Of a stretch of DNA of 64,000 bases, positions 1 to 64,000 are shown in pieces. The DNA lies in contig OW799233.1 in the NCBI GenBank assembly GCA_941918925.1, positions 48,383,341 through 48,447,340 of the forward strand. Reading direction: 5' to 3'. The notes below the pieces were generated by a model that made no database searches, was not told where the DNA came from, and saw only the letters and a list, made by a program, of their open reading frames with translations. The first letter of the stretch is position 1. Each line of letters begins with the position of its first letter. The position numbers and the translations under genes are program-made. This stretch comes from Phyto melanocephala (Eukaryota > Arthropoda > Insecta > Diptera > Rhinophoridae).

Positions 1-498
1 TTATTGCAATATTTTTTTTTGTATATTTAATTTGGAACGTGTTTCTTTGTTGTTGTTGTGATATTAAAAACTAATTTCTAAGTTTGTTTCTTTAGTTTTT
101 AATGTTTGTTACGCATATCTAGTATGAGCAAAGGTTTTTTTCTTTTAGCAAATGGTGGAGGTTTAATCCATGCGACAACGGACAGCAATTAACTGTTAAG
201 ATATCTTAAGCGGCAAGTGCCATTATAAATTTGTTGTTGTATTTGGTTTGACTATTTTTTGTTAATAAACTAACTAACTTATATGTCGCTGAATATATTG
301 TATGCAGTATATACTCTTCAATCTCCGTTAAGCATTTAATATTTCAATGGAATAATTTTACAATATTTTAATATAAAAAAAAAACATTGTTTGAAAATTG
401 TATAAAATTTTTTTTGGATAAAAAATGATGCGTTTTTGTTGCTCTATTTTCTGAAAATAAAAATTTAATGTTGATTTTTTTATTTCCACTTAGTTTAA
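1..498. other. AT-rich DNA, no gene seen
   Basis: Homopolymer-rich, AT-rich sequence. I see no coding potential and no recognisable repeat end before the Helitron start at 499. Confidence 0.5.
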
Positions 499-1001
499 TC
501 TATATATATAAAAATCAATCTGTGTTTGTATGTTTGTTTGTGCTTTATAGACGGTTAAACGGCTGGACCGATTTCCTTGAAATTTTCACAGAATCTTTCT
601 GTATGTCTGGAAGGCACTATAGGCTATCCTTTGGCTTGAAATTGTAAGTGGGCGGGGTGCCACGCTCTATTAAATAATAAGTATTAAATATTATATATCA
701 CGAAAGTTAATACAGCTAGAGTCTTCAAATTAAGTACGGTAAACTTTGACATCCACACGAACATTTGGATAAAATATGGGCGGACTTTCTATAGTATGCG
801 TCGCCACATGAATTAAATACTAAATTTCGTATATTTGGAAAACGATATCGATTAGAGTACTAAAATTTTGCAAGAGCAACTTTGACACCCAAATAAACAT
901 TTCTGGAAAAAATGGGTACATTAGAAATAGTGGGCGTGGCACCTGCCATATGAATTAAATACTAAAATTTAGGGTGGCGAAGCACACCGGGTATTAGCTA
1001 G
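499..1001 (+). mobile_element. Non-autonomous Helitron, family B
   Basis: Starts TCTATATATATAAAAATC after an A and ends CTAG before a T, the A^T insertion hallmark of Helitrons. Just upstream of CTAG is a short GC-rich stem (GGTG ... CACC), the usual 3' terminal hairpin. No Rep/helicase coding is present. The body contains degenerate repeats with a GTGGGCGTGGC motif. A second copy at 20328-21136 shares both ends and carries more internal repeat units. Family assignment rests on termini and on remembered insect Helitron ends. Confidence 0.72.
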
Positions 1002-2597
1002 TGTTAAATATAAATCATTAAAATTTACTGAATTTTTAAAAAATTTTTAAGAATTTCGTAATATATCCAAACAGTTATTTTTAATATATTATGCTTTTCA
1101 GTTGTTGCACTAACATATTAATTGTAATGATTTGATTGTGGAACTTTTAGTTCACAGCTAATTTATGTAATTTCTATTTTCAGTACTTCACAAGCAAGTA
1201 ATTTTTATATGTAACATTTTAAAATAAAAAAAAAACATTTTTTCTTCAAAACATAATAACAGTAAGTATTCCTTAAATCTTAAAAAAATAAACAAATTAA
1301 TATCACGCTTAAGTGATTGAATGCATAGCAGACTATCAATAATAATAGTTTTGTCGATGGACTGGCTATAAGTGGCTCTAGGCTACAAGACTTGAATTTA
1401 CCACAAAGCTTGTAAGCTAAAAGCAAACAAAAATCAGACTGACAGTCAGCTCACAAATTATTTTATTTCAGTTTTGTTTTATTTTAATTTTGATAATAAA
1501 TAAAAGCCAATACTTTAAACTATATTACAACTAAACTAAACTATATACAATATGAATTTGTTATAATTTTACATTTATGCTTAAATCAAAGACTTAATCA
1601 ACTCTCAGTTTGTTTATGAAAATTAACTGCGTAAATTATTCTTAAACTTATGTGTTCTATTTTATACTACTTCTAATCACTATATTTCAGAGTTGACTTA
1701 GAAAAATAAGAAAACAAAACATAAACTAATCATCGCTCGAAAAGTATTTATCTATAGCTTTGCTAGTGTCTGTGTTTACAATAAAAAAAATCAGTAAATC
1801 CTAGCAAAAACATAGAATACACAAAAAAACGAAAAAACAGTGCTTCTAAATAATGACAAAAATTTTAAAAATAATATACATTGTGTATGTATGCTGTTTC
1901 ATTGGGACTAAAACGTTTTTTAAGCTTTTCAATATTTTTAACAAAACGCAAGTTTTTCTTTCTGTACAAATTTTTCTTTACTTTAGGTCTCATATCAAAA
2001 CATTTAAAGTTGTGTTTCATGCTATATTTCAGTATTATTGTTCTATTTCAGTTTTAATATTTTATTTCTTTTTTCCGAATTAAGCTTTATTTTATTCCAA
2101 CATTTTTCTATTTCAGATTTGTTCTATTCTTAAATATTTTTATCGTAAAATAAAACACATATTTTTGTAAGTATGTAATTTACAATGAGAGCGTAAAATA
2201 CACACACTATTTGATATCTAATGAGATTGCTTGTAAATCGTTTTGTTTTGCTTGCGCAGCTCTTTAGTTTATGCTTATCAAATTTTTAAAGCATAGATAT
2301 TGAAAATAAGGAATGATTTAACGAATTAGCTAAAAGCTACCAAAAGAAAGAGTAGCATCTATCTCTTTGATCTATAGAAGTTTTTAACTTCAACGGCAAT
2401 ATTTTCTAAATCAAATTCAAATTTGTTGGTTTTAAAATTTGTTGTAAATTTGTATTTCCGATGTTAAAACCACCAAGTTTGGTATACTGCAAGAAAAGGT
2501 GACGTTGATGTTGCCTTTAATTGACTTTGATTTTATCCTTGTTGTTTTAAGTGTTGTGTTTAAACAAAAATTATGAAAAAAGAATTGGAGTAAAAAA
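1002..2597. other. AT-rich DNA, no gene seen
   Basis: Low-complexity AT-rich sequence. The longest open frame (1853-2083, 76 codons) is phenylalanine/isoleucine-rich and typical of chance ORFs in AT-rich DNA. No repeat end recognised. Confidence 0.4.
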
Positions 2598-3423
2598 TCT
2601 ATATTTATAAAAGTGAAACTCTGTGTGTGTGTGTGTATGTGTTAGCTATAGACTCCGAAACTGTAAAACCGATCGGACTCAAACTTTGGAAAGTTATTGT
2701 ACTTATACCAGGAAGTGTTTATGGGTGGAAAAAAGTGGGCCGGGCCACGCCCATAAAAATTAATTATCATTTTTAGCTACTTGCACTTGACGGATTTTTC
2801 TGAAATTTTGCACACATATTGAGCTGTCATGACTTGATAATTTCTTGATCAGAAAAGTGGGCAGGGCCACGCCCATAAAAAAAGTTATAACTTTGAGGTA
2901 CTTGCTCTGAACCGATTTTTGTTAAACTTTACACACATATTGAATTGTCATGACTTTACAATTTCTTGATTAGAAAAGTGGGCGGGGCCGCGCCCATAAA
3001 AAAGTTATAATTTTGAGGTACTTGCTCTGAACCGATTTTTGTTAAACTTTGCACACATATTGAATTGTCATGACTTTACAATTTCTTGATTAGAAAAGTG
3101 GGCGGGGCCACGCCCATAAAAAATTAGTTATCATTTTCAGCTACTTGCACTTGACCGATTTTTCTAAAACTTTGCACACACATATTAAGCTGTCATGACT
3201 ATATAATTTCGTGATTAAGGTACTTTCACTGGACCGATTTTTCTGAAACTTTGCACACTTATTGAGCTGTCATGACTGTACAGTTTCGTAATTAGAAAAG
3301 TGGGCAGTGCCACGCTCATAAAAAAAGTTATAATTTTTAGCCTTGCACTTGATATTCGATTAAAATTCAGAATGCGATTAAAATTCATGAAGGGGCGTAG
3401 CAACGCGCGCCGGGATTGGCTAG
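2598..3423 (+). mobile_element. Non-autonomous Helitron, family A
   Basis: Begins TCTATATTTATAAAAGTG after A and ends CTAG before T. A GC-rich hairpin (GGCG ... CGCC around 3394-3412) precedes the end. Near the 5' end is a (GT)n tract. The body is built of about 100-140-bp tandem units containing ACCGATTTTT, TTTGCACACATAT and GTGGGCGGGGCCACGCCCAT. No protein coding. Other copies lie at 11802-12173, 22171-23034 and, inverted, 25609-26217. Confidence 0.75.
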
Positions 3424-4334
3424 TATAAAAGTAAGGTTGTCTCAATTTTGACGGCGATGTTGGTGACGCCAAATAGAATATGGGTGATTTACTTTATGGA
3501 TGTTCCGGTACACAAGTTTTTAGTGTCTACTTTACCAGTCTGGAGGATGCTGGTTCGATTCCGTCAAAAACTCTGAGCTGGTAGATTACAATGCTTGAGA
3601 TCAATCAAGATTTAATACACGAAGTATTTGTTTGGTAGCGAAAATTGGTCATTAATAAACAATTTTTTATAAAAAAACAAAAAAGCGTTCAATTTATAAA
3701 TTAAAAGATCAAGAAATTTAGACGATATATGATGAAAATAATTCTGTAAAAATTTCAATTTAAAGTGTAGGTTATCGATTTTCTAAATGTTGTCACAGTT
3801 AAACCATATAATTATCGGTTATATCCTTAAAACTGTTTTTGTTAAAAAGTAATAAAATTCTCTTATAACTTAATTAGACATAAGTAAAAAACCACTAGTA
3901 ATTCTATTTATATAGCCTTCACATGAGAGTGTAAAGGTGTATATAAAGCTTGTCATTCCTTGTTTTTAAAATAATAATTTAATAATTCCAATATTTTGCT
4001 AACTCATTGGGTAGCTCTTCAAGGAAAAATTATATTATATTGAGTTAGTAGATAGTTTCTTATAAAAAAATATTTAAACGCAAGTTGGCGATAAAGAATA
4101 ACATTAATTTTAAGAAAGTTCAAAGAAATTTAATAATATTAATTGATATATTCATAATATCAATATTTATATATATTTACATATTTGTTTGGTTGTTGGG
4201 CTTACGATGGTGTACATATATGCATTTCACTGATGCTTAAGTTTGATCATCGGTAGGTCTTACGCAAATTTTTGAAAAAATTCCAAATGTTATAAGTTTT
4301 ATTTTTAAACTCTCAGTAACCAAATGGGAATTTA
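3424..4334. other. Spacer with a tRNA-like B box
   Basis: Mostly AT-rich. At 3552-3562 there is a perfect RNA polymerase III B-box match (GGTTCGATTCC), flanked by four of five pairing positions for a T-arm. I could not find a convincing A box or cloverleaf upstream, so this is at best a SINE head or tRNA relic. Confidence 0.25.
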
Positions 4335-6207
4335 ACAAGTAAGAGCACTATATTCGGCTGTGCCGAATCTTTTATACCCACCACCAATTTTGTGTACATT
4401 TAAAGGACAATATTTATTATTTTGTTAATCGCTATGGAAAAATCTCTTTATAATAAAATATGTATCACTTTCTTTGTAGAGGGTGGTTAAATTTTAAGGG
4501 CCCATGTTGAAGGTGAGCTACACCTAGTCTTTAAATTTGTTTTCTGCATTTCACTTGACATTTCTCAATCTCAAACTTACTCAATTTGATCCGTGGAAAG
4601 ATACGCAAATGAGCAATGCTTTAAAGTTATTCAGGTTTTTTATAAAAATGGGCGTTCAAATCAAAATGCATTTTGTGCAGTTCGTAATTCTTTTGATGAA
4701 CATAATCGTTCAAATTCGTCCACAATCGGGAGAATTGTACAAAATATTTAAATTTCTGCAAAACAGGTCTGTATAAAATGTTAGAAAATCTGTGAATGCC
4801 TTCTTAGTTCGTTGAATGGGTGCCACTGCTGGTTTTTGCGATAGTGTGGCAAAAGAGCAGTTAACCTCGCCTCATCATCATGCCCACAATTGAGCATCAA
4901 CATTGTCATTGAAAATTTGAACCATCAGAAAGAGGAGTGGCGCCAAGGTTGGGGGGGGCTATTTGGCCGATATTTTGTTAAATACATAATTGAACCATAC
5001 AAATATTATCATAACAAAAAGAAATAATAATAATATCCTAAATAATTTGTGTTTTATTTAAATTCAACATAAAATTTAACCACTCTTTATAACTGCGATA
5101 TGCTACTAAAATGCTTTTGTAAGTGTCTTTCAATGAAAGTGGGCGTTAAAGTAGGCGTGCCAATAAAGTTTCTGCTAATAAATACAACTTAGATATTTCA
5201 ATATAGTCCTTTATTTTTCCAAAAACTTTGTCAATAGAGAAATTACATGAAATTAAGATAAACCGTTATATGGGAGGTAGGCGTTAAAGTGGGCGTGTCA
5301 CCATGGCACAACAATTACATTGATTAGAAGAATATACGTAGCAAATTTGATCATCATACCTCTAATTTTGGCGGTCTTATGAGCTTTTAAATTTCATTAA
5401 CGGTTGATAACGTGCAAAGTGGGCGTTATAGTAGGCGTGTCAAAGTTGTTTTTGCTAATGAGTACAACTTAGGTGTTTCAATATAGTCCTTTATTATTCC
5501 AAAATCTTTATTAATAGAGAAATTCTATGAATTTTAGGTAAAACGTTATATGGGAGGTGGGCGTAAAAGTGGGCGTAAAAGTGGGCGTGGCACATTAATT
5601 TTCCGTCACAAAAAAGCGTCTCGCCAAAAAGCAAAGTGTGCAAAATTTCAGAGTCGTACATTCAATTTTGTTGCTTTTATGACGTTTTTGTTTTTAAATA
5701 TACCGAAAAATACACTGTGCGGTATAAATGTTCGTACATTTTGATCGATAACTCCTCTCCTAATGCATAGATTTAGATAATTTTCGGGGTAAAATATTGG
5801 TTTTGCTCAGGAAATATATATTCGAAGTTTCATGAGTCTACGTTAATGCGTTTGGACACAATTCCATTTTATTCGATGTTCGAAGGACACGGTTTTTTCG
5901 ACCTACTCTTGCTTTTCGAGCTATAACTCTGTTCCTAATATTCCGATTTAGCCCATTTTCAATACCAAACAAACCTTGTCTATAAGAAAGATTCTAGCAA
6001 AATTTGAGCCTCCTAGCTTTTTCGGTGCGACCTCTATCGTGCTTTCAACAGACGGACAGACGGACGGACATAGCTAGATCGTCATCAAATCAAACCCTGA
6101 CTCAGAATATATATACTTTATGGGGTCTAAAATGGATATTTCGATGTGTTACAAACGGAATGACAAAATGAATATACCCCCACAATTTTTTTGGTGGCGG
6201 GTATAAA
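4335..6207 (+). mobile_element. mini-me/DINE-1-like element, family C copy 1
   Basis: One end carries ACAAGTAAGAGCACTAT followed by a perfect hairpin ATTCGGC-TGT-GCCGAAT. The other end carries an imperfect hairpin, TGGTGGCGGGTATA with its partner. Inside are a short (GTCY)n tract near 6050, a conserved CCCATAAAGTATATA-type core, and about 290-bp tandem units with GTGGGCGT boxes. This combination matches the fly mini-me/DINE-1 class, thought to be Helentron-derived. A mariner-type element is nested at 4479-5087. No intact coding. Copies C2 and C3 are at 7686-8886 and 44029-46190. Confidence 0.6.
4479..5087 (+). mobile_element. Mariner-type element nested in family C copy 1
   Basis: Flanked by TA on both sides. 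Terminal inverted repeats are GAGGGTGGTTAAATTTTAAG and its near complement ending AAATTTAACCACTCTT. Translation around 4608-4770 gives a broken helix-turn-helix segment (KNGRSNQNAF ... IGRIVQ) like the N-terminal part of mariner-family transposases. The rest is deleted, so it is non-autonomous. The unoccupied TA is visible in copy C2 (about 8741-8742), and the same insertion recurs in C3. Confidence 0.62.
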
Positions 6208-7685
6208 AATAAAACAAAAAACTATAAAAAATTTATACAAAAACCCAACCAACAATGCCCTAAATGTGTATTAATTGCAACCGAAAAATACATTATAAAT
6301 ATTTCCTCTATAATTTTCTCTTTTTTTATTACAAATATCATTAAGAAACTTAGTTAAGACGTCATCATTGAATTTAAGCTATTAACTTAGAAAAATGTGC
6401 CAAAAATATCACTGCTGATTATACATTTGTAAAAAGTTTTATTTAACAACCATTTGTTTGGTAGTGCTTTATTGTCAAAAGTAATTGAAAATTACTCAAT
6501 TTGTACTTTTTAACAGTTTGTGACAGCACAAAATATAGTTAAATTGATTTTACAAATAACTATGTTTTACAAAAGGGTAAACTGTTGTATTTATTTGTTT
6601 AACGTTTTTTCTTCTTCACACAATGTTGCTTTAAGTTTTTCTTTAAAATTATAGACTTTAAATCAGTGATAAATTTCTTGTGGTTAAAAATTTCACAAAA
6701 ACTTATAAATTGAGTTGTACTCTTTCTAAAACTTAATACAAAATAATAAAAACAAACATCTAATAAACGCAGGTAATGAAAACGAACTTAAACTTTAACT
6801 TTGTGCTTATATAGAGAAATCCAAACAAAGTAGGTTGGTGTTTTTACTTTGTTTATCGACCAAATGTCATTTAAGTGTCAAAGCCTTAAAGTGACAATAC
6901 CGGCAATTTGTGCCAATAGACAAGTATACTTGTAAATACTTAAAAGTAACAATTCAAACAAAACAAACAAACTGCTAAATGCATTTGTGTTTTTTTTTTT
7001 TGGCTGCTGAAAGTGAAAATAGGAAGTTATATGTATGTAAACACACAATATTACCAACCATCACCATCACAGTAGCAACATGAATAAACACCCCGCAAAG
7101 AAAAACCGCTTGCACTTCTGTTTAACCACCTCTTACCGCAGGCGAGCATTTGTTAAGTAGCATACAAATTGTACTTGCATACATTTCCACAACTGCAAGC
7201 GCACCATTAGCAGTCAGCCATAACACATAAATACACATATTTATGTATGCGAAATAATGAAATTGGCCACAAGCAATAAGTGGTAACTGAATAAAATAGT
7301 GATGTTGAAGATAGGCCATAATTTACCCTACATTGTAGTGTTTGAGTGCAAACAATTATTTCTAATTTATAAATTAAATATAAACGAGGGGTGGGAAAAT
7401 ATGGTAAAATTTTCATTATAATTGTATCGACAACTTCTCAAATCAATTTGATGTCAAGTACGCCAAAATATTACACCATAAAATTACATATTTTGTTCAC
7501 AACTGTAATCGCCATTCATAATAATATTGTAAACGTTGGCTTATTTCTTTTAAATTATGCGAAATTCTTTTAATTGCAAATAATAATCGGCACTCTTGAA
7601 ATTCACGTTATAAAAGTTTATTTATTTGAACGTTCCCGAATATTACAATAGCTAATTTAATACTAGCAGAACCCGGACCGTTCTC
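6208..7685. other. AT-rich DNA, no gene seen
   Basis: No coding signature, no tandem repeat of note and no clear element ends. ORFs of 60-69 codons around 7122-7573 overlap on both strands and look like chance frames. Confidence 0.4.
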
Positions 7686-8886
7686 TTTTATACCCGCCAC
7701 CAAAAAAATGGTGGGGGTATATTTATTTTGTCATTCCGTTTGTAACACATCGAAATATCCTTTTTATACCCCATAAAGTGTATATTTTCTGAATCGGGGT
7801 TTCATTTTATGACAATATAGGTATGTCCGTCCGCCTGTCCGTCTGTTATATTTCTTATACACAAGATTTGCTTGGTATTGAAAATGGGCAAAATCGGAAT
7901 ATTAGGAAGAGAGTTATAGCTCATAATGCAAGAGTGGGTAAAAAAGCCATGTCCTTCCACCATCGAATAAAATGCAATTGTGTCCAAATGCAACAACGTA
8001 GAGCCATGGAATGTATATTTTCTGAGTAAAAAAAATATTTTTTCCTGAAAATTGCTTAAACCTATGCATTAGAAAAGAAGTTATAGATCAAAATCTACGA
8101 AAATTTATACCGCCTAGTGTATTTTTCGGTATATTCAAAATTTAAAACGTAATAAAATTGACAAAATTAGATGTACGATTCTGAAATTTTGCAAAAATTG
8201 CTTTTTGGTCAAAGGCTTTGTACTAACGGAAAATACATGTGACACGCTCACTTTTACGCCCACCTCCCATATAACGCTTTATCTCAAATTCATATAATTT
8301 CTCTGTAAATAAAGATTTTGGAAGGACGAAGGACTCTATATTGAAATATCTGAGTTAAGTTTATTTGCAGAAACTATTTAAACACGCCTTCTATAACGCC
8401 CACTTTTCACGTAATCTGCTGTTAATGAAAATTCAAAGCTCATAAAACTAACTAAATTAAAGGTATGTTGATGAAGTTTGCTACATATAGCTTCATTCAA
8501 TGTCACTGTTATGTCAGAAAATTTAGGTGTCACGCCCATTTTAATGCCTACCTCCCATATAACGCTTTATCTTAAGTTCATATAATTTCTCTATGGACAA
8601 AGTTGCGAAAGAATAAAGGACTATATTGAAATATCTAAGTTGTATTTATTAGCAGAAACTTTATCGACACGCCTACTTTAACGCCCACTTTCATTGAAAG
8701 ACTAAATTTACGAAAACATTTTACTAGCATATCGCAGTTATACAAAGAAAGTGATACATATTTTAGTATAAAGAGATTATTCTATAGCGATTAAAGTTAA
8801 TACCAAAATAATAAATTATGTGCTATAAAAGTACATCAAGTTGGTGGTGGGTATCAAAATATCGGCACAGCCGAATATAGTGCTAG
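7686..8886 (-). mobile_element. mini-me/DINE-1-like element, family C copy 2
   Basis: Inverted relative to copy 1. Starts TATACCCGCCACCAAAAAAA with its hairpin partner, then the CCATAAAGTGTATATTTTC core and GTCCGTCCGCCTGTCCGTCT. It ends with the TCGGCACAGCCGA hairpin and GAATATAGTGCTA, where the distal end is truncated. It lacks the nested mariner-type element: the homologous junction reads CAGTTATACAAAGAAAGTG, an empty TA site. ORFs on both strands here come from repeat sequence. Confidence 0.58.
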
Positions 8887-8934
8887 ATTTTCGAAATTAG
8901 TGACAATGATGCGAGGTGAGATTTAAAATATTAT

Positions 8935-9290
8935 GGGCGACCAAAAAGATACATTTTCTTTTTTTAATGGTACTTTTTTATTTTCAACGTTTTTTTAGCT
9001 AGAATTGTGAAATAAGGGAATATTGATTCCAGCTGAGGCTAAAAATGTTAAGGGCGACCAAAAAGATACTTTTTCGCATTTTTATAGTACTTTTTGTATT
9101 TTCTACGTTTATGAAGCGAGAATTTCAAGATTACCGACGATTGACACAAGGTAATACTAAAAACGTTATAGGCGACCAAAAAAGTACTTTTTTCAATTTT
9201 TTATGGTACTTTTTGTACATTCTGCATTTGTGAAGCTAGAATTGTAAAATTGAGACTACGGGCGACTAAAAAGGTACTTTATTTTTCTAA
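8935..9290. repeat. Tandem repeat of about 117 bp
   Basis: Four degenerate units each begin near GGCGACCAAAAAG (8935, 9052, 9171, and a variant at 9260). Each continues with a TTTTT tract, GGTACTTTTT or a variant, and a TTCAACGTTT/TTCTACGTTT stretch. Spacings are about 117, 119 and 90 bp. The open frame at 9045-9233 runs through these units and is not a gene. Confidence 0.6.
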
Positions 9291-11801
9291 GTAAAATGAA
9301 TGAGAAAAACAAGTTTTCATATATTTAAGGAAACAAAATTTAGTAATTTAAAAAAAAAAAGAAAGAACTGCGCTATCGAAGTAGCGGCGAATTTGCTTGA
9401 ACAAAGGGTAGCCTAACAAACATCCAAACATAATGTTGTTTAACAGTAAGTGTACGTAAGTGAAAATGCTCTATAAAATGCGTTGTTAAGTTATGTAACG
9501 CTATATTTTCACTTACATCAAATTGTCAGCTGACTAGCTGTTCTTTATGGTTGTCAACACTTTACTGAACAAATGGCGGCGAGTTCAAATATTTCTATAG
9601 TTCTTTCAGGATATAGTTAACAAGGTACATGCATCGTCAAAATCGATTTAAAAATAATTTTTTTTTTCTATAGCGTTTGACTTAAATGATCAGCTGATCA
9701 GTTAGATACAAGTTATTGAGATTCAAAATCACATTTATTTTATGTGTTTATTAGAAATCCTGCCATAATATTTGTGTAGGGTGCAAAAAAACAAGCGTAA
9801 AACCGAAAAAAAAGTTGTTGTAAGTTACATACATATGTGTTATTTTAAACTATTTTTTTTGCAACATTTCATTCATATATTTCGTGCAAGTAGTTGTGTT
9901 TATTTAGACTTTTATGCTTGTAAGTACTTGCCGTAGTGCATATAATTTATGAGTCTATTTGTTTTACATAGTAAATAAATAAAAACATATGTACATACAT
10001 TCATGTGCGTACGTACATATGCATGTATTTATGTACGTATTTAAAATGTTGCATGAAATAAAAGATTCATTTGGTGTTGATTTGCCTGAATTTCTAAACG
10101 GCTGGATGGCTAACTGGTGTAACTTTTAAGCAGATCTTGTTACGGGAGTTTTCTTACGTTTTATTTTTGACTACGAGTACGAAATATTTGTCTAATGGCC
10201 TAAACTGGTCATTGTAAATGTGTTTGGTTTGTTTTGTGTACATTCGATAGTGAGTAGTTCCATGTTATTTCTTGCCAACATTAATCAACACATATTGATC
10301 ACTAAGTGAATAAATCTTGTCATTATTAAGTAATTTTTTGTTTGTTTTATTTAATAATAATATGACAATGTTTGTTTTCATATTTTTTATGAATATAATG
10401 AAAACAAATATTAATAAACAAGTTGTTATGTGTTCAAACTCTGATAATTTTATTGAGAAAAAGCCGCTAATTAACTAAGGATTGTTGCTGCTGCATATTT
10501 CGTGCAATTTTTGTAAATGTCTATATACATATAAATTATTATTAAGTATTATTATGTACTCCATTTCTTATTTGTGGATTTATTTTAAATGTATCCCCAA
10601 TTTCTGTTTATATAGTGATACATATCAGTGTTTATATTTTTTATTGCGTTGAATTCTTGAATAAACACGAACCAGTGGCTGAATGACAGATCTATAAAGA
10701 AATTACTCGTTTTTGAATAAAATTTCAAATCATTCAGATTCAGGTAAATCAAACTAAATCTGTAAACCGTATGATAGTTTAATCTTCTCTGAAAAAAAAT
10801 CTTATAGAAAAATATCTCTAGTCACAACAATTTCAATTACACTATAAGTGAAGCCTAATTAACTTGCAAAGCAAGAACTTTAATGTTAATTTTTCTAACA
10901 AACAGTAATGTTTTAGAGAAAATTCACTTGTAATTTAAAAAAAAAATAAATTTACATCTTGTAGCTGCTTAGAGGGAATGATTTGTTTAAAATCTGCGAG
11001 AATCGGGACCGCATAAAAATTATTTTGGTATACAGAGTAATGGGTACTACAATCACACATTACAATTACATTTCAATATGATATTGATACAGATTTAGTT
11101 TGATTTACTGGCAATTATCAGCATTGCGACCCTTGTTTAACACAAGGCCCATACGCGTTACCGATTTATGGTTCTAGAACATAGTGGTATTATCGTTAAA
11201 GAAGTTTATAGAATATTGTAGATCAGACCCATGATGGTGGTGCTAATAAAAATAGTTGAACAGGCGCAGCTGTTAAAGCAGTAGTACAACAGAGTTAGTT
11301 GTGTGTATATAGTAGAATTTCCCTTAACGGTGACTTCTCATAAGAGAACACCTCATTTAGATGGACATTAAGAAAAGCAATGCAGTCGCTTTTGCTCGAA
11401 CGGACACGCCCTTTAGATGGACATTAAGAAATGCACCCGCTTGACAAAAAAATTTTAATTTTCGTAAGGCAGGGCTAATATTTTACAGCTAGAAATGTCT
11501 GACAGCATTTGATATTGATTTTGAGCCTGAGAATAATTTGCAATTAAACCTACTTACCGTAATAAAGAAAAAATATATTGCAGGGGTCAGTGAGCAAAGC
11601 CTAAACGATTTTTTATCAGATCGATGATGATTTACCAATTAAGAGATCACCTTTCGATTGACGCATCCTATTACAAGAACACATTTCTGAAGTTCAAGGA
11701 ATTTATGATGACTCAATAGATGAGACGGAACCTTCAGATCTTCAGATGCAAGAATAATAAAAAACAAAAATAAGATTTTAAGTTGTCCATCAAACCATCT
11801 A
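9291..11801. other. AT-rich DNA with a small inverted repeat
   Basis: No gene recognised. A 12-bp perfect inverted repeat lies at 9456-9467 and 9505-9516. TTTAGATGGACATTAAGAAA occurs twice about 56 bp apart (near 11357 and 11412). The segment around 11480-11760 may be a decayed transposase, but I could not identify it. Confidence 0.35.
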
Positions 11802-12173
11802 TCTATATAAAAGTGAAACTCTGTGTGTGTGTTAGCTATAGACTCCGAAACTGTAAAACCGATCGGACTTAAACATTGGCAAGTTGTTGTACACATTCCA
11901 GGCTGTGTTTATGGGTGGTAAAAAGTGGGCGGGGCTACGCCCATAAAAAAATAGTTATCATTTTTATCTATTTGAACTTCACCGATTTTTCTGAAACTTT
12001 GCACACATATTGAGCTGTCTTGACTATACAGTTTCGTCATTATAAAAGTGGGCAGTGCCACGCCCATTAAAAAAAGTTATAATTTTTAGCTGTTTGCACT
12101 TGATATTAAATAAAAATTCAGAATGCATTTGTATTCATTAAGGGGCGTAGCAACGCGCCCCGGGCTTTTCTAG
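11802..12173 (+). mobile_element. Short Helitron, family A
   Basis: Starts TCTATATAAAAGTGAAACTC and ends CTAG before T, after a GC-rich hairpin region (GGCGTAGCAACGCGCCCC). At about 372 bp it holds only about two internal units, against about six in the 22171 copy, so copy number of the internal unit varies. The exact 5' base is uncertain because TCTATC is duplicated there. Confidence 0.68.
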
Positions 12174-14149
12174 TTTTAAATAAAATTTGGTTTATTGTGT
12201 GCTCGTACAACACCCATAGATTAACATTTAAACAGAATAAAAACAGAAGTAAGCCTGTATAGCTCAAGCAGATTGTTGCCTATTAATAATATAAATTATG
12301 TTATTTTTTATTTAGTATAGCAATCCTTATTAATAATTTTTTAATTTTAATATACTTACGTACACATACATACACATATTATTTAGTACTTTTGTCGATT
12401 ACCACATTGAGCAAAAGGTTTACGATGGCAAATACTTTATACACAAAAATTGACTGAATATATTGAATGAGTGAGTGAGTTAAGGAATACCTTTGATTTG
12501 CAAATTTTCAAAACACAGACGTAGCAGAGGAACATTATTTGAAAAAACTACTCTTTGTTAATGTTTTGTAACCACAACAGCATCTGTTGTTTTGTTGCAA
12601 ATTATTTTTTTTTGCTTCTTTCAAAATCTGCTTTGTAACGATTGCACAGCCTTTTATGAGCTTGAAATGTCTTTAAAAATCTATTATTAAAATAACCGGT
12701 GACTGCTGGTAAAAGGGGCAACAAAATGATTTCCAAATATTGTGATTTAATTTTTTATAATAAAATTTATCACTGAAAAACGATTTCTAAAAATTGTGAG
12801 GATTTTTATGATGCATTTTAAACTTAATACAATTTTATTTGATTTTATTTATCTGAAGAAGATATAACAAATTATTTGGTTTCTCATAACAGAATTAAGT
12901 TAAAAATGAAAAATTCTCGTCTTTAATTAAGAAAAAAACAAATGTGCAAATAAAAGCATAAAATTTATTACTCTAAAACAATAAATCTGACATTAATAAG
13001 TTTTTACTTTTGGCTAATTATATAAAATTTTAATAAATTTAATTTAATATTCATTAATTCATTGATTCATTCACGTTTTTGGTGCCAAAGAGACTAAAAA
13101 TAATAAAGAAATAAAATCGAAAATGTTAATAAACTCAAAAAACGTATTAAATAAAATCTCAAAGCAAAAAAAGAAATATTGAACCAGTTTTCTAAAGTGC
13201 AAATATTCAATACCATCTCATACTCCCCCTCTCCAACCACCGCCTAACACTTGGTTTTTCCAAACCAGATTAACTGACTTTTCCATTTTTTCTGTTTAAA
13301 ATTGTAAACAAAGTCTTGCATTTCAATATTCTGCACTGAACTTTGCTTAAATGTCATTTGTGGAGCGTTTATCACAATAATAACAGAAAAGGTTTATCTT
13401 AGACAAAATTTAGAAATACGAGACTGATATTTAATGTCTGTCTGCCGGTCTAATGATCATCTTAAAAAAAGTGAACGAAATCTTTTTGTTTGTTTACGAG
13501 TTCATATGAAGTTACAAAACTTTAAATACGATACGTGTAACCAAGTCGAATGAGTTAATATTCAAAAATGGTCATGACTGCATTCTGAGCATTATTTGAA
13601 TGTTTTTTTAGTATGTGATAGATAAATTAGGATGGCATTAAGTTTGATACAATTTATTTTATTGAATTTTATTGTGCTGATGTGCACTACAGAATCCAGA
13701 ATATATAAAACTCATTATTATTTGATTAAAGACGTATTGGAATAATTGAAAGTTTCTAAAGGGTCCGCCAAATAACTTAGATGGCTGACCCTTTAGATTC
13801 CCAGTGCTGTCAACAATTAGAGATCCATGGAAAATGACAAGATTGTTCTGTTATCGTTTTTGCACTAAATGCCGGGTAGTGACAAAGTTATTGTACCACC
13901 GTCTTCTTTTTATCCTAACAGAAACAGCAGAAGTCGATAGAATGCGGTTGCATTTCACAATAAACAAGTTTTAGATATTTTTTTCAAAAGTTAAAAATAT
14001 TTTCGCTAGCACTTGTGACGAACTCGTATTGATTATTTAACGAAAATGTGAGGCCTCACCCCCGTTCCACGCTGGAATCAATTGTTGTGCGAGTTACAGA
14101 GCTTAAAAGTGTAAAATGCTTTAAAGGCATGTTGACAGGTAAAATTACT
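12174..14149. other. AT-rich DNA, one small hairpin
   Basis: No gene seen. A perfect 11-bp inverted repeat (TCTAAAGGGTC and GACCCTTTAGA) with a 21-nt loop lies at 13755-13797. Otherwise low-complexity sequence. Confidence 0.4.
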
Positions 14150-14730
14150 TTAATACCCAGGGAGGACAAGTTGTATTTAGGTTTCAGTAATATTAATGAG
14201 AGTGTTTAAGTGTTTAGGGACCGATTTGTCCAAAATTTTTTATGAATGTTTCTAGAGGCATTCATAGTAACATATTAATTCTTCTGGGGCTGAAAAATTT
14301 AAGTATTTGTGGTAAAAGTATGGGATAAAATAGACGTAGTTGTGTTTATTTATATATATCTCAGAATGTTATAGTTCTAATGTGATGGACGATTTAAAAA
14401 TTTATTGCTAAATATTTCCAAGATACTGATACCACATACAGAGTTAGGCAACAGATGTGGTCTTTTAAAAAACAGCTTCAACCAATATGCGGCCAGATTT
14501 GATGCTTTTATTCATAGCATTACAGAAAATATATACTTTATTGGGTTGGAAATTAATGTTGTCTATATAGAAATTATATGAATTTATAATTAACCGTGAT
14601 ATGGGAGGTGGGCGTGTCACTAAATTTTCTGGCATAACAATGACTAAAAAGATATCTGTAGCAAATTTCATCATCATAAATCTAATTTTGAATGAATATA
14701 CCCCCACCATTTTTTTGCTGTGGGTATAAT
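14150..14730. repeat. Degenerate family C/D element pieces
   Basis: 14290-14460 resembles the body of family D elements (TATCTCAGAATGTTATAG, then AATATTTCCAAGATACTGATACC). 14520-14727 resembles family C: the GATATGGGAGGTGGGCGTG box, TAGCAAATTTCATCATCAT, and a decayed terminal hairpin ending GTGGGTATAATA. These are relics of older insertions. Confidence 0.5.
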
Positions 14731-15046
14731 AAACAAACTTTATTTTTAAAACAAATGTAATTAACTTGTTGTTATTGTAGGATATTATGTGATTGGCCTT
14801 GCTTGACTAAAATAAATTCAAAGGCCTTTTTGTTATTCAATAATGAGAACATAACAAATCAAGTTTAAATTAGTTAACATTTGTGAATCAGATACTTTTC
14901 AATTAATTTTACCAACATAAAGTTGCTATCATGTCAAATCATCAGCTACTGGCTAAAACAACGAAATTAGGTAGAGGCAACAATTTTGAAAATTTTCTAA
15001 GCGTAGAAGGCCTAAAATTGTTTGCCAAGAATTTTATGTGTACAAC
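14731..15046. other. AT-rich DNA, no gene seen
   Basis: Nothing recognised. Contains the left copy of the 8-bp target duplication (15039-15046) of the element that follows. Confidence 0.4.
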
Positions 15047-15423
15047 CAAGGCATATCCATAAGGTATATGCAACGGCGAATTTTTACAACAAAGCAACTT
15101 TTCATGGGATGTTTTATGTCAAGGCCAATTCGTATATCAGGGATGGAAAAGTTGTTTTTACATATTAAATATAATAAAATTTGATTAAAAACAGAATATA
15201 AATATTTTAAACACATTATTAATGACGCAAAAGCAAAAAATATACATAAATTAAGCACATTTATTGTAAAAAAATACACTCAAGTTATTTGTTTAATACC
15301 GAAACCAAAATCACATTTCCTATCCCTGCATTAATAAATGAAATCAAAGCGAATTCAACCAACTTTGACAAAATGTTTCACAATCAGCTGGGCTGATAAT
15401 TTCACCTGTATGAATTCGCCTTG
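15047..15423. mobile_element. hAT-like MITE with 8-bp target duplication
   Basis: Starts CAAGGC and ends GAATTCGCCTTG. It is flanked by the direct repeat TGTACAAC (15039-15046 and 15424-15431). An 8-bp duplication with CA...TG ends fits hAT elements, though P-like elements also make 8-bp duplications. The interior is AT-rich and non-coding. A decayed relative is at 50050-50384, and a shorter element with the same CAAGGCGAATT end is at 52467-52657. Confidence 0.62.
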
Positions 15424-15431
15424 TGTACAAC

Positions 15432-17220
15432 TATTAATTAAGATATAGGAATACGCAAGCAGATATTTTCACGCTTATTCTCATTAAAATTTCTTAATTT
15501 TTAACAAATTTTCTCAAGGCAATTTAAATTTACATTTTTTTGCAACAAAATGAAAAAGCAAATTGCAACGTTTCTTCATAATCCTTATTAACAACAAAAC
15601 ACAGTTAAATTAATTGAATGCAAATTTCTTTAAAAAAATTTCAAAGAAACTTTTTAGCGATTGTATTGACCTCAGGAATTTGACCTGCAAATGCAAATCA
15701 TCAGTATAAACGATTACTAACACACTAACCCCCTAAAGCCAACTGAAAAGTAAGTTGCCTCTGAAAGCAACAACAACATTTTATTCCATTATCAAATTAT
15801 ACATTTGCAACGTGAGAAAGTAAACATTTTTTGTGAATTGTTAAAGAAAAGCGGCAACAACAGCAACTAATTTTGTTAATTTGTCGGGAAATTTTTGAAG
15901 AAGAAAAATAAAGAAAAAATTAAAACGTCCACAAGAGGAGTCGTTTTGTTTTCATAAAAAAATCAAAAATGAAATAACTGAATAAACAGATAGATGGATG
16001 CATAATGCGAGTGGTACGCCACACGTAATCACAATTAATCATGACTAATTTTTTTTTCTTTTTTTCATTGAAAACTTTTTCTCTCACTTATTTAGCTGCA
16101 TGTACAGATGCAAATCGTAGTGAAATAATCAGTTAACGGAAAGAAATGCCAACAACAATAATAGTTTACAAAACACATGGCGATCTATGGATGTACGTAT
16201 GTACACATAAAGATGTTCAAATAATTATCTATGTATTCCATGTGGTACATTCACAAATTGAAGAAAGAAGGTTGATTTATTTGTACGAAGAATGTTTCAG
16301 CTTAAAATTATGAAAAAAGATAAAAATCGTTGAATGATTGCATCAAATGTGTCAACAGCAGTATAAGTCATAAGTATACGAGTAATTTTGCAGTTGATAA
16401 GAGAGGAGTTTACTGAGCCAATATGTCGTTAATCTACAACTTTTGTTCAATTCTTGTTCTTTATTTTGCAAGTAAATAAATGATTTAACATAGTTCTATA
16501 CAAATCGGCATCTAAAATATTCCGCAGACTTCAGTTGAGAAAAGAATCTATTTAATTTTGAGGCGATTTTTGTTTGTTCTTATTTTAAGGCGCTCACTCT
16601 CAACAACGTTGCCATATTTTTGATAAAATTTTATACATTTTATAAACGCACAAACCATTTTTTGCGATACAAAAAATAAATAAAATTACATCATTAAGTA
16701 AGAGTAGTTGGCTTAACCGCAATCGATTTAATTACGAGCTGTATTGACATTCTAACTAGTTTTTATCAATAAAAAAATGTATGTTGCTTTTGTTTTTTTG
16801 TGCTTGTTGTCGCAACGATGGCACCTCATTAAAATTCTGCAAATTTTAACGTAAAATGTTTTTCAAGTTTGAACGTTTCAACATTTACAATGTAGTGTAA
16901 ACATTTCAAGATGTTTTTTCATAAAATAAATTGTTTTGCGTGTAGTGCAAAGGCACTGTTACCAGGTGGCAAACGTCATCATATCAAATGCTGACTTAGT
17001 TGGTTGGATGGTTCTCGTAGTAGTTTGCTACATGCAAACTGTGAAGTGGAGTCTTAATGACACCGTTTCGATAACACCACACCACTCGTTGGTGAGAGTC
17101 TAAGGGGAGATGGATTACTATACCACTCCGTCGCGCGGATGTAACGCAATAGGTTGTTTAACCCAATTGCAGATACATCCCCTAAGTAGTCCAGTATATG
17201 ATTGTAAATGCTTAACCCCT
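15432..17220. other. AT-rich DNA, no gene seen
   Basis: No gene or element end recognised. Base composition becomes somewhat less AT-rich after 17040 on approaching the LINE remnant. Confidence 0.4.
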
Positions 17221-17768
17221 TAAACGATTAAAGGATGAACTTAAATGTTGGGCGATGAAGAAACATGTCAGAAAATGGCAAAGCACTGATGTCGGTAAAG
17301 TGACAAAAACATCTTGGGAAATCAACAAAGATTCTGAGAATAAGTAGACCAACACTTAGGAAGCTAACCAGTGTAATTACAGGTCATACGGAGTTGAGAA
17401 CCAATCTAGCTCGCATGAAATTGTCTGAGGAAACAACATGTAGAGCATGCGAGGAAAAGGATGAGACTTTGGTACACTGCCTCTGTCATTGTCCTGAATT
17501 TGGGCATACATATTAAACGCGAATATTTTACAGTGGATTCTATGCCGAACTTGGAATACCTGGGGAACTCGAACTGGAGATCCATAAGGAGTTAAATTGA
17601 GGGGGCTGGGTTCTTGTACTAGTCCGTTATTTGTGGGAAGTTATGTTTATGGTTTTTCTTTAGAAATTCGGTTTTCCATATGGAGCGCACAACATGCCAA
17701 CTGGACATAAGTGTATACCTGTCATTGGTTTGGGATTTTAGTGCCCCTCCTTTTCAACCTAACCTAAC
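17221..17768 (+). pseudogene. 3' end of a LINE (RNase H-bearing type), truncated
   Basis: Conceptual translation near 17350-17500 gives a C-terminal segment of a non-LTR retrotransposon polyprotein: TGHTELRTNLARMKL, then CRAC...H...C (CRACEEKDETLVHCLCHC). That is the zinc-knuckle-like motif closing I/LOA/R1-type ORF2 proteins. It carries stops and shifts and lacks the reverse transcriptase, consistent with 5' truncation. The 3' end runs to CAACCTAACCTAACC, a simple-repeat tail, and abuts a second LINE piece on the other strand. Confidence 0.6.
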
Positions 17769-17771
17769 CAT

Positions 17772-18415
17772 ATGATTGTCCAGGAATCTATGCTTCTCCG
17801 CAGCCAGGGCAGGACATTCGCAGAGAGGATGAAAAACTGATTTCTCCTTTTCCCTTTTCTTACAGTTGCGACAATGGTCATTAAAGGGTAGTCCTTCTGC
17901 ATGTTTCCCTAGCATCCAGTGACATGTTTACACCGCCAGCAACTTTGAAATAGCCGCGCAATTCCGGTTAATAAGTTGCGCTGTTCATTTAAGATCAGAA
18001 GAAAGCCACGTCTTCCTTACGACCCTGCATGTGCCCAGACTCTGCTTTTAACAGTCTTTAACGGATCAAAGCAGATCCTATATTAGCTAGCTTGACTGCC
18101 CATTAATTAGCATAGTAGCCCTTATTTGCAGGGATCCAAGCCAATGTCAGACAGTTCACCTAGCCTAGACAACTGGTCCTCACACTAATTGACTAAGAGA
18201 GACGTGGAAGTGTATGACTTGTGTGACAAAAGTGCTGACTGTCAACAAAAATATCAATATTTCTATCCTGAAGTAACTTGCAAGCCTCCTGACTACTGTC
18301 ACCACCGACACCAAGTACCATAAATAATCTAAGTTCAACCAAGGTCGTGCATCCGCCATCAAATCACCTCTGAGTCTTTTTGGCTGCATAGGAGTAGCAG
18401 CAGCCGCCAAAAACT
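17772..18415 (-). pseudogene. LINE RNase H and C-terminal knuckle, decayed
   Basis: On the minus strand, scattered frames read as RNase H (IFVDSQ near 18240, LAWIPANKG near 18140) followed by a C-terminal knuckle (CRNCKKREKEKSVFHPLCEC near 17800-17875, then PALAAEKHRFLD). This is the end of an RNase H-bearing LINE polyprotein, broken by shifts. It lies tail to tail with the plus-strand LINE end. The 76-codon frame at 18180-18410 is in the wrong frame and is a shadow. Confidence 0.55.
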
Positions 18416-18705
18416 AGTGTAGAACAAGAACAAGGCTTAGTTATTCCTGTGGTAGTAGCTAAGTCTATGGCAAAAGCCAAAGTTGATTTTGATAAGAGAT
18501 AATATCATTTAGATTTAAAAGTGAATTCTTATGTTAAGACACGAAACAGATAATATCTTTATAACTTTCTTAAACTCTTTTGATTTTGCCCTTGTGATAC
18601 AATAATTTCGAGCTAATTGATACAGTGAGAATAGCACACCGATGAAAATGTTATTGTGACACAATCGCTCAAGTTTGCCACTGGGCAATTAGAGAATTTT
18701 AAATT

Positions 18706-19076
18706 ATGACTTCTAAAGGTTGCATTGGTATAGTTTTGAATAGACTAACAAACGAACAATGTTTGCAAATCATTGAATTTTATTATAAAAACATTGGACA
18801 TATGGACATTATTGTTGTAAGCAAAGAGTGTGATCCTATTAAAATATTGCTGCATCGACGAGTGTCAGTAAAGATTATAATTCTTTAAGAACGACAAAAG
18901 TCGCAACATAACAGACAATCTCACTTTTTAGAGCAGTCATCAGTTGCAAAGATCATGGTATTTGACGCCACAAGACTATATTTGTGGGGAAAAGTAATAT
19001 CACGTGTACAGGGACAAATCAGCTACAATTTCAGCCCTGTAAGGAAAGACAATCTTACAGCTGCCATCGTTTAGTA
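18706..19076 (+). pseudogene. Mariner-family transposase fragment
   Basis: The first frame contains LTNEQCLQIIEFYYKN, matching the first helix of the paired-like DNA-binding domain of mariner-family transposases. After an internal loss, 18957-19070 reads WYLTPQDY...YHVYRDKSATISAL with stops, matching the region after the last catalytic aspartate. The catalytic core is deleted. Termini were not found. Confidence 0.55.
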
Positions 19077-19804
19077 ATCTTTAATTTCTGCAACAAATAA
19101 AAACAAAAATTTTTGAGTTTACGTACTGTATATGTGTGTGTTAAATATACATACATATGTATGTAAGTGTTCTTATACATTTTTAAATCTTTACATTACG
19201 CTGGTACAAACAACACAGAATTTGTAGAAAAAGGTGGCCAATTTACTTTATAACCTCAATTTTTGTTGTTGTTATTTTTTTATTTATCCTTTAAAGTAGG
19301 GAATTAAAAAAACGTTATTTATATTTCACTTTCGATTATTTTATTTAAAAAATTCCATTTATTCGATTATCAAATACTGTGACAGCAAAATCGGCATTCA
19401 CAACAGACAGAATAAAGTAATTTGTATTTTCATTTTAATTGCATTTCAATTTTAACACAGGTTTTGACTTTTGCAATGGATTTTTAAGTAGTCTGGTTGC
19501 ACTTAATAATAATTTCTTTTATTTATGTAAAATATTTCAATCAACATTTTTATCCATGTCTTTTGATTTATAATGAGTTAAATTATTATAAGTATTTAAA
19601 GAAAATTTACAGGTTACTTTAAAATGTTTTCAACAGGTTTTTCATTTAGGTTGTGTAAATATAATGATTCAATTTAAAGCGGATGTGATTACGCAAAGAG
19701 AAGTGCACAAAGAAAAAAGAAATTGTATTAAATACATAAACAGATGTAAGGATCATTAAAATTAATTGAATAAAGCGGACAAAGTTGCTTTAGACAAATA
19801 GCTA
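19077..19804. other. AT-rich spacer
   Basis: No gene or element end recognised. Ends with the TA that borders the next element. Confidence 0.35.
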
Positions 19805-22090
19805 AAGGGTGTTTTTTTAGATATATTGAACTTAAAAAGGGATAATTGTAAAAATTTGGCAAATCATCATTGGAAAACTTGCACCAGAACAACGATAACA
19901 AATTGTAGAAATTTATTTCCAAAGTTCGCGCTCTGTTCGCCAAACTTATAGACCAATTTGGCAAGTTTACCGTGAGCACAATCGTTGATTTGAGCAGGTA
20001 CTATGAAAAACTATGAATCTCTTCAGAACCGCAAGAAAAGTTATTGCCGCTGTAGACGCATGTGTGACAGAGGACTCGAATTTATTGATCCGACATCGTC
20101 CGTGTGATTTGACACTTTTGCACAATACTTTTTGTAAGAGTACATCAATTTTTGGTCTATTTTAATAAACCAGCAACTATTAATCATTTAGAAATCAGCA
20201 TTCGACGCAATATTGACCAAATGAAACCGGGTATGCTCAATCAAGTGGTTTAATATTGGACCGCCATTTAAAACGCGTAGTCGCGGAGGTCATATGGGCA
20301 TTTCCATGTCATCGTATGTGACATTTATCTATATATAAAAAAATCAATGTGTGTTTGTATGTTTGTTTGTGCTTTATAGACGGTTAAACGGCTAGACCGA
20401 TTTCCTTGAAATTTTCATAGAATCTTTCTGTATGTCTGGAAGGAACTATAGGCTATACTTGGTTTGAAATTGTAAGTGGGTGGGGTGCCACGCTCTATTA
20501 AAGAATAAGTATTAAATATTATATATCACGAAAGTTAATGCAGCTAGCATCTTCAAATTAAGTACGGTAATCTTTGACATCCACACGAACATTTGGGTAA
20601 AAAATGGGCGGACTTTCAATAGTAGGCGTGGCCACATGAATTAAATACAAAATTTCGTATATTTGGAAAACGATATCGATAAGAGTACTAAAATTTTGCA
20701 AGAACAACTTTTACACCCAAATAAACATTTCTTGAAAAAATGGGTACATTAGAAATAGTGGGCGTGACAGCTCTCATAGCAATTGAATACTAAAATTCGT
20801 ATATTCGGGAAGCGATAACAGTTAGAGTACCCAAATTTTTCACGAGAAGCTTTGACATCTATATGACTATTTTGATAAGAAATGGATGCTTTAGTAATAG
20901 TGGGCGTGGCACCTGTCATATGAATTAAATACAAAAATTCGTATATCTGGGAAGCGATAATAGTTAGAGTACCCAAATTTTGCAAGAGACACTTTGACGT
21001 CTATATGATTATTTGAATAAGAAATGGTTGATTTAGTAATAGTAGGTATGGCACTTGCAAAATAGATATATTTTTGAACTATAAAATTTTTATTTCATTA
21101 CGATGGGGGTGGCGAAGCACACCGGGTATTGGCTAGTACTCCTATAAAGTGAAGTAATTTTTTCAGAAGTAAGAGTAACTGAAACAAAATTAGATCTTTT
21201 AGTTCCATTCAAAGGGTTTGAATGATTGTTGTCTAAAATATCCAGAAAAATTAGAATATATCGTACGTGACTTATAACAGAAGTGATTTTTAGGTATATA
21301 TGGAAATAATGAAAAATCTGCAAATCTTGGAAGGTATTTTTTTTTTTAATTTCTTACACTAAACTAAATATTTTTCATTTAAAATCCATCATACTTAATT
21401 GAAAACAATTTTTATATAAATTTAATTTAATATCGTTCGTGACATATCGTACGTAACAGATTTTCCTCTAATAGTATTCTTAGGTAATAAAATTTATTAT
21501 CTGTGAAGAAAGAAAGTTAAATTCTAAATAAGGTGCTCTTGCGACAGTTCAAATACGAATGACGGAGACAAATAATGTTTTTGCACTACGTACGTGACAT
21601 TAAAATACCATCCAAGGGAAATAAAAAAAAAAAAATACCGCTAATTGGACTCTATATTTTCTTTTTTCTTATGGATCTTGTTAATTGTTGCTGTTACCTC
21701 AATTTTAAAGCATATTTACAATTATAATTTATTTTTACAATTTAGTGGCTAAAAAAAATAGTTGACTGCAATTCTTTAAAATAAGTCAAAGAGATAAGCA
21801 GATTGAACTCTTATTCTTGCACTAAAATAATTTAATAAGCTCTTAATACCTGCGCATAGTAAAATTTGAGTGCTATTTTTATCAATAAACTTATAATGAA
21901 AAACTTTCAAGAGTTTTTATTTTTACAGTCGTAGTTGACATATTCATGGAAATTTCCATATGCCAAAAATTATTTTAAATATTGAATGTCATAAAACTTT
22001 TGAACTCATAATGCCAAAATATTAATCATTTCCATGATTTTTGTGTGTTTTATTTGAACAAAAATTTCTATACGCCTAAAAAACACCCTT
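19805..22090 (+). mobile_element. Mariner-type element split by a Helitron
   Basis: Terminal inverted repeats AAGGGTGTTTTTTTAG (19805) and CTAAAAAACACCCTT (ending 22090) are flanked by TA on both sides. Decayed transposase pieces remain: EQR*QIVEIYFQSSRSVRQTYR near 19891-19960 and SRGGHM near 20280-20297, the latter being the usual C-terminus of this insect family. A family B Helitron (20328-21136) interrupts it. The 21137-22060 interior is AT-rich with repeated TACGTGAC-like motifs and no transposase. Confidence 0.58.
20328..21136 (+). mobile_element. Non-autonomous Helitron, family B, nested
   Basis: Starts TCTATATATAAAAAAATC after A and ends CTAG before T, with the GGTGGCGAAGCACACC hairpin upstream. 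It matches the copy at 499-1001 closely at both ends. It has extra internal units of about 150 bp, each with a GTGGGCGTGGCACCTG-type box and CCCAAATTTT. It lies inside the mariner-type element, so it arrived later. Confidence 0.74.
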
Positions 22091-22170
22091 TACAAATGAA
22101 TGTAAGTGTTAAGTGAAGTTTAAATGTAAAATGAATTATGTGGTTTATAAACGCAAATAATTTTATTAAA

Positions 22171-23034
22171 TCTATATATATAAAAGTGAAACTCTGTGTG
22201 TGTGTGTGTTAGCTATAGACTCCGAAACTGTAAAACCGATCGGGCTCAAACTTTGGTAAGTTGTTGTACACATACCAGGGAGTGTTTATGGGTGAAAAAA
22301 AGTGGGCGGGGCCACGCCCATAAAAAATTAGTTATCAGTTTTAGCTACTTGCACTTGACCGATTTTTCTGAAACTTTGCACACATATCGAGCTGTCATGA
22401 CTAAAAAATTTCGTGATAAGAAAAGTGGGCGGGGCCACTCCCCTAAAAAAGTTTAAATTTTGAGGTACTTGCACTGGACCGATTTTTCTAAAACTTTGCA
22501 CACATATTAAGCTGTGATGACTTTATAATTTTGTGATTAAAAAAGTGGGCGGGGCCACGCCCATAAAAAATTAGTTATCAGTTTTAGCTACTTGCACTGG
22601 ACCGAACTTTCTGAAACTTTGCAAACATACGGAGCTGTCATGACTTGACACTTTCGTCATTAGAAAAGTGGGCAGTGCCACGCCCATTAAAAAAAGGTAT
22701 CATTTTGAGGTACTTGCACTGGACCGATTTTTCTGGAACTTTGCACACATATTGAGTTGTCATGACTATACAGTTTCGTGATTAGAAAAGTGGGCAGGGA
22801 CACGCCCATAAAAACAATTATAATTTTGATAATTTTTGCACTGGTCCGATTCTTCTGAAACTTTGCACACATATTCAGCTGTTATGACTTAACAATTTCG
22901 TGATTAGAAAGGTGGGCAATGCCACGCCCATAAAAAAATTATAATATTTAGGCTTTTGCACTTATATTCAATTAAAGTTAAGAATGCATTTCGATTCATT
23001 AAGGGGCGTAGCAACGCGCGCCGGGTTTGGCTAG
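22171..23034 (+). mobile_element. Non-autonomous Helitron, family A, longest copy
   Basis: Starts TCTATATATATAAAAGTG after A and ends GGCTAG before T. The GGCGTAGCAACGCGCGCC hairpin precedes the end and a (GT)n tract follows the start. About six internal units each contain CACTGGACCGATTTTTCT, TTTGCACACATAT, TGTCATGACT and a GTGGGC(G/A)GGGCCACGCCC box. The 86-codon frame at 22196-22456 crosses these units and is not a gene. Confidence 0.76.
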
Positions 23035-23769
23035 TAATTAATAAATACAAGAAATTATGTACAATGGGCCCTGTGTCGAATTGAAATATAATACATTTTT
23101 AACTTTTAAATTTGTAATCCATTTTGATAAGTTTGGCACAGACAATGATATGAATAAAAAAAGAAAACTAATAATAAGATTTTCACGAATATAAGTTGTC
23201 ATTTAAATATTTTATTTTTTTAATTTAAATTAAAAACTTCAATAATTCTTATTTGAGTATTTTGTAATTTTACTGTAAAATTATTATTATTTTAGTTGGG
23301 GGTTTTTAGGTGACAATGTTATATCTATAAACGTACATGTGTGAACGTAAACGTAGGTTTTAAAGAAAATGGAAAACAAGTAAGACTGTTATAATCACTA
23401 CCATGTACATTAGGTATAAGACTTTTTTACAATTTTTAAAAATATCAAAATGGCCCTATCCATACCATGTAGTGCATAAACAATAAGAACTGCATCTTTA
23501 GATTTTCGATATCGTTAAAAAAGGTTCCGCGTCATATGCAATTTAGTTTGGGAGTAGTAAGTTCTAAAAGAATAAAAATATTTTCTTTATGAATTTATTA
23601 AATTCACTTAACAAATGTAAATAGTTAAATAATTATAAAATAACAAATTTGAAAAATAAAAAAAATCTTAAAGGGCTTTCAGAAGTAGGCTTCGACACGG
23701 AACGTTTTGTTCCGAAATGACCTGAGGAAACATTTTTTAGTTTCAGCACAACATCGGCTAGAGCGTATT
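23035..23769. other. AT-rich DNA, no gene seen
   Basis: No coding signal and no recognisable repeat end. Confidence 0.4.
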
Positions 23770-24640
23770 GATATGGCCTTATTTTGGTTATAACTCTAAT
23801 GTACATGGGTATAGTGAGCACATCGTCGCTTAGCCTAGATTTATTTTTAAATGGTTTACGCCATTTTGCTTTATTATTTCTAACGCCATCTTTGATTTTG
23901 AATTTTTACATAGTTAGCTCTATTCTACTCGTCAAGCCATTTTATTTGATACCCATATTGATGAGGTTGAGAAAAAAATTTTTCGCCATCTTGTTTAGGG
24001 CCTCATCTTGGATTTTAACTTTTTCATAGTTCACTATATTTTACTGGCAAAGCATTTTGATTTGATACTAATATTAAGGGGATGCAGTAGATTCCTTTTT
24101 TAATCACTATATTGATAAAATCGATTTTTATTTGTAAATTTTAGAAAAAACATCAAGGCAGTTGTATTTTGGCGTTTATATCTGAGTTAGTTACAAAGCG
24201 ATTTAATAGTTTTTTTAGGGAATACATTTCGATACTACGGTTTATAATTTCATGTCTTTAGCGTATTAAAAGATTTTTTAGGAGCTTGAGAAATTTAATA
24301 TATTTAAGAAGAATTTATATTTTTTCCCAAATAATTTTATATGTAACTCTTCTGATTAGTGAGATATTTACGAATATCTCTAGAGGCTAGTATCTCTATA
24401 AATAATAATGAGCATGTCTACAACTTAAAATAGGGCTGATAAATATTAATTTTTGTGATAGAGATATGGGGAGAAATAGAGGCAGTCGTGTTTATTTACT
24501 CATACTTCAGCAAAGTTTAAAGCAATTGTGCTGGATTTTAATAGTGATTTATTTCTGAATATCTCCAATAATAGATGCCACATGCAGAACTGTGCGTTAG
24601 GTGGGTGCTTCTAAAAGTTGATTTTAACTAACATACGGAC
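23770..24640. repeat. Tandem duplication plus family D-like relic
   Basis: 23890-23970 and 24010-24090 are diverged tandem copies (CGCCATCTTG..., TTTTACATAGTT/TTTTTCATAGTT, ATTTTATTTGATAC/ATTTTGATTTGATAC). 24300-24640 resembles the body of family D elements (GAATATCTCTAGAGG, TTTACTCATACTTCAG, CTTCTAAAAGTTGATTT). The open frame at 23784-24029 runs through the tandem copies. Confidence 0.4.
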
Positions 24641-25608
24641 ATAGGGACATTACTAAATCGACATCTTTATGTCTCGGCTTTTAAAAAATCGGATATTGTA
24701 TAGTCGGATATTGTATAGTCATAGTCACCTTTTTCGTATGCAATGGCCCATATGCGATAATTTTGCTTGTTGACATAACCATCCAGTGAGAATCGCTGAA
24801 GAAGTTTTTGTTCGAAAAATCAGCACTGACATCCTGTTGCTTTAGTCGTGTTTAAACCACGAATTTTGTAGTAAATTTAAACTATTTTTATGAGTTCTGT
24901 TCACGAAACTGTTCACTTATCACATTAACTGCCAAGGCACTTTCAGCAAATAAGATGGTAGGGCCACATATTTTTTTTTTCGTAATTTCTTCGAAAACTT
25001 CAATATAGGAATTTAGGCTTCACTGAAACTATTTTTGGTATATCAAATTCGTTTCTGCTGAAGATGTCGTGAAGGAAATTTGAATAACTTTTTATTTAGA
25101 ACTTAATTGTATCAATTGTACTTCACATTAAATAAAAAACTTTTGAATTTCCTTAACAATAAGTGTGTTTTTAAAGAAATCTATCACTCTTATTGGAAAA
25201 CGTTTTACATCTGTGGGACTAAATTCATTTAAATCCATTTAGTACTTTTTCGAGTGATTTAAAACATTTAAACATATGACCGTTTTAGGAGTTGAAATTA
25301 ATGCAAATATTTAAGAAAAATACTTCTATATATGAAGTTGGATGATTATTTTTTTTTTTTGCCAAAACGTGTAAGTTTTGGGCATTCGAAACCTTTCAAC
25401 AACCGACTAACTAAATACCAAAAAAAAAAAAAAAAATTGTTTACATATTTTCATGTGTTCGCTTAAATATTGTGATAAAAGTTAGCCTGCGTATTAACTT
25501 AGGTTTTTCTCTAACTGTGTACCAAATTTCATTTAGTTCGGTCTAGCCGTGTTTGGGTTATTGAGTAACAAACATCCAAACATACAAATATTCACATTTA
25601 TTTTATTA
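24641..25608. other. AT-rich DNA; possible LINE tail at its end
   Basis: CGGATATTGTATAGT is directly duplicated around 24688-24722. 25500-25600 reads ACCAAATTTCATTTAGTTCGG...AACAAACATCCAAACATACAAA. That resembles the 3' UTR of RTE-like LINEs remembered from other insects, but I cannot confirm it. Confidence 0.3.
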
Positions 25609-26166
25609 CTAGAAAAGCCCGGCGCGCGTTGCTACGCCCCTTAATGAATAAAAATGCATTCTGAATTTAAATTGAATATCAAGTTTTTTAATGGGCGTTG
25701 CCCTGCCCACTTTTCTAATCACGAAACTGTATAGTCATGACAGCTGTATATGTGTGCAAAGTATCAGAAAACTCGGTGAAGTTCAAGTAGCTGAAAATGA
25801 TAATTTATTTCTTATGGGTGTGGCACTGCCCAATTTTCTAATCACGAAATTGTAAAGTCATGACAGCTCGATATGTGTGCAAAGTTTCAGAAAAATCGGT
25901 CCAGTGCAAGTACCTCAAAATTAAAACTTGTTTAGGGGCACGGCCCGCCCACTTTTCTTATCACGAAATTATTGAGTCATGACAGCTCGATGTGTCTGCA
26001 AAGTTTCAGAAAAATCGGTCAAGTGCAAGTAGTTAAAACTGATAACTAATTTTTATGGGCGTGGCCCCGCCCACTTTTTTTCACCCATAAACACTGCCTG
26101 GTATGTGTACAACAACTCGCTAAAGTTTGAGTCCGATCGGTTTTACAGTTTCGGAGTCTATAGCTA

Positions 26167-26197
<31 letters not shown>

Positions 26198-26217
26198 TTC
26201 ACTTTTATATATATAGA
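25609..26217 (-). mobile_element. Non-autonomous Helitron, family A, inverted
   Basis: Reading the minus strand, it starts TCTATATATATAAAAGTG and ends CTAG, with flanking A at 25608 and T at 26218. Just inside the 5' end is a long (CA)n tract (about 26168-26192 on the plus strand). Internal units carry the GTGGGCGGGGCCACGCCC box. No coding. Confidence 0.75.
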
Positions 26218-27713
26218 TATAGTAGGATTACTGACGTGCTCGTTATTTGTTGTAGATATATTTTTTTTTATAAAATAAACTAAAATTTTATAAAATATGC
26301 ACTAATCGTTGTTGACTCAGCTTAAATAATATACAAAAATCTGATAGCAATTTTTAGCTTATTGTAAAAACAATCTCATATAAATTGATATCTAACAAAT
26401 TATTTTTGAGATTTGCATTAGAGTTTTTGTTTATTGATACTTTATCGTTGAATGTTTAGTAAAAAAAAACTGCAGAAAAACGTGCTTTGAAATTGATTAT
26501 TAGTTTGACAAAAACGATTTAAAATAAATATCATCAACAAGTCTAACAAAGTTTCTAGGAATCATTATAATTTGTCTCTTGTTAACCAGGCTGAAATATT
26601 AATTTTGCTGTGTGTTTGTGTATGTGTTTGTGCGCTTTTTTATACATATAAGAAAATAAATTTAACCAACAACAATAACTGCTAAACATTTTGTTGAAAA
26701 GCTTTTAGTTCCGTTTGATTGCACGTTGAAATTTATTATTGTTGTTATTTCAGTTTGTTTACAATTGCAGTTGTTATTGTTGTTTAAAGAAATTATTTCC
26801 CAAAAAAAAAAAAAAATCGTGCCTGGGTCTTAAGTCTTTAGTTTTGTCATTAGAAAAGTGAAAAAAACGAAAAATAAAACAGATGCGTCATGGCAAAATC
26901 CCAACTGATTTTTATGCAACCAACAAGCGAGTTTAAAAATGAAAAGGTTGATACTTTATAAAATAAATTTATTTAGTTTTATTTAAAAAAGTTTTTAGCA
27001 TTCTATTAGCAATCCCTTAAATTGACAATTTTTTTTTTTAATAAAATGATGTAAAATGTGTGTTTTATATTGATTTATAAAATAAAAATTTACATGATTT
27101 TTTTTAAACAATTAAAGTTTTTTATTTATAAAAGTTTATAAAAGTTATAGTGTATGTCAGCCGGTTTTACATTTTTGTCTTAATTTAGTTGTAATTAAAG
27201 GAGAATAATAAATTTTTTTAAATAATTATTTATTTTGAAAAAAAAAATTATGGAACAATTATATTTCTTCATTTTCCCCTTTGCTGGAATTTTTGTTTGA
27301 TATTTATTTTGTAATATAAACGATTCATAAGCAGTCCTTTGATACCTATTACATGAGCTGGTGCAGCATGTATTTATATATTAATGAAATTGATACTTCT
27401 TTTAAGTTTTTAGGTAGATTGCGTGCATCAAATAATACAACGTATAAATTTACAATTGCTCAACTACACATCTTAAGTATTCTTGTTCTTGAAATTATAT
27501 AAATGAATACTCAATAATTGCAAAAAATCAATAAAAATTAAGCAAATTTCAAGAAAATGTTATTGACCTCTTTATGGTGATTGGTTTTGCAAATAAGAAA
27601 TAAAGAAGAGACACGATATTGTGGTTTCTCAATGACAAAATACAACAGAATGCTATTTAAAAATATATTTTTCTTATTTTTAATATTTTGTTTAACAAAT
27701 TGTTTGATAATAA
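26218..27713. other. AT-rich DNA, no gene seen
   Basis: Long A and T runs and no convincing ORF. I recognise no element here. Confidence 0.4.
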
Positions 27714-28478
27714 ACAAGTAAGAGCGCTATATTCGGCCGTGCCGAATCTTATACACCCTTCACAACGTGTAGTCATGCAATAACAGTAGTTTGTGTCACC
27801 ATTCATCCCATATGATATACGTACATACATATATAAAAACATCCCATTGTAAAATTATAAATTCACGTATGTATGTTAAAAAAACAAAAAAATTTAAAAA
27901 AAATTTAAAAAAAAAAAATATTATATATATAATATATATAAAACAAAAAAAAAATTAAAAAAAAAATTAAAAAAAAAAATAATAATAAAAATATAAATAA
28001 TATATTAAATAAAAAATAAAAAAAAAATAAAAAAAATTAAAAAAAAAATTTTTTTAAAAATTGAAAAAAAATTTTTTTGGCTCAGCTGGGATTCGATGCC
28101 ACGTTTTCTCTAACAAGTATACACGTTTGTATGTATGTATGTTGTTGTTGTAATGTTGTTTTTGTGAAAAAAAAAATCGAGGTGGTCCTAGGTTTTTTCT
28201 CATATCGCAGTTGTTTATATACCAATATTTCTGATTTTCAATACCGATCTACTCCCGAATATTTCTGATATTTTAGTACCTTACCCGGGTCCAACCTATG
28301 TCGGGGGGCTTCAAAAAGTTGATTTCAACATACACACGGTCAGACGGACAGACTGACAGACTAACAGAGCTTAATCGACTCCCCTATTCATAAGCTTTCA
28401 GAAAATATATACTTTATGGGGTCGGAAATGAAAATTGTAAAAATTTCACACGGAATGACAAACCTATATATACCCTTT
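27714..28478 (+). mobile_element. mini-me/DINE-1-like element, family D copy 1
   Basis: Begins ACAAGTAAGAGCGCTAT, followed by the perfect ATTCGGC-CGT-GCCGAAT hairpin (27731-27747). Then come a conserved CACAACGTGTAGTCATGCAA block, an A/T-rich core, an antisense tRNA-like segment (28079-28122), a short (GTCY)n tract, and the CCCATAAAGTATATA-type core. The distal hairpin is missing and the copy butts against inverted copy 2. Confidence 0.6.
28079..28122 (-). repeat. tRNA-like segment inside family D
   Basis: On the minus strand it reads roughly TTAGAG (A-box-like region), then GCATCGAATCCCAGC, close to a polymerase III B box and T-arm, then TGAGCC. The same block recurs in D2 (29119-29162), D3 (about 42455-42500) and D4 (about 55344-55385). 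It looks like a SINE or tRNA relic carried in the family, not a working tRNA. Confidence 0.35.
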
Positions 28479-29279
28479 TTATACCCTTCACCTGTGGTGC
28501 ACAAGGGTATATATAGCTTTGTCATTCCGTTTGTAATTTCTACAATTTTCATTTCCGACCCCATAAAGTATATATTTTCTGAAAGCTTATGAATAGAGGA
28601 GTCGATTAAGCCCTGACCGTCTGTCCGTCTGTCCGTCTGTCCGTCTGACCGTCTGTTTGTCTGTCCGTCTGCCCGTCTGTCCGTGTGTTGGTTGAAATCA
28701 ACTGTTAGAAGCAACTATATGTTCCTCAGATCTGTATATGGTATCAATCTCTTGGAAATATCCAGGAATGAATCGCTATTGAAATTCAGCACAATCGCCC
28801 CATAACTTTCTGAGATATGAGCAAAAAACCACGACCACCTCGTTTTTTTACACAATTACAACAACAACATACATACATAAATGCAAAAAACATGCCAAAA
28901 AAAAAAAATTACAAAAAAAAAATATATTAAAAATAAAAAAAAAAATAATAAAAAAATTAAAAAAAAAAAATTTAAAAAAAAAATTTAAAAAAAAAAATTT
29001 TAAAAAATTTTTTAAAAATTTTTGTAAAAAATTTGTTAAAAAAATTAAAAAAAAAAATATAAAAAATAATAATAAAATATAAATAATATCTTAAACAAAA
29101 TAAGATAAAATTTTTTTGGCTCAGCTGGGATTCGATGCCACATTTAGTCTAACCAGTATATACATATGTACGTATTTTATATGAGATGAATGGTGATACA
29201 AACAATTGTTATTGCATGACTACACGTTGTGAAGGGTATATAAGATTCGGCAGGGCCGAATATAGCACTGTTACTTGTT
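28479..29279 (-). mobile_element. mini-me/DINE-1-like element, family D copy 2, inverted
   Basis: Starts with the TATACCCTTCACCTGTGGTG hairpin and ends with the TTCGGCAGGGCCGAA hairpin plus ATATAGCACTGTTACTTGT. It contains the longest (GTCY)n run in the window (about 28616-28684). The 108-codon minus-strand frame at 28388-28714 translates this microsatellite and is not a gene. The central A/T-rich plus tRNA-like block has the opposite orientation, relative to the element ends, from D1, D3 and D4. Confidence 0.6.
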
Positions 29280-30099
29280 CACTGTGTGAAGGGTATAAAA
29301 GTTACCAACATTTTGGGTATATTAAGCGTAAATTCTAAATTTGTTTTTCAATTGTATGTAACTGTTAAATATACATACGGGTAGGTAGTTAGGTAAATTC
29401 TAAAAAAATATTCTAATTGCTTAAACATATTGTTTTATATATTAAATTGTGGTTACGACATGATCACGATGGTCTTAATATATTTTCTACAACAATATTT
29501 AGTTGTCGAAAATAAGTTATAGTTATTTTTATTATTTTTTTTATATTTTGTCACTATAATCAAAATTGGAAGAAATAATTTTATCATTTAATGTTTACGT
29601 TTTCCAAAAAAAATCGATTGTTGTTGGTGGTTAAAAAGTAGAACGATTAAAAAAAATTATTACGACAAAAATGACATTATTTTCAAAAGCATTTAAAATT
29701 ACAAAGAATCATGAAAAATAAATAGGTGAAACAACTGTATGACTACAGAGCAATCAAGTTATGATTGTTTTTTAATAATTATCTTTTGCAGAATACATTT
29801 TCACTATTTTAAAAGTTTCAGATGTAAAAAATGAAAAATGCAAATATTGTCGATTTCAATTGTAGTCATATACATGATTATTGCATGATTCTTTAATTAA
29901 ACGAAATAATGATAACTGACAACCATTATATGCTGTAACCACAATCATACAATGAAATCGTTGTATGTTTCTCTGTGATTTTAATTACCACAACCATATT
30001 TTTTCTTTGCATTTCAACATTTCATTTTAACAAGTATGAGAGCTATATTCATTGGTTCCGAATCTGATAACACCGTTCAACATATTAACTATACTAATA
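29280..30099. other. AT-rich DNA with a degenerate family D end
   Basis: No gene seen. 30032-30075 (ACAAGTATGAGAGCTATATTC...CCGAATCTGATA) looks like a decayed family D terminus, interrupted shortly afterwards by the mariner-type element. Confidence 0.35.
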
Positions 30100-30911
30100 C
30101 TGGGTGGCACAAAATTACCGAAGGGGTTTGAATTGCTTATAACTTTTTTTATTATACGTTTTTTTTTTCTTTTCAGTATTTTGTAAAGAATACTTCGGGA
30201 ATTCAAAATGGAGCAGTACTTAATTGAACAACGTGCCCAAATTGTTGAGATTTAGTTTTCAAATCAACGATCCATTGTTTTGACTCAGCGTGCATATCAT
30301 CGTTATTTTAATGTGCGGAATCAACAATAAGCCATCTGGTTGCAAATTTTCGACAACAAGGGGCAATAAGGAGCCTTCCTGGTGCTGGCAGAGGACAAAC
30401 GGTGCACACTGATGACAAAATTGAACTGGTACAGAGAAGTATTCGGGAAGATGGAGAAACATCAACTAGAAGACGTTCAGCTACAGGGCACACTGCAAGC
30501 GACACTATGACCCTTTTACAGGACATCTTTGGTGAACGAATTATTTCGCGTACAAGTGATTTTAATTGGCCTCCGCCTTCAACGCTCCAGACTGTTTTCT
30601 ATGGGGTTATTTGAAAGGAAAAGTCTACATTAATAAGCCTAGAACCATCCAGCAATTAAAAAGCAATATGCGCGATTAAATACACAACATAACAGCTGAA
30701 GTTTTGCGAAAGGTTATGGAAAATGTGTTGGAAAGAGCACGAATGTGCAAAGCAGAAAATGGGCACCACTTTAAAGATATTATTTTTATAACCAAACTAA
30801 AAATATTCCCCATTTATATACAGAAATAAAAACAAAATAATAATAATTATTATTTCTTAATTAAAAAGATATAACGAATTCAAACCCCTGAGTTAATTTT
30901 GGGCCACCCAG
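30100..30911 (+). mobile_element. Internally deleted mariner-type element
   Basis: TIRs start CTGGGTGGCACAAAATTA and end TTTTGGGCCACCCAG, flanked by TA (30098-30099 and 30912-30913). Similarity between the ends extends about 45 bp inward. Transposase relics: MEQYLIEQRAQIVEI (30209), ERIISRTSDFNWPPPS (30535) and KVYINKPRTIQQL (about 30620). The 70-codon frame at 30402-30614 joins an N-terminal linker directly to the ATGHTASDTMTLLQ region, so the catalytic centre is mostly lost. Confidence 0.68.
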
Positions 30912-30913
30912 TA

Positions 30914-31080
30914 TAATAAAAAGGAAATGTGTGTTTGTATTCGAAACTGCTAATTAAATTACTAAGATATTTTAACCAATATTCTAGGTCTACCATCCGA
31001 ACGGATATAGGCTATATTTTTGTTTTATATTTTAGGTGGGCGTTGTACCTCCCATAAAAATTGAACACATTTTGTAATAT
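30914..31080 (+). mobile_element. 5' Helitron-like fragment
   Basis: AATAAAAAGGAAATGTGTGTTTGTATTCG resembles the start of family B Helitrons, and a GTGGGCGTTGTACCTCCC box follows. Its TATATA-type start appears to have been the TA target of the mariner-type element on its left. No 3' end is recognised before the next Helitron. Confidence 0.35.
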
Positions 31081-31081
31081 A

Positions 31082-31508
31082 CTAGTTGACACGGTCCGTG
31101 TTGCTGGCCTAAGCAAACATTAGTGTTGTATTACCACACGATTTAAATTGAGCTTTTTGAAATTGAACATTTCGAAAGTTTTAAAATTTTGACGTTGGAA
31201 CATTATTAACAGAGGTTTTTTGTAAATATCTTCGGAACTACATAACCGATTTAAGAGTTTGATATCTCGTTTTGAAAAACATGACAACGACTTAAAAAAA
31301 AATAAAAAAAAACAAAATAAATATATGTATATGTTATTGGTGGTGCAATATGAAATTTTGATTTTGCCACGCCCCTCCGCCCACAGACTGAAGATCAAAA
31401 ATCAGACTTCACAGTGTCACCCGCCTAAATATTCCGAAGATTCTCTAAAAATTTAATCAAAATCGAGTTTATATGTTACATACATACATCCTGTTTTATA
31501 TATATAGA
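31082..31508 (-). mobile_element. Helitron-like element, third family
   Basis: On the minus strand it starts about TCTATATATATAAAACAG and ends with the ACACGGACCGTGT hairpin followed by CTAG and T. Similarity to families A and B is confined to the termini. No Rep/helicase coding. The overlapping ORFs on both strands (31120-31398, 31259-31456) look like chance frames. The right boundary is uncertain by a few bases. Confidence 0.5.
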
Positions 31509-31779
31509 AGATATATAGAAGAAGATTAGGCAAGCCCTTTTATTTGTAATTAAAATTGAGGGGATTGAAGTGGGTAAACTTTTAATTGCTATATTTGACC
31601 CATATACAATATAATTGTTCGCCATTTTATGGTGGCAGTAATCATAGATTTTAAATATATATTATAGTGTATTCTATTTTTTCTAGTCAAGTCCTTCCAA
31701 TTCAAGCTCCAATTAAGCCTGTCGGTTTCCTAGAGAAAAAAAAAGTTGATAAATAACCAAACAATACTGTGTTTTTCTA

Positions 31780-32135
31780 AAAGATATAAAGGTAGCTCTT
31801 CGTACTTTTGTGACTGCTCATAAACTCAAAAAACGAAAATTTTGTGTAGCCATTAAGCCAGAAATGTGTTTCATCAGTGTACGAGAGTTCACGATAAAAT
31901 ACCAAAAAACATTTTCTCACAGAACGCTGTTTTTCGTAATAGAGTAAAACAATTTGGAAACTCTGTTATGGTGTGAGTCTCTCCAAGATTACTTGCCAAA
32001 AGATACTGAACAAAAATGACAAAGTAGTCATGAGTGCTCTGTAAAAAAACCTTACCATGAATCGTCCAATATTTTGCATTTAGGGAATGCATGAAGAATA
32101 CATTCTCCTGCACTAATGCTGATTCATGACGTCCA
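31780..32135 (-). pseudogene. Probable mariner-family transposase relic
   Basis: The minus strand near 31815-31890 reads YTDETHFWLNGYTKFSFF, resembling the motif around the second catalytic aspartate of mariner-family transposases (SDEAHFWLNGYVNKQN in relatives). Upstream frames are broken. The 74-codon frame at 31889-32113 is not the relevant one. Ends not found. Confidence 0.42.
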
Positions 32136-33330
32136 GATGAATAATGTTATTCATTTTGTATGATTGCAAACTTTTTTTGGTGGGTAGCTACTAAATGCAA
32201 ACAATTTAAGGGCAGCAAAAATACTATTTTAAACGAATACCCATTACATTTTATATTCTTTCTATTCAGCGCTTATTGTTTAATTTAAGCACCATAATTT
32301 CCAGAGCAGGCCTTAAAACCATTATCGGCCATTGTTCTAAATTTAAAGCTGCCAATTACAAAGATATTATTATTATTGACTATTAAATACTAACAAATAC
32401 GTTTTACCAATATACTAGCTACAATCAAATTATTTTCTTAGTTTTATGTTTAGTAAAGAGTTTTGTATCTATGCGTGTACTTATATGATTATTTTTACTA
32501 CTAACGATATTTAATTTGCTTTATTTTTTTAATTGGCATTTATTTTTATGAAAAACACATTTTCATATTATTTGACTCTACTTTGTATTTTAAATTGTAC
32601 CGGAAAATGTTTTCATTTCACTAAGAAACAATTTATATTATTTTTTTTGTATTAATTGTAATACTTGTTGTGTTAAATTAAAGAAACTTTTATTTTTTTT
32701 CTTTTATCACATGGAAAAAAAAAGCAAAACGTTAAAGTTAATCAATAACTGATGAAATGCGAACTGCTAAACACACATTAAAATTTTTCTTTTTTTTACA
32801 AACATTTAGTTTTATTAAGGTGGTAGTGTTAATGGCCGTATAGAGGTATTGCAATAAATAAATTAAAATCAAAACGAATTGTATTGTATGCTCTACGAAA
32901 GATTTTAACAAAAAATAAAAGGAAATATTAACAAAATTGAATCATCTTAAATGAAAAAAAAAAAATAATAATAAAAAAAGACTATTTTGAAAAGATCATA
33001 CTCCCAACATAAAACTATTTGACATTAAAATTTTACGACTGTAAACAAATACGTTACAAAAACATTAAAAAAATGTAAAAAATTATTATGCTTTTTCTTC
33101 TGTTAAAAGTTTACGGTATCATTTTGATATGGTATTGGTTGGTGTTTATGGTAATACATTTATAAGAGTAAACATTTTAATACAAAATTGTTTCAAAGGT
33201 GATAAAACTGAGTTTGCCGATCAAGCAGTAAAAATCTGTATGTAATTTTTTACGGTAATAAATTTTTTCCTTAAACCATTCATTTCATTAAACCATTTCT
33301 TGCATGGAATGTAGTAACCAATATGTACAT
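32136..33330. other. AT-rich DNA, no gene seen
   Basis: Low-complexity sequence. No coding or repeat end recognised. Confidence 0.4.
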
Positions 33331-33334
33331 ACAC

Positions 33335-33389
<55 letters not shown>
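33335..33389. repeat. (TTA)n microsatellite
   Basis: About 18 uninterrupted trinucleotide units. The minus-strand polyisoleucine frame (33221-33412) is produced by this repeat and is not a gene. Confidence 0.9.
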
Positions 33390-33391
<2 letters not shown>

Positions 33392-33404
33392 ATGTATATA
33401 CAGG

Positions 33405-34265
33405 ATGAACAAATGTCATCGAGGTGTTTGAAAGTTTAATAACTTTTTTTTTTATTTATATTTTTCAGATTATTTAAGTAACACCTGGATAATAATAAAA
33501 TGGAGAAAGATGCACAACTGAACAAAAAAAAAAAAAAGAATAATAGAATTTTATTATTTAAATCACTGAGCAAATATTTTAACGAAAATAAAAAATCTTC
33601 GAGATTTTAAGGTCAGAGTTTGGTCTCCTAAAGCCTTGAGTCATTTCTAAGTTCATTGTCATCGCCAAAAGGGCACCATAAGGTATTTGCCTCAAACCGG
33701 TAGATCACAATTAATTTGTTCGGACGACAATATTGAACGTGTAGAGCAAAGTGTTAACGAAACATCAGAAGCTTTCTGAGAGAAGGCGTGGTAATCAGCT
33801 GGAATAGGATCGTAAGTCACTACGGTGCATTTACGGTTATTTTCATATAAAGTGTATTTAGTGCAAGAATTAAAACCCATATATAATCGGCAATTTATAA
33901 ACTTTGCAGTTAAATTTCAACAGTTAGCCAGAAATGAAATCAATTGTATTGAAAATCTGTTTATGAAGCTTATTTTCATTTGAATGGCTTTGTTGTTAAG
34001 CAGAACTGCAGTTTCTGGAATTCAAAAAATCCAAGAGCCATTCTTTAACGGCTACTGCGTCTCATTAAATAGGTGTGGCTTTACATCTGAATATATCATT
34101 CGGCCTCACTTCATCAAATATAAAAATGGAAGTGGTGTAAACGCAAATAGAATGCAGCATCAGTTTATAATATTTTTTACGTCCTGCTCTTGAAAACGGG
34201 CCTAATATCTTGTTTCAGCAGAATGGGCCGAGAAACAATAGCACTTTTAAGGCGTTTGCCCAAAT
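33405..34265 (+). pseudogene. Mariner-family transposase, heavily decayed
   Basis: Possible left TIR at about 33401 (ACAGGATGAACAAATGTCAT). Broken frames read HLNGFVVKQNC near 33976 and CGFTSEYIIRPHFIKYKNGSG (33984-34193 frame), then VNANRMQHQF, and FQQNGPRNNSTF near 34212-34250. These follow the order of mariner-family catalytic-domain motifs. No right TIR is seen. The BEL element lies about 200 bp downstream. Confidence 0.52.
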
Positions 34266-34499
34266 ATAAATAAACAATAAGCACAAACATTGACAACTTG
34301 ATAACCTGAAAGATGATAATTTAGTTGTATAAATAAGTCTACCTGGTTTTCTTGTACCATGGTATGCAATATAGGTAAAATAAAAATTGCACAATTTACT
34401 TACTTTTTCTATGTCAATTAAAATGTCAAAAAGTTTCAAATGGTGTTCTGAAAATATAAATAATGTTCGCGCCTGTCCTGCCTTGCATCGTTGTATAAA

Positions 34500-34560
34500 C
34501 CGCACTATGTAAAACGTACCATGTAAATACACTGTGTAAATGCACCCTTACATAGTGCGG
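34500..34560. promoter_or_regulatory. Perfect 13-bp inverted repeat in U3
   Basis: CCGCACTATGTAA (34500-34512) and TTACATAGTGCGG (34548-34560) are exact reverse complements around a 35-nt spacer. They recur unchanged in the 3' LTR at 41622-41682. The position upstream of the TATA box suits a dimeric factor site or DNA hairpin; function is inferred. Confidence 0.6.
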
Positions 34561-34652
34561 TGAGTCGGCGCTATACGCACGCCGGTAAAAGTTCTACTTA
34601 ACTTAGTAGTTCAATTGAATTTAATAAAGTGAACAGTCGCCAACTTGTTTTG

Positions 34653-34660
34653 TATAAAAA
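34653..34660 (+). promoter_or_regulatory. LTR TATA box
   Basis: TATAAAAA lies in a GC-poor context between U3 and the presumed R region, with the same box at 41757-41764 in the 3' LTR. Transcription would start roughly 25-35 bp downstream; no initiator was confidently placed. Confidence 0.5.
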
Positions 34661-34885
34661 GGAAAATTAATGTAAAAATTAGAATTAAACTTTAAAATAA
34701 AAATAAAAGAAAAATAAGGAAACAATAAAAATTAATATAACGAAAAAGTGTTGATTAACGCCACAAAAAAAAAAGTGTTTTATTAAAAGGAAGACATAAA
34801 TAAGTGAAAAAGCCAGACAGAATCAGTGCAGTGACACTCAACACCAACAACCTGGAAACCAGCATCCCTCAAGAGGTAAACATTT

Positions 34886-34909
34886 TGGTCCTTCTCCCGG
34901 CAATTTGAA
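34886..34909 (+). other. Primer binding site, tRNA-Tyr-like
   Basis: Three bases after the LTR, TGGTCCTTC begins a segment ending TTTGAA. The first nine bases match the complement of CCA plus the 3' acceptor end of insect tRNA-Tyr as I remember it, with later imperfect matches (CCGG, TTTGAA). Minus-strand priming at this spot is standard for LTR elements; the tRNA identity is tentative. Confidence 0.5.
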
Positions 34910-34914
34910 ATAAA

Positions 34915-34923
34915 AAGGTGCGT
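34915..34923 (+). promoter_or_regulatory. Candidate splice donor in leader
   Basis: AAG|GTGCGT, with GT at 34918-34919, closely matches the MAG|GTRAGT consensus. It lies after the primer binding site and before gag, as retroviral major donors do. A second option is AGAG|GTAAAC at the LTR end (GT at 34876-34877). Either could feed the acceptor at 40539. Confidence 0.42.
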
Positions 34924-35266
34924 ACAGTGAATATATTTTTGAAATTACAAAAAGTGTCTCAGTGCGGCATAAAATTTGTGTCTCGGTTGGAATTTATTAA
35001 TTATAAAGAGCAACGGTACATTTTACTGTAAAAACCACTATTCCTGCGTTTTTGTTGTTTCACAAAATTTGCACATATTTTGTCGCCTTTTAAATTTGTT
35101 GTTGTTCAAAAGAATTTGATCTGGAAATACATTGGAATTTTTAGAATTTTTTGTTGGCGCTTTTTTTTCGGTTTACTTTGTTGTTCTTGCCTTTCATTTT
35201 TACGATAAGTGTTTCCCAAACTTTTCTGTCGTGGTTCTCTCTAATTGGTATTAAATAAAATAAAAA

Positions 35267-37036
35267 ATGTCAACATTTGATAAATATATCCGTGCGGCAG
35301 ATGAAGTTATTAGTTTTGAGGCTAATCTTAAAGATCAAGACCTCTCAGGCTACACTATAGAGGCCTTTGATTTCGAGAAAGAGGAACTTGGTAAAATTTG
35401 GGAGAAATATAAGAAAATTTTTAATGAATGTTCTGATGACACGGTAGAGAAGAAAAAGGAAATGGTAGTGGTTCAAACGAAACATCCACAGGTTCGTAGA
35501 ACATATATACGATGTATTAACATAATTTCTAAAGCCGAACAAAAATTAAAAGGAAATATTCAAGAAAATGTTAATACAGTAGTTCCCAACCTTTGTAGTT
35601 CTTTATCTGTCCCTCCGTGTGATACTGGTGTTTTTCATGGCGATTACGTGTCGTGGCCTACATTTAGAGATATGTTCACGGCGATTTACATTAATAACAG
35701 CAGACTTAGCCCTGTAGAAAAATTATTTTATTTATTTCAAAAAACTAATGGTGAAGCCCGCGACATCAATAGAAATGTGGCCTTGACGGGAGAAAATTTC
35801 GACATTGCGTGGAACAATTTGAGGTCCCAATATGAAAATAAAAGAGTTCTAATCAATACTCAGCTCAAGTCTCTTTTCAATTTAGCCCCTTGTTTACAAG
35901 AAACAGCTTCTGAAATAAAAAGACTGCAAAGAGAGATAAATAATTGTATGTCTATTTTAAAGTTATACAAAGTTGATATTAGTTCATGGGATCCTATTTT
36001 TGTATTTCAATGCTCGTCACGTCTCTCAGAATGCACATTGAATCTTTGGGAACAATCAGTGAAAAATAAAACGGAGGTCCCCAGATGGGAGGAATTAAAT
36101 AGTTTTCTCACTGATAGATATCATGCGCTTGAAAGTGTCTCAGACATTATTGCAACGAATAGTGCATCTGTAAGTGGTTCCCAATATTTTTCAAATAACA
36201 ACAATCAAATGTCAAAAGTTAAGCAATTTAAAGCCCATCATACTAAAGTTGATGCACAGAAATGTGTATTATGTAAGGAAAACCACAAAATTAGTTTTTG
36301 CGAAAAATTTTTAAGTATGAACTACAAAACTCGTGTTTCAACTTTGAAAAGATTCCGGTTTTGTTTCAATTGTCTCTCTATTGGCCATATGTATGGTGAC
36401 TGTAATAGTGCAAATGGTTGCTCCAAGTGCAAGAAAAAACATCATACATTGATGCATAGAGATTTTGTAAGGGCAAATAATGCAAGTCAAACACAATTCA
36501 ATAAGTTTTCTCATGGCGAAAGGCAAAGTAATTCAGTTCAAACCATACAGTCCACTAATGCTCCTGGTCCATCAGGAGTTATTCAATCTCACCACACGTC
36601 TGTTTCAAAGAAGGTTATGTTGGCGACAGCTTGGGTTCATATTGTTAGTTTTGGTTCTTATTACAAGGTGCGGGCTCTAATTGATCCATGTTCTGATGAG
36701 AGTTTTATTTCCGAAAGAATACAAAAACTTCTGAGGTTGCCCACTAGTCCAGTATCAGCTGAAGTTACGGGTCTAGGAGGAGATATAATAAGCAGATCTT
36801 CTAAGTTGGCAACGTTTGTTATTGTATCACTTTTCAATCAGGATGTGTCTCTTAATGTTCAAGCTTTAGTCGTGCCTCGTGTAACTGGTAGTGTCCCAAC
36901 ACATTCGTTTAACCCATTAACTAGCAATAAACTACCAAAATTGAATTATGCTGATCCAAAGTTTTACGAAAGCAGTGAAGTAGATTTATTATTAGGAGGT
37001 GATTTGTATCCCTTCATTCTTCGTGATGGAGTCTAA
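35267..37036 (+). CDS. BEL/Pao Gag with zinc knuckles and A16-type protease
   Basis: 589 codons starting in a good context (AAAAATG) after a 384-bp leader in which I see no upstream ATG. Residues 120-300 hold the Gag domain common to BEL elements (FHGDYVSWPTFRDMF near 123-137). Residues 333-397 form the knuckles: C333-C336-H340-C345, C366-C369-H374-C379 and C385-C388-H392/H393-H397. Residues about 450-585 are the retropepsin-like domain, with active-site IDPCSDESF (Asp473) and LLLGGD near the end. In BEL elements this normally continues without a stop into reverse transcriptase. Here TAA at 37034-37036 ends it at the protease/RT junction. Confidence 0.9.
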   Translation: MSTFDKYIRAADEVISFEANLKDQDLSGYTIEAFDFEKEELGKIWEKYKKIFNECSDDTVEKKKEMVVVQTKHPQVRRTYIRCINIISKAEQKLKGNIQENVNTVVPNLCSSLSVPPCDTGVFHGDYVSWPTFRDMFTAIYINNSRLSPVEKLFYLFQKTNGEARDINRNVALTGENFDIAWNNLRSQYENKRVLINTQLKSLFNLAPCLQETASEIKRLQREINNCMSILKLYKVDISSWDPIFVFQCSSRLSECTLNLWEQSVKNKTEVPRWEELNSFLTDRYHALESVSDIIATNSASVSGSQYFSNNNNQMSKVKQFKAHHTKVDAQKCVLCKENHKISFCEKFLSMNYKTRVSTLKRFRFCFNCLSIGHMYGDCNSANGCSKCKKKHHTLMHRDFVRANNASQTQFNKFSHGERQSNSVQTIQSTNAPGPSGVIQSHHTSVSKKVMLATAWVHIVSFGSYYKVRALIDPCSDESFISERIQKLLRLPTSPVSAEVTGLGGDIISRSSKLATFVIVSLFNQDVSLNVQALVVPRVTGSVPTHSFNPLTSNKLPKLNYADPKFYESSEVDLLLGGDLYPFILRDGV

Positions 37037-37057
37037 CATGGTATTTTTGAATCCTTA

Positions 37058-38902
37058 GTGGCTCAAGAAACAATTTTTGGTTGGATTGTAACTGGCCCAA
37101 CACCCAGTAATGGTTCCACACGATCAGTAAGAATGTCTCATATGACAAGAGTCTCCATAGATGACCATTTGACAAAGTTTTGGGAGTTAGAAGAAGTTTC
37201 TCGTAAAAAGGTTCTATCAGAAGAGGATAAGAAATGTGAGATCTATCGTTCTACTACCACAAGAAATTCTAAAGGGAGGTATATTGTTAGTCTGCCCTTT
37301 AAGAATAATATTGCTTCACTTGGTCCAAATAGACATATTGCTCTTAGTCAATATTTAAGAAATCAGAAATCATTATTGCGTAAACCAGAATTTAAGGCTC
37401 AATACGATGAGGTCCTTAAAGAATATTTAACTTTAGGACATATGGAGAAACTCAGAGGTTCTGAAAGTGGTCCGAGTTATTATTTACCTCATCACGGAGT
37501 TTTTAAGCCCGAAAGTACAACAACAAAATTGAGAATAGTTTTTAATGCCTCTAGTGCGACTTCTAGTGGTAAGAGTCTCAACGACATGTTGTACGTAGGC
37601 CCCATTTTGCAAGCTGATTTGGTATCTTTGATTTTGAAATGGCGATTTTATCAGTTTGTATTTAATGCGGATATTGCGAAAATGTATCGCCAAATTTTAG
37701 TAAATCCTGAACACAGACCTTTTCAAAAAGTTGTGTTTCGTAGTTCAGTAGATAGTAAGATTGAAGATTTTCAACTGAAAACGGTCACTTTTGGTGTTAA
37801 TTGTGCTCCTTATTTGGCCCTAAGAACGATACTTCAATTGGCTGATGACGAAGAACTACGTTTTCCACTCGGCGCTCGAATATTGCGAGAGTGTATGTAT
37901 GTTGATGACGCTCTTGTAGGGGCTCATTGTATTTCTGATGCTTTGGTGGCACGAGACCAATTAATTGGTATATTACAGACTGCAGGGTTTGAGTTAAGAA
38001 AATGGACGTCAAACTCAAAGCAAATTTTAAAAAATTTGCCCCAAGAGCATTTACTAAATTCGAATTTTTTGTCGCTCGATGATAAGAGCACAACTAAAAC
38101 GCTTGGCGTACGCTGGAATGCAGCAGAAGACGTTTTTTATTTTTCAACTGAGAAAATTAAACTCAAGCAATCGTACACAAAACGGGAAGTTCTTTCAATT
38201 ATTGCTCGCCTTTTTGATCCAGCGGGCTGGTTAGGCCCAGTAGTTATCAAAGCCAAAATTTTAATGCAGCAAATGTGGCTCGATAAAATAGATTGGGATG
38301 ACCCGATAAAACCACTGGCTCTTACTAAATGGCAATCTTTTATTACAAAATATAATGATATCGACTCAATAAAACTTCCCCGATGGATTGAATATACCCC
38401 AGACTGTCACATTGAGTTTCATGGTTTTTGCGACGCATCTGAGTTAGCTTATGCAGCCACAATATATGTTAGAATTAGTTTTGGTGATAAAGTTTACACC
38501 AATTTGCTCACTTGTAAAACGAAAGTGGCTCCAGTGAAAAAACCATCATTGCCACGCTTGGAATTATGTGGAGCAGTGCTTTTGGCAAATTTGTTTAATA
38601 GTGTAGTTCCTAATTTAAATTTAAATTCGTATATTTTATATTTGTGGTCCGATTCTACAATTGTGTTAGCTTGGCTTCGAAAACCACCTTGTAATTGGAA
38701 AACGTTTGTGGCAAATAGAGTCGCTACTATTTTAGAAAAAGTTGGTAACAAAAATTGGTTTCATGTACCTACGAATTACAACCCTGCCGATCTAGCAACC
38801 CTGGGGCTGACTCCTTCTGAACTACGAGAAAACAAACTTTGGTGGCAAGGACCTGATTGGCTCAGGTTAGATAAATCTTTGTGGCCCCAAACTCCGTTAT
38901 AA
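37058..38902 (+). CDS. BEL/Pao reverse transcriptase and RNase H
   Basis: Same frame as Gag; the open frame actually begins right after the TAA at 37036, with no ATG start near. The fingers/palm region includes KLRIVFNASS (158-167), DIAKMYRQI (Asp205) and the catalytic YVDD (281-284). The Pao-type RNase H follows: HGFCDAS (Asp459), LPRLELCG (Glu502), LWSDSTIVLAWL (Asp532) and YNPADLA (Asp578). It copies the genomic RNA into DNA and removes the RNA strand. Expression would need readthrough of the upstream TAA. It ends at TAA 38900-38902, between RNase H and integrase. Confidence 0.88.
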   Translation: MAQETIFGWIVTGPTPSNGSTRSVRMSHMTRVSIDDHLTKFWELEEVSRKKVLSEEDKKCEIYRSTTTRNSKGRYIVSLPFKNNIASLGPNRHIALSQYLRNQKSLLRKPEFKAQYDEVLKEYLTLGHMEKLRGSESGPSYYLPHHGVFKPESTTTKLRIVFNASSATSSGKSLNDMLYVGPILQADLVSLILKWRFYQFVFNADIAKMYRQILVNPEHRPFQKVVFRSSVDSKIEDFQLKTVTFGVNCAPYLALRTILQLADDEELRFPLGARILRECMYVDDALVGAHCISDALVARDQLIGILQTAGFELRKWTSNSKQILKNLPQEHLLNSNFLSLDDKSTTKTLGVRWNAAEDVFYFSTEKIKLKQSYTKREVLSIIARLFDPAGWLGPVVIKAKILMQQMWLDKIDWDDPIKPLALTKWQSFITKYNDIDSIKLPRWIEYTPDCHIEFHGFCDASELAYAATIYVRISFGDKVYTNLLTCKTKVAPVKKPSLPRLELCGAVLLANLFNSVVPNLNLNSYILYLWSDSTIVLAWLRKPPCNWKTFVANRVATILEKVGNKNWFHVPTNYNPADLATLGLTPSELRENKLWWQGPDWLRLDKSLWPQTPL

Positions 38903-39007
38903 TTTCAAACTTCAGAAGATTCAAAAAGAGTCCAAGTTAATGTTGCTCGATCGTCTGAAATAGAAGATGTACTTGACCGGTTTTCGAGTTTACCCAGAGC
39001 TCTTCAT

Positions 39008-40465
39008 GTGATTTCTTACTTGTTTCGATTCTATCACCTCACCCGTAAAAACCTTTATAAGGATGTTAAGTATGATACAACGAGAATTACAGCGACTGAA
39101 TTAGCCTTTGTGCGTAACCGGTTGTTTTTCTTATCTCAACAAAAACACTTTCTAAAAGATTTCAACTGTTTGTTGTCGAAGAAAAAACTTGATTCTCGTA
39201 GCCCTTTATTAACCCTTTCTCCGTTTCTGGATAAAAATAAAATCATTCGAGCTAACGGTCGCCTTGGTTCAACCACTTGTCTGTCCTACAATGAAAGACA
39301 CCCTATAATACTAGCGTATGGCAGTAGGTTATCACGTCTTTATGTAGAATTTGTTCATAAATTAGTTCATCATGGTGGTACTCGTTTAGTCTTGAATGTT
39401 GTCCGTCAGGAGTGTTGGATAATAAAGGTTAAAAATCTGATCAAAACAGTTGCTCACAATTGTAAAATCTGTGTTTTGCATCGTAAAAAACTTCAAACTC
39501 AGATTATGGCAGCGTTACCGCAAGAAAGAACTACGTTGAGTCGTCCCTTTTCAAACACAGGTGTCGATTTTGCTGGCCCATTTGACATCAAGAGCTTTAC
39601 TGGTCGATATTGTCGCATAACAAAAGGCTACGTGTGCCTCTTTGTTTGTTTCTCTACCAAGGCGATACACCTTGAACCAGTCAGTGATTTATCTACTCCC
39701 GCATTTCTTGCCGCTTTGGCTCGATTTATTTCACGCCGTGGTTGTCCTAATCGCATTTTTTCCGATAATGGCAGAAATTTCGTTGGCGCTGCAAAGGAAC
39801 TAGCGGTTAATTTCCAGAAGCATATCAAAGAGCTAAGTGACAGAGCCGTTTATAAGTATGAACATCAACATTTACAATGGCATTTTATACCCGCTGCAGC
39901 TCCACGTATGGGAGGCTTATGGGAGGCGGGAGTAAAGAGTGTGAAAATGCATTTCAAGAAAATTGCGGGGCAATCGAAATATACGTTCGAAGAGTTTTCC
40001 ACACTTTTGGCACAAATCGAAGCTTGTCTTAATTCACGTCCTCTTAGTTCTATGTCGGATAATGCAACCGATTTGTCTGCTCTTACTCCAGGTCATTTTT
40101 TAATAGGTTCCGCATTGCTAGCTCCTGCTGAACCTGAAGAACTTAGTTCGCATATTACCACTATTAACCGTTGGCGTAAAGTTAGGGCGCTACAACAAGA
40201 ACTTTGTCGTCGTTGGAAAGAGGAGTATTTGAAAGAACTACATAAACGCAGTAAATGGAAAACTCCTCAACTAAGCATTAAAGAAAACGACTTAGTTGTC
40301 CTAAGAAATGAACCATGCGCCTCTACTGAGTGGCGCTTAGGGCGTATAATAAAAACTTATCCTGGTACCGATGGTAGGATTCGGGTTGTAGATCTAAAAA
40401 CACAAAATGGTGTAATCAAGAGACCTATCCACAAATTAGTGCTATTGCCGAATTATGCAAATTAA
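39008..40465 (+). CDS. BEL/Pao integrase
   Basis: Same frame as gag and RT; the frame is open from 38903, so 39008 is only the first ATG. It has an N-terminal HHCC zinc-binding region (H117, H121/H122, C152, C155). The catalytic core is TGVDFAGPF (Asp187), FSDNGRNF (Asp253) and GGLWEAGVK (Glu306). The C-terminal domain has WRKVRALQQELCRRW, WRLGRI and RPIHKLVLLP, the usual close of BEL integrases. It joins the cDNA to the host chromosome; the 5-bp AATAA duplication is its expected footprint. No internal stop or frameshift. Confidence 0.9.
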   Translation: MISYLFRFYHLTRKNLYKDVKYDTTRITATELAFVRNRLFFLSQQKHFLKDFNCLLSKKKLDSRSPLLTLSPFLDKNKIIRANGRLGSTTCLSYNERHPIILAYGSRLSRLYVEFVHKLVHHGGTRLVLNVVRQECWIIKVKNLIKTVAHNCKICVLHRKKLQTQIMAALPQERTTLSRPFSNTGVDFAGPFDIKSFTGRYCRITKGYVCLFVCFSTKAIHLEPVSDLSTPAFLAALARFISRRGCPNRIFSDNGRNFVGAAKELAVNFQKHIKELSDRAVYKYEHQHLQWHFIPAAAPRMGGLWEAGVKSVKMHFKKIAGQSKYTFEEFSTLLAQIEACLNSRPLSSMSDNATDLSALTPGHFLIGSALLAPAEPEELSSHITTINRWRKVRALQQELCRRWKEEYLKELHKRSKWKTPQLSIKENDLVVLRNEPCASTEWRLGRIIKTYPGTDGRIRVVDLKTQNGVIKRPIHKLVLLPNYAN

Positions 40466-40500
40466 ATGCCTTTTGTTTTCACTCCCTCAAACTTTCTACC

Positions 40501-40539
40501 TTAACTAACACGTCTCTCTTTACCTTTATCCAATTTTAG
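40501..40539 (+). promoter_or_regulatory. Candidate splice acceptor before the extra ORF
   Basis: A branch-point-like CTAAC (40505-40509), a pyrimidine-rich tract and TTTTAG ending at 40539 lie 6 bp before the ATG at 40546. Spacing of branch A to AG is about 31 nt, normal for fly introns. It would let a subgenomic RNA express the downstream ORF, as env is expressed in retroviruses. Confidence 0.5.
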
Positions 40540-40545
40540 TTCAAT

Positions 40546-41250
40546 ATGTGTGATGGTTTTTTCAACCCCAATTTTTGTTGCCCATTGTGTAATCGTATGC
40601 ACGCAATCCGTCAATGCTCTCGATTTGTTGTTATGGACGTAGAGCGAAAACTGCGAACCGTGGCCCAAAACTCGTTGTGCTACAACTGCTTAGCTCAATC
40701 ACATAACAGAGCTGACTGCAAGAGCATCGATAGGTGCCGGCGTTGCATGCAAGATCACAACTCTTGGTTGCATCCGATTCCTGAAAATCGCGTGTGGGTT
40801 CAAATGACAGCCCATGTTCGTGTCATTACCCGACTTGGCCGACAAGCAAGTTTGACTCGTGCCGTTATTGACCCCACTGCGTCGAGATCGTCAATAATGT
40901 TCTCAGAAGCCGAAGAAATGCATTGCGTGATTAACCGTGGACGAACCATTATAACGGTACTTCATGGGCACGAAGACGGGCATCGCCAAATAAAACTAGA
41001 GTGTGTGGTGGAAAAAAAAGACTATGGCCATAGCCCAAACGTAGATCTCGACCCAAAGGAGGAATATATGAGATGCAGCTTATCCGCTAATCGTTATTGG
41101 TACCGTAGACGAAGATATTATATCATTTTGGGAGCAGACGTGACAAGCAAAATTTTGAAAGGACCCACTAAAGGACGACCTGGTGACATATATGTACAAG
41201 ACACCATTTTTGGGAAGGCTTACTTCGGTGAAGCAAAAAAGAAGCAATAA
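40546..41250 (+). CDS. Extra 3' ORF: zinc-knuckle plus protease-like protein
   Basis: 234 codons, in a different frame from pol, in the slot used for env in some relatives. Residues 12-24 (C12-C15-H19-C24), 45-58 (C45-C48-H53-C58) and 64-76 (C64-C67-H71-H76) repeat the exact three-part knuckle layout of this element's Gag. Residues about 87-228 parallel the protease: AVIDPTASRSSI (Asp109 at the active-site position), IILGADV (193-199) and QDTIFGKAYFG (218-228), the last matching the start of RT. It therefore looks like a diverged nucleocapsid-protease copy. Base composition seems richer in G+C than gag-pol. There is no signal peptide or membrane segment, so it is not an envelope. Proteolytic activity is unproven. 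Confidence 0.75.
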   Translation: MCDGFFNPNFCCPLCNRMHAIRQCSRFVVMDVERKLRTVAQNSLCYNCLAQSHNRADCKSIDRCRRCMQDHNSWLHPIPENRVWVQMTAHVRVITRLGRQASLTRAVIDPTASRSSIMFSEAEEMHCVINRGRTIITVLHGHEDGHRQIKLECVVEKKDYGHSPNVDLDPKEEYMRCSLSANRYWYRRRRYYIILGADVTSKILKGPTKGRPGDIYVQDTIFGKAYFGEAKKKQ

Positions 41251-41585
41251 AATTCATATATTTTATTTATATTTGTAGCTCTTGAATTTCACCTAAATCC
41301 TTTGTTACCCTTGTTAAGTAGTTTATAATTAGATAACATTATCCTTGAATTGATCTCATTTTCTTTTTTTTATATTAATGAATATTATTTTACCCACATA
41401 TAAAAGGTAATAAATGAATTTAATCACTGTCTCAGTATACAAACCATTTAAAATGTAATTACCTTTTGTAGCTCACTTTGTATAAATTATTATTTGGTTC
41501 GAATTTATATGCATTCTAAATTGTAATATGTAATAAATAGTTAAGTTCAATCTTATTTTGCACTATTGTTGCAAGGGAGGCGGTA
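41251..41585 (+). other. 3' untranslated region and polypurine tract
   Basis: AT-rich and non-coding. The purine tract AAGGGAGG (41573-41580) followed by CGGTA immediately precedes the 3' LTR and should prime plus-strand synthesis. Confidence 0.6.
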
Positions 41586-41986
41586 TGTTCGCGCCTGTCC
41601 TGCCTTGCATCGTTGTATAAACCGCACTATGTAAAACGTACCATGTAAATACACTGTGTAAATGCACCCTTACATAGTGCGGTGAGTCGGCGCTATACGC
41701 ACGCCGGTAAAAGTTCAATTGAATTAAATAAAGTGAACAGTCGCCAACTTGTTTTGTATAAAAAGGAAAATTAATGTAAAAATTAGAATTAAACTTTAAA
41801 ATAAAAATAAAAGAAAAATAAGGAAACAATAAAAATTAATATAACGAAAAAGTGTTGATTAACGCCACAAAAAAAAAAGTGTTTTATTAAAAGGAAGACA
41901 TAAATAAGTGAAAAAGCCAGACAGAATCAGTGCAGTGACACTCAACACCAACAACCTGGAAACCAGCATCCCTCAAGAGGTAAACA
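41586..41986 (+). repeat. 3' LTR
   Basis: 401 bp, same ends as the 5' LTR. It lacks an 18-bp segment present in the 5' copy, leaving a single AGTTC where the 5' LTR has two. The U3 inverted repeat (41622-41682) and TATA box (41757-41764) are conserved. Confidence 0.95.
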
Positions 41987-42088
41987 AATAATTTAAAAAC
42001 ATTATTTAGATTTGATTTAGTATTTTATTTCAGGTTACATGTGAAAAAGTGGGATACGGCATATAGAAACGTATCAATTAAGTTGAAA

Positions 42089-42862
42089 ACAGGTAACAGT
42101 GCTATATTTGGCCGTGCCGAATCTTACATACCCTTCACAACGTGTAGTCATGCAACAACAATCATTCAATCATCTCATATAAAATACGTACATACATGTA
42201 AAAAACGTACAAAAAAAAAGCATACCATTGTAAAATTATAAATTGAGTTTACGACGTACATACATATGTATGTTTCTAAAAAAAATTACAAAAAAAAAAA
42301 AAAAATAAAAAAAAAATTTAAAACAAAAAAAAAAAAAAAAACAATAAAAAAAATAAATAAAAAAAATTAAAAATAATTTTAAAAATTTTTAAAAATTAAA
42401 AAAAAAATTTAAAAAAAAAATATAAACAATATATAAAATAAAAAAATTTGTTGGCTAAGCTGGGATTCGATGCCACGTTTACTCTAACCAGTATTTATGA
42501 ATGTTATTGTTGTAATTGTGAAAAAAACGAGGCGGTCGTGGTTTTTGCTCATATTTCAGAAAGTTATGGGGCGATTGTACTAAATTTCAATAGCGATTCA
42601 TTCCCGAATATCTCCAAAAGTCTGATACCATACTGAGATATGAGGAACATACACTTGCTTCTAAAAGTTGATTTCAACTAACACACGGACAGGCGGGCAG
42701 ACGGACAGACGGTCAGGGCTTAATCGACTCCTCTATTCATAAGCATATTTCATATTCAGAAAATATATACTTTATGGGGCCGGAAATGGAAATTGTAGAA
42801 ATTACAAACGGAATGACAAACCTATATATACCCTTGTGCAGCACAGGTGCAGGGTATAAAAA
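42089..42862 (+). mobile_element. mini-me/DINE-1-like element, family D copy 3
   Basis: Begins ACAGGTAACAGTGCTAT with a TTGGCCGTGCCGAA hairpin. It carries the CACAACGTGTAGTCATGCAA block, a long A-rich core, the antisense tRNA-like block, the (GTCY)n-type tract (about 42685-42715), CATTCATAAGC, the core, and the terminal hairpin ending GGGTATAAAA. It starts about 100 bp right of the BEL 3' LTR. The frame at 42448-42636 is repeat sequence. Confidence 0.6.
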
Positions 42863-42921
42863 TGGTGTATAACATGAAATATAGGTTAAGCTACGATGCG
42901 GAATTATACCTTTGAACATAA

Positions 42922-42972
42922 TTGTGAAGGGTATTATCAGATTCGGCACGTCCGAATATAGCACTCTTACTT
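42922..42972 (-). repeat. Isolated family D terminus
   Basis: TTGTGAAGGGTATTATCAG, ATTCGGCACGTCCGAAT and ATAGCACTCTTAC form only the hairpin end of a family D element, inverted relative to D3. Confidence 0.5.
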
Positions 42973-42999
42973 TTTTAATATAATTTATTACGCTTTTCA

Positions 43000-44028
43000 T
43001 TTAGTATCCAGAAATAATTTTTAAATATTAAGAGGCTTGAAAAGTTTGATATATTAAAAAAAAATATTTATTTTTCCAAATAATATTTGCCTACAACTTT
43101 GCCGATTAGTAACTGAACTGTCCACAAATTTTCAAGAATATCTCTACATGCATATCATCTCTTTAAATAGTCACAAAAATGTTTATAAATTATCCTAGGG
43201 CTAGGATTCATACTGGTCTCTGGGTGAAAACTAAAAAATTTTAATTTTAGTGTCAAAAAAAAGGGAAAAAACAGAGGTGTCGTGATTATTTGCTCATATC
43301 TCAGAATGTTATAGAGCGATTGTGCTAATTATTAATTCTGATTTGCTCTTAAATAATTTGATACTACACAAGTGTCGTGGGGATGTCGACTACGTCCAAG
43401 AAATTGAGTTCAACATGCACTCCCCTATTCATTGAAAGGCTAGTTTTAAGAAGTAGTAGTATTAAACGAAGAGGTTGTATTAACTAAAGCTAGATTCATA
43501 TATTTTTTTTTGTTATTTTACCACAAAGACTAATTAAGTGTATCATGACTAATAATGACTGCAAAAAAAACGAAACAAATTTAAAATAACAAAACATTCA
43601 ACTAATTGATTAAATAAAAAGTTTATGTTAAATGAATATTTTAAAGTAATATTTTTTATGCACAAAGAAAATAAAAACTGACAGCAACAAAACAAATAAA
43701 CAAAAATAAAATAACAAGTTTTGACTTTGATTTCAAACTTTAAATTGAAAATTAATTAAGACAAACTGTGTGAAGTGGTCAAATGCATAATGAATTTCGA
43801 AAGAAACAAAAAATTCAATTTCTCCCAATAAAATAAAAATAAACAGAAATTAAATTAAATTTTCTTTAAAACAGTAATAGACAACATTAAAATTATATTT
43901 CATTTGTTTAACTCAAATTTTTATCTATTGAACTTGTATCAAGCAACTGAATATGACCAAATTTATTTATGAAAGTCTCTCACTCTCTGATTTTAAACAT
44001 GATGTTTGTTTTGTTGCTTTTGTTTCGT
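43000..44028. other. Decayed family D-like body, then AT-rich DNA
   Basis: 43130-43420 resembles the D body (GAATATCTCTACATG, GTGATTATTTGCTCATATC, TCAGAATGTTATAGAGCG). From 43440 to 44028 no gene or element is seen. Confidence 0.4.
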
Positions 44029-46190
44029 TTTTATACCCGCCACCAAAAAAATGGTGGGGGTATATTCATTTTGTCATTCCGTTTGTAACACATCGAAATA
44101 TCCATTTTAGACCCCATAAAGTATATATATTCTGAATCAGGGTTTGATTTGATGACGATCTAGCTATGTCCGTCCGTCTGTCCGTCTGTTGAAAGCACGA
44201 TAGAGGTCGCACCGAAAAAGCTAGGGGGCTCAAATTTTGCCAGAATCCTTCTTATAGACAAGGTTAGTTCATTATTGAAAATGGGCTATATCGGAATATT
44301 AGGAAGAGAGTTATAGCTCGAAAAGCAAGAGTAGGTTGAAAAAACCGTGTCCTCCGAACATCGAATAAAATGGAATTGTGTCCAAACGCATTAACGTAGA
44401 CTCATAAAACTTCGAATATATATTTCCTAAGTAAAAACAATATTTTTTTTCGAAACTTATCTAAATCTATGCATTAGGAGAGGAGTTACCGATCAAAATG
44501 TACGAAAATTTATACCGCACAGTGTATTTTTCGGTAAATTTAAAAACAAAAACGTCATAAAAGCAACAAAATTGGATGTACGACTCTGAAATTTTGCACA
44601 CTTTGCTTTTTGGTGAAAGGCTTTTTTGTAACTGAAAATCAATGTGCCACACCCACTTTTACGCCCACCTCCCATATAACGTTTTAACCAAAATACATAT
44701 AATTTCTCTATTAATATAGATTTTGGAATAATAATGGACTATATTGAAATATCTAAGTTGTTTTCATTTTCAAAAACAACTTTGACAGGCCTACTATAAC
44801 GCCCACTTTTCACGTTATCTACCGTTAATGAAATTTAAAAGCTCATAAAACCGCCAAAATTAGAGGTATAATGATAAAATTTGCTACGTATATCCCCCTA
44901 GGCAATGTCATTACTGTGCCAGAAAATTTAGGTGCCACGCCCACTTTTACGCCCACCTCCCATACAACGTTTTACCTAAAATTCATATAATTTCTCTATT
45001 AATAAAGATTTTGGAATAATAAAGGACTATATTGAAACACCCAAGTTGTACTCATTCGCAAAAACAACTTTGACACGCCTACTATAACGCCCACTTCTCA
45101 CGTTATCTACCGTTAATGAAATTTAAAAGCTCATAAAACCGCCAAAGTGGCATGATGATAAAATTTGCCACGTATATCCCCCTAGGCAGTGTCATTTTTG
45201 TGCCAAAAAATTTAGGTGCCACGCCCACTTTTACGCCAACCTCCCATATAACGGTTTATCTTAAATTCATGTAATTTCTCTATTGTCAAAGTTTTTGGGA
45301 AAATAAAGGACAATATTGAAATATCTAAGTTGTATTTATTAGCAGAAACTATATTGACACGCCTACTTTAACGCCCACTTTCATTGAAAGACTACAAAAG
45401 CATTTTAGTAGCTTATCGAAGTTATAAAGGGTGGTTAAATTTTAAGGACCGATGTTGAATTAAAATAAAACACAATTTATTTAGGATATTATTATTATTT
45501 CTTTTTATATTGATAATATTTGAATGGTTCAATTATGTATTTAACAAAATATCGGCCAAATGGCCCCCCCCCATCCTTGGCGCCACTCCTCTATCTGATG
45601 GTCCAAATTTTCAATGACAATGTTGATGCTCAATTGTTGGGCATGATGATGAGTCGAGGTTGACCGCTCTTTTGTCACACTATCTCAAAAACCAGCTGTG
45701 GTTCCCATTCAACGAACTAAGAAGGCATTCACAGATTTTCTGACATTTTATACAGACCTGTTTTGCAGAAATTTAAATATTTTTTACAATTCTCCCGAGG
45801 GTAGACGAATTTGAACGATTATGTTGATCAAAAGAATTACGAAGTGAACAAAATGCATTTTGATTTGAACGCCCATTTTTATAAAAAACCTGAATAACTT
45901 CAAAGCATTGCTCATTTGCGTATCTTTCCGCGGATCAAATTGAGTTAGTTTTAGATTCAGAAATGTCAAATGAAATGCAGAAAACAAATTTAAAGACTAG
46001 GTGTAGTTCACCTTCCACATGGGCCCTTAAAATTTAACCACCCTCTACAAAGAAAGTGATACATATTTTATTATAAAGAGATTATTCCATAGCGATTAAC
46101 AAAATAATAAATATTGAGTTTTAAATGTACACAGAATTGGTGGTGGGTATAAAAGATTCGGCACAGCCGAATATAGTGCTCTTACTTGTT
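44029..46190 (-). mobile_element. mini-me/DINE-1-like element, family C copy 3
   Basis: Starts TATACCCGCCACCAAAAAAA and ends with TTCGGCACAGCCGAA plus TATAGTGCTCTTACTTGTTT. It contains GTCCGTCCGTCTGTCCGTCT near 44168 and three tandem units of about 290 bp marked by ACGCCCACCTCCCATA (about 44660, 44953, 45240 with variation). It carries the same nested mariner-type element as C1, at 45427-46045. Frames at 44467-44675 and 45784-45987 are repeat sequence. Confidence 0.62.
45427..46045 (-). mobile_element. Mariner-type element nested in family C copy 3
   Basis: TIRs AAGGGTGGTTAAATTTTAAG and CTTAAAATTTAACCACCCTC, flanked by TA (45425-45426 and 46046-46047). It is the same element, at the same position in the host repeat, as 4479-5087. 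It retains only a broken N-terminal transposase piece and two conserved, apparently non-coding blocks, including a C-tract near 45560. Confidence 0.62.
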
Positions 46191-46490
46191 TATATAAAGA
46201 AATATTAAACGAAAGTGACACTGGTACTTGTTATTTTTTTTTCATTGTATAACAAACATATTTGGTTTTAAATTTATTAAGTACGTCTGCGCTTGTATTT
46301 GATGATGTATTGAGTACAATTTTGATTTGCGGAATAACGACATGTTACATTGTTGCTGTTGTTGTTTGATTTATAACGACATGTTAAGCAAAAAATAATA
46401 AATAAAATTTAAAAATAATACAAAACGAGATTTGAATTCATTTTATGTGTATTGAATATCGCTTGCAATTTTAAACACTTAAGGATAAGT
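46191..46490. other. AT-rich spacer
   Basis: No gene or element end recognised. Confidence 0.35.
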
Positions 46491-46650
46491 CATGGGCATG
46501 ACTAGACTATTTTTGTGGGTGAAATACCCCAGAATGGGTTTTGACACGCCCCTCCCCATAACTTAGAAAAATTTACTATTTACATCTAATATGGATATAA
46601 AATAAAGATTTTTCCACCCCCAAAAAAGTTTATAGATACACCAACGCTAT
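46491..46650. repeat. Short MITE-like repeat, family F
   Basis: Starts CATGGGCATGACTAGACTAT and ends GATACACCAACGCTATG, imperfect inverted termini. The middle has CCCCTCCCCATA and CCACCCCCAAAAAA. A second copy with GCATCAACGTAACTAG and AGCTACGCCAATGC ends lies at 51607-51754. Partial copies are near 50458 and 63245. Confidence 0.45.
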
Positions 46651-47386
46651 GAGTGACAAGAGTATATTGGCATCTTGTTATTTTTTTTGCTTCTAAAATA
46701 TTTATTCCTCTGATCTGATGAAGTTAAAGTGTGCTAATTAAACTAGAGTGACCTTTAAGTAGAAAAACACACGATTGTCATTATGATTTACGTACTGTTA
46801 CATACAACTCCATTTCTTTCAGTGGTAAAACCTTAATGGATGTGAAAACCCTGCAGATAATGTTGGACTACATGTTTATATTTTAGATGGACTAGTTACG
46901 GAATGCATCATGTATCTTTCAAACAAGCGGGTTCGCGTTTTTACGATAGAGATAATTATAGTGGTCCAGCTTTAGGATTACATTGATGTAATGTATGGTT
47001 GCGGGAGAATTACTGCATTCGATCACGTTCAAAATTGTACTCGAAAGATCGAGTTCATTGAGCTTTTCGTATAGAGATTTTAATAAAATTCTAAAAATTC
47101 GATCAATTTTAGATGCCGCAATTTGCCCCCTGGATTGTATGGTCTATCCAACTCTCTATACATTTGGGGTATCTTTAAATCTCTTTTAGTTCTTCAGCAG
47201 CAAAGTAAAGAGTTGTTATTAAATGTGTATGTTTTAAAACTGGATATGCATTCGAAGTATTCGCATACATCATTTTAACTATTTAAACAGCTGATTATTT
47301 AATGTTTTACTCAATTGACAAGAACAATTTGTTTAGTGATGTAGATAACTAAACTGATAGCTAGTGGCCAGAGGAGTAAACTCTAT
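46651..47386. other. No gene seen
   Basis: The 64-codon frame at 46995-47189 has no recognisable similarity. The rest is AT-rich. Confidence 0.35.
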
Positions 47387-48368
47387 CGGCCGTATGTTAA
47401 AAAAATCCCTAATGTAGCCTTAAACTAAATATTAGTTAATAAATATTTTAACCCTAATAAACCTTTGTTAAAAAAACGTATGAGAAAACATCACTCTAAC
47501 TCACGTATGTTTGAAGGAAATTTTAGTTTTGATACTGGCAATACCATTATTTTCTTTTGTCATTTAATAGTTAGCGATACACAAGAACGAATATAAATTC
47601 ATTTGGGTAGTCGTTCATAACCAGATTTTATTTGGTTTATCATACAGTAAATTCCTTTTTTTGTATTAGCATTGAACAACTTATTAATTTTTTAATGGGT
47701 ATATATAATTTGTTCTATATTTATTAAAAAATCAATAACTAAGAAAAATTAACAACGCTTTTTTGTTAGGGATAAAATAGGTATTTGAATAACGAGTTTT
47801 TTTTATTTGTTTCGATTGTATGTACATCACTAAGAAGTTTTGTTTACATTTAATAATTTTTTGAGTATTTTGTGAAACTTATAAACAAATTTGTGAAATT
47901 TTGATATTTTTTTTTAAATTGGTCATCCGGAATGGAAAAAGCATCAATCCTCGGCTTACAAATTCGTGGACGATAATAATTTGATATTTGAATTAGATAC
48001 ATATTCCAAATAAAACAAAACAATTAATTTTATCTTTTTTACTAAATTAAAATTATTTTTACCAATTCTTCTAATCAAATTATATGTGTCCATTTTCAGT
48101 TTTACAACTAACACTATTTTTTTTTGTTTGTATAAATTTTTTTTACAAAATTTCACTTGATAAAAAAATGACAATAAACAGAAAGAAAAAATAAAAATCT
48201 CACTTTATAGTAGGTTTAAAGAAGGTATATTCCTACTTTAAAATATTTAAAGTTAATAAAGGTTTAATAAAGGTATGTTAAGCTAATAAACGTTTTCGCA
48301 TATAACATTAGGGAATTTTGCTTAACAACGGTTTGTAAAGCTGCCCTAAGTTTTTTAACATACGGCCG
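47387..48368. mobile_element. TIR element with 18-bp perfect ends
   Basis: CGGCCGTATGTTAAAAAA (47387-47404) and its exact reverse complement (48351-48368) bound 982 bp. TAT is repeated on both sides (47384-47386 and 48369-48371), a possible 3-bp target duplication. Subterminal CCCTAA and AACCTTTATTAA-like blocks recur in inverted order. No transposase is visible, and superfamily is not assigned. Confidence 0.58.
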
Positions 48369-50049
48369 TATATGTTTAATATAGTTTTTTTGTAAAAGGT
48401 CATACTCCATATTTATAAAAGAATTATTACTAAATCTAACAGCTCATGAATGATTACACCATTGTCTAAAATGATTCGTGCAAAAAAAAGTAAATTATCT
48501 TGAAGTGCTGAACGGAAACTTGTTGATGTTGCTTATGCGGCGGATAGGAAAACAAGCTGTTTGCAAGTTAATCTTATTTAGACGAGTTATGAATATTACA
48601 GATAATGCCTGAGTAGTTGACTCTATCGTTAATAAGAATGCAGACGCAGTTTTTACTGAAACATCGAAAATAAATACAAAAACGGGTGCTGGACCTTAAC
48701 ATGGGGTATAACCTAGACTGCCTGACTGTTTGTAACATTTTTTAGGCTGAGATTTATACGATAAACGCTGCTGTAAACTTGGGAAACTAAATTCTACCCT
48801 AAATAAATTAACATTTATGTTTATTTATAGCCTGGCGGTGTTTAAGGCTCTCAAATTATTTAGTTTGTAACCAGAACAACTAACACGACGTTGAGACAAG
48901 CTCCTGTGGTTATCAAGGCATTTAGAAACCAATGACAATTGTGTGAGTCAAAAGTACAAAAAAATGTTTATATGCATTTCTCGTGACGCTTATGTTATGG
49001 GGGCTTAAGAAAATGACTATCGGATCGAAAAATATGAGCACGTTTAGAGTAACGTAACATTTTTGACCCTTATACACTTCAAGTTGAATGGAAAAACTAC
49101 TTTCTATAACTACTACTACTACTACTACTGTTCTTTAAAGCTCTGTCTGTTTTCATGCATACTGTGAAAACTCATGAATGTGGAGATAGGGTGGTGTTTC
49201 GTGTATCGTATTCAAGGGTATCATAATGTAACTTTACTGTCCCATTTTGAGAAATCTCACTAAAGCAATTATCAATTCGTGTCTAGTCTTAAGATTAAAA
49301 TAGTTTATTAAAAAAGAAATAATATGAAGTCTCCCTCAAAACATATCTATGAATGCTGCCTTCGGATTCGGATGAATGTGAGACCTTCGGATTAATGCTA
49401 TGGCCTTTGATGCATAACACACAGCCTTTTTGATTTTGTTTCTACTTCGGACCACCGTTATTGGAAAACTCTTTAGTTTAAAGAATTTCTTTAAAGACAC
49501 AAAAATAGATTAAAAAAAATTTAAAAAAACATTCCCAAAAGGAGATCGTACAAAAACGTTAGCACGTCTTAAAGCAAATAAAAGAAAAAACGTTTATCAT
49601 GAATTGATCAGGTTGTTGGTTTTCGCTTTTGGTATCTAACACTTAGAGCTTTAAATGTCTATATTTTAATACAAAGCAGTTACATTCGTTTTTTATAATT
49701 CACTTTTTCATATTAAATTTTGCTTAAAATTAAATTATGTATTTTGTTATAAGCTGAGATTTTTGTCAGTTTTGTGTGTCAGTATGTTTTTAGTTATAAA
49801 GTTTTGTTGATGTTATCTTATGTCAAATTGAATTTGTCACGCTTGTTAGATGTCTTTCTAATTCTTCTACATTTTTATTCATTTTTTAGCTGGTTTTTTT
49901 TTCGATCTCCTTTAATGTAAAAAATGAAAGAGATATTTATTGTTGATATTTTATTTTATTTTAATGTTACTAAAGAAATAAACAAATTCAGTACGCTATA
50001 TTCGGCTGTAATGAATTTAAAAGCTTTTAACTCTAGGCACCACCTTTTA
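48369..50049. other. AT-rich DNA, (CTA)n microsatellite
   Basis: A (CTA)n run lies at about 49109-49130. Around 49985-50045 a degenerate hairpin-end sequence (CGCTATATTCGGCTG) hints at an old family C/D terminus. No gene recognised. Confidence 0.4.
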
Positions 50050-50384
50050 ATGACATATTCACGGGTATATGCAACGGCGAATTGATACAACAAAGCAACT
50101 TTTTAGGGAACGTTTTCTGTCAAGGCCAATTCGTATATCAGGATTAGAAGAGTTATTGTGATATGTAAAATTTAATAAAACTTAATTACAAAATATATAT
50201 AAGTATATTTGTGCAATACATTATAAATTGTGCAAAAGTAACAAATTTACATAAACTTGAATTATTTATTATCAAAAAAGGTACAATCAAGTTAATTGTT
50301 TAATATCAAGATGAATTCAACAAATTTTGACAAAATGCTTTACCAGATGAGCTGGTAATTTCACCTGTATTAATTGAACTTGGC
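50050..50384. repeat. Decayed copy of the 15047 hAT-like MITE
   Basis: Shares GGTATATGCAACGGCGAATT, GTCAAGGCCAATTCGTATAT, TTTTGACAAAATG and GGTAATTTCACCTGTAT in the same order as 15047-15423. The right end is mutated (ATTGAACTTGG instead of ATTCGCCTTG). No target duplication identified. Confidence 0.55.
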
Positions 50385-51606
50385 ACCGCCGTTTTTGATT
50401 TATTACATTTTTAAAAATGGACGAATTTTATAAAATTTTAAAAAATATATGTTTTAATCAGTGTCGTGACTAGACCATTCTGGGGGTTTGCAATGTCCCT
50501 GTATGTGTGTTTATCCGAATTAATTTACCTATTAAAGTTAAGAAACGAAGCGTTCATTTGAAATCTATAATGGCTTGTTATGCCAACTCCTTTACTTATA
50601 AGCCACATTCTAAATAGTATAATATCTTATCGGACCCTATCACTAATATATTGCTGTACCCCGTTTCTGTAAATTGGGGAGAGATTTAGAATCAAAAAAA
50701 AGTTAAAAATTATTATGAGCCGATTTCTAATTTTTATCATTATGTGTACATAATTTTCAAACCAAGGCTTATTTTTTCATCAGGTAATCGCTGTTCAGAG
50801 AGGTTTTTTTTGTTTATATTTTTTGTGTATGAAGTTTGACATTTAGAGTAGAAAAGAGAAATTGGTTTTTTATATATTTATTTTGACAGCTGAAACATAA
50901 AATAAGTTTATAACAATATAATCAGCTGACTAATCAAGATTACTTGATGAATAAGTTTGGCTTGGTTTGAACTATACAATTATATATTAAAAAATTATAG
51001 GTCTACTCTTATTCACCCTTTAAGCTTGTATCTTCCGAGCTAATCGCAAGATAGATACAGAAGCTTTAACAATATCTTACAAAACTTTACTGACATGATA
51101 AAGATCTGAGAAAGCCAGACACGACAGCCACATAATTGAAATCTCGTTGCTTAAATAATTGAAAATGCTATGACATAGATTTTTTAAGGATAATACATCA
51201 TATAATCGGTTAGTTTTGAGTGATGTGCTGCATTATGTTAATCTAGAGGGCGACAATGAATTATGTTTCATGGACATAGACGTGCGCCTTAAAAAACACA
51301 CACACAATAAATAGATTGGCGGGTTTTAATCGAATGATATGAATAATAAATAAATAATTAATGCAGTGTGTCAATGTGACTTTTGTAATGTTGCACTAAA
51401 CGCCAACCTACTCTAACCGCATATCCATATCGCTTACCTCGCACCAGATTAGTATTTTTTTTGGAAGTGTGGCCACTTGATGAAGCTTTTATGGGTTCAC
51501 GTTGTCTTATAAACTCCAATTTTGTTTATTGTCATCGACATTTAGTTGAAAATACGCCTTTAAACGCTAGCCAGGAAACAGCATTGTCCTTGGTTATAAC
51601 CTATAA
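50385..51606. other. Spacer with a family F fragment
   Basis: 50458-50505 (GTCGTGACTAGACCATTCTG, GGGGTTTGCAATGTCCCTG) is a partial family F repeat. The rest is unassigned AT-rich sequence without a gene. Confidence 0.35.
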
Positions 51607-51754
51607 GCATCAACGTAACTAGAATATTCTGGGGGATTAAATGCCCCTCCCGATCTTAAAATTTAGTCTACATATAAAATAATCTCAGTTGAAGAAAGAA
51701 AAAAAATTTTTAAGATTTTGCCAACCACAAAAAAAAATTTAGCTACGCCAATGC
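51607..51754. repeat. MITE-like repeat, family F
   Basis: Ends GCATCAACGTAACTAGA and TTTAGCTACGCCAATGC are imperfect inverted repeats. The body has TTCTGGGGG, ATGCCCCTCCC and a poly(A)-rich stretch. 148 bp, non-coding. Confidence 0.5.
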
Positions 51755-52104
51755 TTTTAAGCTAGATACACAACTGACTATACAGGGTGACTTACAAGTA
51801 AGGAAGGGGCTGAAATAATCTATTACCTAAAAATTTATACAGTTTTTTCTTAAATTTTGTTAATTGTTTTAAATAATACTTAATCGGGGCCAATAGAAGT
51901 TCTATAAGCAAATATTTAAGTTGAATCCAATGTTTATTATAAGAGACTTTAACTTTTTCCCTTAAGCTGGATTCACCCATAAAATTTTAGTTTTACTTTT
52001 GAGAGACAGATTATGTTGTTCAGAAAGTTTTTTCTTGAATTGGTTTCATTTTAATTCTTGTTCAGAAGAAACTGAATTGGGATGCCATTTTTTTCAACAT
52101 TTAC

Positions 52105-52362
52105 ATGAAAATTGAATTTGGTTGCCACATCACACAGTGTCAGTACATTTATTACAAAAATTGTTTTTGCCGAAAGTTAACAATTAAAATGGAATTTAAT
52201 AAAAATATTGCTAAAAAATTAATAGAAGAATTAAAAAAACCAGGAAGAGAATGTTTGTATGACATGAGCAATAGTGCATACAAAAATAATTATTTAAAAC
52301 AGGGTTTTTCTCACTGCGACTCATTTTATTTTCGATTTTTTTTTATAAATTTCGTTTGCTAA
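52105..52362 (+). pseudogene. Possible MADF-like domain fragment
   Basis: 85 codons. Residues 29-66 include NIAKKLIEELKKPGRECLYD followed by MSNSAYKNNYLK. This resembles the opening helix and CLYD...YK stretch of MADF/Myb-SANT-like domains, which PIF/Harbinger elements encode in their accessory protein. Everything downstream of that is unrelated. It fits the surrounding Harbinger-like ends but could be chance; most likely a truncated relic. Confidence 0.3.
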
Positions 52363-52466
52363 CAAATTGACTTTATGCACTTAATTAAAAATAATAATTT
52401 TAGTTTTCTTCTATCCTACATTTTCTTCACATATATTTTAATGAAATAATTTACGTTTGTATTTAT

Positions 52467-52657
52467 CAAGGCGAATTTAATAAGGTGAACTTATTAGATC
52501 AGCTAATCATCAGCTGTTGACTACTTCTAGGGACCACTTGTCAAATTTTTGTGTATTTTTGACATATCGTTTTGTTTTACACTAACAAAATACACGTTTG
52601 TATTTTTTAACTTTGTAGTTGTTTTAGCGACGAGTTCACCTTATTGAATTCGCCTTG
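52467..52657. mobile_element. 191-bp hAT-like MITE with 8-bp target duplication
   Basis: Ends CAAGGCGAATTTAATAAGG and CCTTATTGAATTCGCCTTG, flanked by GTATTTAT on both sides (52459-52466 and 52658-52665). Shares its CAAGGCGAATT terminus with the element at 15047-15423. Non-coding. Nested inside the Harbinger-like element, so younger than it. Confidence 0.7.
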
Positions 52658-52851
52658 GTATTTATTTACATAATTTGCTAGCGGTGCTGCCACTTTGTAC
52701 AACTGTTTGCACATTTATATTATATGGAAGCTTTGGTTTTTAACGGACAAATTTTCTGAAATGGGTGAATCGTTCTGCAGAAAACTCTCAGTAAAAATGT
52801 TATTCTCCGGAAAAAAATTTTGTTCAGAACAAATGGGTGAATTCACCTTTA

Positions 52852-53188
52852 AGGCCAATCTAGACTACAATACAAGTCGTACGACATGTCAAAAATTCGT
52901 GTAGAATGAACAAAGTAGAATAGTGTAAAAGCAAATTGCAATCAGTAGTAGAGAACATGAGAGAAAATACGAATGAAAATTTGGCAAGCGGACCGTATTT
53001 TTTCATTTTATAAATCGTTTTAAGAAATGAAGAATTTCATTAGATCAGAGTTGTATTTTTATGTAGTCATTGGCAAAGACATTAAGGGTGTGCTAGCAAT
53101 TTTACAACAATTACAAAAACAACATGTATATTTTTGATTGTGGCACTAATTGAAGACGTACGACTTGTATTATAGTCTAAACTGGTCT
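52852..53188. mobile_element. 337-bp Harbinger-like MITE
   Basis: Imperfect TIRs of about 35 bp: AGGCCAATCTAGACTACAAT at the left, and GTATTATAGTCTAAACTG then GTCT at the right. It is flanked by TTA (52849-52851 and 53189-53191). Both TIRs include ACAAGTCGTACG or its complement. Its left TTA is also the right TTA of the 51965-52848 element, so one inserted into the other's target duplication. Confidence 0.62.
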
Positions 53189-53191
53189 TTA

Positions 53192-54933
53192 GAGGGATTT
53201 TAAAGAAAGTGCCTACTCAATACTCACATTAGTTATCCTAAATAAAAAATAATAATCGAAAAATTTCAAATGTTTGGTTTTTCGGGTGACTTTGAGAAGG
53301 TCATGGTAAACGTCTTAGTAAAAGGGTGAAGAAGCAAGGCAGAGAATGGTTAGTATTAAGGTAATGTTAATATTAAATATAAATTAGCCATTAATCAAAT
53401 ATAATAAAATATTGATTGGCTTTAAATGAAAGAAAAAAAACAGATGTTTTATTTTAAGCAACCGTGTTTTAAATATATTCTGTAAATTACACCGGTAACT
53501 GCTCTTTAGATACAGATAGCTCAGCAAGTAAAGTGATACATTTATCTGTAAGTCTAAAAATAATCCTCGTATCAAAAAAAAACTACAGAAGCCATCGTCC
53601 ACATCCTCAACTTAAATCTCATCTAATTTTTATTGCTCATTATATTTCCTATTGGTTGGGTCAATACAAGAGATTCTTTTTAAATACGTCAGTGTTCGAT
53701 ATTCTATATGGAAAATCATATCACCCAGACACTAAAGAAAAATCGCATGCCTAAAAGAATTTAACTTTTATATTTCAAGGTCGTTAGATTTCATCATTAA
53801 ATAATTAAAATAATTCAATTTACATTGCTGTGCAGCCATCATATAAACAAAATTTTAAATCTTACGTCTATATGTTTAGGTTTTATTGATAATTACTAAA
53901 TGCCAAACATATAGATGTATCGATGTACAATCGTTATTTAAGCATCTACAATTTTTGATGGGAAAAATGCTTCTTTCATATTTTATCTCCACACTAGTGA
54001 AAATTATTACAAATATTTCAATGCATTACAAACGATATGACAAACTTAATATATGTATGTCTAACTTTTGATAATGGTTTTTCTTTTTGTAGATTTGTTA
54101 TGGGAAAAATTAGATATTTGCAATTCTTAACATAAACTGACCTAGACCTACATATTTATATTTTTAGCATGATTACTGTCATAAACTTAAACGAGAATAA
54201 GTGAAAATATAAAAGATTAAAGAAAAATTTGCATTTTAACCATGTTATTAATTAAAAAAAAAAACTGTTTGCATAAAAAATAAATAAATACTTTTGAAGT
54301 TTGTTAGCGAAAGTTTCTAAATATATAAGTGAGGGTTTCCATAAATTACAAATTTGTTTTTTTTAAACCGCATGCTCAAGTTTTTGTACCATCTCTAAAA
54401 AAGTAGTTAGAAAACAGTGACTTTTTGGTGTTTAAATGGAAAGACAAATTATTTAAAATTGAGGAATTTTTTAAATTAAGTTGCTGAATTGAAATGCAGG
54501 TATGTGATAAGAAAATTTTAATCCAAATATTAAACGTTTTTTATAGTTACTTTTTTTTTTCGAAAGTTCAGATACAAAATTAACATCTAAATGGCCATAA
54601 GTAACAATCATTATGTTTAATAAACTTTTTTTTTTATAAATAAGTTGAATTGTGTAGATAGAAATAGTGACAATGTACCCTTATCGAAAAATAAGTTTAA
54701 CATGCCTTCTAATGGTGAAATATTTATACATAATTATTTAAATAGATTTAAAGATTTTAAAGGGTTTTTATAAAACGCGTGTTACTCACGATTATTTTAA
54801 GCTTTAAAGGGAAATTATTTGTTATCAAAATTATTGAATATTGACATGCTGTCAGGGTTCACTTATATAGGTGGCGGTACCAGCCCAGCTGACTATTTTT
54901 TGTGTCCCAATGCTTGTCAAACTTCATATAAAA
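53192..54933. other. AT-rich DNA, no gene seen
   Basis: ORFs of 61-73 codons (53384-53602, 53533-53754, 53886-54071) overlap or are compositionally AT-driven and show no recognisable domain. Confidence 0.35.
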
Positions 54934-55694
54934 ACAAGTAAGAGTGCTATATTCGGTCGTGCCGAATCTTATATACCCTTCACAACGTGTAGTCTCACCA
55001 TTCATCTCATATGAAATACGTACATACATATAAAAAACATACATATATAAAAATATCTCATTGTATAATTATAAATTTACGTATGTACATACATATGTTA
55101 AAAAAAAGTAAAAAAAAAATTTAAAAAAAAAAAAATAAAAAAAATTGAAAAAAAAATAAAAAAAATTGAAAAAAAAATAAAAATATAAATAATAAATATA
55201 AAATAAAAAATAAAAAAAAAACAAAAAAAAAATTTAAAAAAATATTAAAAAAAAAATTAAATAATAAAAACATAAATATAAAATAAAAAGAAATGTTAAA
55301 AAAATTAAAACAAAATAAAATAAAAATAAATTTTTTTTCTTGGATCAGTTGGCATTCGATGCCACGTTTACTCTAACCAGTATACCACGTTTGTTTGTAT
55401 GTTGTTTTTGTGTTAAAAAAAAACCAAGTTGGCCGTGAGCTTTTGCTCATATCTCAGAAAGTTATGAGGAGATTGTGCTGAATTTCAATAGCGATTCATT
55501 CCCGGATATTTCCAAAAGATTGATACCATACTCAGATCTGAGAAACATATAGTTGCTTCTAAGAGTTGATTTCTCTATTCATAAGCTTTCAGAAAATATA
55601 TACTTTATGAGGTCGGAAATGAAAATTGTAAAAATTACAAACGGAATGACAAAGTTATATATACCCTTGTGCACCACAGGTGAAGGGTATAAAA
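54934..55694 (+). mobile_element. mini-me/DINE-1-like element, family D copy 4
   Basis: Starts ACAAGTAAGAGTGCTAT with the ATTCGGTCGTGCCGAAT hairpin. It includes CACAACGTGTAGTC, an A-rich core, the antisense tRNA-like block (about 55344-55385), CTTTCAGAAAATATATAC, and the terminal hairpin GTGCACCACAGGTGAAGGG. The (GTCY)n tract is deleted here. Non-coding. Confidence 0.6.
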
Positions 55695-58600
55695 AAAGAG
55701 ATAAGTAATACTCTCCTTTACTCTACCACCTTATGTAATTACAACATGCATGAAGTAATAAAAATGCGTATAAAGACTAAATAGCATGTCTTTTTTGCAG
55801 TCAGTCTATTACAATAACGCTTAGTTTGATTAAATACATTTACGAGCCAAAACGAGACAACGCAAATCGAATTGTTTTCTACATTATTTGTATTATATGA
55901 AACAGAAAAATATCAAGTGGGAAAATCAAATCAAAATTTAGAAAACATTTAAAATCGATTAACCTCAAATAATTTTTAAAACTTTTAACAAACTTTTTAC
56001 AGTATAATTAGAAACATTAATTTTTAGTGTTCATAATATTATTTTCCTCCATATTTTTTACTACCTATTCATAACAAAACTTTAAACTGGTAACAATTAA
56101 TTACGATTAATTTTGGACTTTTTTACATGTGTGAAGTTGCAGTAATGAAATGTTGGCTCTTAATTTTGAAAATAGATACTCCAGATTACGTGTGTAGAAA
56201 TAATGCAAAAACGTATAGAAAAAATATAATAAAGCCAAAAGAAACTTAATTAAGACATTCATAAAGAGAAATATTGTTTTTTTTTCGTTAATAAATTGAC
56301 AAAAAAAAAAAAACGTAGAAAAACATTTTCATTAACTGTTTTCATGCTTTCATAAGAAAAAAAAACGCACAAAAAACATGTTTAACACTTTTGCTTCTGT
56401 CTTAAGAATAAAAATTGCTGCTGCTGTCTTAAGTCTTTTGTTTTGTCTATGTTGGTGATGGCTGCATATACATATTATGTACTAACATATGCATATATAT
56501 TTATGTGTGTTTAAGTTAAAATTAATTTTTATTATAATTTAAAGCCTTAAATGCTTGTATTAAAGTTTATCACACATCAAAAAGAATTAAACTACAAATC
56601 GTTTATGCGAATGTTTGTAAGAGTTTTTTTTTTCTTGGGTGAAGGCTTATTTTACCATAAAACCTGTATTTCAAAAGTACTGCACGATTAATGCTAAAAG
56701 TACAGCAAAAATAAGAAATAAATAAAAAAAAAACTATAAACAAATTTAGAATGAAAATCCGCTAAAAAGAAACATGCAAATAAATTTGCCAATTTATGTA
56801 AAGTTCATATTAATGCTTTAGAAACTGTATTTTCAATGTATGAGCAGACTTTAATTACACTCTATAATAATGAATTTCGAATTTTGAATTATTCGAAAAT
56901 GACAGGTATGAATATTTTTGATGACATTCTTTTAAGGCAACAAAAAATATTTATTAATTTTGGCAAATAAATTTTTAAACAAATTTGTAGATAAACCAAC
57001 AATTTTTGAATTTAAAAATATGTGTAAAATAAAAAAGTGTGTTTTTATTTTATCAAAATGGTGAAGGTAAAAAATATTAATTTTGATTTTGCAAAATGCT
57101 TGCATTTGAATCAAAAATTATTTAAAATTTGTTCTAGATAAGAAAAAAAAAATTAGTTAAATATGTATTATGTATATTTGTATACAACTTTTGATTTTCG
57201 AACATTTTAATTTTAGGCAATACTTTAAAAATACATTACATCTGAACGTATCTGAAAAAATCCTTAAAAATTTAAGTTTTTTTATATGTTCGAAAATTCG
57301 AACTTAATTTCGAAAATATTTTAGAAGATGAAAACTATTTCTTAGAAGCTAAATATTTCAAAATATATCCTAAACTCACAATTATTATGACTTCGGCTTT
57401 GATATAACTATAAAACTTAAAAAACTACTGATGGTTAATACCCTTAATAAAAAATTTTACTTTTTTAAACTGTATTGAAATATTTTATCATGTTAAACAA
57501 TTTAAGGTACGTTTAGGTTGTTAAAAAAATTATTCAGTTTTTAGAATATTGAGTTCTAAACATAAAAAACGAGGTTTCTGTTTATATATTTTGCGATTTT
57601 TTAAATTTTAGAAGTTTCTAACTTATGTTACTTTGTTGTCTTAAAACCTTTCATGTGCGATTAGTTCGGAAATTCGAATTTAGGTCCAAAAAACTTCTTA
57701 AGAAAACAAATAAATCCTTTTATGTCATTGCTCGATCTATAAACTTAAATTCGAAAATTTTTAAAATATTAAACATTAAAGAACATTAAACATTTTTTAA
57801 ATATTAAAAACTATTGCACAGAGTCAGGAAAGACAACAAAATTTTAACAACTTTATTTCGAAAAAATGTTTGCTTTATCTTTGTGTACCCTTGATCTAAA
57901 TATAATAAAACTAAAACTAGAAAAATAATTTAATACAAATGAAAACTTAAAACTTGTATATGAGAATCCAAACTTTAGTCAAATTTTTTACAATTTTAGT
58001 TACCGTTATAAATTTTAGAATAACGGTTTTATACACTGTGCCTAATGAACATGAGTTGATAGCTTTAGTTCAACACACAAGACTTTTTATGTCAACCACT
58101 ATGATTTTTATTTTTTAGTTTCAAATATGATTCAGTTTAATTGACTAGTGGCTATTGTAGGGTGCACAAAACGGAAAAAAATCGTGCAAAAACTTTTTGA
58201 AAATAAAAATTGCAAAAATCATTGAACTACCACAATTGTTACGTCAATAAAATTCAACACAAAACATAAGAACATGAAATAGATTAAAAAATAATAAAAA
58301 AATACTTACAAAATTTCAAAATTTTTTTTATAATCAAACAGTTTCTTTTTGTTAGAAAAATAATTTTCAAAATATAAAACAAACTTACAAAATTTCAAAA
58401 TTTTTTATAATTAAAAACAATTTTTTTTTTAAGAAAAATAATTTTCTGTTCAGCTTTTTCGAAACTTTTCGAAAACGAATAAATTTTTCTCTTAATTTTT
58501 TTTATATATTTCTTATTTTCTGTAAATATATATTTAATTTTATCTGCCGCACTTTTTCTTCAACTAAATACACTTTTTATTTCAAAAATATAAATTTATT

Positions 58601-58880
58601 TTTTAAATTTAAAACATATTTGTTAAATGTTCACTTTAGCGCGTACCGTATACGACTAATTACTTGCACCGTTTGCTCTCAACTTTTAAGTTCTTTTTTT
58701 AACGCTTTTCTGCAAAACGAATAGAAAAAAATCCCCCCAAAAAACGTCAATAAAGTGCCTGCTCACTGGTCTTATGGTGTTCAAACAACTTCAACTTCAG
58801 ATATAACGTTTATTTTTGTTGTTCGTTAGCTGCACAAAATGTGTGTCGTTCGGTCGGTAAAAATAATTGTAAAATACACG
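55695..58880. other. Very AT-rich DNA, TTCGAA motifs
   Basis: No gene or element recognised over about 3 kb. TTCGAA-type motifs recur at about 57196, 57290, 57750 and 58460. Long A and T runs dominate. Confidence 0.4.
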
Positions 58881-58904
58881 ATACAACTAAATGTGACGTA
58901 CGTT

Positions 58905-58990
58905 GAGCTCTCAGTTTATACGGGAGTGTGAATTTCTATTGTTTTCGTGCAAAAACCCAAAGAAGCTAAAGAAGAAGAACAGCAAGTTGT
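58905..58990 (+). promoter_or_regulatory. Weak candidate initiator and first exon
   Basis: TCAGTT at about 58911-58916 matches the fly initiator consensus and sits in a locally less AT-rich patch (58840-58990) preceded by CGTTCGGTCGGT. I see no TATA box, and a downstream element is at best misplaced (TTCGTG near +33). A 76-codon frame at 58903-59133 has no recognisable domain. This is a guess about a host promoter. Confidence 0.2.
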
Positions 58991-59133
58991 ATAAAATTTA
59001 CCGCTTAATATCTTGTTTGGTTTTATTTTTGCAAATAGGTCTGGTGTATGAGTGTGTTTATAGATTCACGTGCTGCTGTTTAATGCGCTTTTGTAATTCA
59101 ACATCGCAGAGATATGTTCAGCTAAGCGAATAG

Positions 59134-60555
59134 CTTTAATTTGAGAGTTTTATATGTGGAGCTTTTATTATTATTATTTTTATATTCATGTGTATTTGAG
59201 TACATATTTTCTGTTTCCATATAGTTGGTTTGTGTCTCTGCTACTGAATGTGGTCAACATAAATATGTAAATCTTAAACCCATTCAAATTAAATGACATA
59301 ACCTTAGTTTGTTGAAACTACAACAGAAGTAAAGATTTTAAGTCGTATGAATACAAATTACAAATTAAATATAGTTCTTTAAATTATATTTACAGAGAAA
59401 GTAAGTTTAATAAACCCCTTATTAACCTGTAATCATTTTTATAAATAAGGCAGAATATTTTTGCATCAAAATATAAATGTCAAGCTTTTTTTCCACACAA
59501 AATCTGCAAAATTATTTTATTTAAATTTTGTTTCATTTTTATGGTTTACAGTACTGATAGTGCTTAATTAAGCACAAGTTGATTTTTCTCAAATTAATCT
59601 CAAAAAAATTCTAGATAATTTCTTTATATGTTTACAAAATATATCCCTAATCCTACTGAGTTAAGTTCAAGTGGTGATCTAATTGTTGGTGTGGTGAAAA
59701 AAGTACCTTTTTTACCCCAATTCAAATTTTTCCTTTGAGAAGTAATATTTCAGCAAGGTTTAAGCTGGATCCGTGCTTGTTTAAGTAGGTTATTGAACAC
59801 CTTCAAAGGGATGAAGATTTTGTGAGCCAAATCATTCTGAGCGATGGATCACCTTAATAGCTTTTCTTATCATGAATATTGTAGCATTCGGGATATGAAG
59901 AATCTACTATAAATTTTTGATCATAAATTAAGTAGAAACTGTCGATTACAACAAAGTTCTTTATACGTTAGTTGAATGGTATTAATCGGATGACATGAAG
60001 TTTTAGCTCATAAAAAAATGTTAAATTAATACAAGAGGAAATTCCTGGTCGTATATCATTTCAATTCGGAGATCAGAATTGGCCCCTGAGATCGCTTGAT
60101 TAAATGCCATATGATTATTAATTTTTTCTAAATATAAATTCTGATATTGTTTTTAGTGAAAATAAAAAGTTAAGCGCTCTTAAAAGAGAGCTCTTGCCGC
60201 ATTGTACTTGTTATATGTCTTGGTTGTGGCCACACATATAATTTTAATTGTAGCAAAATTTTAGTTTGCGTGATAGAGACGAACGCGTATGAAAAGGGGG
60301 ACACAATTGCATATAACCGAAAATTATCATTTATTTTGGGCTTTAGGTAACAATAATAGATACGGAGAGGCTTCACCAGACTTACTGACTACTGTGGTAT
60401 TCTGATCCACAATTCAGCCAGATGTATTTGTAACATCTTTACATCGAGATGCAAAAAAAAAATTACGACTCCAAGGGACTTTTAATCTGACAATACCGAA
60501 ACGTCCAAGGACTAAAAATTATATATTAATTTCAAAGTACTAAAATTATTAAGTT
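59134..60555. other. No gene seen
   Basis: AT-rich with no repeat end recognised. The minus-strand 68-codon frame at 60170-60376 has no known domain. Confidence 0.35.
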
Positions 60556-61284
60556 GTTTTTACCCTTCATCTGTGGTGCAAAAGATGTACCGTGTAGACA
60601 CTCGTAGCTCTGATAAAAGCAACGATACAGGGAAATGCAACCCTCAAAGGCACTAAATGGAAAAGTAGCTACACTAGGAAAAACTAGAAAGTGTAGTTGT
60701 AAATGTGAGTGTTAATACTTGTTCAATCAACCGTGACAGCGAAGTAAGCTGCATTTGCAAGTAAAGCTTAAAAGTCGAAGGCAGTGTAAAGGAAGAAATG
60801 GCTAGCTTCCGCCCTTTTGAACAAGAGCAGCCTAGTCAGCAACAGGTACAGCGCATGGGCAAATAAATAAGAAAATAATAATCGTAAGTCATCTGAAAAA
60901 AAAAACTCTACTAATTTGCAAGGGGTGACCAACGGGTTATTCGGTCACCATGGTAAAGGGAGGGTAAAGAAAATCAGGGGGCAAATTCGATCTAGTTCTC
61001 CCCCAAAGAAAATAGGATAAGAACGCAAGAATATATAAGACACTGGTACAATATCTGCGTAATTATCTAATTGTTGCCTATCGCTTCAGCGAACCACCAC
61101 CCAAGCCCAATGAGCCTTAGCCGAGCAAAATATCTAAAGGTTTCCAGTGTGGAAGCGATAGGCAATGCCGATCAAACCTCAAATAGAAATATGGCAGTCA
61201 AAATCGCATTGATGATAATGAACTATGACAAAGATATATGTACTTATATACCCAGCAAAATAACACATTACAAAATAATGAGTT
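60556..61284. other. Less AT-rich segment with inverted repeat
   Basis: Begins with a family D-like hairpin scrap (TACCCTTCATCTGTGGTGC). A 14-bp perfect inverted repeat lies at 61074-61087 and 61152-61165. Base composition is more balanced than the flanks, but the 71-codon frame (61071-61286) shows no known domain. Origin unknown. Confidence 0.35.
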
Positions 61285-61366
61285 GAAAGTACTTGAAAAC
61301 AGTTCTTCACTACTTACATTTTAACATCTTAACCTATTATTTTAATACGACGATGTCATTGGAGGC

Positions 61367-61517
61367 AAGTACTTACTGTGCTCGCTTACAAAAGGGACTA
61401 AAATAACTAGTTTACACCGTCGCTTACAAAAAGGGACTCGTATAAGTACTTATTACGATCGCTTATAAATACGAACTTAAATAAGTACTTACTTTTGTAG
61501 CAATAAATAAGTACTTA
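61367..61517. repeat. Short tandem repeat with TAAGTACTTA palindromes
   Basis: CGCTTACAAAAGGGACT-type units recur at 61383, 61421 and 61460 (about 38 bp apart). The 10-bp palindrome TAAGTACTTA occurs at 61443, 61482 and 61508, with a 9-bp version at 61367. Confidence 0.55.
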
Positions 61518-63060
61518 ATTTTAACAGCCTAAATAACCCATTACTATTATGGACTTACAGAAGTCGTTCGGTTCTTCTAAGGACGAAAATTCCGTTACAT
61601 TATTCCGCGATACGTTAATTTAAAATTAAAAAATCAGTAAAAATCTATAAGTCATCACTTTTTTAATAAAATGCTTTGCCACTGTTTCAAAAATAATTAC
61701 TACTTATACCCTATACGTGTTAAACTAAATAAGAATTGTAAAAAGTTATGTATTTGGGTGGCTTATAGCAAATTTAGCAACAAGAAATTGTATTGTGTGT
61801 GTATGTAAGCAAAATATCAAGTCATTACTAAAATACTTCTTAGTAAGAAAGACGATATGTAATTGTCATTGAAAAGTATATTGTTTAGTAAGAGTAAGTC
61901 ATTACCTAGTTCTTGTCTGGTACACAGAAAAAAATAAATATGAATTTTAATTACCAAATTAATATTATAAATTAAATTTTTATTTAGTTTTGCTCCAATC
62001 ATTGAAATGATTCTATTAATTAAATGAAAATTAATAGTTTTAATTGAAAAAAATTTAGGTAAAATATCAACTAACAATGTATTAAAAAATTAATTGAAAA
62101 TTCTAAAAATTTTTAATATTATTTTAATTAATCCAATCATGTCTATAATTGAAATTTTTGGATCAATTTAAATAAAATATTTACTATAACAATTAAAACT
62201 CTTCCAAATAAAAGATGTATATATTTTATTTATTTATTTTTAGAATTAATACATTTACATTTACTTATATCTACATGCATATACATACATATGTACTTAT
62301 GTATTTTGTAAAACAATTTTTTAATTACATTAGTAATAAATATGTTTGTAAGTACATATGGAGGTATTGTTGACGTTATACAATGACAAAATTTCACTAT
62401 GAATTGGTGTTAATGGCCTAGAAAGAAAGTAAAAAATTCTTATTGAAGAATAGCAAGATTTGTTTAAACTACTTACCAATTTGTAAAAGATGTCTTTTGC
62501 AGAAAATAAACTAAATATAAAGGCATGTTTGGAATACATTTAGTCATTGTATTTGATTAGCATTTATTATAAAATGTCATTTAATATGGTTGTAATGGCC
62601 AACCTACGTTATCGTCGTAATTATATCTTCAAATGATTTATGCAAACTATCCTTCGTAGCCTCCAATATGTGGTACGGATCACCATTGTCTAGGAACCAA
62701 AATCTTATTAAATTAAAAATGCGCTTCGTCGAACAAATAGCGTTGCTGCTTTATATTTTTAAAAATATATGAAGGCATTATTCCGCAGATTGGTTTAATT
62801 TTCTTCCTTTATCCAGTAAAAAGCAAATTTTTCATCCTCAAAAGCTTTACTTTAAAAATTTGTTTATTGATTTATTTTTCTGACATTTTTTACGTAGGTG
62901 CCTATACATTTTTTTTTAATTTACACAATTTGATTTGTTTTTCAATAAAATTCAAAACGTTTTAATAAATTTTATTAAATAAATTAAAAATATTATTAAA
63001 ACTTTGAAATAAGTCAATTATACATTTGATTAAACATTTTTAAATAAATTTTTTTTCTGT
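61518..63060. other. AT-rich DNA, no gene seen
   Basis: No coding region or element end recognised. The minus strand near 62720-62750 could encode a few residues resembling a transposase FDEAHF motif, but this is too short to call. Confidence 0.35.
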
Positions 63061-63062
63061 GT

Positions 63063-63175
63063 AGCTTTGTCATTCCGTTTGCATTCTGAAATCAAGGCTG
63101 TGCTACGATAACGACATTATACCTAGGTACTTGATGTTTAAGATGTTATCAGATTCAGCAGGCCGAATATAGCAT
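63063..63175 (-). repeat. Family D fragment
   Basis: Contains GCTTTGTCATTCCGTTTG from one end of family D and GTTATCAGATTCAGCAGGCC with GAATATAGCA from the other, with most of the body deleted. Confidence 0.45.
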
Positions 63176-63305
63176 TTTAAGCTGTTACAATAAAAGATAA
63201 CATTATGGAAAAGAAAAGAAAGATCGAAGAAAATGAGTAATAATCATGGGCGTAACTAGACTATTGTTTGAACAAGAATTTTCAAAGATTAACTTTAACA
63301 TATAA

Positions 63306-63412
63306 TCTAATATAAAAAATTCTCGTGTCGTGGTGTTTGTGATTAAACTGCTCCTAAGTGGATTGACTGATTTTCATGAAATTTTTTATGCATATCGGGT
63401 AAGTCTGAGAAT
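63306..63412 (+). mobile_element. Helitron-like 5' fragment
   Basis: TCTAATATAAAAAATTCTCG, then a GGATTGACTGATTTTCATGA stretch, resembles the opening of other insect Helitron families. No CTAG end follows; the sequence changes at CAGTGTTG (63413). Confidence 0.3.
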
Positions 63413-64000
63413 CAGTGTTGGTAAAAGTGGCACAATCGTGCCATTTTTGGCACTATTAATTGTTTAATGGCACGATGGCACTTTTGCAAACAATTAAAAT
63501 ATATAATTTTACTTTTTAAGAAATATATTTTTTATTAAAAATAAATAAATTATTTTTCTCCCTGTAAGTACTATAATACGAAAGTACGGACTGCACAGTA
63601 TCAAAAAGTTTGGCCATTTTAGTACGTTTATATGTTAAAAAATGTGTTGATACCTGATCGGATAATTGTTTGGTTATGATGGAAAAGAATAATTGTGTGC
63701 AAGCTCTGCTTAAAGAAGTTTAACTAAATTTGTACATTAATGGTTATATCTGCCACAATTTGAAATAAGCGTCCGGCTTCAGGTAAACACTTTATCATCA
63801 TTAATTCTATGGATTTATTAAAATCCAACTCAAAATGTTGTTATGACAGTGATGTCTTAAAAATAATTACCCAAACAAATGTTACAAATACAGTTTTTGT
63901 AAACTAGGCTTTACTAGAATTTTATAACTTTTAGTTTTATTTAACAATATATATCCCTATATTGGAATAATTATTTAATATTATGTATATATTTAATAAA
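63413..64000 (+). mobile_element. Possible hAT-type element end
   Basis: CAGTGTTGG opens the segment, like hAT termini that begin CAGTGTTG. It is followed by five TGGCAC or GTGCCA motifs within 63428-63482, as in subterminal transposase-binding arrays. No right terminus is found before the window ends and no transposase is visible, so this may be a fragment. Confidence 0.3.

Follow-up and report, generated by a model that had tools for sequence, protein, structure and literature searches.

The ICTV profile of Belpaoviridae gives these elements gag, pol, and env-like genes only (PMC8742986), and few BEL/Pao elements are described as having env (PMC3118150). The nucleocapsid (NC) of BEL elements is described as following a pattern of two CCHC zinc knuckles and a third, Pao-like Cys/His motif (PMC4580426). 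The C. elegans LTR retrotransposon Cer1 encodes CERV, the N-terminal half of which has peptides in common with GAG; CERV is made from a spliced mRNA, and its Cys loop is described as being required for the export of genomic RNA (PMC10309623). In Ty1, the Gag fragment p22 is described as limiting copy number (PMC4599808, PMC8458377), and p18m as an all-helical capsid-like domain (PMC8458377). Elements of the MDG1 group carry sORF2, described in a preprint as encoding a short transmembrane, fusogen-like protein upstream of gag (PMC11952523).

Within the window, which is the whole 64,000-nt stretch of DNA that was analysed, a single BEL/Pao element occupies positions 34464-41986 and comprises paired LTRs, Gag-Pol, integrase, and a separate open reading frame of 234 aa, here called ORF3 (Table 1). 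The element is flanked by a 5-nt target duplication, AATAA (34459-34463 and 41987-41991), and this short duplication, the TG..CA ends of the LTRs, and the order gag-PR-RT-IN with Pao peptidase A17, DUF1759, and DUF5641 are those of Belpaoviridae; a primer-binding site complementary to tRNA-Arg or tRNA-Gly is a further trait of the family, and the 5' LTR here is followed by a stretch that resembles a primer-binding site. In-frame stops interrupt Gag-Pol of the window copy at 37034 and 38900, and its ORF3 is open; in other copies, the Gag-Pol frames are open for about 1735 codons. Downstream of the element, at 44616-45430, the window also holds three tandem copies at a spacing of about 285 nt (100, 89, and 68%).

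Table 1. Features of the BEL/Pao element in the window (positions of the window, first letter = 1)
Feature	Position	Strand	Remark
5' LTR	34464..34882	+	TG...CA ends
Primer-binding-site-like stretch	34886..34903	+	Shortly after 5' LTR; similar stretch after the LTR in 10 other copies
Predicted splice donor AAG/GTGCGT in leader	34915..34923	+	8/9 consensus positions; intron would begin at 34918
Gag-to-protease frame: DUF1759, NC (36263-36457), aspartyl protease	35267..37036	+	Closed by in-frame stop in window copy
Pol: RT and Pao peptidase A17 region	37058..38902	+	Closed by in-frame stop in window copy
Integrase with DUF5641 tail	39008..40465	+	
Predicted splice acceptor	40512..40539	+	Pyrimidine-rich tract, AG at 40538-40539, 6 nt before ORF3 ATG
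ORF3, free-standing NC-PR gene, 234 aa	40546..41250	+	Between integrase and 3' LTR
ORF3 zinc knuckles 1-3, residues 12-76	40579..40773	+	Ligand conservation
ORF3 retropepsin-fold domain (predicted), residues 82-230	40789..41235	+	Structure model
ORF3 Asp109	40870-40872	+	
ORF3 LGAD	41128-41139	+	
Purine-rich tract directly 5' of 3' LTR	41573..41583	+	
3' LTR	41586..41986	+	Pairs with 5' LTR

A preliminary description of this locus had placed a second nucleocapsid-protease (NC-PR) module in the env position of the element, and the present analysis agrees: ORF3 carries three zinc knuckles that fit the BEL nucleocapsid pattern, the structure prediction contains a retropepsin fold, and profile comparison finds ORF3 homologous to the Gag NC-PR along almost the entire ORF (hhalign probability 100). 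None of the three findings that the description had named as refuting it, namely absence of the ORF from other copies, absence of purifying selection, and a protease-like part unrelated to retropepsins, was obtained. At the 12 knuckle ligand columns, the residue is kept in 98-102 of the 102 rows of the ORF3 alignment. The window ORF3 has neither DUF1759 nor any other Pfam match, and its alignment to Gag begins at the NC. A sequence search of the PDB with ORF3 returned nothing significant (best E 0.18), and a Foldseek search with the ORF3 model returned no match reaching E 0.001, the top row being an unrelated transporter (E 0.0024). The same early description had seen no envelope features, and we likewise found no transmembrane features in the structure model, in which the longest helix spans 10 residues; an env identity of ORF3 was rejected on this ground.

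ORF3 is not confined to the window. Of the full-length ORF3 matches listed in the same ~740-Mb genome (52-100% identical), 52 of 60 are without stops, and in the copies fetched with their flanks, ORF3 lies behind integrase wherever both were found (L015 contains two ORF3 copies, one of which has no integrase within the fetched stretch). A second search, with inspection of the loci, yielded four more BEL lineages (B-E, the window element being lineage A) with an NC-PR ORF directly after integrase, the lengths in lineages B, C, D, and E being about 272, 305, 301, and 381 aa. Free-standing proteins of lineage A are recorded in the protein database from Lucilia sericata and L. cuprina, those of lineage B additionally from Cochliomyia hominivorax, and those of lineage C additionally from Calliphora vicina, Stomoxys calcitrans, Haematobia irritans, and Musca domestica; these blow-fly and muscid homologues come from the protein records of three length-filtered searches. 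From Drosophila, these searches returned only two DUF1759-bearing proteins of Gag type (D. kikkawai and D. persimilis), and no lineage-E Gag was found, the fetched stretch L045 containing no element match. Two records named for a moth, Eumeta japonica (P0062 and P0090, on 13,989-bp contigs), contain a Gag and a lineage-C-like ORF3 that shares 60% identity with its fly counterpart; they may reflect contamination from a fly (parasitoid) or transfer.

ORF3 is under strong purifying selection. Among eight lineage-A copies from different subfamilies, the median pN of ORF3 was 0.26 and the median pS 0.82, with pS exceeding pN in 28 of 28 pairs, compared with pN/pS of 0.055/0.263 for Gag and 0.019/0.147 for Pol in the same copies; because pS is saturated, dN/dS was computable for just 4 of the 28 ORF3 pairs (median 0.107). 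Both halves of ORF3 are constrained (NC pN 0.134, PR pN 0.338; 36 pairs), and the same holds for lineage B (10 pairs) and lineage C (3 pairs). Three very close ORF3 pairs gave ratios of 0.58 (window-L011), 0.61 (L020-L024), and 0.15 (L022-L023), of which the first two may represent partly decaying copies. For integrase, in which copy L013 is frameshifted, the median pS was 0.46 in the 21 pairs remaining after its 7 pairs were removed. A chance ORF was rejected on the strength of this selection together with the open copies. It is also scarcely credible that ORF3 is a passive, functionless leftover of a Gag duplication: the clean loss of the gene in one sister subfamily (described below) would suit such a leftover, but purifying selection in both halves and in three lineages contradicts it, and the 52 open copies and the presence of ORF3 in several fly genera also speak against it. 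An antagonist of host defence, for instance of small-RNA silencing, acting via RNA binding, would account for ORF3 being the most divergent product of the element (median amino-acid identity between subfamilies: ORF3 61%, Gag 90%, Pol 96%), but the synonymous sites have diverged in step, which points to older alleles more than to fast protein change, and we regard this role as very improbable.

The fate of the catalytic residue bears on what the protease half might do. The Asp is retained in 21 of 22 rows of lineage A, 56 of 57 of lineage C, both rows of lineage E, and 5 of 20 of lineage B, and is replaced by Asn in the remaining 15 lineage-B rows and in the sole row of lineage D; in lineage B the predicted retropepsin fold persists despite this replacement. 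A trans-acting protease had been among the functions first suggested, namely a free retropepsin guided by its knuckles to RNA or Gag and cleaving Gag-Pol or a host protein. In its favour is lineage C, in which the Asp is nearly constant (56 of 57 rows), Ser/Thr is next to it in 56 rows, and Gly stands two positions on in 49; Pfam RVP_2 is also matched by 8 of the 31 ORF3 members scanned (best E 0.00033). Cleavage is not general, however, given the losses in lineages B and D and in one row each of A and C, and purifying selection persists in lineage B despite the loss of Asp; we accord this explanation little probability.

Retropepsins need two chains, and ORF3 might be a self- or competitor-limiting inhibitor, its retropepsin half pairing with the Gag-Pol protease and its Asp-less form poisoning the dimer, such that maturation would drop as copies rise. 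In favour of such an inhibitor are the Asn that stands in place of Asp in lineages B and D and the fold that is still predicted for B, and Ty1 p22 offers a precedent (PMC4599808, PMC8458377). Set against this are the retained Asp of lineages A, C, and E and the low identity of the ORF3 and Gag proteases (17% in the profile alignment), which makes mixed dimers less likely. Furthermore, Ty1 p18m works via a capsid domain, and the p22-type capsid C-terminal domain of Gag is not present in ORF3; capsid interference of the Ty1 p22 kind, also raised at the outset, is a poor fit for a protein that lacks a capsid portion. Inhibition is, on this evidence, distinctly unlikely.

As to origin, the preliminary description had argued for capture from another BEL lineage and not for a recent local duplication. 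A recent local duplication was indeed rejected, given the 32% identity of the ORF3 NC to that of the element's own Gag. Capture was not supported. In an NC-PR tree of 57 rows, comprising 49 ORF3s and 8 Gags from four of the ORF3-bearing lineages (A, B, C, and D), a branch with support 99/98 separates all Gag rows from the ORF3 rows, and this split was recovered in all 200 bootstrap trees. The split was kept with weaker support (88/73, 89% of bootstraps) in a 62-row tree from which 12 rows had been removed and to which 12 ORF3s and the Gags of Lucilia, Teleopsis, Drosophila, Armigeres, and the Eumeta record had been added (P0092 was left out, as was P0099, in which no NC was found); both trees are unrooted and have several long branches. 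The position of the Gag rows favours one old duplication over capture, and the simplest reading is a single duplication before the lineages parted, followed by inheritance with the element. Capture into the window element alone was rejected in view of the occurrence of ORF3 in five lineages and of these trees. The base-composition shift that had been noted recurs in all seven further lineage-A copies tested, GC3 in the lineage being 40-50% in ORF3 versus 27-31% in gag and pol; lineages B and C show a narrower gap.

Median nucleotide identities between subfamilies (28 pairs of 8 copies) were 56% for the LTR, 84% for the leader, 89/95% for gag, 95/96% for pol, 93% for IN 5', 80% for IN 3', 61% for ORF3, and 55% for the 3'UTR. 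The elements are mosaic, with a gag-pol body in common and an LTR, integrase 3' half, ORF3, and 3'UTR that are subfamily-specific; ORF3 types therefore travel with their LTR. Balancing selection on ORF3 types was rejected as an explanation, the identity gradient being equally explained by recombination limited to similar stretches. The linkage also touches on whether ORF3 is a particle-bound extra nucleocapsid, which would be packed with Gag-Pol, serve dimerisation or reverse transcription as another RNA chaperone, and have no nuclear role. Linkage of each ORF3 type to its own LTR, 3'UTR, and integrase 3' half is expected if a type-specific RNA signal is read, and the three-knuckle NC is nearly invariant; the linkage would, however, follow equally from a plain lack of 3'-end homology for recombination, and ORF3 has no capsid-type assembly domain to bring the protein into particles. 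We consider an extra nucleocapsid unlikely, if worth keeping in view.

The sequences flanking ORF3 suggest how it might be expressed. Scored against the splice donor consensus, a donor-like AAG/GTGCGT lies 32-35 nt past the LTR in 10 of 11 leaders, and an acceptor-like pyrimidine-rich stretch with AG precedes the ORF3 ATG in 23 of 24 loci from five lineages; of the other ATGs within these loci, which served as controls, 263 of 2626 have one. These 24 loci are related to each other, and the acceptor rule was fixed after part of the stretches had been inspected. The predicted acceptor lies 3-10 nt upstream of the ATG across loci, the sole miss (L021) ends in AGAG, and L036, which could not be placed, was left out of the count. 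From the acceptor-like AG and the leader donor, we predict that ORF3 is translated from a spliced mRNA joining the leader donor to the acceptor before its ATG. In two gene models, P0037 (Calliphora vicina) and P0081 (Musca autumnalis), other sequence is joined at, or immediately upstream of, the start Met of ORF3, an arrangement that, as models only, would fit use of the ORF3 acceptor.

Some copies amplify without the gene. The Gag frames listed that reach 600 codons or more number 46; for 33 of them an ORF3 row was listed 2.5-6.5 kb downstream (two of these rows being the partial ORF3 of a deletion derivative), and for 13 none was. In all five of these 13 Gag-Pol copies that were inspected, the gene is absent and the open frames span 1466-1734 codons. 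In L047, L048, L049, and L051, the integrase stop is followed after about 105 nt by the 3' LTR, a clean loss of ORF3, and in L050 only a remnant of ORF3 is left; these five copies form a sister subfamily of the window element that lost ORF3. The leader donor is kept in all four ORF3-less leaders covered (L052-L055). Given the five inspected copies, ORF3 is not needed in cis, being either dispensable in cis or complemented, and copies without it may use ORF3 in trans. The deletion derivative (L025:5283-6692 and L026:5342-6751) has integrase joined to the protease half of ORF3 and lacks the integrase tail and the ORF3 knuckle half; it occurs in at least four places among the matches listed, two of which were fetched (further places are G000:C2:86905389 and C2:12817696). 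The 355-nt direct repeat (LTR) that flanks it in L026 is 100% identical, which indicates recent movement of this derivative, likely with help from other copies.

Our leading interpretation, held tentatively and with slightly less than even confidence, is that ORF3, a conserved third gene, likely arose from one old duplication of the Gag NC-PR and encodes an RNA-binding dimer that would act on unspliced RNA of the element itself. Any element with a spliced gene also needs its unspliced RNA to leave the nucleus and to reach particles. The zinc knuckles would bind the genomic RNA of the element; in lineages B and D the retropepsin fold, as modelled, would provide dimerisation and not cleavage; and the protein would assist the nuclear export or packaging of unspliced RNA, by analogy with what CERV does for export. 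ORF3 should act in trans because the ORF3-less sister subfamily also amplified. Against a role as dimer only, the near-constant Asp of lineages A and C (21/22 and 56/57) suggests that catalysis may matter there. That ORF3 is a Gag-born, Rev- or CERV-like regulator of genomic RNA, with the retropepsin serving as a non-catalytic dimer scaffold in some branches, is possible but rather doubtful. RS repeats were set aside as a hint of nuclear function: RS dipeptides exceed shuffles in lineage C (4.44 versus 3.44) and in the single lineage-D row, and in lineage B they are no commoner than in shuffles. Lineage A has no basic N-terminal tail.

As an accessory gene of an LTR element, ORF3 is new in its make-up, which is NC-PR alone. 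In the open-licence literature, the titles and beginnings of abstracts listed yielded no free NC-PR ORF in BEL/Pao, and a curated entry (Repbase) is possible. BEL/Pao elements are described with gag, pol, and sometimes an env-like gene, and ORF3 adds a further route to an accessory protein, the copying of an element's own Gag. The Asp and Asn forms of one predicted fold and the ORF3-less subfamily together provide a comparison set for a non-catalytic role of retropepsins, and the ORF3 variants likewise for the export of unspliced RNA in elements with spliced genes.

Compared with the NC-PR of BEL/Pao Gag-Pol, ORF3 is homologous nearly end to end, but it is free-standing after integrase, lacks capsid and RT, and has often lost the Asp in some lineages. 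Env genes are usually expressed from a spliced message, and ORF3 resembles the env-like third genes of Belpaoviridae in position and in its predicted spliced expression; unlike them, its model is without membrane features. ORF3 and Ty1 p22/p18 are both element-encoded pieces of Gag produced apart from Gag; ORF3, however, lacks the capsid and is a paralogue that has diverged from Gag and occupies a separate position in the element. As with sORF2, ORF3 is an accessory gene in insect elements without env, whereas sORF2 is described as transmembrane, fusogen-like, and upstream of gag. CERV occupies the same position in its element as ORF3 and comes from a spliced mRNA, demonstrated for CERV and predicted for ORF3; the two differ in that ORF3 is a full NC-PR copy and in that a requirement for export is demonstrated for CERV and inferred for ORF3. 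We do not place ORF3 in the CERV family but liken the two by description, and ORF3 may work in a similar way.
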